Shown here piece by piece: positions 1 through 64,000 of a stretch of 64,000 nucleotides of DNA. Below the pieces are notes generated by a model. The model saw only the letters and a list, made by a program, of their open reading frames with translations, made no database searches and was not told the origin of the DNA. Made by a program: the position numbers and the translations under genes. The stretch is taken from assembly GCA_026914155.1 (NCBI GenBank), contig JAPPGH010000012.1:1-64000 (forward strand). The letters run 5' to 3'. The DNA comes from Candidatus Palauibacter rhopaloidicola. GTDB taxonomy: Bacteria > Gemmatimonadota > Gemmatimonadetes > Palauibacterales > Palauibacteraceae. Every line of letters begins with the position of its first letter. Position 1 is the stretch's first letter.

Positions 1-121
1 GCCCCCGTGGCGCGCCCGCGCCAACACCGGCCGGAGCGCCCAACTCTGGACGACGCGCCCCGTCGTCGCGAGGTTTCAATCGCGCAGATCGTGCAGTCCA
101 TCGAACGAGAGGAATCGAACG

Positions 122-1282
122 ATGGCACGCACGAGAAAAGGCCGCCGGAGCTACGGCGCCGGCGAGTGGGGCCGGAACAGGGTCAGGGTGTTTCCAGACC
201 CGAAAACCGGCCTGTTCCAGATGGAGTGGCGCGAGAACGGGCGGAGGCTCACCCGGTCGCTGGGTCACCGCGATTGGGCGAAAGCGAAGCGGCAGGCGGA
301 CGAAGCCGCTGCCGGGTTCGTCGGCCCGGACCTGAATGGCAAGGCGGAAGCTGAGCCCGAGCCGCTGACTCTGGGGACGCTGTTTGACATCTACGGTGAG
401 GAGGTGACGCCCACCAAGAGGCGGAAGTCCTGGCAGCGGGACAGAGCCGCGATGGCGATGTTCCTCAAGTTTTTCGGCAGGGACCGAAGGCCGGAGACCC
501 TATCCCAGCGTGATTGGGACCGGTTCATCAGGGAGCGCCGCGCGGGAACAGTCGGTCCCAGTGGCCGGCCGGTGGGCAACCGGACGATCGAAGCGGACCT
601 GACGTTCCTCATGGCGGTGCTGAACTGGGCGGCGAGGTCGAGGGACGAGAACGGTCGGCTGCTGCTGGACCGGAATCCGCTCAAGGGTTTCCGCAAGCCC
701 GTCGAGAAGAACCCCACCCGGGTTGTTCTCACCGAAGAGGAGTACCAGGCGCTGCTCGGAGTCTCGGCGCGGTTGGACTGGCGCTTCCGTGTCGCGCTCG
801 TGTTCGCGCACGAGACCGGGCACAGGATCGGCGCGATTCGCAACCTGCTGTGGTCCGATGTGGACTTCGAGGGCGAAACCATCCGCTGGCGGGCGCAGCA
901 CGAGAAGACGGGCTACGAGCACTCGACGCCCTTGACGCCCGAAGCCATGGAAGCCCTTGAGGAGGCGCGAACGCACCACCCCGCTGGCGCGGACGCGCCG
1001 GTGCTGCCTGCGACCCGGAATCCCTCGGAGTGCGTGGGCTTCCCGCAGATCCGCTTCTGGTGGAAGCGGGCCGAGCGGCTCGCGGGACTGGAGCCGAAGC
1101 GCGGCAGGGGGTGGCACTCGCTGAGGCGGAAGTTCGCCAGCGACCTGATGGACCTGCCGCTGAAGGTGCTCTGCGAGCTCGGAGGCTGGAAGGCGGCCAA
1201 GACGGTGCTGCGCTGCTATCAACAGCCCGACCAGGCCCAACTCAGGCAGGCGATCCGGAGCCGCCGGAGGGCGCGGGGCTGA
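122..1282 (+). CDS. Tyrosine recombinase / phage-type integrase
   Basis: Site-specific recombinase of the tyrosine family, which cuts and rejoins DNA to insert or excise a mobile element. The 386-residue protein has a basic N-terminal arm, a SAM-like core-binding region (about residues 85-175) and a C-terminal catalytic domain. The catalytic set is visible: Arg235 in TGHRIGAI, a Lys in HEKTGY, His332 and Arg335 in WHSLRR, Trp in GGWKAAKTVLR, and the nucleophile Tyr366 in RCYQQ. Length and residues are those of an intact integrase. The ATG at 122 follows GAGAGGAATCGAACG, a fair ribosome site. No excisionase or other phage gene lies between it and the downstream PKS remnant, which begins within about 60 bases of its stop. 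It is therefore a plausible agent of the PKS truncation. No att repeat could be identified. Confidence 0.93.
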   Translation: MARTRKGRRSYGAGEWGRNRVRVFPDPKTGLFQMEWRENGRRLTRSLGHRDWAKAKRQADEAAAGFVGPDLNGKAEAEPEPLTLGTLFDIYGEEVTPTKRRKSWQRDRAAMAMFLKFFGRDRRPETLSQRDWDRFIRERRAGTVGPSGRPVGNRTIEADLTFLMAVLNWAARSRDENGRLLLDRNPLKGFRKPVEKNPTRVVLTEEEYQALLGVSARLDWRFRVALVFAHETGHRIGAIRNLLWSDVDFEGETIRWRAQHEKTGYEHSTPLTPEAMEALEEARTHHPAGADAPVLPATRNPSECVGFPQIRFWWKRAERLAGLEPKRGRGWHSLRRKFASDLMDLPLKVLCELGGWKAAKTVLRCYQQPDQAQLRQAIRSRRRARG

Positions 1283-1344
1283 AATCGACTCGGCGGGAAC
1301 GGAACGGCGGGAAACCGCCCGCAGAATCCCGTAAGTTCAACAAC

Positions 1345-4300
1345 CACAACAGTTCCGAATGGGATCACGAATGCTGGTCCAACATCCGCAGCCCCGTCCT
1401 CTTCGGCGCAGCGATGGAGACCGTGAGGCGGGAATGCCGGCCCGACGTGGTCCTGGAGATCGCCCCGCACGGCGCGCTGCAGCCGCTCATCCGGCAGTGT
1501 CTGGAAGCGGCCAGCCCAGCCGCGGCCTGTCTCCCCACACTGATGAAGGATGAGGATGCGTGCCCGCGCTTTCAGGAGGCCATGGGGAACCTCTACCGGG
1601 CCGGCGTCACGTTGGATTTTGCCTCGCAGTATCCGCGCCCGGAACCCATCGCTCATCTCCTTCCCGGCCATCCCAAGGAAGAGACCACGACCAGCGATGA
1701 CCTGGTGGACGACGAGATTTTCGTCCGGCGCGGCGAGTACTCCCACGGCCCGCTCGTCGGACACCGCGTCGCCTGCGACCACGTCCTGTTCGAGGCGCGG
1801 CTCTCCGAGAAGGACTTTCCCTGGCTGACCGACCACCGCGTCCACCGGGCCCCGATCATTCCGGCCGCCGGATACATCGAGCTTCTGCTGCAGGCGTTCT
1901 CCGGGGATCCCATCAACATCGAGGAGATCGAGTTCCTGCAGCACACGCCGGTGAACCCGACGCCGGTGCGGCTGCAGACGGCCCTGTTCCCCGTACCCGA
2001 CGCCCCCGGCCAGTTCACGTTCACCATCTCCACCCGATCCTTCGAGGACGATGAGGCGGGAACGCTGCACTGCCGCGGACGGGTGCGGCGCGTGGATGAA
2101 AACCATGCCGTCGATGCATTCCCGACCCTGAACGATGTCCTCGCTTCCGACTTCGATCCCTCGCCCCTCGCGACGGGAGAGGAGTTTTACGACCAGATTG
2201 AAGCGGTCGTCGGGGATGCCTTCGAGTTCGGCCCCGAGTTCCGCAGCGTCCAGCGGATCGAGATGGACTCGGATTCGACGGACCTGCTGTTCGAGATCGA
2301 GGTCGATGAGGAACTTTGGGCGTCCGGCCGCGAGGAGGGATATCTCCTCTATCCCCCGCTCACCGACGGCGGGCTGCAGATTTTTCTACGCTACCTGATG
2401 CGGCTGCCCGACTTCTTCTCCATGCCGCAGCGGGCGTGCGACATCACGTTCGTGCGCCCCCCGACGGGGCCGCGCATCACCTGTTTTCTCGTCGATACGG
2501 GCGACTGGTTCGACGTGGACGAGCGGGGCCAGTACAACAAGCCTCTCGGCGAGCTGTACATCGGGCGGCTCAGCTTCTACGACACCGATACCGGCCAGCT
2601 GCTCGCGCACATCGGGGAGTATCACTCCTTCAACAGCAATCCGCGCTGGAGCGACGTCCCGGACAGCAAGCACCTCATTCGCTGGCAACCCAAGTTCGTG
2701 CCGCCGGCGCCCCGGATCGGAGAGGCGATCCGGGACGGAGACGTCGATCCCGCCGCCCTCATCGCCGCCCTCGAACAGGGTGCGGCAGGCGACCCGTACG
2801 CCTGTCACGTCATCGAGACCGCCGGCCGCCGGGACGCGGAGCGGACCATGCTCGACCGATGCCTGGAGCATCTCTCCGGCCCCGACGCGCAGAGCGAGTA
2901 CTGGCTGCTAGGCGCCGATGAAGAGTCCACGCGCGCACTCTACGACGCCTTCAACCACCGTGATGCCGCGATTCGCTTCGCGTCGCTGGACGCCACGGCG
3001 GAGGACGCGTTCGACATGGACATGGCGACGGGTCTGCTACGGCCCGCCGCGGCCGAAATCATCCTTCTGCACCGTGACGCGGGCGAAGACGGAGCGGCCG
3101 GGGATCGCTGGACCGAAGCGTGGGCGCTTCTCGAGCGGCTGGCCGTACCCGGGGGACTCGCGCTCGTCTCGCATGCCGAGAGCGACATCATCGAGCCGGG
3201 GAACGGCTGGACCACGCTTCATGCCGGCCCCCGCACGACCCTCCTGCAGGCTGGGCAGGAGGGTTTCGCTCCGACCGGCGCGACCGCGGCTTCGACCGGC
3301 GCCGCCGGTCCCCGCTGGGTGATCGGCGAACCCGACAGCCTGGCCACGGAGTGGATTGCGCAACTCGAGTCGGCCCAAGCGTATCGCGTCCCCTGGAGCG
3401 CCCTCGACGGCGGCGATTTTGCATCGCTGGAAGAGTGGCCGTGGGGTGCGGACCTCGAGGCGATCGATTTCTTCGTCGGGGCGGACCTGGATGATCCGAC
3501 GGGCGAGCGAGCGGTGTGGCGCCTCGTCGCCTTCCTCCAGGCCCTCGCGCCCTTCCGGCTGGAGAGCGCGACCCGGAGTTGTCGCCTGAACGTCGTGACG
3601 CAGGGCGCCGTTTGCGGCGTGGAGGCGCCGCGAGGGAGCGCGTTGTGGGGAGCCGTGCGCAGCCTGGCGCTCGAGCTTCTCGCCGAGGACACAAAGATCG
3701 ACTTCCGTCTCGTGGATCTGGGCGCCGCCGGCGACCTGGAGGCGCTGGCCCGGCTCGACGCGTGTGACCCGCGCGAGCGGGAGCTGGCGATCAGGGACGG
3801 ACGCCTGTGGGTGCCGCGCGTCGTGAGCGTTCGGGATCGCTGGCCGCTCGTGCCCGCGGAATCGGATCCCCCCTACCGGCTCCGGCTCGACAACCCCGGC
3901 CAGGTGAGCGGCCTGCAGGTGGCGACCACCGCGTTGCCCCCGCTCGGACCCTCCGACGTCGAGATCGAGATGGCCGCGGCGGCGCTGAACTTTCGGGATG
4001 TCATGGTGACGCTGGGGCTTCTCCCCGCGATGGCCTACGAGCGCTCGGCGCTGGGCCGCGAGGTCGGCATCGAGGGGAGCGGCGTCGTACGCCGCGCCGG
4101 CCCGGACGTGAAGCGCCTGAGCCCCGGAGACGAGGTGGCCGTCACGACGGGCGGCTGCATCGCCAACCGAATCGTCGTGAACGAGCACCTGGCCTTCCTC
4201 AAGCCGCCCGGGTTGAGCATGGAGGAGGCCGCGGCGTCCCTCTCCGTCACCGTGACCGCGTACTACGCGCTCATCCACCTGGCCCGTCTCAAGGAGGGAC

Positions 4301-6192
4301 AGCGGGTCCTCATCCACTCCGCGATGGGCGGCGTCGGACAGGCGGCGATCGCGCTGGCGCACCACGTCGGAGCGGAGGTCTACGCGACCGCCGGCAATCG
4401 GAGCAAGCGCGAGCAGTTGCTCGAGATGGGCGTGCGCGGGGCGTTCGATTCGCACAGCCACGAGTGGTACGACGACCTGATGGAGGCAACGGGGGGCGAA
4501 GGCGTCGATGTCGTGTTGAATTCGCTCGCGGGCCACCACATCGCCCTGTGCCTCAAGGCCCTTAGGCCATCGGGGTGGCACTGCGAGATCGGGAAGGTCG
4601 ACATCTTCACGGACAACTCGCTCGGCATGCGGGTCTTCCGCAAGAACCTCCGCTTCGCCGCGATCGACGTCGACCGGCTAATGCTCGACGATCCGGTGCT
4701 GTCGCACGTGCTCTCGCAGGCCTGTCTGGACCTCATGAACGAGGGTGCGGTGCCGCCACCGCGACTCACCGCCTACGGGTACGGCGACTACGCCAGGGCG
4801 CTCCGCCTGATGACGACGGGCCGGCACCAGGGGAAACTGGTCCTGAAGACGCCGTCCGACGCGGCGAATCGGGGGTTCGCGATCGCGGACACGCGCCCCT
4901 TCCTCGACCCGGAGGCCACCTACCTGGTCACGGGCGGGCTGGGCGGTTTCGGGCTGCGCCTGGTGCCCTACCTGATCGCGGCGGGGGCCCGGCACGTCAC
5001 CCTGATGGACCGCGATCCGGAGCGTCGACGGAGCGTCGAGTGGCTCCGCCAGACGACCACGCTGTCGAAGATGACCGGCGATTACGAAATCGAGATCGTT
5101 TCGGGCGACGTGCGCGACGCGGAGGATGTGCGCCGCTGCATCGCCGGGGTGCGACGGCCGCTCAAGGGCGTTTTCCACCTCGCCGGAACGCTGGAGGACC
5201 GCTCGTTCCTCGACACTTCAGCCGAGTCCCTGGAGAATGTGTTCGCGCCCAAGGCGCGCGGCGCTTTGAACCTGCACGATGCCACGACCGACTGCGCCCT
5301 CGACTACTTCGTCCTCTTCTCGTCCATCGCCTCGACGTTCGGGAACGTGGGGCAGGTCAACTACAGCAGCGCGAGCGCCTTTCTGGACGGGCTGGCGGCT
5401 TGGCGTCGCCAGCAGGGGCTGCCGGGGTTCTCGTACAACCTCGGCCCCGTCACGGAGGTCGGGATGGCGGCGCGCAGCCTCCACGTGATGCGGATGATGC
5501 GCGCGGCGGGAATGACGACGGTGAGCGCGAATTTCGCGATCGCCAATCTCGACTACGCCCTGCGCGCCATGGCGCCCGGCACGCCGGAGCGCGGCACGCC
5601 GGAGCGGGGCACGACGGGGCATGACCATCTGGTCACCGCGCTCTTCTCCAACCCGGCGTGGACCGTCGATTCCCCGGATTACATGCGCAACGGGCGCCTG
5701 CTGAACAACCAGGCGGCGTTCGAGGTGAACGTGCGCGGCGAACTGACCCTCGAGAGCGTTGTCGCGCAGATCTCCGCCAAGGTGGCCGAGCTTTGCGGGC
5801 ACGAAGAGGGCGATGTCGCCGAGCCGCTGTCGAGCTTCGGGCTCACCTCGATTTCGGTCGCGGAACTCGGCGCCTTCATCCAGGCCCAGTTCAACCGGCA
5901 GGTGAGCGCCCTCGAGCTGATGACGACCGCCTCCGCCCTGTCACTGGCGGAGATGATCGTATACGGAGCCGAATCGGATGGGGAGGGTGAGACCGCGGCC
6001 GAAACCGACGGGTCGGCGGAGGTCTCACGGCAACCCGTACACCGGGTACGCCGGCGGCGCTCGCCCTTCGCGAACAGGTTCGAGGACCACTTCCCAAAGG
6101 ATGAACCCGCCCCGGTTCACGGCTTCGACGGATCCGCGCGACGAGTGATTTCGTCGACGGTGCCGAACGCCGGTTCTGTCGCGGGTGACTGA
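1345..6192 (+). pseudogene. Type I polyketide synthase, 5'-truncated (ATc-DH-psiMT-ER-KR-ACP)
   Basis: Reducing type I PKS module that has lost its KS and most of its AT. Homology starts abruptly near 1345 with the end of an acyltransferase domain (WSNIRSPVLF, then LEIAPHGALQPLIRQ, to about 1650). Next come DH (1740-2680), a degenerate C-methyltransferase-like stretch (2700-3290, keeping only a VPGGLALVSH half-motif), a KR structural subdomain (3300-3840), ER (3880-4850, NADPH motif GGVGQAAIALA), catalytic KR (4915-5560, TGGLGGFG plus SSIAS...VNYSSAS) and ACP (5745-5960, FGLTSIS with the pantetheine Ser at 5848). The DH His motif reads HRVHRAPIIP, so the usual Gly is Arg. KR has LED at the LDD position, suggesting B-type stereochemistry. 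The frame is open back into the integrase, but the first in-family ATG is 1414 without a clear ribosome site. It overlaps the next gene. Without KS it cannot extend chains alone, so it is called a remnant. Confidence 0.85.
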
Positions 6193-6199
6193 TTCCGCC

Positions 6200-6892
6200 A
6201 TGGCCAGCGCATCCGCGACAAGGCACCAGGTGCCGCCACTGGTAGGGACCCTGCCGCCCGATTGCCAGCGCGATCTCACCACCCTGCGCCGATCCGTTCG
6301 CGCCGCGCTAGCCGAGGCAACCCCGGCTCCCGCGGTTTCGCCCGCGGACCTTCGCAATGTCCTGGTCACCGGCGCAACCGGATTCGTCGGTCGTTTCCTC
6401 GTGCGAGACCTGCTCGCTCACGAATCCGAAGTGACGGTCCATTGCGTCGTGCGAGCCGAATCGGCGGAACGCGGCTTCGAGCGACTGCGCGCCAACATGG
6501 AACACGCGGAGACCTGGGACGATGCGTTCACGTCGAGAATCCACGTTTACGCCGGTGATGTCTCGCAGTCCCGCTTCGGGCTCTCGCACTCCGACTTCGA
6601 CCGGCTGTGCCGGGAAATCGACGCTGTCTACCACCTTGCGGCCAACCCGAACCTGATCGCGTCCTACCGGTCTCTCCGCCAGGTAAACGCTCTCGGAGTG
6701 CGCGAGGTCCTCCGGCTGTGTCTGAGTGCGCGCCTCAAGCACCTGTTTCACGTATCGACGATGGGTGTGTTCCCGGAGTATGTGCACTCCTTTGCCGGCG
6801 AATACAGCGACTGCTACATCGGTGACCATGCGCAGCCGGACCTGGGTCGAATGAAGAGGGTGATGCCGCTCGGGTTGCTCGGGTATACCTAG
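6200..6892 (+). CDS. Thioester reductase domain, N-terminal half (ends at premature TAG)
   Basis: First part of a thioester reductase (NAD-binding, male-sterility-like SDR) that would reduce an ACP-bound chain to aldehyde or alcohol. The Rossmann motif VTGATGFVGRFLV lies near residues 54-66 and the SDR Ser in VSTMGVF near residue 192. The frame stops at TAG (6890-6892), codon 231 from the ATG at 6200. The context reads Gly-Tyr-Thr-stop-Ser-Lys-Leu-Val-Ala-Glu, where relatives have a residue such as Gln, so a CAG to TAG change is the simplest explanation. The stop splits the catalytic Tyr229 from Lys233. The same frame continues open to 8707 and encodes the rest of the reductase and a sulfotransferase. 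As it stands this piece cannot be active unless the stop is read through. A GTG at 6185, overlapping the PKS stop, is an alternative start. Confidence 0.8.
   Translation: MASASATRHQVPPLVGTLPPDCQRDLTTLRRSVRAALAEATPAPAVSPADLRNVLVTGATGFVGRFLVRDLLAHESEVTVHCVVRAESAERGFERLRANMEHAETWDDAFTSRIHVYAGDVSQSRFGLSHSDFDRLCREIDAVYHLAANPNLIASYRSLRQVNALGVREVLRLCLSARLKHLFHVSTMGVFPEYVHSFAGEYSDCYIGDHAQPDLGRMKRVMPLGLLGYT
6890..6892 (+). other. In-frame amber codon inside the reductase YxxxK motif
   Basis: TAG at codon 231 of the reductase-sulfotransferase fusion, between the catalytic Tyr (codon 229) and Lys (codon 233). Homology is continuous across it in one frame, so this is a substitution, not an indel. TAG serves as an ordinary stop for several unbroken genes here (9807, 19197, 25531, 27242, 40639, 50155, 58660), which argues against code reassignment. 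It marks either recent pseudogenisation, a read error, or readthrough. Confidence 0.85.
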
Positions 6893-6901
6893 AGCAAGCT
6901 T

Positions 6902-8707
6902 GTGGCGGAACAGGCCGTCCTGTTCGCGCATCAGGCCGGCTTGCCGGTGGCCGTCTTCCGTTTCGGGCAAACCACCATGGCCTCCACCGGTTACGCCCAG
7001 TCGGACACCCCTCCACAGCTTGTCTTCGCGGCGGCGGTCCAGGTCGGCATGATTCCGCAGGGGTTCACCATGCGGGCCACCGACGATCCGGCGGATACGC
7101 TGACGCGCATGTGCACCGACATTTCCATGAATGTGAATCGGCGCTTCACCATCTACAACTGCTGCAACAACGCGCCGTCGTACCGGGCCATGCAGCTCGC
7201 GGAGTTCGGCCTCGATTATCCGGAGGTTCCCTACACCGTTTTCAAGCGCGCCTGCCAGGCGCACGGGGACGCGTCTCCGATGGCCCGCAGCTGGCCCCTG
7301 TTCGATCACTTCGCCCCCTATTGGTTTCGGGGCTCCGAAACGGTCCAGACGCTGCCGGTCTCCGACCGGGCCATTCGAGAGGACTGTCCTGGTGACATCA
7401 ACTGGCCGGGTCCTCTCACCAGGTATGTCCGCTACAACCGCTGGGTCAGGGAGCGTGAGGAGGAGTGGCCGCAGGCGATTCCGCAGCTGGGGGTCAGCCT
7501 GGACAGCGTGCTGAAGCAGGCCCGGCGATACGCCAGGGACAACGGCGTGTCCTTCGACACCACCTACCCCGAGTGGATGCTCGAGGGATTGGCCCGTCTC
7601 GTCGAGGGCTTCAACGCTCCCGAAGCCGGCCTGCTGGCAAAGCGCATCGGGCATTGCGTGTTCGACCTGTGCCGAATACTGCGCAACAACGCCGAACTGG
7701 CCGGAGAGCGCATGCGGCTGCCGGAGATCGGGCGGCAGCCAATCGAACGGCCGGTGTTCATCGTGGGCATCAACAGGACGGGCACGACCTTCCTGCACCG
7801 TCTATTGGCCCGGGACCCGCGGTTCTGGGCCTTGCGGGCCTACGAATACGTCGAGCCCGTCATTCCGGACGGCGGCTACGCAACGGTCGTCGGCACTCTC
7901 CGGGATCCCCGCCGCATCAAGGCGGCGGACGTATTCGCAGCGGCGAACATCGTAGATACTCTCGCGGGCTTTCACCATGCCGGGCTCGACGAACCGGAAG
8001 AGGATATCCCGATCCTCAGGTTGTCGCTCAAGACATGGGTGTTCGCGACTCGATATCGGCTTCCCGAGTACGAGCGCTGGCTCGAGGAAAGCGGCACCCG
8101 CGAGGCCTACCACGTGCATCGCCGCACCATGCAGCACTACAATTATCAGCGGAGGGCCTGTCACCCGGGCCACGAGGGCCAATGGATCTTCAAGATGCCG
8201 ACCCATCTGATGGAACTGGGCGCCCTGCTTGAGGCATATCCCGACGCCCTGTTCATTCAGACGCATCGCGAACCCGTCGAATTCATGGGGTCCTGGTGCA
8301 GTCTGGTGGAGCGCTTCCGGTCGGAAATCAGCGAGCCGCGCCCCCGCAAGGAGCTCGGTACCGAACAACTGAGAGCGATGAGTCGCATGCTTGACCGCGC
8401 GGTTGAGTTTCGGCGGTCGCACCCCGAACTGGAGCACCGCTGGCACGATGTGAGCTTCTACGATCTGGTCCGCGACCCCATTGCAGTTGTGGTCGGCATC
8501 TATCGTCGGTTCGGTTGGTCGATGGAGTCCGAGTCGATTGAGGCGATGAAAGCCTGGTTCTGGAAGCAGCGGGAGCAACGGCGCGTAGAGAAGCGGCACA
8601 AGTACGATCTCGCGGACCACGGCTTGACGCGCGAAATGATCGACGAGGCGTTCGCGAGCTATCGCGATTTCCTGTCGGGCAGCGGCCGCCGGGCTTCGCT
8701 TTTGTGA
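6902..8707 (+). CDS. Thioester reductase C-terminal half fused to sulfotransferase
   Basis: Continuation, in the same frame, of the interrupted reductase. It opens with the end of the catalytic helix (KLVAEQAVLFAHQ) and FRFGQTTMAS, and the reductase substrate domain runs to about 7450. A linker is followed by a PAPS-dependent sulfotransferase of the Sulfotransfer_3 type (about 7740-8680). It has the 5'-phosphosulfate loop VGINRTGTTFLHRLL, a WIFKMPTHL segment and THREPVEFMGSWCS near the 3'-phosphate site. With the codon at 6890 sense, the whole gene would be 835 residues. The GTG at 6902 gives a predicted start only because of the upstream stop; a re-initiated product would lack the reductase Rossmann fold but keep the entire sulfotransferase, so sulfotransferase activity may survive. 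Together with the PKS it suggests a pathway to a sulfated lipid (inference). Confidence 0.82.
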   Translation: MAEQAVLFAHQAGLPVAVFRFGQTTMASTGYAQSDTPPQLVFAAAVQVGMIPQGFTMRATDDPADTLTRMCTDISMNVNRRFTIYNCCNNAPSYRAMQLAEFGLDYPEVPYTVFKRACQAHGDASPMARSWPLFDHFAPYWFRGSETVQTLPVSDRAIREDCPGDINWPGPLTRYVRYNRWVREREEEWPQAIPQLGVSLDSVLKQARRYARDNGVSFDTTYPEWMLEGLARLVEGFNAPEAGLLAKRIGHCVFDLCRILRNNAELAGERMRLPEIGRQPIERPVFIVGINRTGTTFLHRLLARDPRFWALRAYEYVEPVIPDGGYATVVGTLRDPRRIKAADVFAAANIVDTLAGFHHAGLDEPEEDIPILRLSLKTWVFATRYRLPEYERWLEESGTREAYHVHRRTMQHYNYQRRACHPGHEGQWIFKMPTHLMELGALLEAYPDALFIQTHREPVEFMGSWCSLVERFRSEISEPRPRKELGTEQLRAMSRMLDRAVEFRRSHPELEHRWHDVSFYDLVRDPIAVVVGIYRRFGWSMESESIEAMKAWFWKQREQRRVEKRHKYDLADHGLTREMIDEAFASYRDFLSGSGRRASLL

Positions 8708-9807
8708 CACCCCGCCGCCGGTGGCCACCGCACGGGCCGGTGCTCGTCACGGGTGCGAACGGCTACGTCGCATCGTGGCTTGTGAAGCGGCTTCTGGAAC
8801 GGGGCTTCGACGTCCACGGGACCGTGCGCGATCCCCGGGATCCCTCAAAAACCGGTCACCTGCGAGCGATGGCCCGGGACCTTCCCGGAACGCTGTCCCT
8901 GTTCCGCGCCGACCTCCTCGATCCTGGAGGGTTCGACGGGGCGATGGCGGGCTGCCCGCTCGTCTTCCACACAGCCTCCCCGCTCATCGTGCGCGACGTC
9001 GACGATCCGGTGCGCGATCTCATCGAACCCGCGACACGCGGCACGCGCCACGTACTGGAGGCCGCCGACCGGACGCAGGCGGTCCAGCGGGTGGTGCTGA
9101 CTTCCAGCATCGTGGCGATCTACGGAGACGCGGTCGACCTGGAGCAGATCGAGGCGAACCGGTTCGACGAGAGCCACTGGAACACCACGAGCCACGAAGG
9201 CCACCAGCCCTATTCCTACTCCAAGGCTCTGTCCGAGCGGCTGGCCTGGAAGATGGTGGCGGAACAGGCCCGGTGGGACCTGGTGGTCGTGAATCCCGGG
9301 CTCGTTCTCGGACCCGGCCTCAGCCGAAACACGAACGCCGAGGGGGTCCTGATCATGCGCGATCTGGGAAACGGCGCCCATCGCGTCGGCGCTCCCGAAC
9401 TGGACTTCGCCATCGTCGATGTCCGGGACGTCGCGGAGGGTCACCTGCAGGCGGGCCTCATCCCGGAGGCGGAGGGACGTCACATCCTGGTCAGCGAGAC
9501 GCGCAGCCTGATCGAAATCGCCGCGACCTTGCGGGACCGCTTCGGCGACGGCTTCCCTCTGCCCCGGCGCACAGTGCCCAATCCGATGGCCATCGGATAC
9601 GCGCCGCTGGGGGGGATCCCCCGCGCCGTGGCGAAGCGCAACGTGGGGTATCCCCTGAGGTTCGAGAACGCCCGCGCCAGGACCCGTCTCGGCATCACCT
9701 TCCGTCCCGTCGAGGAGACCGTCACGAGTCACTTCCAGCAACTGCTGAACGACGGTCTCGTCTCCGCGCCCCGGCGGTCGGGTTCCGCCGCGCGAGGTCG
9801 AGGCTAG
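8704..9807 (+). CDS. NAD(P)-dependent SDR reductase, dihydroflavonol/cinnamoyl-CoA reductase-like
   Basis: Extended short-chain dehydrogenase/reductase of 367 residues. The N-terminal cofactor motif is VTGANGYVASW (Gly17, Gly20), LTSSIVAIYG carries the catalytic Ser, and Tyr170-xxx-Lys174 lies in PYSYSKALSE. The fold resembles dihydroflavonol-4-reductase, cinnamoyl-CoA reductase and methylglyoxal reductase proteins that reduce ketones or aldehydes. The GTG start at 8704 overlaps the preceding stop in GTGA, so it is probably translationally coupled to the reductase-sulfotransferase and may belong to the same lipid pathway, for example reducing an aldehyde released by the thioester reductase (inference). 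The C-terminal 15 or so residues are basic and low complexity. It is convergent with the aldehyde dehydrogenase, with only 4 bases between stops, so no separate terminator fits there. Confidence 0.85.
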   Translation: MTPRRRWPPHGPVLVTGANGYVASWLVKRLLERGFDVHGTVRDPRDPSKTGHLRAMARDLPGTLSLFRADLLDPGGFDGAMAGCPLVFHTASPLIVRDVDDPVRDLIEPATRGTRHVLEAADRTQAVQRVVLTSSIVAIYGDAVDLEQIEANRFDESHWNTTSHEGHQPYSYSKALSERLAWKMVAEQARWDLVVVNPGLVLGPGLSRNTNAEGVLIMRDLGNGAHRVGAPELDFAIVDVRDVAEGHLQAGLIPEAEGRHILVSETRSLIEIAATLRDRFGDGFPLPRRTVPNPMAIGYAPLGGIPRAVAKRNVGYPLRFENARARTRLGITFRPVEETVTSHFQQLLNDGLVSAPRRSGSAARGRG

Positions 9808-9811
9808 CGCG

Positions 9812-11179
9812 TCAGTCGCCGACCCACACGGTCTTCACGTTCACGAACTCGCGGATCGCGTGGGGGCCGAGTTCGCGCCCGTAGCCCGAGCGTTTGACGC
9901 CGCCGAAGGGGACGCGGGGATCCGAGGCGGACATCCCGTTGATGAAGACGCCGCCGGCCTCCAGGTCGCGGACGGCCCGGGCGCGTTCCTCGGGATCGTT
10001 CGTCCAGATGGCGGAACAGAGGCCGAACTCCGTCGCGTTCGCCCGCTCGATGGCCTCGTCCATGTCGGCGACCGGGAAGATGCTGGCCACCGGGCCGAAG
10101 ATCTCGTCATCCGTGGCCGGGGAGCCGTCCGGGACGGCGGTGAGTACGGTCGGCTCGTAGAACCATCCGCGCCGGTCGGGTACGCGCCCGCCCGTGGCCA
10201 CCCGGGCGCCGGCGGCCACGGTGGCCTCCACCTGCTCCGCGACGTGGTCCCTCAGGTCGCGGCGGGCCAGCGGTCCGATTTCGACCTCGGACTCCTTCGG
10301 GTCGCCGACGCGGAGCGCCGACACGCGTTCGACGAGCCGATCGGTGAACGCGTCTGCGATCGAACTCTGGACGAGCATCCGCTTCGCGGCGATGCACGAC
10401 TGGCCGTTGTTCCACATGCGCGCGTCGACGGCGGTCGCGACGGCCCGGTCGAGGTCCGCGCTCTCCATGACGATGAAGGGGTCGCTGCCGCCGAGTTCGA
10501 GCACGGTCGTCTTGATGCGGCGTCCCGCCTCGGCCGCGAGCGCGGAGCCGGCCGCGACGGAGCCTGTGAGCGAGGCGGCCTGCACGGTCGGGTCGTCGAG
10601 CACACGCGGGATGTCCGCGACCTCGACGAAGACGTTCTGGAATACGCCCTCCGGGAATCCGGCGCGCGAGAACAATCCCTCGAGCGCGACCGCGCACTGC
10701 GGCACGTTGGGCGAGTGCTTGAGCAGGAAGGCGTTGCCCGCCAGGACCGTCGGCACGGCGGAGCGCATGGCCTGCCAGAAGGGGAAGTTCCACGGCATGA
10801 TCCCGAGCACCGCGCCCAGGGGGTGGTACTCGACCCAGCAATGGGTTCCGGTGGACTCGAAGCGCTCTGGCGCCAGGTGCGCGGGCCCGTGCTCCGCGTA
10901 GTACCGGCACACCCAGGCGCACTTCTCCGCCTCGGCGACCGCGCTGGCGAGCGGCTTGCCCATCTCGCGCGTCATCAGCAGACCGTAGGCCGCCTTGCCC
11001 CGATCGACGAGTTCCGCCAGCGCGAGGAGACGTTCGGCCCTCTCGGCCACCGGCACCCGCCGCCACACCTCGAACGCGTCCCGCGCCCGCTCGAGCGCGG
11101 CGTCGATGCCGCCCCCATCCAGCGCCGGAAACGCGGCGAGCCGTTCCTCCGTGGTCGGATCTATGCTCTCGAAAGGCAT
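9812..11179 (-). CDS. NAD(P)-dependent aldehyde dehydrogenase, succinate-semialdehyde dehydrogenase-like
   Basis: ALDH-superfamily enzyme that oxidises an aldehyde to the acid. Landmarks are MPWNFPFWQAMR (cofactor-binding region), LTGSVAAGSALA, the general base Glu in LELGGSDPF, and the nucleophile Cys262 in NNGQSCIAAKR. The C-terminal block is MSASDPRVPFGGVKRSGYGRELG. At 455 residues it matches the shorter GabD/Sad-type succinate-semialdehyde dehydrogenases. ATG at 11179 is preferred over the GTG at 11194 because AGAGAGAACGAG sits directly upstream. Transcription diverges from the hydratase-like gene across about 110 bases that must hold both promoters, though no strong -10/-35 was recognised. 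Substrate is not determined by sequence alone; a link with the neighbouring hydratase-like gene in semialdehyde or keto-acid catabolism is only suggestive. Confidence 0.88.
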   Translation of the reverse strand: MPFESIDPTTEERLAAFPALDGGGIDAALERARDAFEVWRRVPVAERAERLLALAELVDRGKAAYGLLMTREMGKPLASAVAEAEKCAWVCRYYAEHGPAHLAPERFESTGTHCWVEYHPLGAVLGIMPWNFPFWQAMRSAVPTVLAGNAFLLKHSPNVPQCAVALEGLFSRAGFPEGVFQNVFVEVADIPRVLDDPTVQAASLTGSVAAGSALAAEAGRRIKTTVLELGGSDPFIVMESADLDRAVATAVDARMWNNGQSCIAAKRMLVQSSIADAFTDRLVERVSALRVGDPKESEVEIGPLARRDLRDHVAEQVEATVAAGARVATGGRVPDRRGWFYEPTVLTAVPDGSPATDDEIFGPVASIFPVADMDEAIERANATEFGLCSAIWTNDPEERARAVRDLEAGGVFINGMSASDPRVPFGGVKRSGYGRELGPHAIREFVNVKTVWVGD

Positions 11180-11287
11180 CTCGTTCTCTCTCACGAGACG
11201 TTACCATGGCCACGCTCAGACTAGCGAAATCGTCCGGTTTCGGCGCGCGACCCGCAAGCCCCGGCCGGACCAGCCCTGGAGCCGTAC

Positions 11288-12157
11288 ATGACCGAAGCCG
11301 ACACTCTTGCCGACGACGCCGCCGCCGGGGACGCTTTCGAGGCGGATCTCGCCCGGGACCTGCTTGCCGCCCGCGACAGGCGCGAAACAGTCCGGCCGCC
11401 CACGCAACGCACCGGAGAGTTCGGTCTCGACCGGGCCTATCGCGTCGGGGCCGCGCTCGACCGAAGCCTGCAGCAAGAGGGATACGGTCTGTTGGGCTGC
11501 AAGGTCGGGTTCACGAACCGCGCGATCTGGCCACAACTTGGGCTCGACGAGCCGATCATCGCCCCCATCTACGCCCGCACGCTGCGCCTGGCGAGACCGG
11601 TGACCGAGATCTCCCTGGCGAGGTTCCGCGCCCCGATGATCGAAGTGGAGGTCGTCTTCGGCATTGCACCGGAGGGTGGCGCGCCCAACGGTGAGGCGCC
11701 GGACGGTGACGCGCCCGGCGGCGGCCAGCCGGACTGGATCGCGCTCGGATTCGAGATCGTCGACTGCCACTATCCGGACTGGCATCTCACGCCGGCGGAT
11801 TCCGTCGCCGACTTCGGGCTCCACGGCGCGCTCGTCGTCGGTCTGCCGGTCAACCGGGACGTGCCGGACTTCCACGAACGGGTGGCCCGCCTCGACCGGC
11901 TCGAGGTCAGCCTCCTGCGTGACGAGACACTCGTGGCGCACGGGCGGGGAAGCGATGTCCTCGGGCATCCGCTCGAGGCGCTGGAGGTCGTGCCTCGGCT
12001 TTGGCCGCGCTTCTCCGATGCCGGGGTCCCGGAAAACGGCCTGGTCGTGAGCACGGGGACGATGACCCCGCTCGAGCCGCTGTCCCCCGGCGAGATGTGG
12101 CGGGTGGAGGCGAAGGGCGTGGATCTCCCGGGCCTCTCAATCGTGCTGACCGACTGA
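11288..12157 (+). CDS. 2-keto-4-pentenoate hydratase-like protein (MhpD/fumarylacetoacetase superfamily)
   Basis: 289-residue member of the 2-keto-4-pentenoate hydratase / 4-oxalocrotonate decarboxylase family, which hydrates or decarboxylates unsaturated keto acids from aromatic catabolism using a divalent metal. Visible family features are GCKVGFTNRAIW near the start, the metal-ligand region APMIEVEVVFG, then LGFEIVDCHYPDWHLTPADSVADFGLHGALVVG, which is the family's characteristic middle block, and LVVSTGTMTPLEPL. An acidic, glycine-rich insertion (about residues 130-147) interrupts the domain between two strands. No ring-cleavage dioxygenase lies nearby, so the physiological substrate is unclear. 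The ATG at 11288 starts directly after the divergent promoter region. Confidence 0.82.
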   Translation: MTEADTLADDAAAGDAFEADLARDLLAARDRRETVRPPTQRTGEFGLDRAYRVGAALDRSLQQEGYGLLGCKVGFTNRAIWPQLGLDEPIIAPIYARTLRLARPVTEISLARFRAPMIEVEVVFGIAPEGGAPNGEAPDGDAPGGGQPDWIALGFEIVDCHYPDWHLTPADSVADFGLHGALVVGLPVNRDVPDFHERVARLDRLEVSLLRDETLVAHGRGSDVLGHPLEALEVVPRLWPRFSDAGVPENGLVVSTGTMTPLEPLSPGEMWRVEAKGVDLPGLSIVLTD

Positions 12158-12314
12158 CGGACCGACGGGCCGCCCGATGGAACGGGCTTGCCCAACCCGT
12201 CGCGAGAATGGAACATAGCAGGCCACGGCCTGCCAGCAGCGCGACGTAACCGGAGACCGCCGGTCCGCGCGAGCGCGAGGCCACGACCGCCCAACCCTTT
12301 CACGGGGAGCGCGC

Positions 12315-13892
12315 ATGCCGGAGTCCGCGGGGACGGGGCCCGAGACGGCCCGCTGGGCGAAAGTCATCGACCACACCCGCTGTATCGGCTGCCACGCCTG
12401 CACGACGGCCTGCAAGTCGGAGAACGAGGTCCCGCTCGGCGTCACCCGCACCTACGTGAAGTACGCCGACGTGGGGACCTTTCCGGCCGCGCGGCGCGCC
12501 TTCCAGGTCACGCGCTGCAACCAGTGTGACGACGCGCCGTGCACGACCGCGTGCCCGACCCAAGCCATGTTCCGCCGTCCCGACGGGATCGTGGACTTCG
12601 ACAAGTCGATCTGCATCGGCTGCAAGGCGTGCATCGCCGCCTGTCCCTACGACGCGATCTTCATCAACCCCGACGACCATTCCGCGGAGAAGTGCAACTT
12701 CTGCGCCCACCGGATCGACATGGGGCTGGAGCCGGCCTGCGTCACCGTGTGCCCGACGGAGGCGATCATCGTCGGCGACCTCGACGACCCGGAATCGAAG
12801 GTCTCGCAATACGTAGGGCGCGATCCGGTGAGCGTCCGGAGGCCTGAGAAGGAGACCCACCCGAAGCTGTTCTACAAGGGCGCGCACCAGGCGACGCTCG
12901 ATCCGCTGGCGGCGGTCCGTCCCGGGGGCGGGCTGTACATGTGGAGCGAGCAGCCCGAGGGTCCGCACGAGGTCGGCTCGGGCCAGCCGCACCCGATGGG
13001 AACGGACGGACGGCACGGCCCGAACTCCTCGGCCGCCGCGATCCTCTCCTACGATGTCTCGCACACCGCGCCGTGGGACTGGCGCGTGAGCCTGTACACG
13101 CTCACCAAGGGGGTCTCCGCCGGCGTGTACCTCGCCGTGCTCCTCCTCTGCCTGCTGGGCGGGTTCGCGTGGCAGGGCGGGACCTGGCTCACCCTCACGC
13201 CGCTCCTCGGTCTCGCCGCGCTCGCGCTCACCGGCGGGCTGCTGATCTGGGACCTGGAGCACCCGAAGCGCTTCCTCCTCATCTTCACGAGACCCCACAT
13301 GAAGAGCTGGCTCGTGCGGGGGGCGTTCGTGATCGCGGGCTACGGCGCGGCGCTGACCGCGCACCTCGCGGCGGCGCTGGTCGGCGGCGCCGGGGCCGCC
13401 GAGACGACGCGCTGGATGGCGTGGGCGGGGGCGCCCCTGGCCGGCATGACCGCGGTCTACACGGCGTACCTCTTCGCACAGGCCCGGGCGCGCGATTTGT
13501 GGCAGAATCCGCTCCTGCCGCCGCACTTTCTCGTACAGGCGCTGCTGGCGGGCGGCGCGACCCTGATGCTCTTCCCGTCGCTCGGCGGCTCCGCCGCGCT
13601 GGGCCGGCTCGTGGGGCTCACGGCCGCCGCTCACCTCCTGCTCGTGCTCGCCGAACTCACGCTCACGCACGCGACGGCCCACGCCGCCCTCGCCGCCCGG
13701 AACATGGTGCGCGGCCGCTACGCCCCCTGGTTCTGGAGCGGCATCCTGCTCGTGACGCTCGCGGCCGCCCTCACCGTGATCCCGCTCGCCGGCGCCTGGG
13801 TCGCCCCACTGATCGGCCTCGCCGCCCTCGCCGGGCTCCTCGCGCACGAGCACGCCTACGTGCAGGCCGGCCAGTCCGTGCCCCTCGCATGA
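12315..13892 (+). CDS. Molybdoenzyme electron-transfer subunit: four-cluster ferredoxin fused to NrfD-like membrane anchor
   Basis: 525-residue fusion of the B and C subunits of a complex iron-sulfur molybdoenzyme. The N-terminal half is a DmsB/PsrB-type ferredoxin with four cysteine groups: CIGCHACTTAC, CNQCDDAPCTTAC, CIGCKACIAAC, and CNFC followed 11 residues later by CVTVC. This is the classic pattern for four [4Fe-4S] clusters passing electrons. After a linker (about 185-245) comes an NrfD/PsrC-like domain with roughly eight to nine transmembrane helices, expected to exchange electrons with the quinone pool. B and C subunits are usually separate genes. The ATG at 12315 has GGGGAG upstream. 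Its stop overlaps the catalytic subunit start (ATGA), showing tight coupling. The ferredoxin has no Tat or Sec leader, so it probably faces the cytoplasm. Confidence 0.9.
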   Translation: MPESAGTGPETARWAKVIDHTRCIGCHACTTACKSENEVPLGVTRTYVKYADVGTFPAARRAFQVTRCNQCDDAPCTTACPTQAMFRRPDGIVDFDKSICIGCKACIAACPYDAIFINPDDHSAEKCNFCAHRIDMGLEPACVTVCPTEAIIVGDLDDPESKVSQYVGRDPVSVRRPEKETHPKLFYKGAHQATLDPLAAVRPGGGLYMWSEQPEGPHEVGSGQPHPMGTDGRHGPNSSAAAILSYDVSHTAPWDWRVSLYTLTKGVSAGVYLAVLLLCLLGGFAWQGGTWLTLTPLLGLAALALTGGLLIWDLEHPKRFLLIFTRPHMKSWLVRGAFVIAGYGAALTAHLAAALVGGAGAAETTRWMAWAGAPLAGMTAVYTAYLFAQARARDLWQNPLLPPHFLVQALLAGGATLMLFPSLGGSAALGRLVGLTAAAHLLLVLAELTLTHATAHAALAARNMVRGRYAPWFWSGILLVTLAAALTVIPLAGAWVAPLIGLAALAGLLAHEHAYVQAGQSVPLA

Positions 13893-16800
13893 GCGACCCG
13901 GGCGGCGCGGGCCGCAACGGCCCCGGCGCCGGCGGCAACGGCTCCGGCCCGGACGGCGTCACGCGGCGGCTCCACGAACTCAGCGAGCGCGTGAGCGCCG
14001 CGCGCTCGGCGACCGAGGCCCGCGGCGAGACCTTCTATCCCGGCCCCAGCCGCAACCAGCTCGCCGCCTTCCCCCCGCGGGAACGGTGGGACGACTGGGT
14101 CGAACTCGACTCGAAGGCCTGGCCCGAGCGCCGCGAACGGCGCTACATGCTCGTGCCCACGACCTGCTTCAACTGCGAGTCCGCGTGCGGGCTCCTGGCC
14201 TACGTCGACCGCGACACCCTCCAGGTGCAGAAGTTCGAGGGGAACCCCGAGCATCCGGGCTCCCGGGGCAGGAACTGCGCCAAGGGCCCGGCCACGCTGA
14301 ACCAGATCGTCGACCCCGACCGCGTCCTCTACCCGCTCAAGCGCGCCGGCGAGCGCGGGGAGGGGAAGTGGGTGCGCGTCTCGTGGGAGGAGGCGCTCAA
14401 CGACATCTCGGCCCGGATCCGCACGGCCATCGACGAGGGTCGCCAGCGCGAGGTCATGTACCATGTCGGGCGTCCGGGCGAGGACGGGTTCACGGAGCGG
14501 GTGCTCGCCGCGTGGGGCGTCGACGGCCACAACTCGCACACGAACATCTGTTCCTCGAGCGCGCGCGCCGGCTACCAGTTCTGGCTCGGAATGGACCGCC
14601 CCAGCCCCGACCACGCCCGCGCGGACGTCATCCTCCTCGTGAGTTCCCACCTCGAGGCGGGGCACTACTTCAACCCCCACGCCCAGCGCATCCTGGACGG
14701 GGTCAAGAAGGGGGCGCGGCTCATCGTCTTCGACACGCGCCTGTCGAACACGGCGACGCACGCCGACCACTGGCTCCCCACCCAACCCGGCTCCGAGGCC
14801 GCCGTCCTCCTCGCGATCGCGAACCACCTGATCGCGACGGGGGCCTGGAACCGCGATTTCGTGCGGCGCTGGTTCAACTGGGAGGAATATCTCGCCGCCG
14901 AAAAGCCGACCCTCCCGCGCACCTTCGAATCGTTCGAGGCCGCACTCCGGGAACTGTATGAAGCGTGCACCTTCGAATGGGCCGCAGAGGAGTCCGGCAT
15001 CGATGCGGAGCAGATCCGCGAGGTCGCCGAACTCGTGGCGCGGGCCGGGTCGCGCCTCTCCACGCACAACTGGCGCAGCGCCGCGTCGGGCAACGAGGGC
15101 GGCTGGCAGGTGGCCCGGACGCTCTTCTTTCTCAACGCCCTCACGGGTTCCGTGGCGACCCCCGGCGGCACCTATCCGAGTACGTGGAACAAGTTCATCC
15201 CGAAGCCGATCCGCATGCCGCGGCACCCGGAGCACTGGAACGATCTCACCTGGCCCGACGAGTTTCCGCTGGCGATGTACGAGGTCTCCTTCCTCCTCCC
15301 GCACCTCCTCAAGGAGGGACGCGGCAAGCTCGACGTCTACTTCACGCGCGTGTACAACCCGGTGTGGACGAATCCGGACGGGTTCGCGTGGATCGAGGCC
15401 CTGACGGATGAGGAGAAGGTCGGCCTCCATGTCGCGCTCACGCCGACCTGGAACGAGTCCGCCTACTTCGCGGACTACGTCCTTCCGATGGGACACGGAC
15501 CCGAGCGGCACGACCTCCACTCCTACGAGACGCACGACGGCCAGTGGATCGGCTTCCGGCAGCCCGTGCTGCGCTCCGCCCGGCAGCGTCTCGGCGAGCA
15601 GGTGGCGGACACGCGCCACACGAACCCGGGCGAAGTGTGGGAGGAGAACGAGTTCTGGCTCGAACTCTCCTGGCGCATCGACCCGGACGGCGGCCTCGGG
15701 ATCCGCGAGTTCGTGGAGTCGAAGGAGAAGCCCGGACAGCGCCTCACGGTGGATGAGTACTACGCCTGGATGTTCGAGCACTCGGTGCCCGGCCTGCCCG
15801 AGGCGGCGGCCGCGCAGGGGCTCTCGCCGCTGGACTACATGCGCCGCTACGGCGCCTTCGAGGTGGCGCGCGACATCGGTCCGCTGCACGAGCGGCCCGT
15901 CCCGCCCGAGGAACTCGAGGACGCGCGGGAGGATGAGTTCGGCCGCGTCTACACGCGGGCCCCGGGCCCCGCCGCGGTGAACCTCGCACCCATGGGCGCG
16001 CCCGATCCGGATCCGGAGGGGCGGCGCCCGGTGGGCGTCCGCGTGGACGACACGATTCGGCGCGGATTCCCGACCCCGAGCGGCAAGCTGGAGTTCTACT
16101 CCCCCACGCTCGTCCGCTGGGGGTGGCCCGAGTACGCGGTGCCCGCCTACATCCGGAGCCATGTGCATCCGGCCGCCATGGAGCCGGACCAGATGTGCCT
16201 CATCTCCACCTTCCGCCTCCCGGTGCAGATCCACACGCGTTCGGCCAACTCCAAGTGGCTGGATGAGATCGCCCACACGAACCCGCTCTGGCTCCACCCG
16301 TCCGACGCGGCGCGGAAGGGGGTGAGGACGGGAGATCTCGTGCGGGTCGAGACCGAGATCGGCCACTTCGTCCTCAAGGCGTGGGTGACGGAGGGGATCA
16401 AGCCGGGCGTCGTCGCGTGCAGCCACCACATGGGGCGCTGGAAGCTGGCGGACGCGGCGGGATCGGGTCCGGACGCGGGCGAACCGGGGACGGCCGGCCG
16501 CGGCGAGCGGGAGAACATGGCCGGCCAGCGGCAGCTCATGGCCACGGTCTCTCTCTCGGGGCAAGGCGGCGACTGGAAGCTGTCACGCAGGCAGGGCGCG
16601 GCGCCGTACGAGACCGACGACCCGGACACGTCGCGGATCTGGTGGACGGATGTGGGCGTCCACCAGAACCTCACCTTCCCGGTGCACCCGGACCCGGTGT
16701 CCGGCATGCACTGCTGGCACCAGGCCGTGCGCGTGGTCAAGGCGTCGCGGCGCGACCGTCACGGGGACATTCACGTCGACACGGCCCGGTCGCACGAGGT

Positions 16801-17011
16801 GTACCGGCAGTGGCTCGACAAGACGCGCGGGGCCGTGCGGCATTCTCCGGACGGGACGCGCCGGCCGCACTGGCTCATCCGCCCCGTGCGTCCCGTGCGC
16901 ACGGCATACGACCTCCCGGAACCCCGCGCCTCGAAGCCGCCCGACCCGGGCTCGCCGACTACCGATGGGGCGCAACTTGACAGCAAATCGAGCCCCCCAT
17001 CTACTTCGTAA
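13889..17011 (+). CDS. Molybdopterin oxidoreductase catalytic subunit (DMSO reductase superfamily)
   Basis: 1040-residue molybdenum bis-MGD enzyme. A proximal [4Fe-4S] site is formed by CFNCESACG and, after about 27 residues, GRNCAKG. The Mo-bis-MGD domains run through SSHLEAGHYFNPHA, VFDTRLSNTATHADHW and a C-terminal nucleotide domain with LISTFRLPVQIHTRSANSKWLDE. NICSSSARAGYQF is the likely active-site segment. There is no twin-arginine leader at the N-terminus, which is Gly/Pro-rich, so the subunit probably works in the cytoplasm, as in SoeABC-type sulfite dehydrogenases; polysulfide, tetrathionate and other relatives are usually exported. The ATG at 13889 overlaps the stop of the BC-fusion subunit. 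The downstream TorD-like chaperone fits cofactor loading. The substrate cannot be fixed from sequence; sulfur oxyanion oxidation is the leading guess. Confidence 0.88.
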   Translation: MSDPGGAGRNGPGAGGNGSGPDGVTRRLHELSERVSAARSATEARGETFYPGPSRNQLAAFPPRERWDDWVELDSKAWPERRERRYMLVPTTCFNCESACGLLAYVDRDTLQVQKFEGNPEHPGSRGRNCAKGPATLNQIVDPDRVLYPLKRAGERGEGKWVRVSWEEALNDISARIRTAIDEGRQREVMYHVGRPGEDGFTERVLAAWGVDGHNSHTNICSSSARAGYQFWLGMDRPSPDHARADVILLVSSHLEAGHYFNPHAQRILDGVKKGARLIVFDTRLSNTATHADHWLPTQPGSEAAVLLAIANHLIATGAWNRDFVRRWFNWEEYLAAEKPTLPRTFESFEAALRELYEACTFEWAAEESGIDAEQIREVAELVARAGSRLSTHNWRSAASGNEGGWQVARTLFFLNALTGSVATPGGTYPSTWNKFIPKPIRMPRHPEHWNDLTWPDEFPLAMYEVSFLLPHLLKEGRGKLDVYFTRVYNPVWTNPDGFAWIEALTDEEKVGLHVALTPTWNESAYFADYVLPMGHGPERHDLHSYETHDGQWIGFRQPVLRSARQRLGEQVADTRHTNPGEVWEENEFWLELSWRIDPDGGLGIREFVESKEKPGQRLTVDEYYAWMFEHSVPGLPEAAAAQGLSPLDYMRRYGAFEVARDIGPLHERPVPPEELEDAREDEFGRVYTRAPGPAAVNLAPMGAPDPDPEGRRPVGVRVDDTIRRGFPTPSGKLEFYSPTLVRWGWPEYAVPAYIRSHVHPAAMEPDQMCLISTFRLPVQIHTRSANSKWLDEIAHTNPLWLHPSDAARKGVRTGDLVRVETEIGHFVLKAWVTEGIKPGVVACSHHMGRWKLADAAGSGPDAGEPGTAGRGERENMAGQRQLMATVSLSGQGGDWKLSRRQGAAPYETDDPDTSRIWWTDVGVHQNLTFPVHPDPVSGMHCWHQAVRVVKASRRDRHGDIHVDTARSHEVYRQWLDKTRGAVRHSPDGTRRPHWLIRPVRPVRTAYDLPEPRASKPPDPGSPTTDGAQLDSKSSPPSTS

Positions 17012-17063
17012 GGTGAAAGTGAACAGTGCCGCACGCGCCGCCGGCGCGGGAGCCTAGCCGTCC

Positions 17064-17957
17064 ATGGAACTGTTTCGCGCTCTCGGCGCGCTTCTCGATG
17101 GCCCGTGCGGGGAGAATCGGCTCATCGGCCACCTCCTCGAACTGGGCCCGGTGCCGGACGAGCCCACGCACAACGACATCTTCCTCTTCCAGCTCTACCC
17201 GTACGCCTCCGCCTTCCTGGGGACGGACGGCCGCATGGGCGGGGAGGCGCGCGACCGCGTCGCCGGCTTCTGGCGCGCGCTCGGGACGACGCCCCCGGAG
17301 GATCCGGATCACCTTCGGGCCCTGCTGGGGGGCTACGCCTGGCTCGTGGATGCCCAGCACAGGGGAAACGGCAAGTCGGCCCAGGCCTGTCGCGACGCGC
17401 GGCACGCCTTCCTCTGGGAGCACCTGCTCTCGTGGGTCCTCCCCTTTCTCACCAAGCTGCGGCAGATCGCGCCCCCGTTCTACCGGGAGTGGGCCGACAC
17501 GCTCGAGACCCTCCTCTTCAACGAATCCGCCCGCCTCGGGCCGCCGACGCGACGCCCGCTCGCGCTCCGCGAGGCGAAGCCGGTGCCCGACCCGCGGCGG
17601 ACCGATGGGGACAGCTTCTTCAACGCCCTCCTGAGCCCCGTCCGCAGCGGGCTCGTCCTCACGCGGGCGGACCTCGCGAGAGCCGCGCGCGACCTCGGCT
17701 TCGGTCTCCGCGTGGGCGAGCGCGCCTACATCCTCCGGTCCATGATGTCGCAGGGGCCCCGCGCGACCCTGGACTGGCTCGCATGCGAGGCGCGGGACTG
17801 GGCGCGTCTTCACGACCGCGGGGGGGCCACGGCGCCGGAAGTCGCGGATTTCTGGACACACCGCGTGACCGCGACGGGTCGCCTCCTCAGCGACCTGAGC
17901 ACCGATATCGGCGCCGACCTCGACTCCGACCTCAGCGCCGACGTACAGAATGGCTGA
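17064..17957 (+). CDS. TorD/DmsD-family molybdoenzyme maturation chaperone
   Basis: All-helical 297-residue protein of the TorD/NarJ type, which holds the apo-molybdenum subunit and helps insert the cofactor. Evidence is the overall helical composition, the segment HAFLWEHLLSWVLPFLTKLRQ followed by an acidic-hydrophobic helix (YREWADTLETLLF), which is the family signature region, and its position immediately after the molybdoenzyme gene. Typical TorD proteins are about 200 residues; this one has an additional C-terminal helical extension from about 185. Because the catalytic subunit lacks a Tat leader, the role here is probably cofactor insertion rather than export proofreading. The last codons overlap the start of the next gene by 8 bases. 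Confidence 0.78.
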   Translation: MELFRALGALLDGPCGENRLIGHLLELGPVPDEPTHNDIFLFQLYPYASAFLGTDGRMGGEARDRVAGFWRALGTTPPEDPDHLRALLGGYAWLVDAQHRGNGKSAQACRDARHAFLWEHLLSWVLPFLTKLRQIAPPFYREWADTLETLLFNESARLGPPTRRPLALREAKPVPDPRRTDGDSFFNALLSPVRSGLVLTRADLARAARDLGFGLRVGERAYILRSMMSQGPRATLDWLACEARDWARLHDRGGATAPEVADFWTHRVTATGRLLSDLSTDIGADLDSDLSADVQNG

Positions 17958-19197
17958 CGCCGGCGGGAACCCGCCCCTCCATCCGGGGCGTTTCCGCGCC
18001 ATCTTCCTTCTCCTGCTCGTCGTCGGGATCAGCCTCCTCTTCCTCCAGATGATCCGGACGTTCCTCACGGCGCTCTTCCTGGGGGCGATCCTCAGCGGCC
18101 TCATGTACCCGGCCTACCGCACCCTCTGCCGGTGGTTCGGCGGAAGGGAGGGGCTGGCCTCCTTCGCCGCGGTCGGGCTGTTCGTGATCCTCCTCATCGG
18201 GCCGGTCACGGCGTTCCTCGGCATCGTCGCGAACCAGGCCGTGCACGTCACGCAAACGGCGGGCCCGTGGATCGAGAATCTGCAGGCTCAGCTGCGGCAG
18301 CCGGGCGGGCTCGACGAGCTGCTCGACCGGATTCCCTGGCTGGATTCGCTACGGCCATACCAGGAGCAGCTCCTCCAGAGGCTGGGAGAAGTCGCGGGGT
18401 CCGTCGGGAATTTCGCGGTCGACTGGCTCGCCGGCGTCACGACGGCCACCGTGCGGGTCGTCTTCCTCCTGCTGCTGATGCTGTACGCCATGTTCTTCTT
18501 CCTGAAGGACGGCCGCGGCGTGCTGCACAAGGTCCTCTACTACCTCCCGCTCTCCGACGAAGACGAGCGCCGCATGCTCGACCGCTTCGTCTCCGTGACG
18601 CGGGCGATGGTGAAGGGGACGTTTCTCATCGGCATCGTGCAGGGCGCGCTGGCCGGGCTCGCCTTCTGGGTGGTGGGCATTCCATCCGCCGCCTTCTGGG
18701 GCACGGTCATGGCGGTCCTCTCGATCGTGCCGGGGATCGGGTCCGCGCTCGTGTGGCTGCCCGCCGCGATCTACCTGCTCGCCGCCGGCCAGGTCGTCGG
18801 CGGCATCGGGCTCATCCTGTGGTGCGGTCTCGTGGTCGGGACGCTGGACAACCTCATGCGTCCCTGGCTCGTCGGACGCGACACGCGGATGCCGGACCTG
18901 ATGATCCTGCTCGGCACCCTCGGCGGGCTCATCGCCTTCGGCATGGCCGGCGTGCTCATCGGCCCCATCGTCGCGGCGCTCTTCATCACCGTGTGGGAAC
19001 TCTACGGCGAGTCCTTCCGGGAGGTGCTGCCGGCCACGGCCTTCGGCGCGTCGCCGCCCGCGGATGCCGCTGTCGCGGTGCCCGCGCCGGATGCCGACGC
19101 TTCGCCCGCGCCGGAAGCCGCCACGGGCGAAGCCGCCGCGCAGGACGCCTCCCCGGCGGAGGCCTCACCGCCGGACGCCTCCCCGCTCCGGGAGTAG
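17950..19197 (+). CDS. AI-2E family transporter (PerM/TqsA-like)
   Basis: Polytopic inner-membrane protein of 415 residues belonging to the AI-2 exporter/PerM family. It has the family layout: two N-terminal transmembrane helices (FRAIFLLLLVVGISLLFLQM onward), a third helix before a soluble segment with helical repeats (about 95-155), then a re-entrant membrane block with VVGIPSAAFWGTVMAVLSIVPGIGS, GTLDNLMRPWLVGR and the conserved MPDLMILLGTLGGLIAFG. The last 60 or so residues are a soluble Ala/Pro/Asp-rich tail that looks disordered. Family members are implicated in export of autoinducer-2 or other small solutes and in Na+/H+ exchange; the substrate here is unknown. It overlaps the chaperone gene by 8 bases, but no functional link to the molybdoenzyme is evident. 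Confidence 0.9.
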   Translation: MADAGGNPPLHPGRFRAIFLLLLVVGISLLFLQMIRTFLTALFLGAILSGLMYPAYRTLCRWFGGREGLASFAAVGLFVILLIGPVTAFLGIVANQAVHVTQTAGPWIENLQAQLRQPGGLDELLDRIPWLDSLRPYQEQLLQRLGEVAGSVGNFAVDWLAGVTTATVRVVFLLLLMLYAMFFFLKDGRGVLHKVLYYLPLSDEDERRMLDRFVSVTRAMVKGTFLIGIVQGALAGLAFWVVGIPSAAFWGTVMAVLSIVPGIGSALVWLPAAIYLLAAGQVVGGIGLILWCGLVVGTLDNLMRPWLVGRDTRMPDLMILLGTLGGLIAFGMAGVLIGPIVAALFITVWELYGESFREVLPATAFGASPPADAAVAVPAPDADASPAPEAATGEAAAQDASPAEASPPDASPLRE

Positions 19198-19215
19198 CCC
19201 GATCCGCCGGACGGC

Positions 19216-20607
19216 ATGAGCGGGAGCCCGCTCGACCGGCTGCGCGAGAGCGGCGCGGCGCTCTCCCGCGTCACGGAACGCTGGGTGCCGGACGCGTGGG
19301 TGATCCTCATGTCGCTCACCGTGGTCGCGCTCCTCCTCGCGGTCACGGGCGGCGGCGCTTCGATCCCGGAGGCGGGACTGGCGTGGGGCGCGGGCGTGTG
19401 GACGCTGCTCGAACTCGCGATGCAGTTCTCGATCATCATGGTGGCGGCGCATGCGTGCGCGTCGTCCCCCCCGATGTACCGGATGCTCGACCGCCTCGCC
19501 GGCCTCCCGAACCCCGAACGCCCCGTGCAGGCGGTGGCCCTAGCCGCCGGATTCTCGATGGTGGCTGGCTATCTCAACTGGGCATTCGGGCTCGTCGGGT
19601 CCGCGCTCTTCGTCCCGTTCATCCTCAAGCGCAACCCGCGGGCCGACGTGCGCCTCGTGATCGCTGCGGCGTACATGGGCATCGGGACCGTGTGGCAGAG
19701 CGGCCTCTCCAGCTCCGCCCCGCTCATCATGGCCACGCCCGGCAACCCCCTGCTCGAGCCCGGTGCCGGTGCTCCCGTCGTGGACCGGCTCTATCCGGTC
19801 ACGGAGACGCTCTTTCATCCGTTCAACCTCGGCTACGCCGCTGTGATGCTGCTGGTGGGTCTCGTGGCCGCGATGGCGCTCCACCCGCACCGCGACGCCG
19901 TCACCCTCACGGAGGCGGAGGTCGACGAGATCCTCCCCGCGCCCCCGCCGCCGGCGCGCGCGGGCACGACGCCGGCCGAGCGCCTCGACCGCTTCCGAGG
20001 CTGGACGCTGCTCGCCGCCGTCCTGCTCGCGTATCCCCTCATCCACTCGATCGTCACCCGCGGCTTCGGCGCGAGCTGGACGATCAACGCGTACAACACG
20101 GTCTTCCTCTCCGTGGCGCTCCTCCTCCACGGCCGTCCGACGTCATTCCTGAGGGCCTGCCGCCACGGAGTGGCCTCGGCGTGGGGGATCATCCTTCAGT
20201 TCCCCTTCTACGCCGGCATCTTCGGCGTCATCCAGAACACGAACCTGGGAAGCTGGCTCGGCGAGCAGTTCGCCGCCGTCGCCACGACCCGGCTCTACCC
20301 CCTCGTGGTCTACGTCTATTCGGGGATCATGAGCATGTTCATCCCCTCGGCGGGCTCCAAGTGGATGATCGAGGCGCCGTACGTGATCCCCGCCGGCGAG
20401 GCGCTCGATGTGTCCGTCATGACCGTGCTCCTCGCCTACGCCTACGGAGATTCCGCCTTCAACCTCATCCACCCGTTCTGGGCGCTCCCCATCCTCGCGG
20501 TGACGCGGCGCCGCTTCGGGGAGATCCTCGGCTACGCTTTCCTCCTCTGGCTGGCGACGATCCTCCTCGGAGTCGCGACCATGCTCGTGATCCCGATCCG
20601 CTGGTGA
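19216..20607 (+). CDS. atoE: Short-chain fatty acid transporter, AtoE family
   Basis: 463-residue inner-membrane permease with about eleven to twelve hydrophobic helices. It matches the AtoE (TIGR00366) family proposed to take up short-chain fatty acids such as acetoacetate or butyrate. The recognisable family blocks are VTERWVPDAWVILMSLT at the N-terminus, FSMVAGYLNWAFGLVGSALF, GIGTVWQSGLSSSAPLIMATPGN, YVYSGIMSMFIPSAGSKW and a C-terminal NLIHPFWALPIL. A central cytoplasmic loop (about 225-255) is Pro/Ala-rich. It begins 18 bases after the AI-2E-family gene and probably shares its transcript. The symbol follows the family name; transport activity is inferred. Confidence 0.82.
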   Translation: MSGSPLDRLRESGAALSRVTERWVPDAWVILMSLTVVALLLAVTGGGASIPEAGLAWGAGVWTLLELAMQFSIIMVAAHACASSPPMYRMLDRLAGLPNPERPVQAVALAAGFSMVAGYLNWAFGLVGSALFVPFILKRNPRADVRLVIAAAYMGIGTVWQSGLSSSAPLIMATPGNPLLEPGAGAPVVDRLYPVTETLFHPFNLGYAAVMLLVGLVAAMALHPHRDAVTLTEAEVDEILPAPPPPARAGTTPAERLDRFRGWTLLAAVLLAYPLIHSIVTRGFGASWTINAYNTVFLSVALLLHGRPTSFLRACRHGVASAWGIILQFPFYAGIFGVIQNTNLGSWLGEQFAAVATTRLYPLVVYVYSGIMSMFIPSAGSKWMIEAPYVIPAGEALDVSVMTVLLAYAYGDSAFNLIHPFWALPILAVTRRRFGEILGYAFLLWLATILLGVATMLVIPIRW

Positions 20608-20647
20608 CGCCCGTGACGCACGCGACGCACGTGACTCCCGTGATCAC

Positions 20648-21145
20648 ATGAAGACCCTGCTCATCCTCCGGCACGCGAAGTCCTCCTGGGACCATCCCGG
20701 CCTCCGCGACCACGACCGCCCCCTCAACCCCCGCGGCCGCCGCGACGCGCCCCGCATGGGACGGTTCATGGCGGAGCAGGATCTCGTGCCCGACCGCATC
20801 GTGAGTTCGACCGCCGTCCGCGCGCTCACCACGGCGGAACTCGCGGCGGCGGAGTTCGGCGAGGAGGTGGAGATCGAGACGACGCACGACCTCTACGGCG
20901 CCTCTCCCGACGGTTACGTCGAGGTCGCGGAGGCGATGGGAGGAACGGCGGAGCGCCTCATGCTCGTCGGGCACAACCCGGGCATCACCTCCCTCGTCTG
21001 GCACCTGACGGGCGAGGGCGAATACATGCCGACCGCTGCCCTCGCCGCCGTCGAACTGGACATCGACGACTGGTCGGAACTGGGCTCGGCCCGCCGCGGC
21101 CGCCTCGTCGGCTTCTGGCGCCCCAAGGCCCTCCCGTCCGGCTGA
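20648..21145 (+). CDS. sixA: Phosphohistidine phosphatase SixA-like (histidine phosphatase superfamily)
   Basis: Small 165-residue branch-2-like histidine phosphatase. The catalytic RHAKS motif (LILRHAKSSWD, His9) at the extreme N-terminus and the second catalytic His in LMLVGHNPGIT (near residue 106) mark the SixA subfamily, which removes phosphate from phosphohistidine on HPt domains or PTS components. The intervening arginine-rich RPLNPRGRRDAPRMG segment supplies the phosphate pocket. Length is typical. It is the last gene of the run that includes the AtoE-like permease, before two palindromes at 21165-21234. Confidence 0.88.
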   Translation: MKTLLILRHAKSSWDHPGLRDHDRPLNPRGRRDAPRMGRFMAEQDLVPDRIVSSTAVRALTTAELAAAEFGEEVEIETTHDLYGASPDGYVEVAEAMGGTAERLMLVGHNPGITSLVWHLTGEGEYMPTAALAAVELDIDDWSELGSARRGRLVGFWRPKALPSG

Positions 21146-21164
21146 CGCCGAGAAGACGGTCGGA

Positions 21165-21234
21165 GACGTTCCCGCGGGAACGTCGGAACCCGCAGTGGCG
21201 CAACTGGCCGAACGAAACGTTCCCGCGGGAACGT
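21165..21234. repeat. Two near-identical perfect palindromes between convergent genes
   Basis: A 20-bp perfect palindrome GACGTTCCCGCGGGAACGTC at 21165-21184 and an 18-bp perfect palindrome ACGTTCCCGCGGGAACGT at 21217-21234, centres 51 bp apart. They share a 16-18 bp core and lie in the 99-bp gap between the sixA stop and the stop of the opposite-strand monoheme protein. They could act as a bidirectional terminator (no T-run follows either) or be a paired REP-like or protein-binding element. Confidence 0.75.
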
Positions 21235-21244
21235 GAGAACGCCG

Positions 21245-21835
21245 TCAGCGTCCGGTGGAGGGGACCGTGATCGAGAGGGTGTAGACGAGGTCGTCGAGCG
21301 GGGAGTCGTCCCCGCCCCCGGAGTTTGCGGCGAGGTGGAGCACGACCGGCGCCTCCGTCTCGGGGGCGCGCCACTCGAAGGTCCACTCCGCGATGCCGTC
21401 CGTCGGCGTGGAGCCGGTGCGGGTGTGCTGGACGTATTCGGTGCCGTTTTCTCCCCGCACGACGGTGACGCGGTCGTCGAGCGGCCGGATCTCGCCGGCC
21501 CCGGCGCCGCGCCGGTCCCCGTCCGCGAAGCGGAACGCCCCCTGGAAGCCGGCGGCGAGCATGTCGAAGCTCTCGAAGCGGACGGTCACCGGGTGGCGCT
21601 GGCCGGGGCGGTAGCCGCCATCGAGTCCGAGCACCTGCAGCGCGGCCCCCGGTTCGTTGAGCGGAGCGCCGAAGTGACAGGTGGCGCAGGTCGGTTCCCC
21701 GAAGCCTCCCGTGTGGCCCGGAGGCGGTCCCTCGACGTGCGGCGGCGCGTGCGGAGGGGGGCGCACCGCGGCGACCCCGGCCAGCGCGAAGAGGCCCGCG
21801 GCGCAGAGCGCGGCCGCGGGCCCCGGGAGGGACAT
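21245..21835 (-). CDS. Secreted monoheme c-type protein with Reeler-like beta domain
   Basis: 196-residue exported protein. It starts MSLPGPAAALCAAGLFALAGVAA, a Sec signal peptide, followed closely by a single heme c attachment motif CATCH (Cys-Ala-Thr-Cys-His) in GGFGEPTCATCHFGAPLN. The remainder is a beta-sandwich-like region beginning RYRPGQ-type sequence (YRPGQRHPVTVRFE) and ending PLDDLVYTLSITV, resembling the Reeler/choice-of-anchor domains found next to CxxCH motifs in environmental bacteria. The function is unknown, but heme and periplasmic location suggest redox or ligand sensing. ATG at 21835 overlaps the stop of the upstream propeller gene (ATGA), so the two are co-translated. A longer upstream frame exists but lacks a leader. 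Confidence 0.75.
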   Translation of the reverse strand: MSLPGPAAALCAAGLFALAGVAAVRPPPHAPPHVEGPPPGHTGGFGEPTCATCHFGAPLNEPGAALQVLGLDGGYRPGQRHPVTVRFESFDMLAAGFQGAFRFADGDRRGAGAGEIRPLDDRVTVVRGENGTEYVQHTRTGSTPTDGIAEWTFEWRAPETEAPVVLHLAANSGGGDDSPLDDLVYTLSITVPSTGR

Positions 21836-22893
21836 CAGCGCGAGCGCGGCGACACCACCGCCCGGCCGACCGTGTTCACGTCCGCCCCGAACCAGATCGA
21901 GTCCGTGGCCGGATCGTAGTACATGTGCCGGATCGTGCCGCCCCCGCTCGGCACGTCGAGCGTGCCCACGAATTCCTCCGAGTCCGTGTCGAAGCCCACG
22001 AACCGGTTCGGCTGGATTCCCGTCTCGACGAGCCACACCACGTCGTACTTGTCGATCGCCACCCCGTACGGCCGCGACTCCTCGCCCGCCGGCAGGTCGT
22101 ATTCCCGCTGGAATCCGCCGCCCTCCTCGACGAGACCGATCTTCCCCCGGCTGTAGTCGACGTACCAGATCCGGTCCTTCGAGTCGATGACCAGGCGGCG
22201 CGGCCGCGCGCCCTCGGGCAGGTCGTAGCCGATAAGTTCGAACGAGGACGGCTCCACCATCCCGATCAGGTTCGTGTTGAAGTGCGCGATCCAGGGCCGG
22301 TTCTCCGAGTCGAGCTTGACCCCGTACGGACGGCTCGAGCCCATGCCGCGGCGCGTCTCGACCTCGGGCGCCTCCACCAGCCGCACCTCCCTCGACTCCT
22401 TGTCGAGGAAGCCGACCAGGTTCCCGCCCTGCACGGAGAACCAGATGTCCCCGTTGTCGTCCCAGATCAGCGTGTGCGGATCCCGCGCGCGCTCGTCCGG
22501 CATCATGATCTTGTCGATCTCACCGGTGGCCGGATCGATGATCCCGATGTGGTTCGCCCGGTTGCCCGCGTAGTAGACCATCCCGTCATCGTCGACGATC
22601 AGGTTGTGGGGCCCCGTGCCGTCGTCCATGTCGTAGCGCGTGAACTCCCCCGTGGCCGGGTCCAGCACGGCGGCGTAGTGGGCGGCCTGTCCCACGAACC
22701 AGACGCGGCCGTCCGGTCCGACGAACGGGTCGCGCGGACGGCTGTCGGGGTAGGGCACCGTCCACTCCTCGATGGTGAGCACGTCGGTCGACGCGGTGTG
22801 GTCCTGCGCCGCCGCCTCCGCGGAGCCAATGAACGTCGCCGCCGCCGCGAACCCTGCCGCCGCCAGCGTCGCAACCCGAATTCGATGGATCAT
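21835..22893 (-). CDS. Secreted beta-propeller protein, virginiamycin B lyase-like (Vgb/NHL type)
   Basis: 352-residue exported protein with an Ala-rich signal peptide (about residues 1-29, ending AAAQ). The rest is a regular repeat of roughly 40-45 residues with the pattern PHNLIVDDDGMVYYA, PHTLIWDDNGDIWFS, PYGVKLDSENRPWIA, PRRLVIDSKDRIWYV and PYGVAIDKYDVVWLV. This indicates a six- or seven-bladed propeller of the Vgb/SMP-30/NHL type. Vgb enzymes linearise streptogramin B antibiotics, but most environmental homologues are not known to do so, and the active-site His/Glu set was not assigned here. It is translationally coupled downstream to the monoheme protein, suggesting the propeller and heme protein act together in the periplasm, and it overlaps the upstream transporter by 4 bases. 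Confidence 0.82.
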   Translation of the reverse strand: MIHRIRVATLAAAGFAAAATFIGSAEAAAQDHTASTDVLTIEEWTVPYPDSRPRDPFVGPDGRVWFVGQAAHYAAVLDPATGEFTRYDMDDGTGPHNLIVDDDGMVYYAGNRANHIGIIDPATGEIDKIMMPDERARDPHTLIWDDNGDIWFSVQGGNLVGFLDKESREVRLVEAPEVETRRGMGSSRPYGVKLDSENRPWIAHFNTNLIGMVEPSSFELIGYDLPEGARPRRLVIDSKDRIWYVDYSRGKIGLVEEGGGFQREYDLPAGEESRPYGVAIDKYDVVWLVETGIQPNRFVGFDTDSEEFVGTLDVPSGGGTIRHMYYDPATDSIWFGADVNTVGRAVVSPRSR

Positions 22894-24380
22894 TGCCGTA
22901 CCTCCTCGATCGCTGATCCTGCTTCATGCCTTGCCGCCCGCACCTTGGGCGTCAGATAGATATTGGCGGTCAGACGGCCCAACAGAAAGCCGGTGAAGGC
23001 GGCCGTCGCCCCGACCCAGCCCAGCCCCCAGCCGACCGCGACGAACACGACGGCCACGGCCGTGATTTCCGCGGCGGTCCCGACGATGATCGGACCCGTC
23101 GTCCGGTGCCGGATCAGCGTGCCGCGCTGCAGCGAGAGGAGGACGCCGAGGAAGGGGACGGGGGTGAGCACCCGCGCGGCCGGAATCGCGAAGGAGGCGA
23201 GTTCGGGCGTAAGGCCGGACACGTGGACGAACCAGAGCTGAGAGAGGGGGGTGAACGCGAGGAGCGCGAGGATGCCGGAGAGCGTCGCGCCGAGACCGAG
23301 GGCGAAGCGGCGGATCTGCTCGTAGCCCTCGTTCCGCCGGCCCAGAAGCGCGATGACCGCGTCCTGGAAGCTGAGGCCCACGGAGCGGAAGATGAATCCG
23401 AGCGAGTGCACGACCGGGAACACGGCGAGGGACTCGACCGGCGACGCGGCGCGACCCATGAAGAAGGTCAGCATCGGCTGGATCGCGATCCCGATCAGCG
23501 ACGTGAGCATGAGCGGCACGTAGAAGCGCCCGATGTCACCGAAGCCCAGTTCGCCCCCGCCGGTCCCCACGCCCGACTCCGGATCGGCGGTCGAGACGCC
23601 CACGCGGCCGATCTCCGCGATGTCGTGAGGGTCCGAGGAGACCGCGACCGGGTCGGTCGCATCGGCCGGCTGGCCGGCCGGGACGAGGAGGGCGCGGATG
23701 GCGTCCCGGGCCATCCAGCGCGCCACCGCCGCCTCCATCACCACGCCGAACGAGAGCGCGGAGGCCCCGACCGCGGCGCCGGGGAGTTCGGTGGCGATGG
23801 CGAGGGCGAGCGCGGCGACCGACATCGAGACGAGCCGCACGACCGTCCCGCCCGCCACGAGCCGCGTCCGCCCGGACCGGATGAGTACGCCCTGCCAGAA
23901 GCGCCGGTAGCCGATCGCGGCCGGCCAGGGCAGGAAGCACCACAGCGCCCCGTACGTCAGGCGCGCCAGTTCTTCCGGCAGGCCGAGCACCCCCAGCATG
24001 AGCCCGCGGTGCACCGGCGGCACGAGCACGACGAGGAGCATCAGCGTGGAGAAGGCGTTCAGCCCGTGCGCGAACGTCCGCAGCCGCCGGTAGGAGACGG
24101 CGTCCTCCACGAGGGCGGTCGAGGCGCTCAGCAGCATGATGACCGGCGCCTCCATCAGGACCGCCAGCGCGATCGCCACGCCGTAGGCCGCCAGCCCCAG
24201 CGTGGGATCCGGCAGCCGCGCCACCACCGCCGCCAGGTAGGGCCCCTCGACCGCCATCATCAACCACGTGGCGGCCAGCGGGGCCCAGAAGGCGAAGATC
24301 CGGCGTGGCGAAAGGTCCGTGGCGGCGTTCAGCGGGGCGGCGGTCAGCGGAAGAGACCTTCCAGGCGCTCCAGCGACCAC
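22890..24380 (-). CDS. Multidrug/MOP-superfamily-like membrane transporter
   Basis: Integral membrane protein with about twelve predicted helices and a long internal hydrophilic loop (near 23540-23660) between two six-helix halves. The layout and motifs such as FAFWAPLAATWLMMAVEGPYLAAVVARL at the start and GRLTANIYLTPKVRAA at the end resemble MATE/MOP flippases and the ankylosis (ANK)-like branch, which export small anions or drugs; which one is uncertain. The start is not obvious. No ATG precedes helix 1. A GTG at 24380 gives a 496-residue protein overlapping the SRPBCC gene, and a CTG sharing the SRPBCC stop (CTGA at 24343-24346) is another candidate. Its stop overlaps the propeller gene start (ATGA), so this forms a transporter-propeller-heme protein unit. 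Confidence 0.65.
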   Translation of the reverse strand: MVAGAPGRSLPLTAAPLNAATDLSPRRIFAFWAPLAATWLMMAVEGPYLAAVVARLPDPTLGLAAYGVAIALAVLMEAPVIMLLSASTALVEDAVSYRRLRTFAHGLNAFSTLMLLVVLVPPVHRGLMLGVLGLPEELARLTYGALWCFLPWPAAIGYRRFWQGVLIRSGRTRLVAGGTVVRLVSMSVAALALAIATELPGAAVGASALSFGVVMEAAVARWMARDAIRALLVPAGQPADATDPVAVSSDPHDIAEIGRVGVSTADPESGVGTGGGELGFGDIGRFYVPLMLTSLIGIAIQPMLTFFMGRAASPVESLAVFPVVHSLGFIFRSVGLSFQDAVIALLGRRNEGYEQIRRFALGLGATLSGILALLAFTPLSQLWFVHVSGLTPELASFAIPAARVLTPVPFLGVLLSLQRGTLIRHRTTGPIIVGTAAEITAVAVVFVAVGWGLGWVGATAAFTGFLLGRLTANIYLTPKVRAARHEAGSAIEEVRQ

Positions 24381-24784
24381 GTCCACCCGAGGCGGTGTCC
24401 CTCCGCGGCCTCGGCGGCCGCGAAGCCCTCGTGGGCGAGGGTGACCTCGGTCGACGCCCCGTCGGCGATGAACTCGACCGTAACGATCGTCTCGCCGACC
24501 GCGGCTTCCGGCTCCTCCCAGTCCCACGTATACACCAGCCGGTTAGGGGGATCGACCTCCCGGTACACTCCGAACGCCGTATGGAGCGTTCCCGCTTCCG
24601 CCTCGATGAGCAGGCGGTACGCTCCCCCGGGCACGAGGTCGACCTCCGAGTCCCGGATCGTCCCGCCAGGAGGGCAGGACCAGTGCCGGATCCGATCCGG
24701 TTCAGTCCACGCGCGGAATACCGCCTCGGGAGGCGCGGGAATCGTTCTCGTGACGCGGCACGCTCGATCAGCGGAAGCGGTCAT
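24344..24784 (-). CDS. SRPBCC / AHSA1-family protein
   Basis: 146-residue START-like (SRPBCC) protein of the activator-of-Hsp90-homologue type. Family features are the opening VTRTIPAPPEAVFRAWTEPDRIRHW, the middle GGAYRLLIEAEAGTLHTAFGVYREVDPPNRLVYTW and the closing GWTWSLERLEGLF helix. These proteins form a deep hydrophobic cavity for lipids or polyketide-like ligands; many bacterial members lack a known ligand and often act as small regulators or stress proteins. The ATG at 24784 starts right at the conserved domain; a longer start at 24823 adds 13 non-conserved residues. It heads the minus-strand run that includes the transporter, propeller and monoheme genes. Confidence 0.85.
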   Translation of the reverse strand: MTASADRACRVTRTIPAPPEAVFRAWTEPDRIRHWSCPPGGTIRDSEVDLVPGGAYRLLIEAEAGTLHTAFGVYREVDPPNRLVYTWDWEEPEAAVGETIVTVEFIADGASTEVTLAHEGFAAAEAAEGHRLGWTWSLERLEGLFR

Positions 24785-24952
24785 CCGATTCTCCTCGGAG
24801 TCTGGGGCGAAACCTGCGGTCAAATCTGCGGCGGAATCCGCGGCCGTCCGGCGTGGAATCTGGCGCGAGACGATGGGACGGGATCAGGTTGTCCCATTCG
24901 TACATGATTAACGACTCGTCGGGCAAGGAGTTCCCCCGTTCGTGAATCGCTC

Positions 24953-25531
24953 GTGAACCCGGCAAAGCTGGTCGTTCCCGCGGTCCTCCTCGGACTCCTC
25001 GCGCCTGCGGCCGCGGCCGCCCAGGGATCCGTCTCGGACCGGGATCGATTCGCCCTGTTCGCTGCCTGCAACCCCGTTCCGGTGGAGGTCTTCGTCACCA
25101 ACACGGGCGGACCGGCCGAAGTCACGACGCCGGCCGTGCAGGGCATGGCGACGAGCCGGCTGCAGGCCGCCGGGATCTACGCCCCCGCCGGCCGGCCGGG
25201 CGCGTCCACCCTCCAGTTGTCCGTATTCGTCAGCGCTCAGAGGCTCTCCGCAACCGCCGCCGTGACGGTCTACGTCATCCGCCTGCGCCTCCTGAAGCTC
25301 CTCTACGACCGGCAGAGCGATCCCCGGGGGGGAGAGGCCGGGGGCGGCTCCGCGGGCTCTCCCGGCGCCGCGCCGGAGTGGTTGAACTGGGCCCCGACGT
25401 GGGAAACCCCGCAGCAGGGAATCGGCTTCTATCTCGGGCGCGACGGGGGCCCCGTCACGAGTCTGGTCGCCAGCATGATGGACGAGTTCGTGCGCGAGTA
25501 CCGGCGCGTGAACGCCGAAGCCTGCCGGTAG
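24953..25531 (+). CDS. Secreted protein of unknown function
   Basis: 192-residue protein with a clear Sec signal peptide (about 1-24: basic start, VVPAVLLGLLAPAAAA, cleavage near AAAQG). It has one Cys pair (Cys39 near ALFAACNP and Cys191 at the C-terminus) that could form a disulfide. No known family was recognised. The mature part is alpha/beta with a Gly/Pro-rich patch around 125-140. The GTG start at 24953 places the signal peptide correctly. It stands alone between the divergent SRPBCC gene and the radical SAM gene. Confidence 0.6.
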   Translation: MNPAKLVVPAVLLGLLAPAAAAAQGSVSDRDRFALFAACNPVPVEVFVTNTGGPAEVTTPAVQGMATSRLQAAGIYAPAGRPGASTLQLSVFVSAQRLSATAAVTVYVIRLRLLKLLYDRQSDPRGGEAGGGSAGSPGAAPEWLNWAPTWETPQQGIGFYLGRDGGPVTSLVASMMDEFVREYRRVNAEACR

Positions 25532-25673
25532 CCGTCCCCGCTGGCCGATTGCCTCCGGGCTGTGGCAAAACCCCGTAACCGATTGCCGCCGGGCGTGGCC
25601 CGCACCTAGGTTGCTCGATTCCGCTACGCACCTGAAGCCGGCTACGCGTGCACCCACTCCGAGAGGATCGCCG

Positions 25674-27242
25674 TTGCGCAAGCTCCGCGTAGGTATCGTG
25701 GACCTGGTGTCGAAGGGACCCACGAAGGCCCTGTACGCCAAGGTGATGCACGCGAACCTCGCGAGCATCATGCCGCAGGTTCTCGGCGCGTGGTGCGAGG
25801 AGGCAGGGCACGATGTGAGCCTCGTCTGCTACACCGGCTTCGAGGACCTCGTCGAGGAACTCCCGCAAGATATCGATCTGCTCTTCGTGAGCGCGTTTTC
25901 CCAGGGGGCCCAACTCGCCTACGCCATCAGCGAGATGTTCCGCCAGCGGGGGGCCGTCACCTGTATCGGCGGTCCGCACGCCCGCTGCTATCCCCAGGAC
26001 GCTCAGAAGTACTTCGACTACGTGTTCGGCTTCACCGACAAGGAGGTGCTCAACGGAGTCCTCGACGACTGCCAGCCGCAGCGGCCCCTGGGCCGCCACG
26101 TGACGGCCGAGACGCAGCCGGTGTCCCTGCCCGGTGTGCGCGCACGCTGGAAGTTCATCGAGCCGACGCTCAACAAGGCACCGTTGTTCAAGATCGTCCC
26201 CATGCTCGGCAGCCTCGGGTGCCCGTACACCTGCAGCTTCTGCATCGATTCCGTCATCCCCTACCAGCCGCTCGACTTCGACGAGATGCGGGACGACCTC
26301 CGCTTCCTCGCGAAGAAGATGAAGCGGCCGATCGTCGGCTGGCACGACCCCAACTTCGGGGTCCGCTTCGACGACGTGCTGGGGGCGATCGAGGACGCCG
26401 TCCCCCCCGGCACGATCGAGTTCATCGCCGAGAGCAGCCTCTCCCTGCTCGGGGAGCCGCGGCTCAAGCGACTCGCGAAAGCCGGCTTCCGTGCGATCCT
26501 GCCCGGCGTCGAGTCGTGGTACATGCTGGGGAACAAGTCGAAGTCCCGGAACCGTCACGGGCTCGAGAAGGTCCGCCAGGTGTCGGACCATTCCAACCTC
26601 ATCACGAGCTACATCCCCTATCTCCAGACCAACTTCGTGATGGGTCTCGATTGTGACGAAGGCCCCGAGCCCTTCGAACTCACGAAGAAGTTCCTGGATG
26701 CCTCGCCCGCCGCCTTCCCCGGCTACTCCCTGCTGACGTCGTTCGGAGAGGCGGCCCCGCTCAACCTCGAATACCAGCAGGAAGGGCGGGTGCTCGGCTT
26801 CCCGTTCCACTTCCTCAACAACAATCACGCGATGAACCTCAAGCCGAAGAACTACGAGTGGATCGAGTTCTACGACCACGTCATCGACCTCACGCAGTAC
26901 AGCTTCTCGAAGCGGGCGGTCTGGCGTCGGCTGAGGGCCAACCGCGGCGGCATCCCACGGCTCCTGAACGCCGTGCGCGCACTCTCGTCGGAGGGGAACG
27001 GGAGGATCGCCTACTACACGACCGTGCGCGACAAGCTCAAGTCGGACCGGAAGTTCCGGGACTACTTCGAGGGCGAGACGCAGGAGTTGCCGCAGTTCTA
27101 CATCGACCGCGTGAAGCACGATCTCGGGCCGCTGTGGGAGTTCCTGCCGGAGGGCGCGATCGAGCACGACCCCTACGCCTATATCAAGAGCACGGGCGGC
27201 GCGGCCCCGGTGCAGGCGCGGGCCGGAGCGGTCGTCCACTAG
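25674..27242 (+). CDS. Radical SAM enzyme with N-terminal cobalamin-type Rossmann domain
   Basis: 522-residue enzyme. The N-terminal about 140 residues form a B12-binding-like Rossmann fold (LRVGIVDLVSKGP..., LLFVSAFSQGAQLAYAISEMFRQRG, CIGGPHARCYPQ), but the DxHxxG motif for dimethylbenzimidazole-off cobalamin is not evident. The radical SAM core follows with Cys183-xxx-Cys187-xx-Cys190 in GCPYTCSFC, binding the [4Fe-4S] cluster that cleaves S-adenosylmethionine. The C-terminal 150 residues are a helical accessory domain. Relatives act in methylation, ring contraction or natural-product and lipid modification; the substrate is unknown. TTG at 25674 is chosen because GAGAGGATC sits just upstream and it starts at the Rossmann strand; an earlier TTG at 25611 adds 21 unconserved residues. 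Confidence 0.82.
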   Translation: MRKLRVGIVDLVSKGPTKALYAKVMHANLASIMPQVLGAWCEEAGHDVSLVCYTGFEDLVEELPQDIDLLFVSAFSQGAQLAYAISEMFRQRGAVTCIGGPHARCYPQDAQKYFDYVFGFTDKEVLNGVLDDCQPQRPLGRHVTAETQPVSLPGVRARWKFIEPTLNKAPLFKIVPMLGSLGCPYTCSFCIDSVIPYQPLDFDEMRDDLRFLAKKMKRPIVGWHDPNFGVRFDDVLGAIEDAVPPGTIEFIAESSLSLLGEPRLKRLAKAGFRAILPGVESWYMLGNKSKSRNRHGLEKVRQVSDHSNLITSYIPYLQTNFVMGLDCDEGPEPFELTKKFLDASPAAFPGYSLLTSFGEAAPLNLEYQQEGRVLGFPFHFLNNNHAMNLKPKNYEWIEFYDHVIDLTQYSFSKRAVWRRLRANRGGIPRLLNAVRALSSEGNGRIAYYTTVRDKLKSDRKFRDYFEGETQELPQFYIDRVKHDLGPLWEFLPEGAIEHDPYAYIKSTGGAAPVQARAGAVVH

Positions 27243-27309
27243 TCGAGGAAAGGTCCCGCGTCCGGGGAGGTCCATCCCGGGCCGGACCCCCGAAGCGAGC
27301 CACGTCGCG

Positions 27310-27591
27310 ATGTCCAGAGCCTTCGTCAACGAAGACGCGACGCACGAACCCGAGCCGCGCTACGCGCTCCCGCCGCGCGAGTCGCCGCGCTTCGACGCGG
27401 CCGCCGCGCGGGCCCTGCTCGAGGGTGCCCACATCGGCAACACGCACAGCGCCGAGACCGCGACCGGCTACGGCTGGGGCGACCCCGCCCTGGCGCCGCA
27501 CATCGAGGATCTGATCGGCGAGGCGGAGGGACTCGGCGACGAGCGCATGGCTCGCCTCGGGCGACGCTACCTGCGCGCGGCCCGCCGCTGA
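27310..27591 (+). CDS. Small hypothetical protein after the radical SAM gene
   Basis: 93-residue soluble protein, charged and Ala/Arg-rich. A segment ARALLEGAHIGNTHSAETATGYGWGDPALAPHIEDLIGEAEG has a look of a conserved core, followed by a basic helix. No family was recognised. It starts 67 bases after the radical SAM gene in the same direction and probably shares its transcript; it could be the partner or substrate peptide of that enzyme, though nothing in it resembles a classic RiPP leader. Confidence 0.5.
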   Translation: MSRAFVNEDATHEPEPRYALPPRESPRFDAAAARALLEGAHIGNTHSAETATGYGWGDPALAPHIEDLIGEAEGLGDERMARLGRRYLRAARR

Positions 27592-27646
27592 CGGGAGGCG
27601 AAGAGGCCGCCGCACTCGACCCACGACGGGGGATGGAGGCGGAAAC

Positions 27647-29104
27647 CTGGACCGGATACCGAGGCTGATCGCCGGCATCACCGGAACCGCGGCCGCGCTC
27701 TTCTATCGCGTGGACCGGCATGGGCCTCCGCTCCCGGACGGTCCGTTGATCGTGGCGGCCAACCATCCCAACAGCCTTGTCGATGCCATGCTGATCTTCC
27801 GGTGCAGCGACCGGATCACGCGGCCGCTGGGTCGCGCACCGCTCTTCGACCGGTTCCTTCTGGGTCCGATGCTGCGGGCGCTGGGCGGCATACCGGTCCA
27901 CCGCAGGGAGGACGATCCCGAGGCAATGCACCGCAACGAGGAGATGTTCCGGTCGGCGGTCGACGTGCTCCACGGGGGCGGCGCCATCCAGATCTATCCC
28001 GAGGGCAAGAGCCACTCCGAGGCGCGCCTGGCGGAGTTCCGCACGGGGACCGCGCGGATCGCGCTGCAGGCGGAGGAGGGCGCCGACTGGGGGCTCGGGC
28101 TGTCGATCGCGCCCGTGGGGATCACCTATGCCGCCAAGGAGTTGGCCAGAACCGAGGTCGCCGTGCGGTTCGGCAAGGCGTTCGGGTGCGCGGACCTGAA
28201 GGAGGCGTACCGGGAGGATCCCGTCGCCGCGGGGCGCAGGCTCACCGAGCGGATCGAGCGGGGGGTGCGCCGCGAGACGCTGAACTTCGGCCGCCCCCGA
28301 GACCGGATTCTCGTCGAGGTGGCGGAGCAGCTCTACGTCCGTGAATTGCGGTGGGTGCCGTGGCGGACCCGGGAGCCGCTGGGGACGCGCTTCCCCCGCC
28401 TGCAGCGTTTCGCGCGGGGCCTGGAATGGATCCGCCGGGCGCACCCCGAGGAGCACCGCCGCCTGGTGGAAAAGGTGGCGCGGTATGCCCGGCTGAGCGA
28501 CGAGCTCCGTGCCGGGGAAGGGGACGTGCCTCCCCGCTACAGCTTCCTCCCGGTCGCGAAGTACGTCGTCGTGCGCGGAACGCTCCTGGCGCTTGGGCTT
28601 CCCTTCGCGGTGGCCGGATCCCTGCTCTGGGCTCCCATAGTCCGGCTGCCCGGCTTCGTCGTCAGGCTCGTGAAACCCGAACTCGAGGTCACCGCGACGG
28701 TCAAGCTGGGGACGCTCCTGGCCGGGACGTGTGCGGCCTGGATCCTGGGGCCCGTGCTGGGCTATCTCGTGGGGGGATGGACGGTCGCCGCGGTGGCGGC
28801 CGTGGTGCCCCCCGCGTGCGGCTTCGTGGCGATGCTGTGGATGGAACTCGCCCGCGAGGTGCGAGAGGACACCGCCGTCTTCCTGCGGCTGCAGGGCCGC
28901 CCCGATCGCCGCGAGCAGTTCGCCAGACTGCGCTCGGAACTCACCGAGACCCTCCGGCAGCTGGAGCAGCGCTGGATGGAGGAACGCCAGGAAGGCGCAC
29001 GTCGTTCCTGCGGGCACGGTGGGACAAATGGGACAAATGAAAGGGTCGGCCTTCGCGGGCCGGCCCTTCTTTCACACGAGAATGACCGCAACGCGACACT
29101 CTGA
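27647..29104 (+). CDS. PlsC-like lysophospholipid acyltransferase with C-terminal membrane domain
   Basis: Acyltransferase of the LPLAT/PlsC superfamily that transfers an acyl group to lysophosphatidate-like acceptors at the membrane. Catalytic motif I is NHPNSLVD (the His-x5-Asp variant common in this subfamily), followed by GGIPVHRRED and IYPEGKSHSE (motif III). The C-terminal part has three or four membrane helices (near 28560-28850) and a coiled amphipathic tail. The conserved segment LFYRVDRHG precedes the GTG at 27710, so the true start must lie upstream; the only reasonable candidate is CTG at 27647 with GGAGG ten bases upstream. The last 20 or so codons run through a TGGGACAAA repeat and a terminator hairpin, so the tail is probably not functional. 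Confidence 0.75.
   Translation: MDRIPRLIAGITGTAAALFYRVDRHGPPLPDGPLIVAANHPNSLVDAMLIFRCSDRITRPLGRAPLFDRFLLGPMLRALGGIPVHRREDDPEAMHRNEEMFRSAVDVLHGGGAIQIYPEGKSHSEARLAEFRTGTARIALQAEEGADWGLGLSIAPVGITYAAKELARTEVAVRFGKAFGCADLKEAYREDPVAAGRRLTERIERGVRRETLNFGRPRDRILVEVAEQLYVRELRWVPWRTREPLGTRFPRLQRFARGLEWIRRAHPEEHRRLVEKVARYARLSDELRAGEGDVPPRYSFLPVAKYVVVRGTLLALGLPFAVAGSLLWAPIVRLPGFVVRLVKPELEVTATVKLGTLLAGTCAAWILGPVLGYLVGGWTVAAVAAVVPPACGFVAMLWMELAREVREDTAVFLRLQGRPDRREQFARLRSELTETLRQLEQRWMEERQEGARRSCGHGGTNGTNERVGLRGPALLSHENDRNATL
29020..29037 (+). repeat. Tandem nonamer TGGGACAAA (two copies)
   Basis: TGGGACAAATGGGACAAATG is two head-to-tail copies of TGGGACAAA directly before the terminator hairpin at 29041. 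Such tandem nonamers give GTNGTN, WDKWDK or MGQMGQ tails depending on frame. Here it lies in the non-conserved 3' end of the acyltransferase gene. Confidence 0.7.
29041..29073 (+). terminator. Rho-independent terminator at the end of the acyltransferase gene
   Basis: Stem AAGGGTCGGCC (29041-29051), loop TTCGCG, and GGCCGGCCCTT (29058-29068) pair over 11 bp with one G-U wobble, followed by CTTTC. It lies inside the last codons of the acyltransferase frame and only 9 bases before the ABC ATPase ATG, so the ABC genes need a promoter inside the acyltransferase gene or read-through. Confidence 0.7.
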
Positions 29105-29804
29105 CATCGAGCTGCGCTCCTTCTCGGTCAAGTACCCGTTGTTCGAGCTTGAACCGCTCAGCATCGAATTGACCGCGGGGGAGCGTGTGGCCCTCGTCGG
29201 TCCGAACGGGGCGGGGAAGACCACGATCCTGCGGGCGTTCTCGGGGTTGCTGACGGAGTACGAAGGCGAAGTGCGGTTCGGAGGCGTCGATACGCGCACG
29301 CTCCTGCCCGGCTTGCGCAATCACGTTCGCGTGATGCCGGAGAGACTCCTCGGATTCGCCGGAATGACGGTTCGGCAGCACTTCGACCTGCTTGCACGCT
29401 TCTACGACAACTGGGATCGCGACTACGAGGCGCGATTGACGGAGCGGCTGGAGATTTCCGACGCCGCGAATCTGGGGACTCTCTCGAGCGGTACCAAGGC
29501 AAAGGTTGCGTTCGTGTCGGCGGAGGCCTGCCGACCCCGCGTCCTGCTCCTCGACGAGCCGACGGCCGGCCTTGACCCGGTAATGCGCCGGCGCCTCATG
29601 GATGTCGTCGTCGAGAGCCTGGACGAAGACCCGGGGAGAGTCCTCCTGTTCTCGACCCACATCCTCGAGGATGTCGAATGGCTGGCCGAACGCGTACTGG
29701 TCCTTGTTGACGGAACCATGATCGCCGACCGTTCGGTGCGACACATGCGCGCCGACCACGCGTCGCTGGCGGATGCCCTCTACGACCTCCTGGACGCCCA
29801 TTGA
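29082..29804 (+). CDS. ABC transporter ATP-binding protein
   Basis: 240-residue ABC ATPase with Walker A GPNGAGKTT, signature LSSGTKAKVAF (LSSGT instead of LSGGQ), Walker B VLLLDEPTAGLDP and the switch His in FSTHILED. This is the ABC-2-type exporter subclass, in which the ATPase partners with a membrane subunit such as the next gene. ATG at 29082 comes directly after the terminator hairpin, with ACGAGA as a weak ribosome site. The 3' end overlaps the permease start (TTGA). The substrate is unknown; hydrophobic or lipid-like compounds are common for this class. Confidence 0.9.
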   Translation: MTATRHSDIELRSFSVKYPLFELEPLSIELTAGERVALVGPNGAGKTTILRAFSGLLTEYEGEVRFGGVDTRTLLPGLRNHVRVMPERLLGFAGMTVRQHFDLLARFYDNWDRDYEARLTERLEISDAANLGTLSSGTKAKVAFVSAEACRPRVLLLDEPTAGLDPVMRRRLMDVVVESLDEDPGRVLLFSTHILEDVEWLAERVLVLVDGTMIADRSVRHMRADHASLADALYDLLDAH

Positions 29805-30508
29805 ACCTGCGGCATGTAGGCGACCTGACCCGCGTGGAAATCCAGCGCGCCAAGCCCCTGTTGGTGCGCCTGTATCTTGCCGGGGTGGCAGGTCTCGTCC
29901 TGTTCTACATCTTCGGACGGGCCACCGACGAGAACGTTCTGGCGGTCGTCATGGGAGTGACGTTGGGATTGCTCGTGGCGGTGCCCTTCGCCGTCATGCG
30001 AGACAGGCTCGACGGGACATTGGAGTTCCTGCTGTCCCTTCCGGTGACCGTAGCCGATCTCGTTGCGGCCCGTTTCCTTGCGGCGGCCGCGGGGTTGTTG
30101 CCCGGCGTGATCGCCACCGGAGTGACGCTCACGCTGGTCGAGCCGCCCGCCGAGTTCGGGGTGCTCGCCGGAGCGGCGCCGTTTCAGGTCGCGCTGGGGT
30201 ACTGGGCGCTGCTCACGCTTGCGGCGTGGTGCCTCACGGCCGCTGCGGCTTGCGAACTAACCAGACTCATCACCTGGTCGATTGCAGCGATGTTTGTCCT
30301 CCTGGGTTGGGTTGTGCCGCGGGCCCTCGGCCTATTGGAACGCGAAGGCATCGGCGCCGCACTCCGCTCGTTCCTGGAGCAACCCTACGCCGCCGTCGCC
30401 ATTGGAGCGGTCACGCTGGCCATCTTTACGGCGCTCGCGGCCGCCGCCTTCGGTATCGCTCACCGGGGCGTGGTGCGCTATCCGTCTCGGCCCGACAAAC
30501 CTCTCTGA
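29801..30508 (+). CDS. ABC-2-type transporter membrane subunit
   Basis: 235-residue membrane protein with six predicted helices and a short cytoplasmic N-terminus, as expected for an ABC-2 permease. The segment MRDRLDGTLEFLLSLPVTVADLVAARFL between helices 2 and 3 is the typical coupling helix region of ABC-2 exporters. TTG at 29801 overlaps the ATPase stop in TTGA, so the two are coupled. Its end overlaps by about 30 bases the end of the convergent GyrI-like gene. The pair forms a minimal half-size exporter. Confidence 0.82.
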   Translation: MNLRHVGDLTRVEIQRAKPLLVRLYLAGVAGLVLFYIFGRATDENVLAVVMGVTLGLLVAVPFAVMRDRLDGTLEFLLSLPVTVADLVAARFLAAAAGLLPGVIATGVTLTLVEPPAEFGVLAGAAPFQVALGYWALLTLAAWCLTAAAACELTRLITWSIAAMFVLLGWVVPRALGLLEREGIGAALRSFLEQPYAAVAIGAVTLAIFTALAAAAFGIAHRGVVRYPSRPDKPL

Positions 30509-31164
30509 CCGGACGGCCCACCACCACGGGCCGGATCCGCTTTGCGGATGCGATACCTGAGGATCGTGCGGTATTCGTCGGGATCCCCCGGGCCGGCCAT
30601 GGTCGGACCGACGATGTACTCCTCCTCGTGTCCGCCGAACGTCTCGTAGCCCTCTGCCTCGACGAACGCTTTGAGGCGCTTGATCGTCGGCTGCTCGGCG
30701 TCGTAGCGGCCGATGTGGAGGATCTCCGCGATGGTTCCGTACTCCCACGTCGTGATCGAGGCGGTGACACCGTTCGGCGGCGTGTGCTCCGGCAGCGATT
30801 CCACGGCCGCGGGGATGGGTAGCGCGTAGCGGCCGATCCATTCGCCCCGGGGAATCTCGTCGAGCCCTTCCTGCCAGCGCGCGCGGGCGGCCGGGGGCGT
30901 GAAACCGGTCGTCGCCCCGCCTGAGAAGTAGAGCTGGAAGAGAAGTCCGAACGCAGCACTACCGATCTCGTCGGGATCGCCGACGGCCCGCACTTCAAGC
31001 ACCCGCTCGTCCGCCCGCCCCACGATGCGCGGCTCGATCAAGTGCTCGTGCACTGCGGGATCGACTTCCTGCGCCCCGAGTTCGACCGCAGCGACTGCCG
31101 CACCAAGGGACCATGCCAGGAGCCCGTGGGCACGCCGCAGAACATCAGGGGCGCGACGGGTCAT
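30478..31164 (-). CDS. GyrI-like / effector-binding-domain protein coupled to the toxin-antitoxin pair
   Basis: 228-residue protein. An N-terminal hydrophobic stretch (HGLLAWSLGAAVAAVELGAQ) looks like a signal peptide or single anchor. The middle and end carry a GyrI/SOUL-type ligand-binding fold: ITTWEYGTIAEILHIGRYDAEQPTIKRLKAFVEAEGYETFGGHEEEYIVG and YRTILRYRI are the characteristic blocks. Such domains bind small molecules or heme and occur alone or as effector domains of AraC regulators. The ATG at 31164 overlaps the PIN-toxin stop (ATGA), so it is translated from the same message, an unusual third partner for a VapBC pair. Confidence 0.7.
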   Translation of the reverse strand: MTRRAPDVLRRAHGLLAWSLGAAVAAVELGAQEVDPAVHEHLIEPRIVGRADERVLEVRAVGDPDEIGSAAFGLLFQLYFSGGATTGFTPPAARARWQEGLDEIPRGEWIGRYALPIPAAVESLPEHTPPNGVTASITTWEYGTIAEILHIGRYDAEQPTIKRLKAFVEAEGYETFGGHEEEYIVGPTMAGPGDPDEYRTILRYRIRKADPARGGGPSGQRGLSGRDG

Positions 31165-31550
31165 GGCAGCTCCAGAATCGGGATACCCATGGCTTCTGCT
31201 GCGCTCGTCATACGGTGATCGTAGCTGGCAAGTTCGACGGCTTGGCCACGCCCCCGCAGAAACTCAAGCGACGCCAGGTGAAGCCCGTCCAGCGTCCGAA
31301 CGGGAACCGGGAACGCATCGAGCGCCCGGGCCAGTACGGGTGGCGCCAGCTCCACCAGGGAAACTCGAGCGATGAGCGAGTGTGCCACCTCCGACCGCGA
31401 TGACGCCAACTCGCGGGCGTGGAGCCGTGTCCAGATCTCGTACTCCAGGAGACGACTGGAAACGAGCATGTCGGTCCACAACGAAGTTGGCGGACGGCGG
31501 TCTTCCGCGAGCAGGTGGGCCAAGGCGACGGAGGTGTCGACGTAGATCAC
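31161..31550 (-). CDS. vapC: PIN-domain ribonuclease toxin (VapC type)
   Basis: 129-residue PIN-domain protein, the toxic RNase of a VapBC system that cleaves specific RNAs when freed from its antitoxin. It begins MIYVDTSVALAHLL with the first catalytic Asp, has an acidic residue in SSRLLEYEIWTRL, and carries the third and fourth acidic positions in RTLDGLHLASLEFLRGRG and LASYDHRMTSAAEAMG. Length matches VapC. ATG at 31550 overlaps the antitoxin stop (ATGA). All four acidic active-site positions appear intact, so it should be functional. Confidence 0.92.
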   Translation of the reverse strand: MIYVDTSVALAHLLAEDRRPPTSLWTDMLVSSRLLEYEIWTRLHARELASSRSEVAHSLIARVSLVELAPPVLARALDAFPVPVRTLDGLHLASLEFLRGRGQAVELASYDHRMTSAAEAMGIPILELP

Positions 31551-31840
31551 CGGTCGCTTCGGTCGCCTTCCAGTTCACTAAGCAACTCGGACAGCGTGGC
31601 CACCGGCGGCCCGCCCCGCGGAGGTTCGGAACCAGGGGCGAGAGCCGGTGTCAGCCAGCCCTTCCGCACTGCATCGGCGAGCATGGCGTCGGCCAGGATC
31701 GGACTCCTCGCTTCCCGCGGAGGACCGATCTCGGCCACGACCCGGTCGCGGTCGGTGACGAGTACGGTCTCGCCTGCCGCGGCAAGACGCACGTACTCGC
31801 TAAGCTTGCTGTTCAACGTCTTGATGCCGACGGATCTCAT
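31547..31840 (-). CDS. vapB: Antitoxin of the Phd/YefM (VapB) type
   Basis: 97-residue antitoxin. The N-terminal 45 residues (VGIKTLNSKLSEYVRLAAAGETVLVTDRDRVVAEI) form the Phd/YefM DNA-binding fold. The acidic C-terminus (TLSELLSELEGD) is the disordered toxin-wrapping arm. It precedes and overlaps the PIN toxin, and a perfect 22-bp palindrome sits 8 bases upstream of its ATG, which is the expected arrangement for autorepression by the toxin-antitoxin complex. Confidence 0.9.
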   Translation of the reverse strand: MRSVGIKTLNSKLSEYVRLAAAGETVLVTDRDRVVAEIGPPREARSPILADAMLADAVRKGWLTPALAPGSEPPRGGPPVATLSELLSELEGDRSDR

Positions 31841-31848
31841 GGCTTCAT

Positions 31849-31870
31849 AAGTAGCTACCGGTAGCTACTT
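31849..31870. promoter_or_regulatory. Palindromic operator of the VapBC operon
   Basis: Perfect 22-bp palindrome, half-site AAGTAGCTACC followed by its complement GGTAGCTACTT, ending 8 bases before the antitoxin ATG. Its position over the presumed promoter is typical for autoregulated toxin-antitoxin operators. It also lies 4 bases from the stop of the neighbouring minus-strand membrane gene, at the upstream end of the operon. Confidence 0.8.
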
Positions 31871-31873
31871 TCG

Positions 31874-32398
31874 TCAAGCCACGCGCTCGGCTTCGAGGCG
31901 GATCGCCCACCAGGTCGCGGCGACGGCGGCGGCGCTGGCGAGGAGGTGGAGGGCGAGGCCGATCTGCTCGGCGGACTCCAGGGCGCCGGCGCGGTCGATG
32001 AGAAGGCGCCAGTTGTTCGAGTGGTCGCCGATCAGGGGGAGGGCCAAGCCGTTCGCGGCGGCCATCGACTCCGCCGCGTACATGACGCTCTCAGCCGACC
32101 ACAGGGCGCCGACCGCAGCCGGGATCGCCTCCCCGCGCCGCCACAGCCGGAACGTGATGTAGAGGGGCACGGCGAGCTGAAGCAGCGGGCCGGCCAGCAC
32201 GGCGACCGTTTCGCCGCCGGCCGAGAGCCGGGCCAGCGGCGAGAAGACGACGCGGCCTGCCTCGTGGATGAGGAGGTTGATCCCGTCCACCCAGTGGTAG
32301 CGGTAGAAGAAGACGAGCCACGCCGTGTAGACGCACATGACGACGAGCCCCACCCGCCGGGGCCCGATCGTCTTCCACAGGTACGAGAGGATCTTCAC
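31874..32398 (-). CDS. Membrane protein with degenerate M50-like HEAGR motif
   Basis: 174-residue polytopic membrane protein with about four to five helices. The segment GINLLIHEAGRVVFSPLA and later VLAGPLLQLAVPLYITFRLWRRGE resemble the membrane-metalloprotease (M50) pattern of HExxH in helix 1 and an (A/N)GP-type helix. Here the second zinc His is Arg (HEAGR), so protease activity is unlikely. Known relatives are uncharacterised small membrane proteins in which HEAGH is sometimes kept. It begins 56 bases after the stop of the long sortilin-like gene and may be transcribed with it; its stop lies beside the toxin-antitoxin operator. Confidence 0.62.
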   Translation of the reverse strand: MKILSYLWKTIGPRRVGLVVMCVYTAWLVFFYRYHWVDGINLLIHEAGRVVFSPLARLSAGGETVAVLAGPLLQLAVPLYITFRLWRRGEAIPAAVGALWSAESVMYAAESMAAANGLALPLIGDHSNNWRLLIDRAGALESAEQIGLALHLLASAAAVAATWWAIRLEAERVA

Positions 32399-32454
32399 GC
32401 GGGACCGCCACCCACCGGGTTACTGGAGCCGACCCCGCGCGCGAAAGCCGACAC

Positions 32455-35400
32455 CTACCCGTTCGGCGGCCAGTCGGGGAGCGCGCGGCCGGTCGTCCAC
32501 GGCACGCCGGCCGCCTCCAGGCGCGCCTCGAGTGCAGGCAGATCCGTCTCGATCAGCTGCTGCATGTCCGGATACAGCGCGGTGAAGGCGTCGTTCGCGA
32601 TCCGGTACTGCTCGCGATGCGTCTGCGTGGGGCCGTGCAGGCCGTTCCAGTGGCCGCGCACGACCTGGTTCACGCGGGCCACGATCCCCGGCATGTCCGG
32701 CTCGGCGCGGGAGGCCCGCGTGCGGGAGCCGTTCAGCGTTTCCTGCAGGTCGAGAAGCCGCAGCTCCAGCGCGCGGGCCTCCTGCCGGAGGGCCGGGTCG
32801 GCCGACGGCCAGCGGTCCAGGGCCTGCTTCATGGCCGAGATGCGGGCCATCGCGGCCCCCGACACCCGCTGCGTCCCGGAGACGGCGCGGAGCAGCTCCC
32901 CGGTCTGTCGCTGGAAGGCGAGCACCGCTGCCCGGTCCTGGAGCGGGATCGCCGAGCCCCCCATGGGCGCGATCTCGAACGGCACCGGCCCGGCCAGCTC
33001 GGTCACCTCGCCGTCAACGCGCTGCGAGAGCGACACCGTGTAGCTCCCCGGCAGCGCCATGGGCCCGTTGCCGCCGCCGCCCCCGAACCCGCCGAAGCCG
33101 AAGCCGCCACCGCCGCCCCCCGTGACCGGGTTGTAGCCCGGGTACCGGTAGTTCCACGTCGCCCGGCGCATGCCCTGCGAAGCCGAGCCGTTCACCGTGT
33201 TCACGACGTCCCCGTCCCCGTCCCGGATCGTGAGGAACACGCGCGGCGCCTCCTCCCGGTCCTCCGCCTCCAGTTCCTCCCACGTCGGGTAGGGCGTGTC
33301 CTCGCCCTGCCGCTGCGCCCGCCGCTCCTCGGCCCGCCGCGCCGCCTCCCGCGTGCGCAGCGTCTCGCCCACGTAGTACGTGAACGTGACCCCGAAAGCC
33401 GGGTTGTCCGCCGTGTAGAAACTCGACCCGCTCGTCCCCCCGGGACTCCAGCGCAGGTACATATCCCCGTCCTTCACCTCGAAGATGTGCCCGTCCGAGG
33501 CGAGGATCTCGTCCGACCGCGCCGCCAACTCCCGGAGCGGCGTGTAGTCGTCGACCACGTAGAACGAGCGCCCGAAGGTCGCCGCGACGAGGTCATCCTC
33601 CCGCTTCTGGATCTCCAGTTCGCGCACCGGGATCGTCGGCAGCCCCGTCCCCAGTTCCATCCACGACTCGCCGCCGTTCACCGACGTGAAGGCCGAGAAC
33701 TCCGTCCCCAGGAACAGCAGGTTCGGCTCCACGTGGTCCTGCACGATCGAGAAGGCGGGTCCGTTCTCCGGCAGGTCCCCCGAGATCGAGGTCCACGTCA
33801 CCCCGCGGTCCGTCGACTTGAGCACGTAGGGCCGGAAGTCGCCCCGCTTGAAGTTGTTGATAACGACGAACACGGTGTTCGGATCGTGCAGCGACGCCTC
33901 CACGTCGTGCACGAAGCTCGTGTCCGGCACCCCCGGAAAGCTCTCCACCGCGCGCCAGTTCTCGCCCCCGTCCTCCGTCACCTGCACGAGCCCGTCGTCC
34001 GTGCCCGCGTAGATGAGCCCCTCCACGAAGGGCGACTCGGACACCGCCACGATGTGCCCGAACACCGACGTCGAGCGGTTCTTGCCCACCGCGTCCACGC
34101 TCCACACCCGCCCCATCACCTCGAGCTGATTGCGGTCGAGGTTGCGCGTGAGGTCGCCCGAGATCGGCCGCCAGGTCGAGGCCTGGTCGTCCGACTGGAA
34201 GAGGATCTGGGCCCCGTAGTAGAGGCGGTGGTTGTCGTGCGGCGACATGTGGAGCGCCGCGTCCCAGTACCAGCGCAGCGGCGGCCCGTCCGCGTCTTCC
34301 TGCGGCTGGATGTCGAGCCGTTCCTTCGACACGCGGTCAAAGCGCGACAGCACGCCGTTCTGGAGCTGGGAGTAGATGATGTCCGGGTTCTCGGGGTCGA
34401 TGACGGGGTCGAAGCCGTCGCCCCCCAGCGTCACGTACCAGTCCGAGTTCCGGATCCCCGCGTTGTCGGCCGTCTGCGCGGGACCGCCGAGCGTGTTGTT
34501 GTCCTGCGTCCCCCCGTACACGTAGTAGAACGGCTCGTCGTTCGAGGTCGCGACCTTGTAGAACTGGGTGAGCGGCAGGTTGGAAAAGAAGTGCCAGCTC
34601 TCCCCGAAGTCCCGCGTCTCGTACAGACCCCCGTCGTTGCCGAGGATGATGTGCTCCGGGTCGTCAGGGTCGAACACGATCGCGTGATGGTCCACGTGGA
34701 CGCCCTGCGTCGGGAGCCGCTCCCACGTCTCCCCGCCGTCCTCCGACATCTCGACGAAGGTGTCGAGCGAGTAGATACGGTCGAAGCGGTGCGGGTCCGC
34801 GTACAGTTCGTGGTAGTACATGGCCGCGCCCGACTGGTAGCGCGACGTCCGCGACCAGTTCTCTCCCATGTTCTCCGAGCGGAAGGTGCCCCCGGCGTCG
34901 CCGCTCGCCTCCACGATCGCGTAGAGGACGTCCGGGTTCTGCGGCGAGATCGCGAACCCGATGCGCCCCTTGTCCCCCGACGGGAGCCCGCGGTTGATCT
35001 CGCGCCACGAGTTCCCGCCGTCCGTCGACTTGTGGATCCCCGAGCCCGGCCCGCCGTCGATCATCGTCCACTGGTGCCGCCGCCGCTGCCACGACGTCGC
35101 GTACATCACGTCCGGGTTCCGCGGGTCGAAGTAGACCTCGTTCACGCCCGTGTGCTCGTCGATCTCGAGCACCCGTTCCCACGTCTCGCCCCCGTCCGTC
35201 GTCCGGTACAGCCCGCGCTCGCCGCCCGCGTTCCACAGCGGCCCCTGCGCCGCCACGAAGACGACGTCGGGATCGTCCGGATGGATCTGGATCTTCCCGA
35301 TGTGCTCGGAGGTCTCGAGTCCCATGTTGCGGAACGAGCGCCCCCCGTCGATCGACTTGTAGACGCCGTCCCCGTACCCCACCGAGCGCTGCCCGTTGTT

Positions 35401-35832
35401 CTCCCCCGTCCCCACCCAGAGCGTGAGATGGTCGTTGGGGTCGAGCGCGATGGCCCCGATCGAGTAGGACCCGTAGTCGTCGAAGATCGGCGTCCACGTC
35501 GTCCCGGCGTTCGTCGTCTTCCACACGTTCCCGGAGGAGGCCGCCACGTACCACACGCTCCGGTCCGTGGGATCCACCGCGATGTCCGCGATCCGTCCGG
35601 AGGCGAGGGCGGGGCCGATGCTCCGCCACCGGATGCCCGAGATGAACCCGGCGTTCAGTTCGGGCGCGCCGTCCTCGTCATCCTCGCCCTCCTGGGCGGC
35701 GAGCGCCCCCGGAGTGCCGAGGACGCCGAGCGCGCCGAGACTCGCCAGCCCCGCGAGGAGAAGGGCGGGGAAGCGGGAGATGGCGCCGCGACGGGCGTAC
35801 GGGTTCGCGTGGAGTCTCTCGAAATCGATCAT
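32455..35832 (-). CDS. Sortilin (VPS10)-like multi-BNR beta-propeller secreted protein
   Basis: 1125-residue exported protein with an N-terminal signal (LLLAGLASLGALGVLG, cleaved near ALAAQ). It contains many BNR/Asp-box blades with the pattern S-x-D-G-G-x-T/S-W: TTNAGTTW, SIDGGRSF, TTDGGETW, STDGGNSW, SEDGGETW, TEDGGENW, STDRGVTW and SVNGGESW. This forms one or two propellers like the VPS10 domain of sortilins and certain xyloglucanase-like glycosidases. A Gly-rich segment (33060-33120) links the propeller to a C-terminal region that includes a coiled tail. Homologues annotated glycosyl hydrolase are abundant in Gemmatimonadota, Acidobacteriota and marine Bacteroidetes; catalytic residues are not established, so binding or turnover of peptides or glycans at the envelope is inferred. 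ATG 35832 chosen because it precedes the leader directly. Confidence 0.85.
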   Translation of the reverse strand: MIDFERLHANPYARRGAISRFPALLLAGLASLGALGVLGTPGALAAQEGEDDEDGAPELNAGFISGIRWRSIGPALASGRIADIAVDPTDRSVWYVAASSGNVWKTTNAGTTWTPIFDDYGSYSIGAIALDPNDHLTLWVGTGENNGQRSVGYGDGVYKSIDGGRSFRNMGLETSEHIGKIQIHPDDPDVVFVAAQGPLWNAGGERGLYRTTDGGETWERVLEIDEHTGVNEVYFDPRNPDVMYATSWQRRRHQWTMIDGGPGSGIHKSTDGGNSWREINRGLPSGDKGRIGFAISPQNPDVLYAIVEASGDAGGTFRSENMGENWSRTSRYQSGAAMYYHELYADPHRFDRIYSLDTFVEMSEDGGETWERLPTQGVHVDHHAIVFDPDDPEHIILGNDGGLYETRDFGESWHFFSNLPLTQFYKVATSNDEPFYYVYGGTQDNNTLGGPAQTADNAGIRNSDWYVTLGGDGFDPVIDPENPDIIYSQLQNGVLSRFDRVSKERLDIQPQEDADGPPLRWYWDAALHMSPHDNHRLYYGAQILFQSDDQASTWRPISGDLTRNLDRNQLEVMGRVWSVDAVGKNRSTSVFGHIVAVSESPFVEGLIYAGTDDGLVQVTEDGGENWRAVESFPGVPDTSFVHDVEASLHDPNTVFVVINNFKRGDFRPYVLKSTDRGVTWTSISGDLPENGPAFSIVQDHVEPNLLFLGTEFSAFTSVNGGESWMELGTGLPTIPVRELEIQKREDDLVAATFGRSFYVVDDYTPLRELAARSDEILASDGHIFEVKDGDMYLRWSPGGTSGSSFYTADNPAFGVTFTYYVGETLRTREAARRAEERRAQRQGEDTPYPTWEELEAEDREEAPRVFLTIRDGDGDVVNTVNGSASQGMRRATWNYRYPGYNPVTGGGGGGFGFGGFGGGGGNGPMALPGSYTVSLSQRVDGEVTELAGPVPFEIAPMGGSAIPLQDRAAVLAFQRQTGELLRAVSGTQRVSGAAMARISAMKQALDRWPSADPALRQEARALELRLLDLQETLNGSRTRASRAEPDMPGIVARVNQVVRGHWNGLHGPTQTHREQYRIANDAFTALYPDMQQLIETDLPALEARLEAAGVPWTTGRALPDWPPNG

Positions 35833-35932
35833 GATCGCACCTTGTGCCGGTGGCTGGTGGCTATCGGGCGGTTTCGCCTGTGGGATTCGCAGGTTGGGAA
35901 GGTCGGCCCGAGGACGGGCGGCGGGCAACCCG

Positions 35933-36193
35933 TCAGCTCGAATCGATCTCGGGATCGGGCGGGTGGACTCCGAACAGGTGCCCTTCGACGCGGGCGACCC
36001 GGTCCGCCGCGGCCACCCGCGTCTCCACGAGTTCGGCGCGGACGGCGTCGATGCGGTTGCCCAGGCGCTCGTCCGCCCCGCGGATTTCAGCGCGCAGTTC
36101 CTTGCGCAGGTTGCGCGACAGCCCGCAGAAGATGACGCAAACGCCGATCAACGTGGCCGACAGGATGACGTCGGCGATGAGATCCGTTCCCAT
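35933..36193 (-). CDS. Small membrane-anchored coiled-coil protein
   Basis: 86-residue protein with one N-terminal membrane helix (LIADVILSATLIGVCVIFCGL) and a charged helical coiled-coil (NLRKELRAEIRGADERLGNRIDAVRAELVETRVAAADRVARVEGHLFG). This anchor-plus-heptad design is common in small bacterial proteins found in phage-like or accessory contexts, with no defined function. It lies 100 bases upstream of the sortilin-like gene on the same strand. Confidence 0.55.
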   Translation of the reverse strand: MGTDLIADVILSATLIGVCVIFCGLSRNLRKELRAEIRGADERLGNRIDAVRAELVETRVAAADRVARVEGHLFGVHPPDPEIDSS

Positions 36194-36343
36194 GGTGTCG
36201 CAGAGACTCCCGTGAAGGTTCGCGAGCGAGCGGGCTCCCGCCCCGATACTCGACCCGTCCCGAACCTACGGTCCCCCATCAACGCACCATCAACCCGGGG
36301 CGGTCGGGCCAATTCGCGGCCTCCTCCCAGCCTGCTCACAGGC

Positions 36344-36389
36344 GAAAAACGGCCCGGATCACCACAATCGGTGGCGAAAACCGGGCCGT
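36344..36389 (-). terminator. Rho-independent terminator after the low-GC secreted gene
   Basis: Read on the minus strand, ACGGCCCGG (36389-36381) pairs with CCGGGCCGT (36357-36349), with a nested CCACCGATTGTGGTG-type hairpin in the loop and a TTTTT tract (GTTTTTCGCC) after the stem. It lies 38 bases after the stop of the secreted gene at 36427 and is a clear intrinsic terminator. Confidence 0.8.
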
Positions 36390-36426
36390 GCTTGCAGCGG
36401 TGCCGCCCGAAGGCCGGGCTCCGCGA

Positions 36427-36963
36427 CTACTCGGGGCTGTAGGGCAGCGATGAATGATGAAGATTGATCTTCAAGTCACCGTCAATAAGGACGTAGCCAA
36501 AGGTGAACTCAACCTTCGTCTCGTTGCCGTCCGGGTCTGTGAAGTAGTAGTTGCCCATCGCCATTGCGGAAGTGTCGTTGGTATAGATGCCGTTGTTCTC
36601 CCACCGAACGTTGGTCCAGCCCGAAATTGCGAACCCTTTGTCCTCCGTTCCGTCTTGCCCAATGAAATAGCTCAGAGCTTCGTCAAATGTCTCACGGAAC
36701 TGGTCTTCCGCTGCCATGGTCGGCTTGAACATGACCTTGGTCTCGCCATATGCGTAAAGATCATTGATGTGTTCCGTCGCACGGGCCGCGTAGTCGCCGC
36801 CATCGGCATGGATTTTGGCAATCGCGACAATGCCCTCGCCCCAGGTCTTCTGTGCATCAATCACAGCCTGTTCGGAGATCTGTTGCGCCGCAGCTGACGT
36901 CGCAATAGCGGCAAAGGCGAGGCTGGAAGCCGCGGCCAGAACAAGATGTAGTTGACTCTTCAT
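36427..36963 (-). CDS. Secreted SnoaL/NTF2-like (DUF4440-type) protein, atypically low GC
   Basis: 178-residue exported protein with a Sec signal (LHLVLAAASSLAFAAIATSAAAQ). The mature part begins with a helix (EQAVIDAQKTWGEGIVAIAKI), continues through a cone-forming segment (ATEHINDLYAYGETKVMFKPT) and ends KVEFTFGYVLIDGDLKINLHHSSLPY, the final strand pattern of NTF2-like ligand-binding or enzyme folds. Homologues of this type occur in marine Alphaproteobacteria, where some carry misleading phosphoribosyl-AMP cyclohydrolase labels. Base composition is about 50-53% G+C by eye, against about 70% in neighbours, and codon use is different, so recent horizontal acquisition is likely. It is a stand-alone gene with its own TATAAT box and terminator. 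ATG 36963 is chosen over 36987 because AAGGAGAGG precedes it by about ten bases. Confidence 0.75.
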   Translation of the reverse strand: MKSQLHLVLAAASSLAFAAIATSAAAQQISEQAVIDAQKTWGEGIVAIAKIHADGGDYAARATEHINDLYAYGETKVMFKPTMAAEDQFRETFDEALSYFIGQDGTEDKGFAISGWTNVRWENNGIYTNDTSAMAMGNYYFTDPDGNETKVEFTFGYVLIDGDLKINLHHSSLPYSPE

Positions 36964-37013
36964 GACGGGTGTCCTCTCCTTCGTCATATAGATGAGATGT
37001 GGGCTCGGGGCCG

Positions 37014-37019
37014 ATTATA
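37014..37019 (-). promoter_or_regulatory. Consensus -10 box for the low-GC secreted gene
   Basis: TATAAT on the minus strand, 51 bases upstream of the ATG at 36963, in an otherwise GC-rich gap. No convincing -35 was found at 16-18 bp. With the AAGGAGAGG ribosome site and the terminator downstream, it frames a self-contained transcription unit. Confidence 0.5.
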
Positions 37020-37231
37020 ACGACGCGATGCGTTGAAACACCACCAGGAGGAGTCGACTCCGGGCGAGGGCGAAACGGCAAGCGACCTGTTTTCGTTGAA
37101 ATCTGAACGCTCGCCGATCAGATTTCGATGATGGCGCCGGCACGAAACGCTACCGGCTCGCCGGTCTCAGCCGGGGCACCTCCCGCCGCCGAACTCGCAG
37201 ACATGCTGGCCCCCGCGTACAGGAACACTCG

Positions 37232-38143
37232 ATGCTGCAACGGTTTGACGAACGGAACCGCGATCTCATCGTCAACGTGAACGGGACGCTCGTTCACCGT
37301 GACGAAGCCGGCGTCAGCCCCTTCGACTCGGTGGTGCAGGGGGGCGACGCCGTCTGGGAGGGGCTGCGCATGTACGACGGGCGCATCTTCAAGCTGCGCG
37401 AGCACCTCGCCCGGCTCCGGTCCTCCGCCCTGGGGCTTGCCTTCGCGGAGATCCCTGCTGACGAGGAGATCATCGAGGAGATCCGCCGGACGCTCGCCGC
37501 GAACCGCATGCGCGACGGGGTGCACATCCGGCTCACGCTGACGCGGGGCGTGAAGCTCACCAGCGGCATGGATCCGCGCCTCAACCGGTCGGGACCCACG
37601 CTCATCGTGCTCGCCGAGCACAAGGCGCCGGTGTACGAGCGGTCGGGTCTCAAGCTGATCACGAGTTCGCTGCGCCGCTTCGGGCCCGACACGCTGGATC
37701 CGAAGATCCATCACGCGAACCTCCTGCAGTCGATCCTGGCCAAGATCGAGGCGAACGCGGCGGGAGCCGATGACGCGCTGATGCTCGACGGCAACGGCTT
37801 CATCGCCGAGACGAACGCTACGCACCTCTTCTTGGTGCGCGACGGCGTCGCGATGACGAGCCGGACCGTCGCCTGTCCCGAGGGGATCACTCGCGCCACG
37901 GTGCTCGAACTCTGCGCGGAGCACGACATCCCGAGCCGGGTGAAGGACCTCTCCCTCGCCGAGGCCCACCGGGCCGACGAGGCGTTCTGCACCGGCACCA
38001 TGGGAGAACTGGCGAGCGTGACCGAGATCGACGGGCGGGTGATCGGAGACGGGTCGCCGGGGCCGCTCACGAAGCGGCTCAGCGACCTCTACCGGGATCT
38101 GACCGCGCGCCAAGGGGTCGTCGTGGTCGGCCGCGAGACGTAG
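37232..38143 (+). CDS. ilvE: Class IV PLP aminotransferase (branched-chain / D-amino acid type)
   Basis: 303-residue fold-type IV aminotransferase, the family of branched-chain aminotransferase IlvE, D-alanine aminotransferase and aminodeoxychorismate lyase. Landmarks are the N-terminal VNVNGTLVHRDEAGVSPFDSVVQGGDAVWEGLRMYDG, the PLP-binding Lys158 in LDPKIHHANLLQS, DALMLDGNGFIAETNATHLFLV, CPEGITRATVLEL and DEAFCTGTMGELASVTEIDGRVIG. The pattern and length best match IlvE, which transfers amino groups to 2-keto acids of Val, Leu and Ile, although D-amino acid specificity cannot be ruled out. It stands alone with a gap of about 90 bases before the next gene. Confidence 0.85.
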   Translation: MLQRFDERNRDLIVNVNGTLVHRDEAGVSPFDSVVQGGDAVWEGLRMYDGRIFKLREHLARLRSSALGLAFAEIPADEEIIEEIRRTLAANRMRDGVHIRLTLTRGVKLTSGMDPRLNRSGPTLIVLAEHKAPVYERSGLKLITSSLRRFGPDTLDPKIHHANLLQSILAKIEANAAGADDALMLDGNGFIAETNATHLFLVRDGVAMTSRTVACPEGITRATVLELCAEHDIPSRVKDLSLAEAHRADEAFCTGTMGELASVTEIDGRVIGDGSPGPLTKRLSDLYRDLTARQGVVVVGRET

Positions 38144-38259
38144 GTCCGGTTCGGTCCCGGCCCGCTTCCGCGGCACTGATCGTTTGCTCGGCGCGGGGGA
38201 AAGTGTTGTCTCGCCATCGGTGGAGCCTGCGCGTATCATCCGGCGGAAAGGAGGGGTCC

Positions 38260-39162
38260 ATGACGACAGCGGATTGGCGGGTCCCGGAGCCGCTCGACAC
38301 CGTCGAAATCGAAGCGACCGGCGGCGCCCGCATCATCCTTCGGCGGCACGGGGACGTGAAGGGTCCGCGGCTCATCCTCAGCCACGACAACGGACTCGCG
38401 ATCGACCTCTACTACCCCTTCTGGTCGCGCCTCCAGTCCCGCTTTGAACTGATCGTCTACGACCTCCGCAGCCACGGGCGGAACCCGGCGGCCGACCTCG
38501 CCCACCACAACGTGGCGACCTTCACGGCCGACGAAGAGCGCATCCGGGCCGGCATCGAAGAGCACTTCGGCGCGAAGCCCGCGGTCGGCGTGTTCCATTC
38601 GCTGTCGGCGATGGTCGCGCTCAACCACGATCCGCCGGGGCGCGGATACGCGGGGCTCGTCCTCTTCGATCCGCCCATGTACCTGGCCGACGGCGACCAC
38701 TACGGGATCGACACGCTCTGGCGGCGGCTGGGCATGCTGGCCCGGCATCGCCAGCCCCGCTTCGCCACGAGGGAGGAGTTCGCCGAGGAGTTCCGGCGGT
38801 CGTGGGTGTTCGAGTTCACACGCCCGGGGGTGGAGCACCTCGCGGCCGAGGTCCTGCTCAAGCCCGCGTCGGACGGGGACGGGTACGAACTCCGCTGCCC
38901 GCGCGAGTTCGAGGCGCAGGTGTTCGACTACGGATTCGCGTACGCCTTCGAGCCGGATACGACGAACTTCGCATGTCCCGTGAAGGTGATCGGCGGCGAT
39001 CCGAGCGTCGAGTTCTCCTCGCTGCCCAGCGTCGACCTGGAGGGGCTGATCGGGTGGGACTACGACTTCATCCCGCACACGACCCATTTCCTCCAACTGG
39101 AGAACCCCGAGGAGTGCGTCTCGACGATGATCGCCTTCCTCGAACGGGAGGGCCTCGCGTAA
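38260..39162 (+). CDS. Alpha/beta-hydrolase fold protein
   Basis: 300-residue alpha/beta hydrolase. After strand 4 (FELIVYDLRSHGRNP) the nucleophile elbow reads VGVFHSLSAMVAL, with the catalytic Ser in His-Ser-Leu-Ser rather than the usual Gly-x-Ser-x-Gly. The C-terminal CPVKVIGGDPSVEF supplies the acid and IPHTTHFLQLENPEECVSTM the catalytic His. Substrate class is not clear; esterase, lipase or haloalkane-dehalogenase-like activities are all possible. ATG 38260 is chosen because AAAGGAGGGG lies directly upstream and the fold begins just after; a start at 38203 lacks this. It ends 18 bases before the photolyase. Confidence 0.82.
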   Translation: MTTADWRVPEPLDTVEIEATGGARIILRRHGDVKGPRLILSHDNGLAIDLYYPFWSRLQSRFELIVYDLRSHGRNPAADLAHHNVATFTADEERIRAGIEEHFGAKPAVGVFHSLSAMVALNHDPPGRGYAGLVLFDPPMYLADGDHYGIDTLWRRLGMLARHRQPRFATREEFAEEFRRSWVFEFTRPGVEHLAAEVLLKPASDGDGYELRCPREFEAQVFDYGFAYAFEPDTTNFACPVKVIGGDPSVEFSSLPSVDLEGLIGWDYDFIPHTTHFLQLENPEECVSTMIAFLEREGLA

Positions 39163-39179
39163 GCGGCCCGCCGCCACCT

Positions 39180-40639
39180 GTGCCGCGGGGTCGTGCGTCG
39201 CCGACCGCTCCGGTCGTCGTCTGGTTCCGGCGGGATCTGCGCATTCGCGACAACCCCGCTCTTTCCGCCGCCGCCGTGTCGGAACGGCCCGTCGTCCCCC
39301 TGTTCGTGCTGGATGAGGAGAGCCGTGGCGTCCGGTCTCTTGGCGGCGCGTCCCGCTGGTGGCTGCACCAGAGCCTGCGATCGCTGACGGAAGATCTCGC
39401 CGGGTTGGGGCTTTCCCTCTGCCTTCGGCGGGGTCCGGCGTCCGATGTTCTGCGGGAGGTTGTGCGGGAGACCGGCGCCGGCCGCGTGGTGTGGAACCGG
39501 TGCTACGAGCCGGCGTCCGTCGCGCGCGACACGACGGTCGAGACGACGCTTCGTGCCGCCGCCGTGGAGGCGGAGAGCTGCGCGGGTTCGCTCCTCAGCG
39601 AGCCGGGAGAGATCCTGACCGGCCAGGGGGCGCCTTACAGGGTCTTCACGCCCTTCTGGAAGCGGCTCCGGGAGTGCTACCGGATGCCGGAACCTCATCC
39701 GACGCCCAGGGAGCCGATTCCCGGCCCCGCGGTTGCCAGCGACCGGCTCGACGACTGGGGGCTGCAGCCCGCGGCGCCCGACTGGGCCGGCGGGCTCCGA
39801 GAGACCTGGGAAGTCGGGGAGACCGCACCCGGCAGCGGCTGGCCGACTTCATGGCGGACGGCGTCGAACGATACGGAAGCGACCGCGACCGGCCGGACCT
39901 GGAGGGCAGCTCACGACTCTCCCCGCACCTGCACTGGGGCGAGATCGGGCCGCATCAGGTGTGGCGCGCCGCGGCCCCGCTGATCGAGGCCGAAGCGCCC
40001 GGCGAGAGCGGCCCCGAAGCGCTCCTGCGCGAACTCGCGTGGCGCGATTTCAGCCACCACTTGCTGTCCGACTCTCCGCACATGGAGACGGACAACTGGC
40101 GGCCCGCCTTCGACCGCTTCCCGTGGCGTGAGAACGCACGGGCGCTCGCCGCTTGGCAGGAGGGCCGCACCGGCTACCCGATCGTGGACGCGGGGATGCG
40201 CGAACTCTGGCACACCGGCTGGATGCACAACCGCGTGCGCATGATCGCCGCGTCCTTCCTGACGAAGGACCTGCTCGTCCACTGGCGGCACGGCGAGGCG
40301 TGGTTCTGGGACACGCTCGTGGACGCCGACCTCGCCAACAACGTCGCCAACTGGCAGTGGGTCGCGGGCTCGGGCGCCGACGCGCAGCCCTTCTTCCGCA
40401 TCTTCAACCCCGTCAGACAGGCCGAAAAGTTCGATCCGGCCGGCGCCTACGTGCGCCGCTGGGTGCCGGAGATCGCGCGCCTCCCCGACCGCTGGCTCCA
40501 CCAGCCGTGGGAAGCCCCACCGAACGCGCTCAGCGAAGCCGGCGTCGAACTCGGCCGCGACTACCCACCCCCCATCGTCGACCACGCCGCAGCCCGCCAC
40601 CGGGCCCTGAGCGCCTACGAGACGATGCGTCATCCGTAG
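39180..40639 (+). pseudogene. phrB: Deoxyribodipyrimidine photolyase, class I, disrupted by a -1 frameshift
   Basis: DNA repair flavoenzyme that uses blue light to split cyclobutane pyrimidine dimers. The N-terminal antenna domain starts APVVVWFRRDLRIRDNPALSAAA and runs in one frame to about 39825. The FAD-binding domain continues from 39826 in another frame: RQRLADFMADGVERYGSDRDRPD, GSSRLSPHLHWGEI, WMHNRVRMIAASFLTKDLL and DLANNVANWQWVAGSGADAQPFFRIFNP, all highly conserved photolyase motifs. The total from the GTG at 39180 to the stop is 1460 nt, one short of a multiple of three, and the simplest repair is one missing base within GAGACCGCACCC near 39820-39830. Apart from this, all motifs are intact. 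Either a recent inactivating mutation or a sequencing or assembly error. Confidence 0.88.
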
Positions 40640-40809
40640 TCGCCGGAGTCATCAGCCCGAACGATGCTGGCGGCGCGCCGAATGGACGGCGTTGGCGGCC
40701 TCGAGACCGGCGGCGGCCCGGGCGGGTCGGATGGGGCAGAGGCCTTGACGAGCCCGGCAGTGTGCCGGAACGTCGACCCAACCGACGGTGGCCGAATGGG
40801 AGGTGCGCG

Positions 40810-41454
40810 ATGATCGAAAACATCAGGGCTGCCGCAACCGGCTTCGCCCTGCGCTGGACCGTTCTCTGCGGGCTCGGCTTGGCGGGTGGGCTGGCCGTCG
40901 GCCTGGGCCTGGCAGCACCGGTCGAGGCGGTCGTGGGCATGATGCTGGTGACGCCCGTCACCCTGGCGTTGGCCGGTTCGATGTTCGGCGGCGCCCAGTG
41001 GCTGGCCCTGGGAAGGAGTCCGCGCTTCAGCGCGTCATGGGTCGGGACCTCGGGTCTCGGCTTCGGTGTCGGCATGACAGTCGGCATTGTGCTGGTCGAG
41101 ACGCTCGGCCAGGCGTTGACCGGCGAGCCGGTGCGCCTGGCGACGCTCGACATGCTCGGCCGAGTCGGCGGCTTGACGTTTGTCGGGGCGTTCGCCGGCC
41201 TGGGGCTGGGCGCGGCGCAGTGGCTGGCGCTCCGCGCCGCGGCGCCCGTGGCCCGGCGGTGGGTCGTCTGGTGTGTGGTCGGATTCGGCGCCGGACTGCC
41301 GGCCGGCAGCCTGGCCGCGGAGCTCGTGGGGGGACTCCAGAGCCCGGTCGGGTTCGCCACCTTCCTGGGAGTCGCCGGATTGACGCTGGGAGTGTTCACG
41401 GCCAGGAGCGGGGCGGCGATTGCCGCCGGACTCGCGCCTCGACGTGCGGACTGA
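40810..41454 (+). CDS. Hypothetical polytopic membrane protein
   Basis: 214-residue very hydrophobic protein with about six helices in two similar halves. Each half contains a GGAQWLALG or GAAQWLALR motif (near residues 58 and 137), so it looks like an internal duplication of a three-helix unit. Start ATG 40810 follows GGGAGGTGCGCG. Families with repeated AQW motifs occur widely as unannotated membrane proteins. The function is unknown. It stands between the photolyase and the divergent ribbon-helix-helix gene. Confidence 0.62.
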   Translation: MIENIRAAATGFALRWTVLCGLGLAGGLAVGLGLAAPVEAVVGMMLVTPVTLALAGSMFGGAQWLALGRSPRFSASWVGTSGLGFGVGMTVGIVLVETLGQALTGEPVRLATLDMLGRVGGLTFVGAFAGLGLGAAQWLALRAAAPVARRWVVWCVVGFGAGLPAGSLAAELVGGLQSPVGFATFLGVAGLTLGVFTARSGAAIAAGLAPRRAD

Positions 41455-41497
41455 GCCGGCGGCGCGGCTCCCGCAACGGGCGCGGCCTCTTCCGCGT

Positions 41498-41863
41498 TCA
41501 GCCTGCCAGCGCCCGGCTGAGCCGGTCTAGCGCCTCGCGCGCGTCGTAGAGCGCGCGCTCGGCGTCGTGTCTCTCGCGGATGATCTCCACCACGGCTTCC
41601 TTGTGCCGTCGGCGGGGCAACGTGCCGGGCTCGCCGCCGTACGGCGCTTCGGAAGTGTCCTCATCGTACCGCGCCAGGACGCGCCGAAAGACCTCGCCGG
41701 CCGTCTCGCCCTTCCTGCCGCCCATCCGGATGCCGTTCACGTACGTGTCGTAGGACCGGAGGCCCCGCTTCAACACCTCGGAGATCGATTGGCCGGTCTT
41801 CTCCCGGAGATCCTCGAGGATCGCCTCTTCTTCTTCGTTGAGTCGTACCGTCCGCAGGCCCAT
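41498..41863 (-). CDS. Ribbon-helix-helix (CopG-like) DNA-binding protein
   Basis: 121-residue protein whose N-terminal 45 residues (LRTVRLNEEEEAILEDLREKTGQSISEVLKRGL) form a ribbon-helix-helix fold, as in CopG-type and antitoxin-type repressors. The remaining part is a basic-acidic helical extension (AVVEIIRERHDAERALYDAREALDRL) probably forming a coiled coil. A near-perfect inverted repeat 35 bp upstream of its start indicates autoregulation. No toxin gene is adjacent, so it is either an orphan antitoxin or a stand-alone repressor. Confidence 0.8.
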   Translation of the reverse strand: MGLRTVRLNEEEEAILEDLREKTGQSISEVLKRGLRSYDTYVNGIRMGGRKGETAGEVFRRVLARYDEDTSEAPYGGEPGTLPRRRHKEAVVEIIRERHDAERALYDAREALDRLSRALAG

Positions 41864-41897
41864 CGACCTTCCCCCCGGCTCTCATGTAGCGTGATGG

Positions 41898-41921
41898 GTT
41901 GTAGTACACGGGTAATACAAC
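41898..41921. promoter_or_regulatory. Inverted-repeat operator upstream of the ribbon-helix-helix gene
   Basis: GTTGTAGTAC, 4-bp spacer ACGG, then GTAATACAAC: a 10-bp inverted repeat with a single mismatch, AT-rich against a GC-rich background. It lies between the ribbon-helix-helix start (41863) and the divergent Bat-like operon (42062), so it could control either or both. Confidence 0.65.
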
Positions 41922-42061
41922 GTGTCGGCGACCGCAAACGTGACGAGGACAGCCGATGGGCAACGATCGTCCGGCGGGCCTTGTTTCTAAGAGGGATACC
42001 TGACTGGTAGGTTGAAACCGCCGACAGAGACCGCGTTCGGAAGGGAAGGGTCAGCGACCGC

Positions 42062-44503
42062 GTGTTCGAGTTCCTCTTCAAATACAGACCCGTCGTGTTC
42101 GAACGCGGCGATCTTTCCCTCGCCGCCCCTTGGTGGGCGGTGATCCTCGTCCTCCTCGGCGTCGCCGCCGTCGTCTGGTTCGCGCTCGAATACCGCCGCG
42201 TCGGACCCACGGTGGAGACGCGCGACCGGTGGGTGATGATGGGACTGCGGGCGGCCGCGCTGGGGGTCCTCGCCTTCCTTCTGATGCGACCGGTTCTCCT
42301 CGTCTCGACCGTCGTCCCGCGGCGGAACTTCGTGGCGGTCCTCCTCGACGATTCCCGCAGCATGCGGGTGGCGGACGAGAACGGGGACACGCGCGCGCAG
42401 CGGATGCTCGACCTCTTCGGCGGTGAGGAGGAGGATCCGGCGGGCGGGACGGGCGACCCGCCCGCCGATCCCCTGGCGGCCGACCCCGGCGTTTCCGGTT
42501 CCGCGGCCATGGATCCCGCGACCGCGGCCCCCGCCGACGGGCAGGCGTTCGCGACGCAGCGGGGCGAGGGCGCGCTCCGGCAGGCGCTCGAGGACCGCTT
42601 TCGGCTGAGGATGTACGGGTTCGACACCGACGCGGACCGGATCGACGCGGCGGGCGAGATGGCCTTCACGGGCCCCCGCACGAACCTCGCCGCGGGGCTC
42701 ACCCGCGTACAGCAGGAGATGGCCGGACTCCCGCTCTCCGGGATCGTCATCGTCACCGACGGCGCGGACAACGACGATGAAGCGACCCCGCCCCTGTCGG
42801 AGGCGCTGCTGTCGGCGCGCGCCGCGGGCATCCCCACCTACACGATCGGGATGGGTTCGGAGCGCATCGCCCCCGACGTCGAGGTGCGTCGCGTAGAGGT
42901 GCCCCGCGCGGCTCTGGAGGGGACGACGATCGTGGCCGACGTCATCGTCTCCCACGCGGGTCTGGGCGGACGCACGGTGCGGCTCGATGTGGAGGACGAA
43001 GGGCGCATCGTGGGCACGCGCGATCTTACGCTCGGACCGGACGGCGAGGAAGCGGTGCAACTCCAGTTCACCCTGGAGGAGTCGGGGCCCCGCGCCATCC
43101 GTTTCTTCGTGGACCCGCAGGAGGGAGAGGCCCTGACCGGCAACAACGAGCGCCAGGTCCTGGTGGAGGTCGGGGACACGCGCCGCAAGATCCTCTACTT
43201 CGAGGGCTCCCCGCGGCCGGAGAACAAGTTCGTGCGCCGCGCCGTGGCGGACGACGAGAACCTGCACGTCGTCACGCTCCTGAGGACGGCGGACGAGAAA
43301 TACCTGCGGCTCGACGTGGAGGGGCCGGGCGAACTCGCCGGCGGATTCCCGGACACGCGCGAGGAGTTGTACGAGTACGACGGGCTGATCCTGGGCAGCG
43401 TAGAGGCGAGCTTCTTCACGCACGACCAGTTGCAGATGATGGCGGACTTCGTGGGACAGCGCGGGGGCGGACTCCTCGTGCTGGGTGGGCGGCGGTCGCT
43501 GGGAGAGGGCGGCTACACGGGGACGCCGCTGGCCGATGCGCTGCCGGTGGTGCTCGGGGGAGCCGGCGAGCCGGACGTGCTCGAGGTGTCGGCCGAGCTG
43601 ACCCCGGCCGGCCGCCGACACGCGGCGATGAGGATCGCGGAGGCCGCCGAGTCCTCCGCCGAGCGCTGGACGGAGCTTCCGCCCCTCACCTCCGTGAACC
43701 GGGTGTTCGAACTGAAACCGGGGGCCGTCGACCTCCTCCGGGGCGTGCCGGCCGAGGGCGCGCCGCGCATGCTCCTCGCGCACCAGAGGTACGGGCGCGG
43801 GACGTCGATCGTGTTCGCCGCGCAGGACTCGTGGCTGTGGCAGATGCACGCGGACATCCCGCTGGAGGATGAGACCCACGAGACGCTGTGGCGCCAGTTG
43901 CTCCGCTGGCTCGTGCACGATACGCCGGGGCGCGTCCGTCTCGACTCCGGCGAAGACGTCGTGCCGATGGGGGAGCCGCTGCGGATCCGGGCCGAGGTGG
44001 AGGACGAACGATACCTGCGCGTGAACGGGGCGGACGTCGTTGCCACGGTGACGGGGCCGGGAGGCGTCGCGTCGGAGGTCCGGCTCGACTGGACGGTCGA
44101 GCGCGATGGCGAGTACGAAGGACGTTTCGTGCCGCAGGAGCGGGGGCTGTACAGCGTGCAGGTCCGAGCGGCGGGAGCCCGCACCGGGGGCCCGGGGGCC
44201 GGAGCCGAGACGAGCCGCGACGTCGCGGAAGAGGTGAGCTTCTTCCGGGCGGGGACGCCCCGGATCGAGGAGTTCGGCGCCGGCCGCCGCACGGAACTCC
44301 TGCGCCGGATCGCCGACGAGACGGGGGGCCGGTTCTACACGGCGGATGACGCGCAGGTGCTGGCCGACGAGATCCGCTACACGGAGAGCGGCGACACCGT
44401 GTATGAGGAACGCTCGCTGTGGGACATGCCGATCCTCTTCCTCCTCCTGGCGGGTCTGTTGGGCGGAGAGTGGGCGTACCGCCGGCGGAAGGACCTCGCG
44501 TGA
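42062..44503 (+). CDS. VWA/GATase-like membrane protein (Bat-like operon gene 1)
   Basis: 813-residue membrane protein. Two N-terminal helices (WWAVILVLLGVAAVVWFALEY and LRAAALGVLAFLLMRPVLLV) are followed by a von Willebrand A-like domain with a MIDAS-type DDSRSM motif near residue 100 and a late GIVIVTDGADND. A second module has the class I glutamine-amidotransferase-like look of LYEYDGLILGSVEASFF and LVLGGRRSLGEGGY, where a Cys nucleophile is lacking. The C-terminus has a helix (MPILFLLLAGLLGGEWAYRRR). This architecture is a typical uncharacterised member of gene clusters encoding MoxR AAA+ ATPases. GTG start at 42062 with GGAAGGG upstream; it is the first gene of the 14.7-kb operon. Confidence 0.82.
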   Translation: MFEFLFKYRPVVFERGDLSLAAPWWAVILVLLGVAAVVWFALEYRRVGPTVETRDRWVMMGLRAAALGVLAFLLMRPVLLVSTVVPRRNFVAVLLDDSRSMRVADENGDTRAQRMLDLFGGEEEDPAGGTGDPPADPLAADPGVSGSAAMDPATAAPADGQAFATQRGEGALRQALEDRFRLRMYGFDTDADRIDAAGEMAFTGPRTNLAAGLTRVQQEMAGLPLSGIVIVTDGADNDDEATPPLSEALLSARAAGIPTYTIGMGSERIAPDVEVRRVEVPRAALEGTTIVADVIVSHAGLGGRTVRLDVEDEGRIVGTRDLTLGPDGEEAVQLQFTLEESGPRAIRFFVDPQEGEALTGNNERQVLVEVGDTRRKILYFEGSPRPENKFVRRAVADDENLHVVTLLRTADEKYLRLDVEGPGELAGGFPDTREELYEYDGLILGSVEASFFTHDQLQMMADFVGQRGGGLLVLGGRRSLGEGGYTGTPLADALPVVLGGAGEPDVLEVSAELTPAGRRHAAMRIAEAAESSAERWTELPPLTSVNRVFELKPGAVDLLRGVPAEGAPRMLLAHQRYGRGTSIVFAAQDSWLWQMHADIPLEDETHETLWRQLLRWLVHDTPGRVRLDSGEDVVPMGEPLRIRAEVEDERYLRVNGADVVATVTGPGGVASEVRLDWTVERDGEYEGRFVPQERGLYSVQVRAAGARTGGPGAGAETSRDVAEEVSFFRAGTPRIEEFGAGRRTELLRRIADETGGRFYTADDAQVLADEIRYTESGDTVYEERSLWDMPILFLLLAGLLGGEWAYRRRKDLA

Positions 44504-45549
44504 TCCGCGGCGCCCGAGCCGGCGCGCTCGCCGCGGCCCTGATGCCGGCGGCCCTTTTCGGCGCCGACGGCGTCTCGGGCTTCGCGGCCGCGTCGCAGGC
44601 GGCGCCCGCCGCGCCGCGGACGCATGTGCTCGTCGTCACGGGCCTCGGGGGCGCGCCGGAGTACTCAGAGCAGTTCCGGGCGGAAGCGGAGTCGCTGCTC
44701 GACGCGCTCGACAGCCGGCTCGGCGTGCGGGAGACCGTCGCGTGGCTCGCGGAGGACGAGGCGCTGTCCCCCCGCGTCGCGGGCCGGGCCACGCTGGAAG
44801 CCGTCGAGCGGGAAGTACTCGGCATGGCGAACCGGGCGGGGCCCTCCGACGTGGCGCTCATCCTCCTTCTCGGCCACGGAAGCGGCCGCGGCGAGGAGTC
44901 GCGCTTCAGCCTGCCCGGCCCGGACCTGTCGGGGGAGACGCTCTCGATGTGGCTCCACGCGTTCCCGACGCAGACCGTGGCGGTCGTGAACGCGGCGAGC
45001 GCCAGCGGCGGGTTCGTGCCCGCGGTCGCCGGTGAGCGGCGCATCGTCGTGACGGCCACGCGCTCCCCCCGCGAGCGCGAGCGGACCCACTTCGGCGGCT
45101 TCTTCGTCGACGCCTTCGCCCTCGACGAGGCGGACGTGGACAAGGACGAACGGGTATCGCTGCTCGAGGCGTTCAGCTACGCGACGGGCGAGGTCCGTCG
45201 CCGGTACGAGCGGGACAACGAGATGCTGACCGAACACGCCCTGCTGGACGATGACGGGGACGGCGAGGGATCGCTGGAACCGACTCCGGACGGACCCGAT
45301 GGTGCGCTGGCGAACCGGTTCTTCCTCGCCCAGGCGCCGGCCGCGCTGGCGGGGGCGGCGGCGGACGACCCGGCCGTGGCCGCGCTCCTGGCGCGGAAGC
45401 GCGAGGTGGAGGACGGGATCGCCGCGCTCCGCGCGCGTCGCGACGAGATGGAGGAGGAGGAATACGACGCGCAACTCGAGACGCTCCTCGTCGAACTCGC
45501 CCGCCTCAACCGCGCCATCCGCGAGGGCGGGAGCGTCCGGTGCGCCTGA
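44500..45549 (+). CDS. Caspase-fold protein lacking the catalytic Cys (pseudo-peptidase, C13/caspase type)
   Basis: 349-residue exported or anchored protein with an N-terminal hydrophobic stretch (GALAAALMPAALFGADG). The caspase-like core is visible: beta strand THVLVVTGLGG, catalytic-type His126 in LILLLGHGSG, and the position of the nucleophile, VAVVNAASASGGF. Here Ser167 occupies the place of Cys in the usual ACYSGG-type motif. This makes ordinary cysteine peptidase activity unlikely; a Ser-dependent or scaffold role is possible. An acidic Ca-binding-like run (DDDGDGEG) and a coiled C-terminal helix (EEEYDAQLETLLVELARL) follow. GTG 44500 overlaps the preceding stop; it overlaps the next gene by 10 bases. 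Encoded within the Bat-like operon. Confidence 0.75.
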   Translation: MIRGARAGALAAALMPAALFGADGVSGFAAASQAAPAAPRTHVLVVTGLGGAPEYSEQFRAEAESLLDALDSRLGVRETVAWLAEDEALSPRVAGRATLEAVEREVLGMANRAGPSDVALILLLGHGSGRGEESRFSLPGPDLSGETLSMWLHAFPTQTVAVVNAASASGGFVPAVAGERRIVVTATRSPRERERTHFGGFFVDAFALDEADVDKDERVSLLEAFSYATGEVRRRYERDNEMLTEHALLDDDGDGEGSLEPTPDGPDGALANRFFLAQAPAALAGAAADDPAVAALLARKREVEDGIAALRARRDEMEEEEYDAQLETLLVELARLNRAIREGGSVRCA

Positions 45550-48224
45550 CCGCGCGCCCGCCCGTCCGGTTGACCGCGCGCCGGACGCGGTTCGCGCGCC
45601 CGGCGTTCGCGCTGGCGCTCGTCCTCGTGGCGCCGACATCGGGGCGCGCGCAGGAGCGTTCGGATGCCGCGGGGGGCGGCGGACCGCTGGCCGCGGCGCT
45701 CGAGGCGCACCAGACCGGCGACTATGGGCAGGCGGTCGCGGCTTATCGGTCGGCGGCCCGTGCCGGGGGCGAGTTCCCGGCCTCCGCGCGCGGATGGGCG
45801 CGCGCGCTCGCCGCGACCGGCGAGTACGAGTCCGCGCTCGAAGCCCTCGACCGGGCCGCCGCGCGCGCCCCGGACGGAGCGAACGCGGACACCGAACTTG
45901 CCCGCGCACGCGGGCGCCAGTTGTACGCGCTCGGACGCCTCGACGAAGCGGAAGCGCACTTCCGCCGGGCCATCGAAGGTCGGGCCAGCGACGCGCAACT
46001 CGCGCGGCTCGACCTGGGACGCCTTCTCTTCGACCGCGGCGCGCGCGAGGAAGCCCTCGCCCTGTTCGACGGGTTCATCGACTTCTACAACCGGGCCGGC
46101 CGCCTCGACGCCGACGAGCTGCGCGCCGTCGGCGCCGCGCTCACGTATCTCGGGGCCCGCGACCCCGACCTCTTCCACGATGCCGTACGCGCCTTCGAGG
46201 AGGCCATCGAGGCGGACCCCGGCGACCCCGAGCCGCGCATCGACCTCGGTCTCCTCTTTCTCGACAAGTACGACAGCTTCGAGGCCGGGCCGCTGATCGA
46301 TGAAGCGCTGGCCCGGAACCCGGCCCACGCGCGCGCCCTCCTGGCGAAGGCGCGCCGCGCGAAGTTCGACGGCTCCTCCGAAGCGCTCGAACTCGCGCAG
46401 CTGGCGCTGGAAACGAACCCCCGTCTTACCGAAGCCCGCGCCTTCCTGGCGCGACTCTACCTCGAACTCGAGGACGTGGATGAGGCCGAAGCGGAGGCTC
46501 GGCGGGCGCTGGAGACGAACCCCCTCTCCCTCTCCGCGTGGACGGAAATCGCGGCGGCCGCCCACCTGCGGGGGGATGCGGCCGCCTTCGCGGAGGCGCG
46601 CGACCGCGTCCTGCGGCTGGATCCGCGGCACGCCGGCCTCTACGTCGCCCTCGCTCAGGTTGCCTACCGCACGCACCGCTACGCCGATGCGGTCGCGTTC
46701 GCGCGGCAAGCCGTGGCCCTCGATCCGCTGTCCTGGCCCGGAATGGCGGAACTCGGCCTCAACCAGCTCCGCGTCGGCGACCTGGAGGCGGGGCACGCGA
46801 CGCTCGAGGCCTCCTTCGAGGGCGACCCCTTCAACGTCTGGGTGTTCAACACGCTCGACCTGCTCGAGGAGCTGGCCGGGTTCGAGACGGTGGAAAGCCC
46901 GCGCTTCGTTTTCTCCATGCACCCGAAGGAAGCGGGCGCCCTCTCCATCTACGCCACGGCGCTCGCCGAAGAAGCCTACGACGCCATGCGCGCCCGCTAC
47001 GGGTACGAGCCGCCGACCCCGATCTCGGTCGAGGTCTACGACCGACACGCCGACTTTTCCGTGCGCACGGTCGGACTCGCGGGCATCGGCGCGCTCGGCG
47101 TGAGCTTCGGCTCCGTCCTCGCCATGGACTCCCCCGGTGCCCGCCCCGGCGGCGCCTTCAACTGGGGCTCGACGCTGTGGCACGAGATCTCGCACGCCTT
47201 CACCCTCGGCTACACCGAGCACCGCATCCCCCGCTGGCTCTCCGAGGGGCTCGCGGTCCTCGACGAGCGGCACGCGCGCGAGGGGTGGGGATCCGACGTG
47301 GACCCCGGCTTCCTCGCCGCCTTCCGGGACGAGCGGTTACCCTCGCTCGAGCGCTTCAACTACGGCTTCGTGCGGCCCGCCTACCCCGGGCAGGTGCAGC
47401 ACGCCTACTACATGGCCTCCCTCCTGTGCGAGATGATCGAGACGACGCGCGGCTTCGACGCCGTGCTCGCCATGCTCGCCGGATACCGCGACGGGCTGGA
47501 GACGCCGGAGGTCGTGGAACGGGCGCTGGGGACGACGCTCGCGGGCCTCGACCGTGAGTTGCGGGACTACATCGAGACCCGCTTCGGCCCGACGCTGAAG
47601 GCGCTGGGCACCCCCGAAGCCGGGACGCCGCCCGGCCCGGACACCTTCGCCGGATTGCTCATGGCGGCGGCGGAGGCACGGCGGGCGGGCCGCACGGAGG
47701 AGGCGATGCGGGCGCTGGAGAGGGCGCACGAGGTCTTCCCCGAGTACGCCGGAGCCGACGCGCCGATCCTCATTCTCGGGCATCTCCGCCGTGAGGCCGG
47801 CGACTTCGCGGGCGCCGCGGAGGCCTACCGAACGTATACCGCCCTCAACGAGAACCACTTCGAGACGCACCTCGCCCTCGCGGACCTCGAGCAGGCGCTC
47901 GGGAACGATGCGGCCGCCCGCGAGACGCTGGAGCGCGCGATCTGGATCGACCCCTTCCACCTGGACGTGCACGCGCGGCTCGCCTCCGGCTACGAGGCGG
48001 TCGAAGCGTGGCCCGAGGCGGCCCGCGAGCGGCGGGCGCTGCTGGCGCTGGCGCCGCCCGATCCGGCGGAGGCCCACTACCGGCTCGCCCTCGCGCTGCA
48101 CCGGGGCGGGGACGCGCGCGGTGCCCGGAGCGCGGTCCTCGATGCCTTGGAGATCGCCCCCAACTTCGAGGCCGCGCTCGATCTCCTGCTCGAGATCCGC
48201 GGCGACCCGGAGGGCCGGCGATGA
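45540..48224 (+). CDS. TPR-repeat protein with gluzincin-type metallopeptidase domain
   Basis: 894-residue exported protein. A signal peptide (FALALVLVAPTSGRAQ) precedes a long series of TPR helices (about residues 45-430) with patterns like AEAHFRRAIEG and AEAEARRALETNPLSLSAW. Next is a peptidase MA-like domain with HEISH (His548-Glu549-xx-His552) in TLWHEISHAFTLGY and, 17 residues later, Glu569 in RWLSEGLAVL. This is the HExxH plus Glu zinc site of gluzincin proteases. More TPRs occur near the C-terminus. Its zinc site is intact, so it should be an active metalloprotease, perhaps processing envelope proteins with the VWA partners. GTG 45540 overlaps the caspase-like gene. Confidence 0.85.
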   Translation: MRLTARPPVRLTARRTRFARPAFALALVLVAPTSGRAQERSDAAGGGGPLAAALEAHQTGDYGQAVAAYRSAARAGGEFPASARGWARALAATGEYESALEALDRAAARAPDGANADTELARARGRQLYALGRLDEAEAHFRRAIEGRASDAQLARLDLGRLLFDRGAREEALALFDGFIDFYNRAGRLDADELRAVGAALTYLGARDPDLFHDAVRAFEEAIEADPGDPEPRIDLGLLFLDKYDSFEAGPLIDEALARNPAHARALLAKARRAKFDGSSEALELAQLALETNPRLTEARAFLARLYLELEDVDEAEAEARRALETNPLSLSAWTEIAAAAHLRGDAAAFAEARDRVLRLDPRHAGLYVALAQVAYRTHRYADAVAFARQAVALDPLSWPGMAELGLNQLRVGDLEAGHATLEASFEGDPFNVWVFNTLDLLEELAGFETVESPRFVFSMHPKEAGALSIYATALAEEAYDAMRARYGYEPPTPISVEVYDRHADFSVRTVGLAGIGALGVSFGSVLAMDSPGARPGGAFNWGSTLWHEISHAFTLGYTEHRIPRWLSEGLAVLDERHAREGWGSDVDPGFLAAFRDERLPSLERFNYGFVRPAYPGQVQHAYYMASLLCEMIETTRGFDAVLAMLAGYRDGLETPEVVERALGTTLAGLDRELRDYIETRFGPTLKALGTPEAGTPPGPDTFAGLLMAAAEARRAGRTEEAMRALERAHEVFPEYAGADAPILILGHLRREAGDFAGAAEAYRTYTALNENHFETHLALADLEQALGNDAAARETLERAIWIDPFHLDVHARLASGYEAVEAWPEAARERRALLALAPPDPAEAHYRLALALHRGGDARGARSAVLDALEIAPNFEAALDLLLEIRGDPEGRR

Positions 48225-49027
48225 CCGCGCGCCTCCGACCCCCCGTCGCCCGCCCCCTTGCGACCGGCGGCCTGGCCGCGCTCCTCACGCTGCTCGCCGC
48301 TGCCGACCTCGAGGGCCAGCGCCGGCGCGGACGCGGAGGCGGCGGGTTCGGGGACGACCTCGCCTCCTACCAGCAGTACAACACGCCCTACACCGGCGAG
48401 TTCACCTTCGTCCGCCTCTACTACCGCGGCGGCTGGGGCTGGAACCCGGGGTGGTCGCACGACTGGCCCATAGCCGAGCGCAACTTCGCCGAGATCATGG
48501 ACGCGCTCACGACGATCGGCCCGCGCAGGGGCGGCGGCAACGTCCTCGCCATGGACGACCCGGACCTGTTCAAGTTCCCCGTCGCCTACCTGTCGGAACC
48601 CGGCGGCTGGACGATGAACCAGGTGGAGGCCGACAACCTGGGCAACTATCTGCGCAAGGGCGGGTTCCTCATCATCGACGACATGGGAGGCAGGCGGGAC
48701 CTGGACAGAACGAGGGAGGGGCTCCAGATCCTGCTCCCGGGACTCCGGCTCGAACGGCTCGACGACAGCCACCCGATCTTCGACTCGTTCTTCCACCTGG
48801 AGCGGGAGAACATCGAGATGCCGCACCCGTACCGGGGCGGCGTGGCGAGCTACTGGGGCGTCTTCGAGGACAACGACCCCGAGGGCCGCCTTATGGTCAT
48901 CGTGAATCACGACAACGACATTGGCGACTACATGGAGTGGTCGGACCGGGGGTTCGTCCCCATCGCCCTCTCCAACGAAGCGTACAAGCTGGGCGTCAAC
49001 TACGTGGTATACGCCCTCACACACTGA
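48221..49027 (+). CDS. DUF4159 protein (exported)
   Basis: 268-residue exported protein with an N-terminal signal (ATGGLAALLTLLAAADLEGQ) followed by an Arg/Gly-rich linker (RRRGRGGGGFGDD). The core matches DUF4159: FTFVRLYYRGGWGWNPGWSHDWPIAERNFAEIM, DPDLFKFPVAYLSEPGGWTM, LRKGGFLIIDDMGG and SHPIFDSFFHL. Domains of this kind are nearly always encoded beside MoxR, DUF58 and VWA genes and have a class I GATase-like fold. A biochemical role is not known. ATG 48221 immediately follows the peptidase gene (4-bp overlap). Confidence 0.85.
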   Translation: MTARLRPPVARPLATGGLAALLTLLAAADLEGQRRRGRGGGGFGDDLASYQQYNTPYTGEFTFVRLYYRGGWGWNPGWSHDWPIAERNFAEIMDALTTIGPRRGGGNVLAMDDPDLFKFPVAYLSEPGGWTMNQVEADNLGNYLRKGGFLIIDDMGGRRDLDRTREGLQILLPGLRLERLDDSHPIFDSFFHLERENIEMPHPYRGGVASYWGVFEDNDPEGRLMVIVNHDNDIGDYMEWSDRGFVPIALSNEAYKLGVNYVVYALTH

Positions 49028-49066
49028 ACCGACGCACTGAATCCACCGAACCCGGAAGGAGCCGGC

Positions 49067-50155
<1,089 letters not shown>

Positions 50156-50170
50156 GGGGCGGGCCGGATC

Positions 50171-51097
50171 ATGCGCGCGCGAATCGCCTCGAGGACGGTG
50201 CCGGGGACGCAGTTCCTCGATCCGGCGGTGCTCACCCGGATCGGGAACCTCGAACTCATCGCGCGTTCGGTGGTCGAGGGCTTCATCGCCGGGGCGCACG
50301 GGTCGCCCTTCGTCGGGCTGTCCCTCGATTTCGCAGCGCACCGCCAGTACCTGCCGGGCGACGACATCCGCAAGATCGACTGGAAGGTGTACGGACGCAC
50401 CGACCGCCACTACATCAAGGAGTACGAGGCCGAGACCAACGCGAACATCTTCTTCGCGGTGGACGCTTCGCGTTCCATGGATTACGGCTCGCGCGGGATC
50501 ACGAAGCTCGACTATGCCCGCTACCTGACGGCCTGTCTTGCCTATCTCTCCGCGAGCCAGCGCGACCGCGTGGGCGCGGCGATCTTCGATGAGAAGCTGC
50601 TCGAGTACATCCCCCCCTCCGTCCGGCACCGACGCCTGATCCTGGCGGCGCTCGACCGCGTCCGGGCCGAGACGGCGGGCGATCTGACCCGGCCCCTGAC
50701 GCAGGTGGCCGAGAGCCTGGCCCGGAAGGGGATCGTCGTTCTCGTCTCCGACCTGTACACGGAACCGAAGACGGTCCTCGACTCGGTGGGGGCGCTCCGC
50801 AGCAAGGGGCAGGACGTGATCGTGTTCCAGATCCTGGACCCGGCCGAGGTCGACTTCCCGTTCGAGGCGGCGCGGTCGTTCGAGGACCTGGAGACGGGGG
50901 AGCGGCTGCCGGTGACGCCCGACGTGATGCGCGAGGAGTACCTCTCGCTGGTGAAGGGGCACGTGGGCGAGATCTCGAAGCGGATGATCGAGCGGGCGAT
51001 CGACCACGAACTCATCGTCACCTCGACGCCGCTCGACGCCGTGCTCTTCCGCTACCTGTCGCACCGGTCCCGGCGACTGAAGGGCAAGGACCGATGA
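50171..51097 (+). CDS. DUF58 protein (VWA-like, MoxR partner)
   Basis: 308-residue protein of the DUF58 family. Key blocks are FIAGAHGSPFVGLSLDFAAHRQYLPGDDIRKIDWKVYGRTDRHYIKEYEAE, the family signature, and NANIFFAVDASRSMDYGS, in which DASRSM is a metal-ion-dependent adhesion site. The C-terminal LDAVLFRYLSHRSRRLK is basic. In other genomes the protein is encoded beside MoxR and binds it. The ATG at 50171 follows the MoxR gene by 15 bases; the 3' end overlaps the next gene (ATGA). Confidence 0.93.
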   Translation: MRARIASRTVPGTQFLDPAVLTRIGNLELIARSVVEGFIAGAHGSPFVGLSLDFAAHRQYLPGDDIRKIDWKVYGRTDRHYIKEYEAETNANIFFAVDASRSMDYGSRGITKLDYARYLTACLAYLSASQRDRVGAAIFDEKLLEYIPPSVRHRRLILAALDRVRAETAGDLTRPLTQVAESLARKGIVVLVSDLYTEPKTVLDSVGALRSKGQDVIVFQILDPAEVDFPFEAARSFEDLETGERLPVTPDVMREEYLSLVKGHVGEISKRMIERAIDHELIVTSTPLDAVLFRYLSHRSRRLKGKDR

Positions 51098-53190
51098 GTT
51101 TCCTGGCCCCGTGGTTCCTGGCCGGGCTCGGACTCCTCTCGATCCCGATCATCATCCACCTCACGCATCGCCAGCGCAGCCGGGTGACGGTGTTCCCATC
51201 GCTGATGTTCCTCCGGAAGCTGCCCTTCAAGACGATGAACCGGCGCCGGATCCGGCATCCTCTGCTCTTCGCGCTGCGCTGCATCGCGGTCATCCTCCTC
51301 GCCCTCGCCTTCTCACGGCCGTTCTTCGACGCCGTGGCGGAGGTGGAGGCCGGTGCGGCCCGCGACGTCGTCATCCTCATCGACGTGTCGGCGAGCCTGG
51401 GCTACGAGGGACGCTGGGAGGCGGTGCTCGACTCCGCGCGCGCCGTCATCGACGGTCTCGGGGAGGGGGATCGCGTCGCGGTGGCGACGTTCGACGAGCG
51501 GGCGCGGGAGCGGGTGCCGCTGACGCTCGACCTCGCGGCCGCCCGGGAGGCGCTTGGGGGTCTGTCGACGACCGATCTCGGAACGCGGCTCGAAGCGGGG
51601 ATCCAGCTCGCGGGGCGGATCCTCGCGGAGTCCGAGGACCGGACGCGCGAGGTGGCGCTGGTTTCGGACTTCCAGCGCACGGGGTGGGAGGACGGCGGCC
51701 GGGTGCGGCTTCCCGACGGGGTCTCGTTGCGGGCGGCGAGCGTCGCGCCGGAGGAGGCCGCGAACGTGGCGTTGGCGGAGGCGGCGGTGCGGGCCGCGGA
51801 CGACGGTCGCGTCCGGCTCCTGGCCCGGCTCGCGAACATGGGCGAAGCGCCGGTGGAGCGACTGCCGGTGTCGCTCGAGATCGCCGGGCGGACGGTGGCG
51901 ACGGTCCCGGTGGACATGCCGCCGCGCGGCGTCGGCACGGCGGTGTTCGACGACCTCGCCCTCCCGGAGGGACGGAGCCGCGGGCGCCTCACGGTCCCGG
52001 GGGACGGGCTGGCCATCGATGACGAGTTCCGCTTCATGGCGGCGCCCGAGGCGGGTCTGCGCACGCTCGTCCTGGAGAGCAACCGCAGGGGATCGGAGGG
52101 GAGCCTCTTTCTCGAGCGCGCCCTCGGCATCGGCGACGCGCCCCGCATCGAGACGTCGCGGACGCCGGCCGCGGGTCTCGATGCCGGCGCGCTGTCGGCG
52201 GTGGACTTCGCGATCCTCAACGACGCGGACCTCGCCGACGCGGGCCGGGCCGGCCGGCTGCGCGAGTGGGTGAGCGCAGGCGGGGGCCTGCTCATCGTCC
52301 TCGGCCGGGATGCGAGCATGAACCGGTGGTCCGACGCCGGACTGGAATTGCTCGGCTCCGGCCCCGGCTCGCTCGTGGATGCCGCGGACGGCCGCCGGCT
52401 GTCGTGGCTCGACTACGATCACCCGGTGTTCGAGGTGTTCTCCGGTCCCCGCAGCGGCGATTTTTCGGGCGCGCGCTTCGATCGATTCTGGAGCCTCGAT
52501 CCCGCCGAGGGCACGGCGGTGGTGGCGCGCTTCGACAGCGGGGAACCCGCCCTGCTCGAACATTCGGTGGGCGAGGGGCGCGTGCTGGTGTGGACGTCGA
52601 CCCTCGACCGTTACTGGAACGACCTCGCGCTGCAGCCCGTCTTCCTGCCCTTCGTGCACCGGCTTGCGCTGCACGCCACCGGATATCGCGAGCCCGAACG
52701 CTGGATCGAAGCCGGGGGCGTGCTCGAACTCACGGCCCTCGTCGGGACGGGTGGGGCGGGCCCTGCGGGCGCTGCGGGGCTCACCGCGGACGAGGCCGAG
52801 TGGGTCCTGGTGGATCCGGACGGCGACCGGCAGCCGGTGGAGGTCGGCGAAGGGCCGACGTGGATCGAGTTTCCGCGCGCGGGTTTCTACCAGGTGGCGC
52901 TCCGGGACGACGCGGGTCGCGCGACGACCGTGGCGGTGAACCCCCGGATCACCGAATCTGATCTGGCGCCGGTGGCGACGGAGCGCGTGGTGGAGGCCGT
53001 GGCGGGCGTCGCCCCGACGGCGGGAGGCGCCGGAGAGAACGGCGCGAACGCTGGCGGAGAAACGGTCCCGCGACGCGCCGAACTCTGGTGGGTGCTCCTG
53101 CTGCTGGCGGGGCTCGTGCTGGGAGTGGAGAGCGTGCTCGCAAACCGCTGGACGCGCCAGCGGCCCGTGTCCGGGCTGGCAGGCGCCTGA
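51094..53190 (+). CDS. BatA-like VWA membrane protein
   Basis: 698-residue membrane protein. The N-terminus has the BatA signature helix (FLAPWFLAGLGLLSIPIIIHL, then RVTVFPSLMFLRKLPF), followed by a second helix (LLFALRCIAVILLALAFSRPFF). A VWA-type domain begins VVILIDVSASLGYEGRW with a DVSAS MIDAS motif. A GATase-like segment is visible near GGGLLIVLGRDASM. A final helix (LWWVLLLLAGLVLGVESVLANRW) anchors the C-terminus. Such proteins were first tied to aerotolerance in Bacteroides. ATG 51094 overlaps the DUF58 stop. Confidence 0.9.
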   Translation: MSFLAPWFLAGLGLLSIPIIIHLTHRQRSRVTVFPSLMFLRKLPFKTMNRRRIRHPLLFALRCIAVILLALAFSRPFFDAVAEVEAGAARDVVILIDVSASLGYEGRWEAVLDSARAVIDGLGEGDRVAVATFDERARERVPLTLDLAAAREALGGLSTTDLGTRLEAGIQLAGRILAESEDRTREVALVSDFQRTGWEDGGRVRLPDGVSLRAASVAPEEAANVALAEAAVRAADDGRVRLLARLANMGEAPVERLPVSLEIAGRTVATVPVDMPPRGVGTAVFDDLALPEGRSRGRLTVPGDGLAIDDEFRFMAAPEAGLRTLVLESNRRGSEGSLFLERALGIGDAPRIETSRTPAAGLDAGALSAVDFAILNDADLADAGRAGRLREWVSAGGGLLIVLGRDASMNRWSDAGLELLGSGPGSLVDAADGRRLSWLDYDHPVFEVFSGPRSGDFSGARFDRFWSLDPAEGTAVVARFDSGEPALLEHSVGEGRVLVWTSTLDRYWNDLALQPVFLPFVHRLALHATGYREPERWIEAGGVLELTALVGTGGAGPAGAAGLTADEAEWVLVDPDGDRQPVEVGEGPTWIEFPRAGFYQVALRDDAGRATTVAVNPRITESDLAPVATERVVEAVAGVAPTAGGAGENGANAGGETVPRRAELWWVLLLLAGLVLGVESVLANRWTRQRPVSGLAGA

Positions 53191-53245
53191 CGAGCTGAGA
53201 CCGGGGCCGGGCCGGAGCCTGGCATGATTCCGGGAGTAAGGGAGG

Positions 53246-56200
53246 ATGACGATGCAGCGATGGGCGAAGACGCGGAACACGGAGCACCAGTTGCTCGGCA
53301 TCGTCCGCGACGTGAGGCGCCGCTGGCGCGTGCGCCAGCTCATCCAGGGCATCGCGGTGACGCTGGGGATCGGTTTCGCCGTCTTCTTCATCGCGACCTT
53401 GGGAATCGACCGGCTGCGCTTCGACGACGGCGCGGTTCTCGCCTTCCGCATCGTGCTCTGGGCGGCCGCCGCCGGCCTCCTCGCCTGGTTCGTCGTGCGC
53501 CCGCTCCTGCGCCGGGTCTCGGACGCGCAGGTCGCGCTCTACCTGGAGGAGCATGAACCGTCGCTCAAGGCGGCGTTCCTCGCGGCGATCGAGCGTGCCA
53601 AGTCGCCGGGTGCCCGCTCCGGCCTCGACGCCCGCCTGCTGGAGGTCGCGGCCCGGCGCGCCCGCCGGGTGGATCGGGGGCGCCGCGTCGAGCGCGACCG
53701 GCTGCGCCGTTCGACCGCCTGGTTCGCGGGCGTCGCCTCGGCCGTGCTGCTCATCGCCCTCTTCGGCCCCGCCTTCCAGGGCACGGCGGGCTCGCTCCTC
53801 CTGAGCCCCTGGAAGACCGCCGACGCCGCGAATCCCTACGCGATCGCGGTGGAGCCCGGCGACGCGCTCATCGCCCGGGGCTCGGATCAACTCGTGCGCG
53901 CGTTCCCACAGGGGTTCGAGACGGACGAAGTGGAGGTCGCCGTCCGGCGCGGAGAGTCGGAGGTGTGGGAACGCTACTTCATGACGCCGGCCGCCGAGGA
54001 CGCCGCGTTCGAGATCCTCCTCTTCGACCTCGACGAGCCCACCGCCTACACGGTGACCTCCGAGGGCGTCCGGTCACCCGTCTTCACCATCGAGGTCGCG
54101 GACCTGCCCTACGTGGACCGGATCGACCTCGAGTACCGCTTCCCCGCCTACACCGGGCTGAGCCCGCGGACCGTCGAGGACGGCGGCGACATCGCGGTGC
54201 TGCGGGGGACCGAGGTCCGGCTTCGGGTGACGCCGACGATGGCCACCGAGGCGGCGCGGCTCGCGTTCGACGGCGAGGGGGAGGGCACAGCGCTCGAACC
54301 CGTGGACGGCGCGTTCGAGACGAGCTTCACGGTGACCGGCGAAACCTTCTACCGCATCGAGTTCATGGGTCCGGGCAACCGCTTCGTCATCGGCTCCCCC
54401 GACTATCTCGTCGAACCGCTCGACGACCAGCCGCCGGGGATCCGGATCGCCGAGCCCGGAAGGGACACGCGCCTGTCGCCGATCGAGGAACTCTACGTGG
54501 AGGTCGAAGCCGAGGACGACTTCGGTCTCGGGCAGGTCGAACTCCTCTACTCGGTGAACGGCGGGGAGGAATCGTCCCGCGTTCTCCACGGCACGACCCG
54601 CGGCGGAACCACGCAGCTCTCCGGCGGACACACCTTCTTCCTCGAGGAGTTCGGCCTCGAGCCGGGCGACGTTCTCTCCTACTACGCCCGCGCGACGGAC
54701 CTGCGCTCCGGCGGCCCCGGCGGCGGGGTCGAAAGCTCGGACATCTACTTCGTCGAAATCCGCCCCTTCGACCGCAACTACCGCCAGGCCGAGCAGGGTG
54801 GGGGAGGGGGTAGAGGCGGCGGGGGCGGGGCCGGCATGGGCGGCGAGCTGTCGGAACAGCAGCGCCAGATCGTCGCGGCGACGTTCCGTCTGGAGCGCGA
54901 CGAAGACGAGTTCGACGACGAGGAGATGTCGGAGAACCTGGCCACGCTGACGCTGTTGCAGGGGCGGCTGCGGCAGCAGGTGGAAGAGCTGATCGCGCAG
55001 ATGCAGCGGCGGGGCGTGGCGGGCGACCCGTCGCTCGAGACGGTGTTCCGCGAACTCCCGCTGGCACCGCCCGCGATGCTGGAGGCGGAGACGAGGCTGG
55101 GAGAGCGGCGGCTCCGGGAGGCGCTCGCGCCCGAACAGCGCTCGCTCCAGCACCTGCAGCGCGCCGAGGCCGCGTTCCGCGATGTCCAGGTGCAACAGGG
55201 TGGCGGCGGGGGCGGCGGGACGCCCGGGAGCGTCGGGTCGGGGGCCGAGGAACTCGCGGACCTGTTCGAGCTGGAGTTGGACCGCCTGCGGAACCAGTAC
55301 GAAACCGTCCAGCGGGGCCAGCAGCAACAGCAGGACCAGGAGGTCGACGAGGCGCTGCAGAAGCTCGAGGAACTGGCGAGGCGCCAGCAGCAGATGAACG
55401 AGCGCGCGGCCGCGCAGCAGCGGGGCGCCGCCGGCGGTGGCCAGGGCCAGCAGCAGCAGATGATCCAGGAGGCGGAGGAGTTGGCCCGGCAACTGCAGCG
55501 CCTGGGTCGCGAGGGCGACCGGGCGGACGTCGAGGAATCCGCGCGCCGGCTGCAGCAGGCGGCGGACGAGATGCGTCGGGCGCAGGCGCAGGGTCGCCGG
55601 GGGCAGGGGCAGGCGGAGGCATCGAACGCCCTCGACCGGCTGCGCGAGGCACGCCGGCTGCTCGAGAACCGGCAGGTTGCGGCGGTGGAACGGGAGGTTG
55701 AGGACGCCGCGAGGAGGGCCGAGCGGATCGCGGAGCGTCAGCGGGAACTGCAGAGCGATGTGAACGAGGACCCGACGGGCGGTGACCGGGACCGCCTGGC
55801 CGGGCTGCGCGAACGCAAGACCGAACTCGCTCGCGAGGTGGACCGGTTGGAGACCGACCTCGACCGCCTGTCGCGCGAGGCGCGTCAGGATCAGCCGGAG
55901 GCCGCCCGCCGCCTCGTGGAAGCCGCCGGCGAGATCCGTGAGAGCCGGCTGCGGGACAAGCTCAACTTCTCGCGAGGCGCCCTCGGCTCCCAGACCGAGG
56001 ACTTTGTGCGGAACTTCGAGGAACAGATCACCCGGGATGCGGAGAACGTGCGGGCCCGGGTCCAGGCCGCGCAGGACGCATTGAGCGAGTCGGACCCCCG
56101 CCGCCTCGGCCGGCAACTCGACGAGACGCGCGACCTCGTCCGCGGCCTCGAGTCGCTCCAGGAGCGCCTGCAACAGGACCAGGAGGGGCAGGGTCAGGAG

Positions 56201-56740
56201 GGTCAGGAGGGGCAGGGCCAGGAAGGCCAGGGCGGTCAACAAGGCCAAGGCGAGCAGGGTGGCCAGCAGGGCGAGGGACAGGGCCAGGGAGGTCGTGGCG
56301 GACAGCCGGGCCAGCCCGGCCAAGCCCCTCGTGGCGGCCAGGGCTTCGCGCCCGGCGGGGGCGGGGGAGGCGGCGGCGGACCGTGGCTGTCGCCCGAAGA
56401 CGTCCGGCAGTTCCAGCGCGAATTCCGCGAGCGGGGACAGGACGCGCGTCGCCTGCGCGATGAACTGCGTCAGGAGGGCGTCGACGTCGGCGACCTCGAC
56501 CGCGCCGTCGCCGGACTCGACCGCCTGCGGACGATGGGGGACTTCGACGATCCCGAGGAACTCGCGGCGCTCCAGGCCGATGTGCTCCGCGGCCTGAAGG
56601 ACTTCGAGTTCGCCCTTCGCCGTGAACTCGGTTCGCAGATCGAACGCTTCTTCCTCTCCGGGTCGGACGACGTCCCCGAGGAATACCGTGAACTCGTGGA
56701 GGCGTACTACCGGGCGCTGTCCGAGGACCCACCGCCCTGA
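53246..56740 (+). CDS. Large DUF4175-type membrane protein with coiled coil and Gln/Gly repeat tail
   Basis: 1164-residue protein. Two N-terminal helices (IQGIAVTLGIGFAVFFIATLGI and LAFRIVLWAAAAGLLAWFVVR) and a third (STAWFAGVASAVLLIALFG, near 157) anchor it. Beta-rich modules (about 190-510) with repeated Ig-like character follow: DEVEVAVRRGESEVWERYF, LEYRFPAYTGLSP and ADDFGLGQVELLYSVNGGEE. The second half (about 540-960) is highly charged, Gln/Glu/Arg-rich coiled coil. A GQEGQ-type low-complexity run spans nucleotides 56180-56370. This resembles DUF4175 proteins encoded at the end of Bat/MoxR operons, perhaps a long periplasm-spanning scaffold. ATG 53246 follows GGGAGTAAGGAGGATG, a strong ribosome site. 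Confidence 0.85.
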   Translation: MTMQRWAKTRNTEHQLLGIVRDVRRRWRVRQLIQGIAVTLGIGFAVFFIATLGIDRLRFDDGAVLAFRIVLWAAAAGLLAWFVVRPLLRRVSDAQVALYLEEHEPSLKAAFLAAIERAKSPGARSGLDARLLEVAARRARRVDRGRRVERDRLRRSTAWFAGVASAVLLIALFGPAFQGTAGSLLLSPWKTADAANPYAIAVEPGDALIARGSDQLVRAFPQGFETDEVEVAVRRGESEVWERYFMTPAAEDAAFEILLFDLDEPTAYTVTSEGVRSPVFTIEVADLPYVDRIDLEYRFPAYTGLSPRTVEDGGDIAVLRGTEVRLRVTPTMATEAARLAFDGEGEGTALEPVDGAFETSFTVTGETFYRIEFMGPGNRFVIGSPDYLVEPLDDQPPGIRIAEPGRDTRLSPIEELYVEVEAEDDFGLGQVELLYSVNGGEESSRVLHGTTRGGTTQLSGGHTFFLEEFGLEPGDVLSYYARATDLRSGGPGGGVESSDIYFVEIRPFDRNYRQAEQGGGGGRGGGGGAGMGGELSEQQRQIVAATFRLERDEDEFDDEEMSENLATLTLLQGRLRQQVEELIAQMQRRGVAGDPSLETVFRELPLAPPAMLEAETRLGERRLREALAPEQRSLQHLQRAEAAFRDVQVQQGGGGGGGTPGSVGSGAEELADLFELELDRLRNQYETVQRGQQQQQDQEVDEALQKLEELARRQQQMNERAAAQQRGAAGGGQGQQQQMIQEAEELARQLQRLGREGDRADVEESARRLQQAADEMRRAQAQGRRGQGQAEASNALDRLREARRLLENRQVAAVEREVEDAARRAERIAERQRELQSDVNEDPTGGDRDRLAGLRERKTELAREVDRLETDLDRLSREARQDQPEAARRLVEAAGEIRESRLRDKLNFSRGALGSQTEDFVRNFEEQITRDAENVRARVQAAQDALSESDPRRLGRQLDETRDLVRGLESLQERLQQDQEGQGQEGQEGQGQEGQGGQQGQGEQGGQQGEGQGQGGRGGQPGQPGQAPRGGQGFAPGGGGGGGGGPWLSPEDVRQFQREFRERGQDARRLRDELRQEGVDVGDLDRAVAGLDRLRTMGDFDDPEELAALQADVLRGLKDFEFALRRELGSQIERFFLSGSDDVPEEYRELVEAYYRALSEDPPP
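56180..56370 (+). repeat. Low-complexity GQEGQ repeat tract in the DUF4175-type gene
   Basis: Imperfect tandem repetition of short units such as GAGGGTCAGGAGG and CAGGGCGGTCAACAAGG, translating to Gly/Gln/Glu runs (EGQGQEGQEGQGQEG and similar), then a Gly-rich GGGGGGGGG stretch. Such tracts vary in length between strains by replication slippage and probably form a flexible linker before the C-terminal domain. Confidence 0.85.
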
Positions 56741-57648
56741 GCGACCCGCGCCTCTACCTGTTCTCCGTCCTGGCGCTCTTCACGGCCGGGCTTCTCGTGG
56801 CGTGGGCGCGCGCCGCCGCCGCGGCCACCAGGGCCGGACGGGAGCGCGACGGCTGGCGGGGCCGCCCCACCGCGTTCGAACTGGCGGTAGGCTTCGGGAC
56901 GAACTTCTTCGATACGCTCGGCATCGGCTCCTTCGCCCCGACGACCTCGCTGTTCAAGCTGAAGAAGGTCGTGCCCGACGAGGAGATCCCGGGCACGATG
57001 ATGATCGGGCACACGCCCCCGGTCGTGATCCAGGCCTTCATCTTCATTGCGATCATCAGCGTAGAACCGACGACGCTCTTCGTCCTCATCGCGGCCGCCG
57101 TGCTCGGGGCGTGGCTCGGCGCGGGGATCGTGGCCCGGCTGCCGCGGTACCGGATCCAGGTCGGGATGGGGGTCGCGCTCCTCATCGCCGCCGCCACCTT
57201 CCTCATGGCGATCTTCGAGATCACCGCGGTGGGCGGGGCGGCGTCCGGCCTGTCCGGCGGGTCGCTCGCCCTGGCGGCGGGCTGCCTCTTCGTCCTCGGG
57301 GCGCTCATGACGATCGGGATCGGGATCTACGCCCCGACGATGATCGTCGTCAGCCTCATGGGACTGAACCCGGCCGTCGCCTTCCCCATCATGATGGGCG
57401 CATCCGCCTTCCTCATGCCGGTCGCGGGCCTGCGTTTCCTGAAGGCGGGACGCTACGGCCTCCGCGCCGCGCTCGGCCTCGCGATCGGAGGAATCCCGGC
57501 CGTCCTGATCGCGGCCTTCATCGTCCGCTCGCTCCCCCTGAACGCCATGCGCTGGCTCGTCGTCGTCGTCGTCCTCTACGCCGCGATCGCGATGCTCCGC
57601 TCCGCCGTCCACGAGCGCCGCTCCCGCGCCGCGAGCAAGGGAGGCTGA
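56737..57648 (+). CDS. TauE/SafE-family permease
   Basis: Membrane protein with about eight helices of the TauE/SafE anion-exporter family, which moves sulfite, sulfonates or related anions. The family's central feature is AFELAVGFGTNFFDTLGIGSFAPTTSLFK with a second related half near ALMTIGIGIYAPTMIVVSLMGLNPAVAFPIMMGA, the two halves of an inverted repeat. The first helix (LYLFSVLALFTAGLLVAW) begins before any ATG/GTG; the only matching in-frame start is CTG at 56737, which overlaps the stop of the previous gene (CTGA), while GTG at 56797 would cut helix 1 off. The neighbouring molybdoenzyme at 12-17 kb is also suspected of sulfur oxyanion chemistry, but no direct link exists. Confidence 0.78.
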   Translation: MSDPRLYLFSVLALFTAGLLVAWARAAAAATRAGRERDGWRGRPTAFELAVGFGTNFFDTLGIGSFAPTTSLFKLKKVVPDEEIPGTMMIGHTPPVVIQAFIFIAIISVEPTTLFVLIAAAVLGAWLGAGIVARLPRYRIQVGMGVALLIAAATFLMAIFEITAVGGAASGLSGGSLALAAGCLFVLGALMTIGIGIYAPTMIVVSLMGLNPAVAFPIMMGASAFLMPVAGLRFLKAGRYGLRAALGLAIGGIPAVLIAAFIVRSLPLNAMRWLVVVVVLYAAIAMLRSAVHERRSRAASKGG

Positions 57649-57652
57649 GCGA

Positions 57653-58660
57653 GTGGAGATGCGCATTCTTTCGCGAAGCGACATCGAGCGGTCCGTGACG
57701 GCGAAGACGGCCGTGGATGCGATGCGGGTCGCGTTCGGGGAGCTGTCCGGCGGCCAGGCCGTGGTCCCCGTCCGGGGGCATCTCGAGAGCCGGCGCGGGA
57801 TCACGCTTCTCATGCCCGCCTTCCTCGGCGGCTCCGGAGGGCTCGGGGCGAAGATCGTCTCGGTCTTCCCCGGCAACGTCTCCACCGGTCAGCCGCCGAT
57901 TCAGGGGGCGATCATCCTGCTCGATGCGGAGACGGGACGCTCCCGCGCCCTCCTCGACGGCACCTCGCTGACGGAGATTCGGACGGCGGCGGGGAGCGGG
58001 CTGGCCACGGAACTGCTCGCCGACCCCGCGGCGGACGTGCTCGCCGTATTCGGAGCCGGCGCCCAGGGGCGGGCGCATATCGAACTCCTGGCCGCATGCC
58101 GGCCGCTGCGCGAGATCCGGATCGTCTCCGTGCCTCTCGACGGCGCGGTGGAACTGGCCATCGCGCTCACCGCGCGAGCCGCGTCGCTGGTGCCGCCCGA
58201 AGGGGGCGATCCCCCCCGGATCCGGGCGGCCGCGACCCCGGCCGAGGCGCTCGACGGCGCGGGCCTCGTCGTGACCGCGACCACGAGCGAGACGCCCGTC
58301 TTCTCCCCCGAATTCCTCGAAGCCGGAGCCCACATCAACGCGATCGGCGCCTTTCAGCCCCACACGCGCGAGATCCCCGAGGAGATCGTCGCCCGCGCCC
58401 GCGTGATCGTGGACCAGCGCGAAGCGATCTGGGAGGAGGCCGGCGACCTCATCATCCCGGTGGAGAAGGGGATCGTCGGGCGCGACGTGATCGATGCCGA
58501 ACTCGGTGAGATCGTCAACGGACGGGCCCCGGGCGGGCGCGGCGACCGCGATTTCACCCTCTTCAAGTCGGTGGGGAGCGCCGCGCAAGACGTCGCGATC
58601 GCGGAAGCGGCTCTGAGCCGGGCGGAGGACCTCGGCCTCGGCTCCGTCGTCCCTTTCTAG
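57653..58660 (+). CDS. Ornithine cyclodeaminase / mu-crystallin family protein
   Basis: 335-residue NAD(P)-binding protein of the ornithine cyclodeaminase/mu-crystallin superfamily. Landmarks are the substrate region [52 protein letters not shown], the dinucleotide motif [23 protein letters not shown] and [17 protein letters not shown]. Members include ornithine cyclodeaminase (to proline), alanine dehydrogenase, ketimine reductase and lysine cyclodeaminase; the specific reaction here cannot be told. GTG 57653 or ATG 57659; both precede the first strand. It is followed by a membrane gene 27 bases on. Confidence 0.87.
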
Positions 58661-58687
58661 TCGGGCACCGACGCGACCGCGGCCGCG

Positions 58688-59449
58688 ATGGACGGCGTCA
58701 CGCTCCACAGCGCCCTCGTGTGGGCTCTGCTTGCGGTCGCGCCGCTGACCTTCGTCGGTCTCCTTCGCCTGAAGGTCCCCTATGGCCGCCACTATTCCGG
58801 ACGCGGCTGGGGTCCCGGCCTGCCGGATCGGGTCGGGTGGATTCTCATGGAAGTACCCGCCCCCGTGTTCTTCGCCGTCGTCTATTTCGCGGGACCGTCG
58901 GCCGGCGCCGCCGTACCGCTCGTCTTTCTGGGAATATGGCAATGTCACTATCTGAACCGGACATTCATCTATCCCCTGCGCACGCGGACGCGGGGAAAGA
59001 GCATGCCGGCGGTCGTGGCGGCGTCCGGTTTCGCCTTCAATATGGCCAACGCGTATATCAACGCGCGCTGGATCTCCGAACTTGGACAGTACGACGCGCA
59101 GTGGCTGGGCGATCCGAGGTTTCTCGCCGGGGTGTTCGTCTTCGCGGCCGGCTTCGTCTTGAACCTTCACTCCGACAACACTCTGCTGAAACTCCGGAAG
59201 CCGGGAGAGACCGGCTATTCGATTCCGCGCGGCGGGGGGTTCCGCTACGTCTCCTGCCCCAACTACCTGGGCGAAGTCATGGAGTGGGCCGGCTGGGCGC
59301 TTGCGACGTGGTCGCTGGCCGGACTCGCCTTCTTCCTGTTCACGGCGGCGAACCTCGTGCCGCGGGCGCTCGGCCACCACCGCTGGTACCGGGAACGGTT
59401 CGAGGACTATCCCCCGCGGCGGAAGGCGATCATTCCGGGATGGATCTGA
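58688..59449 (+). CDS. 3-oxo-5-alpha-steroid 4-dehydrogenase (SRD5A) family membrane protein
   Basis: 253-residue membrane protein with six to seven helices. It carries the C-terminal hallmark of the SRD5A/DUF1295 group: QCHYLNRTFIYPLRTR, FVLNLHSDNTLLKLRKPGETGYSIPRGGGFRYVSCPNYLGEVMEWAGWAL and HHRWYRERFEDYPPRRKAIIPG. This includes the NADPH-binding and catalytic Glu/Tyr motifs of eukaryotic 5-alpha-reductases. The enzyme reduces a C=C bond of steroids or of related enone lipids using NADPH. Bacterial homologues are common but rarely characterised. The 3' end overlaps the stop of the convergent M23 lipoprotein gene by 20 bases. Confidence 0.88.
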   Translation: MDGVTLHSALVWALLAVAPLTFVGLLRLKVPYGRHYSGRGWGPGLPDRVGWILMEVPAPVFFAVVYFAGPSAGAAVPLVFLGIWQCHYLNRTFIYPLRTRTRGKSMPAVVAASGFAFNMANAYINARWISELGQYDAQWLGDPRFLAGVFVFAAGFVLNLHSDNTLLKLRKPGETGYSIPRGGGFRYVSCPNYLGEVMEWAGWALATWSLAGLAFFLFTAANLVPRALGHHRWYRERFEDYPPRRKAIIPGWI

Positions 59450-60347
59450 TTCCGGGAAGCGCGAGCAGGCTGAGCGGGTCGACGCTCGTGGCGCCGTAGC
59501 GCACGACCCAGTGCAGGTGGGGACCGGTGACCCGGCCGGTGGCCCCGACCCGTCCGATCGGCGTCCCGGCCGTGACCGTGTCGCCCACGGACACGAGCGG
59601 CTCGCTGAGGTGGAAGTAGCCGGTCTGCAGTCCTCCCCCGTGGTTGAGATAGACGACGTTCCCCCCGAGCAGGAAGCCGTCGACGACGGCCACGACGCCG
59701 TCCGCCGCCGCCGTCACGGTCGCGCCGCGGGCGCCCGCCAGGTCGAGTCCCATGTGGCGGCTCGTAATCTGTCCGTTGAACTCGCGGCCGGTGCCGAACC
59801 CGCTGGTCACGCGGGAATCGCGCGGGGGCCGCACGGGGCTCCACATGCGCGGCGCGGCGTGCGCCTCGCGGGCCGCCCGGGCCGCCTTCTCCCGGTCGCT
59901 CCGCAGCCGCGCCTGGTCTTCCTCGTTCAGAGGCGACCCGAAGCGCGGCGCCACGGTGAGCCGCTCGTGCTCGTATTCGCCCGCCCGCACGGGAATGCGG
60001 AGCGAGTCGGTCCGCGAGCGGCCGTCCGCGTAGTCCGCCCGCACCCAGGCGTCGAGCGTGTCCACCGTCGAAATCGGAACCGCAGCCAGACTCTCGAGCA
60101 CCGGGCCGACGCGCCGGAAGTGCAGCGCCTCGCCACCCGCCTCGCCGACCGCGGAGATCAGGCCGGAGCCGGACGGGGCCGCGACGCCGATGACGAAGAG
60201 GTGACCCTGCACGGGAGCGGCCGGCGCCCACGCCACGTCCAGCGGCGGCAGGGCCGCCGGAGCCGAGTCGCACGAAGCGCAGAGCGCAAACGCCAGCGCG
60301 AGCCCCGGGAAGGCGACGCGGCTCACATCCGATCGGAAATGGTGCAA
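59430..60347 (-). CDS. M23-family peptidase lipoprotein (LytM-like)
   Basis: 305-residue envelope protein. A signal with lipobox (LALAFALCASC, probable lipidated Cys near residue 26) precedes an Ig-like N-terminal part and a linker, then a LytM/M23 domain: SGFGTGREFNGQITSRHMGLDLAG gives the first zinc His/Asp, YLNHGGGLQTGYFHLSEP and PHLHW carry the remaining His ligands, so the zinc site is complete. Expected activity is cleavage of peptidoglycan cross-bridges in the periplasm, or regulation of other hydrolases. ATG 60347 is close to the helix start. Confidence 0.88.
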   Translation of the reverse strand: MHHFRSDVSRVAFPGLALAFALCASCDSAPAALPPLDVAWAPAAPVQGHLFVIGVAAPSGSGLISAVGEAGGEALHFRRVGPVLESLAAVPISTVDTLDAWVRADYADGRSRTDSLRIPVRAGEYEHERLTVAPRFGSPLNEEDQARLRSDREKAARAAREAHAAPRMWSPVRPPRDSRVTSGFGTGREFNGQITSRHMGLDLAGARGATVTAAADGVVAVVDGFLLGGNVVYLNHGGGLQTGYFHLSEPLVSVGDTVTAGTPIGRVGATGRVTGPHLHWVVRYGATSVDPLSLLALPGIRSIPE

Positions 60348-60358
60348 GTCCCCTCGCT

Positions 60359-61651
60359 TCAGGGCCGGTCGGGGACGGGGATCCCGTAGCGCTCCAGCGT
60401 CTGCTTCACCGAGGGGCGGCCCAGGCGGACGCGGTCATCGTCGAGCAGGTAGGAGAACAGGTAGCCCGCGCCGAGCATGAGGATTCCGATGAGGAAGCAG
60501 TACATCACCGCCCGGTCGGGGTAGCTGTCCTTGAGGTATCCGACGTAGAGCGGACCGCAGATTCCCGCCGCGGCCCAGGCGGTGAGGATCGCCCCGTACA
60601 CCTTCGACATGTTCCTCGGGCCGTACACCTCGAGGATGAACGACGGCATGGTCGCGAACCCGCCGCCGAAGCAGAGCAGTACGTAGCACACGAGCACGGA
60701 GAAGATCCACGGGTTCGACTCGGTCATGAGGGCCCCGAACACGACCATCTGGCTCGCGAGCAGGATGCGGAACACGGCCACGCGTCCGATCCGGTCGGAG
60801 AGCCACGCCCACAGGATCCGCCCCAACCCGTTGCACACGGAACTCGCCGCGATGAGCGTCGCCCCGTACTCCGCCAGCACCGCCGGCTCGACCGACGGAT
60901 CGGCCAGTCCCCACACCTCCTGGAGGAGTTCGGACTGGAAGCTGATGACCGAGATCCCCGCGGCGATGTTGAAGAAGAAGACGATCCAGATGATGACGAA
61001 CTGGCTGGACTTCAGGTACGGGCCCACCTGCGCGGGCTGCTTCCACGGCGCCATCTGGGCCGCGGGCGGGTCGTCGATGACGAAGCTGCTGGGGATGAGG
61101 ATGCAGGCGAAGACGATCCCGAGCCACAGGAAGACCTGCGGAAGATCCCCTTCCGTCTGCAGCACCAGCAGCGGCGCGAGCCCCTTGCTCAGGAGGAGCG
61201 CCCCGATCCCGAAGCCCATGACGACGATGCCGGTGACGAGCCCCTTCCGGTCCGGGAACCACTTCGCGGCCGTGGTGACGGGCGTCACGTACCCCAGTCC
61301 GATGCCGATCCCCCCGATGAGCCCGTACCCGGCGTAGAAGAGGAGGATGGAGTCGATCCGCAGCGCGAAGCTCGCGATGATGTATCCGCCGGCGAAGAGC
61401 GTGCTTCCGATGAGAGCGAGGCGCCGGGGCCCTACCTTGGGCAGCAGCTGGCCCGCCCAGGCCGCCGCCGTCCCGAGGGAGAAGATCGCGATGCAGAAGG
61501 CCAGCGATCCCTGAGTGAATGTCCAGCCCGCCTGCCGGACGAGTATCGTCTGGAAGAAGCTCCAGGCGTAGACGGTCCCGAAGCAGACCTGCAGGACCGT
61601 GCAGAAGAAGGCGATCGCGACCCGCGGCGCCTTCCACCCTTCGGCGGACAC
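60359..61651 (-). CDS. MFS transporter, oxalate/formate antiporter (OFA) family
   Basis: 430-residue membrane transporter with twelve helices. The OFA-family layout is recognisable: VCFGTVYAWSFFQTILVRQAG in helix 1, IGLGYVTPVTTAAKWFPDRKGLVTGIVVMGFGIGALLLS in the middle of the first half, and CFGGGFATMPSFILEVYGPRNMSKVYGAILTAWAAAGICGP in the second half. Homologues exchange oxalate for formate or carry monocarboxylates; the substrate here is unknown. It lies one base after the sensor gene's stop and likely belongs to the same operon. Confidence 0.86.
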   Translation of the reverse strand: MSAEGWKAPRVAIAFFCTVLQVCFGTVYAWSFFQTILVRQAGWTFTQGSLAFCIAIFSLGTAAAWAGQLLPKVGPRRLALIGSTLFAGGYIIASFALRIDSILLFYAGYGLIGGIGIGLGYVTPVTTAAKWFPDRKGLVTGIVVMGFGIGALLLSKGLAPLLVLQTEGDLPQVFLWLGIVFACILIPSSFVIDDPPAAQMAPWKQPAQVGPYLKSSQFVIIWIVFFFNIAAGISVISFQSELLQEVWGLADPSVEPAVLAEYGATLIAASSVCNGLGRILWAWLSDRIGRVAVFRILLASQMVVFGALMTESNPWIFSVLVCYVLLCFGGGFATMPSFILEVYGPRNMSKVYGAILTAWAAAGICGPLYVGYLKDSYPDRAVMYCFLIGILMLGAGYLFSYLLDDDRVRLGRPSVKQTLERYGIPVPDRP

Positions 61652-61652
61652 G

Positions 61653-62426
61653 TCAGTCCGTTCCCGAACCCGGATTCGACGCGGCGCCCGACGCGGCGCC
61701 CGACGCCTTGCCCTTCACGGCATGCAGCATGAGGCGCGCCATCTCCCCGATCTCGTCATCGCGCGCCAGGACCTTCGCATCGTTCAGCGCGTGCGCATCG
61801 CGGCGCGCCAGCCCCACCACGTAGGAGAGCAGTTCTTCCAGCGGGGTGACCGCGAGCTTCACGAACCAGATCGAGCCCAGGATACCGACAATCAGGATGA
61901 TGCAGATGAGGTAGACCTGGTTGCCCGTGGCGCGCTGGATCTTGAGCCGCACGAGGTCGAGGTCCATCCCCACGTGCACGGTGCCGGCCTGGCCGGCCAG
62001 GATCGGGCTCCCGACCTCGACGAAATCCCCCATCCCCGGCAGGCTGCGCTCGATCGGCTCGGTCGCGTGCGGGTCGCTCTCGCGGATCACCTCGGGGACA
62101 CCCGGCACGAAGGTGTGGGTCAGGATCTCGCCCGTGTCGCTCGTGATGTAGATGTACCGGATGCTCTGGATCTCCACGAACTGGTCGATGAGCGACTGCA
62201 GCGTGGCGAGATTCCGGTTGAGCAGGATGTCGACGCTCGAGTCGGCGATGTTCTTGGCGATGTTCGCGCTGTTGCTCTCGTACTCCTCCGACAGCTGGCT
62301 GGAAATGGTCAGGATGGAGAGCGTGGAGGTGGAGAATACGATGGCCCCGAAGAGCACGAAGATACCGAAGCGCGTCTTGCGGAAGAGCCTCTTGATCCTG
62401 ATCTCGTGCGTTTCCGGCTGGCTCAC
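61653..62426 (-). CDS. Two-TM HAMP-domain sensor without output domain
   Basis: 257-residue protein with a cytoplasmic basic start, helix 1 (IFVLFGAIVFSTSTLSILTI), a periplasmic sensor region (about 45-165, with SSVDILLNRNLATLQSLIDQFVEIQSIRYIYITSDTGEILTHTFVPG, a PAS/Cache-like fold), helix 2 (VYLICIILIVGILGSIWFVKLAVTPLEELL) and a HAMP domain ending ALARDDEIGEMARLMLHAVKG. A histidine kinase, diguanylate cyclase or methyl-accepting domain would normally follow, but the protein ends in a short Ala/Gly/Ser tail. ATG at 62426 overlaps the binding-protein stop (ATGA), so the two are co-translated and probably interact. Confidence 0.82.
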   Translation of the reverse strand: MSQPETHEIRIKRLFRKTRFGIFVLFGAIVFSTSTLSILTISSQLSEEYESNSANIAKNIADSSVDILLNRNLATLQSLIDQFVEIQSIRYIYITSDTGEILTHTFVPGVPEVIRESDPHATEPIERSLPGMGDFVEVGSPILAGQAGTVHVGMDLDLVRLKIQRATGNQVYLICIILIVGILGSIWFVKLAVTPLEELLSYVVGLARRDAHALNDAKVLARDDEIGEMARLMLHAVKGKASGAASGAASNPGSGTD

Positions 62427-63847
62427 GAGGCCTCGTCACCTGTGGCCGTCAGGCCGAACTTGGCTTCCCAGTCCGCGAGCGTGACGAAGCGGCCATCCTC
62501 GACGACCGTGTAGTAGACGCTCTGGAGCCCCTGCCGGCGGTCGGGCGCGAACGACACCATCTCGCCGATCCCGAGGTCGTAGTTCCGCACCGAGAAGACG
62601 GCGTCGTTCAGCTTGCCGCGCTCGGGAGTGCCGTCGATCCGGCGCAGGATTTCCGTGAGCAGCTTCGCGTCCAGGAATCCCTCGAGGCTGGTGAAGCTGT
62701 ACGGGAACGGGTCGTACGGCTCCACCACCAGCTCCTCCGGCACCTGGGGATCGTAGCGGTCCATCTGGTCCCGGTACTCGGGCACGGCCGGGATCGAGGT
62801 GTCTTCGTAGCTGGGCACGACCTGCGAGTTCACGAGCCACGGTGTGTAGTAGGCCGGGTCGTCCCGGCTCGCCCCCTCGAGCAGCGAGAGCAGGTTCTCG
62901 CTCCCGACGAAGGAGAGGTTCGCGATGGGCACGTGCAGGCCCAGGTCCATCGCGTCCCGGGCGAAGGCGGCGCACGCGGCATAGGCCCCCACGCAGATCA
63001 CGGCGTCCGGCGACGCCTCCTGCAGGATCTCGACCTGCGGCCGCATCACGCTGGTGAACTGCGTGCCACGCCTGTAGGTAGCTTCTCCGGCGATCGTCTC
63101 GCCGTGCCGGGCGAGCGCCGCCCTCACCCCGGCCCATCCGCTGCGTCCGTAGGCGTCGGCCTGGTAGAAGACCGCGATTCGGCGTCGCCCGATGCGGATG
63201 AAGTTGTCGACCAGCCCCGCCGTCTCCTGGCCGTAGGAGGCGCGCAGGTTGAAGGCGAACTCCCCGTACGGCGGCTCGCGCTGCGGCTGGGCGCCCGTGA
63301 AGGGGAAGAAGATGTACATCTGCTGGTCCTGGAACTTCTTCAGCAGCGGCAGCACGCGGGTGACGGTGGGAGTTCCGACGTAGCCGAAGAGGAGGAAGAC
63401 CTCGTCCTCCAGCATCAGCTTGAGCGTGTTTTCTACGCACGGATCCGGCTGATAGCCGTCGTCGTAGAGCCTGGGGACGATCCGGCGTCCGTTGACGCCG
63501 CCCTGCTCGTTGACCTGTCCGAAACAGGACATCGCCCCGCGATACAGTTCGGTCCCCAGCCCCCGGGAGGGCCCGGAAAAGGCCGCGGACACGCCGAGGA
63601 CGATCTCGTCGTCCGGCTGCGCGCCCTGCCTTCCGCTCCAGCGCAGGCCGGGAGCGAGCGGTCGCGTGGAGGTGGAGGCGCCGAGCGACGTCGCGAAGGG
63701 CGCCCCGAGCAGACCGGCCAGCCCGGCGCGGATCGCGGAGCGGCGCGTCAGGAGTCCGCCGGGCGCCGGCGGGATCGCCCGGGCCGGGTCGCGGTTCGGA
63801 ACCGGCGGTCCGTTGGGAGGCTGCGTCCCTTTTCGACTTCCGGACAA
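62423..63847 (-). CDS. ABC-type branched-chain amino acid/urea/amide periplasmic binding protein
   Basis: 474-residue substrate-binding protein of the type I periplasmic fold (Peripla_BP_6). A twin-arginine-like leader (LTRRSAIRAGLAGLLGAPFATSLGA) precedes the mature domain DDEIVLGVSAAFSGPSRGLGTELYRGAMSCFGQVNEQGGVNGR, the family signature for LivK/UrtA/AmiC. LFGYVGTPTVTRVLPLLKK and AVFYQADAYGRSGWAGVRAAL mark the second lobe. No ABC ATPase or permease is adjacent; the coupled HAMP protein suggests a sensory receptor, as with AmiC-type proteins. TTG 63847 is preferred because AAGGAGAGGGTA stands directly upstream; ATG starts at 63904 and 63952 lie farther from the leader. About 150 bases to the window end hold no visible gene. 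Confidence 0.85.
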   Translation of the reverse strand: MSGSRKGTQPPNGPPVPNRDPARAIPPAPGGLLTRRSAIRAGLAGLLGAPFATSLGASTSTRPLAPGLRWSGRQGAQPDDEIVLGVSAAFSGPSRGLGTELYRGAMSCFGQVNEQGGVNGRRIVPRLYDDGYQPDPCVENTLKLMLEDEVFLLFGYVGTPTVTRVLPLLKKFQDQQMYIFFPFTGAQPQREPPYGEFAFNLRASYGQETAGLVDNFIRIGRRRIAVFYQADAYGRSGWAGVRAALARHGETIAGEATYRRGTQFTSVMRPQVEILQEASPDAVICVGAYAACAAFARDAMDLGLHVPIANLSFVGSENLLSLLEGASRDDPAYYTPWLVNSQVVPSYEDTSIPAVPEYRDQMDRYDPQVPEELVVEPYDPFPYSFTSLEGFLDAKLLTEILRRIDGTPERGKLNDAVFSVRNYDLGIGEMVSFAPDRRQGLQSVYYTVVEDGRFVTLADWEAKFGLTATGDEAS

Positions 63848-64000
63848 TACCCTCTCCTTGCGTGCGGCGTGGCCATCCGCGTCGCCAAGGTCGGTCCATC
63901 GCATGGGGACCGCTCGGCATGGGAGTTTATTCGCAAGTACATTCATGTTCAACCCGCGTTCAACCTGACGCCCCCGTTCTCCGGTCGATTCGGGGCCTCG

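What the first reader, a model, noticed from the sequence alone, without database searches (positions are those of the whole stretch)
1283..1700. Integrase abuts a PKS that has lost KS and most of AT
The tyrosine recombinase ends at 1282 and recognisable AT sequence begins within about 60 bases (WSNIRSPVLF), two-thirds of the way through an acyltransferase domain. The upstream 121 bases show no PKS sequence. This looks like integration into, or deletion at, a PKS gene, leaving a headless module. The junction between 1283 and 1345 may be an att core. Alternatively, the KS/AT half may lie upstream of the mobile element, outside this window.
Basis: partly seen in the sequence, partly recalled or inferred. 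Interest (0 to 1): 0.7.

Follow-up and report, generated by a model that had tools for sequence, protein, structure and literature searches.

The report
Mobile element splits polyketide synthase gene
In an uncultured Gemmatimonadota genome, an element carrying a tyrosine integrase sits inside a polyketide synthase gene: the missing front half of the gene is on another contig and sister species have the gene uncut, and the element likely entered by matching a 7-base sequence, as its many relatives appear to have done in other genes.

Summary
The PKS has not lost its KS and AT. The window begins at base 1 of contig C31 of an unnamed MAG. The KS and the front two-thirds of the AT lie on contig C37 of the same genome and run into the other end of a mobile element. 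Both junctions carry the 7-bp core TGGTCCA (window 1375-1381; C37 3340-3346). Sister genome G010 has the same site uncut on one contig, and the halves abut in 12 of 12 relatives with the orthologue. So an integrase-bearing element is inserted exactly in the AT codons. It belongs to a large family: integrase relatives occur in 35 of 60 genomes searched. In 19 of 20 other pairs of ends the same 7-mer stands at both ends, 95-109 nt past the integrase match. The 7-mer differs between elements but follows integrase kinship, and host sites fit G-N-[7]-N-C. Members also split a gamma-glutamyltranspeptidase, a P450 and NikA/MobC genes. A regulated PKS switch is unlikely: the next gene has an in-frame stop at 6890 where six of six relatives read on. 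I file it as a new, multi-copy, gene-disrupting variant of a known kind: tyrosine-integrase integrative elements. Excision was not tested.

The parts
1..1374 (+). Integrase-bearing (right) end of the element; the contig begins inside the element
   Evidence: Window = G000:C31:1-64000; alignment to the uncut contig of G010 begins at 1375
122..1282 (+). Tyrosine recombinase (integrase), 386 aa; R235, K262, H332, R335, W356, Y366
   Evidence: PF00589 E 2.9e-17; these six residues are the same in all 24 aligned family members
1291..1313 (+). Two copies of CGGCGGGAA (1291-1299, 1305-1313); candidate arm-type integrase sites (inferred)
   Evidence: Sequence; similar GGCGGGAA repeats in the right ends printed and in left ends
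1375..1381 (+). Right core TGGTCCA (attR), host/element junction; same 7 bp at C37 3340-3346 (attL)
   Evidence: the perfect repeat is exactly 7 bp
1375..6192 (+). 3' part of the PKS gene: AT C-terminal third, DH, ER, KR, ACP
   Evidence: Pfam; 1568 of 1601 aligned residues identical to G010
6185..8707 (+). Thioester reductase + sulfotransferase frame, broken by an in-frame TAG at 6890-6892
   Evidence: open frame of 840-967 aa through this point in 6 of 6 relatives checked

Best explanation
An element carrying a tyrosine integrase sits inside the acyltransferase part of a single-module polyketide synthase gene, with the KS-AT half on contig C37 and the rest in this window, each half ending at the same 7-bp core TGGTCCA; the element most likely entered by integrase-catalysed exchange between its own core and the identical 7 bp in the gene, and likely inactivates it. 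Shown: both junctions, the exact 7-bp repeat, the uncut gene in relatives, and the same anatomy in 19 of 20 other pairs of ends. Inferred: that the two contigs bracket one element (its middle is not assembled), that this integrase did it, that the 7 bp is the strand-exchange overlap, and that the split protein is dead. The outer overlap letters appear to be set by the integrase clade while middle letters vary (TGG-T/C/G-CCA among the nearest relatives). Identical cores at both ends suggest that productive integration needs full identity across the 7 bp. The pathway is probably decaying rather than switched, because the next gene also carries a stop codon.
For: Window is at a contig start. KS and AT (to profile position 239) end on C37 in the same genome; only 4 AT matches exist there and none is an intact copy of this PKS. 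Empty site: window 1375-6425 and C37 3340-25037 align to G010:C110 with a 7-bp overlap at 5036-5042; the gene is contiguous across the site in 12 of 12 relatives with the orthologue. Reciprocal empty site: the closest integrases (G010 93%, G006 91%) abut another gene with core TGGCCCA, and in G000 that site, on C63, is contiguous. Family rule: 18 of 20 pairs of ends carry the same 7-mer, 19 of 20 after pairing L207 with its outer left end; 1 of 314 deliberately mismatched pairs does. Distinct host sites have G at -2 in 12 of 13 and C at +2 in 13 of 13. Core similarity follows integrase identity (Mantel r 0.58, 0 of 5000 permutations, n=24).
Against: The middle of the element is missing and no contig or read joins C31 to C37. 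The MAG has 6.1% estimated contamination. No circular form or excised copy was seen; metagenome collections could not be scanned. One of 20 pairs (L236r, integrase a remnant) has no matching right core, and L207 matched only after re-pairing. GNTGGTCCANC occurs 55 times in the genome, 53 besides the two junctions, and the reversed control pattern 130 times, so the 7-bp rule alone does not fix the target. The 18 delimited elements were chosen because both ends were in one locus, and several share a target gene.
Confidence: 0.88

Rival explanations
1. Programmed or reversible switch: the element is excised under some condition and rejoins the PKS reading frame, like the nifD-type interruption elements of heterocyst-forming cyanobacteria.
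For: Exact 7-bp repeat, so precise excision would give back the uncut gene; integrase with the catalytic residues kept; both halves open with low dN/dS against G010 (dN 0.0066/dS 0.021; dN 0.010/dS 0.028). In-gene elements are known in cyanobacteria, one of them in hglE, annotated as a polyketide-type polyunsaturated fatty acid synthase (PMC4874684, abstract and passages).
Against: The next gene of the pathway is broken by an in-frame stop at 6890-6892 where six of six relatives read through. dS is so low that a recent insertion explains the intact halves. The nearest relatives of the element sit in a different gene, and the PKS is free of it in 12 of 12 relatives.
Confidence: 0.08
2. Assembly or binning artefact: the repeated integrase was wrongly joined to unrelated contigs.
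For: 8 of the 12 other matches to window 1-1400 in this genome lie within about 150 bp of a contig end (lengths), so the repeat does break the assembly; contamination 6.1%.
Against: Two independent junctions on two contigs share exactly the 7 bp, align to one G010 contig, and obey the rule seen in 19 of 20 other pairs, including five from G046, whose genome is one contig.
Confidence: 0.03
3. Deletion: a mobile element removed the KS and front of the AT, leaving a headless module.
For: Only the view within the window.
Against: The missing part is on C37, base for base up to the core.
Confidence: 0.01

Closest known systems
Interruption elements of heterocyst-forming cyanobacteria (xisA/xisC-type; PMC4874684, abstract and passages seen)
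   Same: Elements inside protein-coding genes, bracketed by short direct repeats, carrying their own recombinase (tyrosine type in part of them), in many different genes including a polyketide-type synthase
   Different: Those are known to be excised in heterocysts; no excision is shown here and the pathway carries a second lesion. Here each integrase clade keeps its own 7-bp core and a shared left-end motif
Integrative and mobilizable elements (IMEs) with a tyrosine integrase (review PMC5704250, passages seen)
   Same: Single tyrosine integrase at one end; two relatives examined encode a MobA/VirD2-type relaxase (L168 with NikA/MobC too, and L143)
   Different: The review says IMEs mostly use gene ends without breaking the gene and are mostly single-copy; here insertions fall inside genes and copies are many. 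Relaxase presence is unknown for the window's element
Tn916 and similar conjugative transposons (PMC11838328, passages seen)
   Same: Many insertion sites, a variable short sequence between palindromic flanks, both orientations
   Different: Tn916 prefers AT-rich sites and its 6-bp coupling sequence comes from the donor and may not match the target; here the 7 bp is identical at both ends in 19 of 20 pairs and G+C-rich
Strand-biased circularizing elements / Tn554 group (PMC10214605, passages seen)
   Same: Tyrosine recombinase, short variable spacer, insertion in genes
   Different: Those carry two or more recombinases and leave a 6-bp donor footprint at one side; here one integrase and equal cores at both sides

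Membership tests
Tyrosine recombinase / phage-integrase family | Catalytic domain with R-K-H-x-x-R-(H/W)-Y | tested here: met
   PF00589 E 2.9e-17; PHROG integrase families E 9.9e-51; R235, K262, H332, R335, W356, Y366 the same in 24 of 24 aligned rows (the residue roles are recalled)
Site-specific integrative element | Identical short core at both ends, empty site in relatives | tested here: met
   12 of 12 relatives with the orthologue
Integrative and mobilizable element | Relaxase and/or oriT used by a helper conjugative system | tested here: inconclusive
   Relaxase found in relatives L168 and L143; the middle of the window's element is not assembled; oriT not searched
Programmed interruption element | Regulated excision that restores the gene | not testable with these tools
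   No reads or transcripts; in-frame stop in the next gene argues against it
Tn916-type conjugative transposon | Donor-derived coupling sequence that may differ from the target; conjugation genes | tested here: not met
   Cores identical at both ends; conjugation machinery was not systematically searched
Prophage | Phage structural genes / relatives in phage records | tested here: inconclusive
   tblastn of the integrase: 3 of 50,697 phage records, best 29% over 68%; 1 partial relative in IMG/VR; genes of the missing middle unknown

The most novel reading that the evidence does not exclude
A previously undescribed superfamily of integrative elements has spread across bacterial symbiont phyla by jumping into protein genes: each integrase lineage keeps a private 7-bp overlap inside a common G-N-[7]-N-C frame and needs full identity there, so overlap drift lets the family colonise new genes, including the transfer genes of its own kind, and prune biosynthetic pathways such as this PKS.
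Probability: 0.5. Interest if true: 0.65.

Novelty: new variant of a known kind. Interest (0 to 1): 0.5.

Why it matters
It turns a 'headless PKS' into a dated, exact insertion with an empty-site control, and warns that truncated biosynthetic genes at contig ends of such MAGs may be element-split genes, not losses. The family offers dozens of integrases with different predicted 7-bp cores and a readable site rule, which makes the question of how tyrosine integrases change target directly testable. It also gives a cause of fragmentation in these assemblies: 8 of 12 other matches to the window's first 1400 bases in this genome lie at contig ends.

Tried and rejected
Deletion of KS/AT: rejected, the half is on C37. 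Joining the missing middle: C37 1-1300 has no second match in the genome, and C8 matches only window 1-40 at 93%, so the gap stays open. A second interrupted orthologue: G014's shorter frame (1648 aa) runs to its contig end (contig 12,006 bases), not to an element. Site choice by the 7-bp rule alone: rejected, 53 further GNTGGTCCANC sites exist. Phage or plasmid origin: integrase relatives in the collections are remote. Solved structures: only a weak XerC-like match, E 0.0062. Literature: ten searches listed no paper whose title or shown abstract describes this element family; PMC9531527 and PMC10469786 were searched for 'integrase' and 'recombinase' with no occurrence. The library is open-licence papers only. 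Not run: the search for homologous proteins, structure prediction, Rfam.

Full report
What is there. The window is bases 1-64,000 of contig C31 of a 4.1-Mb, 63-contig MAG, completeness 95.8, contamination 6.1. A 386-aa tyrosine recombinase is encoded at 122-1282 (PF00589). The PKS frame that follows holds the AT from profile position 221, DH, ER, KR and ACP.

The missing half. A whole-genome search finds nine ketoacyl-synthase matches and four AT matches. One KS-AT pair, on C37 minus strand, stops at AT profile position 239, and its frame ends at base 3320 of C37 just past the junction. The reading there goes ...DNAYWWS then out of frame with PKS; the window half resumes at ...WSNIRSPVLF. Both junctions contain TGGTCCA: window 1375-1381 and C37 3340-3346 on the minus strand. 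The perfect repeat is exactly 7 bp.

Empty site. Of 60 genomes searched (own included), 14 match the PKS fragment; besides G000 and one weak match (G055) there are 12 with an orthologue at 56-99% identity. In 12 of 12 the two halves abut at the site. Six carry TGGTCCA there, two TGGTCGA, four TGGACGA. Contig C110 of G010 is the best control: window 1375-6425 aligns at 98.5% to C110 5042-1 and C37 3340-25037 at 96-97% to C110 5036-26674, overlapping in exactly 7 bp. The halves match G010 at 804 of 815 and 1568 of 1601 aligned residues, dN 0.0066/dS 0.021 and dN 0.010/dS 0.028.

The element. Its known parts are C37 1-3339 plus window 1-1374, about 4.7 kb; the middle is unassembled. The C37 side encodes an ECF sigma factor cut by the contig end, a DsbA-like thioredoxin and a 6-bladed-propeller protein. 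Window 1-1400 has 12 further matches in the genome, 8 of them within about 150 bp of a contig end, so the repeat itself explains the break.

The family. The integrase has relatives in 35 of 60 genomes (own included), with 32 matches in G058, 18 in G006 and 14 in G046 (many are fragments). In genome contigs 371 stretches matched a pattern, 356 encode a relative and the best 80 were kept: by record title 58 Gemmatimonadota (with Longimicrobiales and BD2-11), 18 Gammaproteobacteria, 3 Acidobacteria and 1 Bryobacterales. Binning errors may inflate the spread, since element contigs are repeats. G046 is record OX639991.1 (Longimicrobiales) by equal length and coordinates; it is in the same class as the window's genome, hence Gemmatimonadota. 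That the record names point to sponge samples is recalled.

The ends. The C37 left end recurs in 8 of 8 genomes searched; a profile from 27 left ends hits 41 places in the loci held. I paired a left end with an integrase on the same strand in 20 cases, chosen because both lay in one locus. In 18 of 20 the 7 bp before the left end recur exactly 95-109 nt past the integrase match. L207 matched once paired with its outer left end (+108), giving 19 of 20. The miss is L236r, whose integrase is a remnant. Control: 19 of 19 own pairs (the 18 plus the window) and 1 of 314 mismatched pairs; the 18 had been selected by that match. Delimited elements are 3.9-20.9 kb. After dropping six that share a target, 13 distinct host sites have G at -2 in 12 and C at +2 in 13; all 19 elements have both. 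The window's site, GG-TGGTCCA-AC, fits. The 7-mer follows integrase kinship (Mantel r 0.58, 0 of 5000, n=24, with shared targets among them). The nearest integrases have TGGCCCA and TGGGCCA.

Reciprocal test. The closest relatives, G010 (93%) and G006 (91%), abut another gene with core TGGCCCA. The two G010 flanks, on separate contigs, meet in one stretch of G000 contig C63 around TGGCCCA. So each genome is empty where the other is filled.

Genes hit. Reading the flanks of 18 elements in matching phase, I judged by eye that 11 split a gene and 7 are unclear. Pfam on ten pieces from seven elements: gamma-glutamyltranspeptidase is split cleanly (profile 2-271 on one side, 275-510 on the other); P450 stops at 413 of 462; NikA/MobC, IS110-type transposase, helix-turn-helix plus IrrE-like, and 6-bladed propeller pieces are hit; the amidohydrolase match is below its cut-off and one piece (L168 left) has no match. 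Three elements sit in the same NikA/MobC-like gene, a gene that other members of the family carry themselves (L168). A few members lie beside tRNA genes (Ala, Arg, Ile) and, for those with enough sequence, form one clade nested among the gene-inserting ones. Cargo of relatives includes restriction and other defence-type genes; two of eight proteins scanned, the integrase included, had no PADLOC match.

Meaning. Integration by exchange over a 7-bp overlap is the ordinary chemistry of tyrosine recombinases (established knowledge). If donor and target overlaps differed, the two ends would be expected to differ after replication; identical ends in 19 of 20 pairs suggest a need for full identity (inference). 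The loss of the AT C-terminal third and the separation from KS likely kill the synthase (inference). A switch is possible in principle, but the next gene, a thioester reductase-sulfotransferase frame, has an in-frame TAG at 6890-6892 where six of six relatives have one open frame of 840-967 aa; G010 is not assembled there. Decay is the better reading.

Verdict. The thing is a new variant of a known kind.

Noticed in passing
window 6890-6892: In-frame TAG in a thioester reductase-sulfotransferase gene just after the PKS; six of six relatives checked read through.
   Followed up: yes
L037 6080-6152; L135 15342-15415; L136 2146-2219: Some integrases of the family lie directly beside tRNA genes (Ala, Arg, Ile); those with enough sequence form one clade inside the gene-inserting ones.
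   Followed up: partly
L129, L130, L131, L209: The same short host repeat carries elements in opposite orientations (cores CGGGCTG and CAGCCCG, reverse complements).
   Followed up: partly
L210, L188, L218: Three elements from different MAGs are inserted at the same point of a NikA/MobC-like mobilisation gene, a gene family that sister elements carry.
   Followed up: partly
L243 about 1758-2605 (G000 contig C63): About 200 bp past the empty TGGCCCA site G000 has roughly 0.8 kb that G010 lacks; nature unknown.
   Followed up: no
G010 contigs C110 start and C144 start: G010's assembly breaks between the positions matching window 6425 and 8129, perhaps another insertion next to the PKS.
   Followed up: no
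window 12315-17011: NrfD/4Fe-4S and molybdopterin oxidoreductase frames downstream of the PKS cluster, unrelated to the finding.
   Followed up: no
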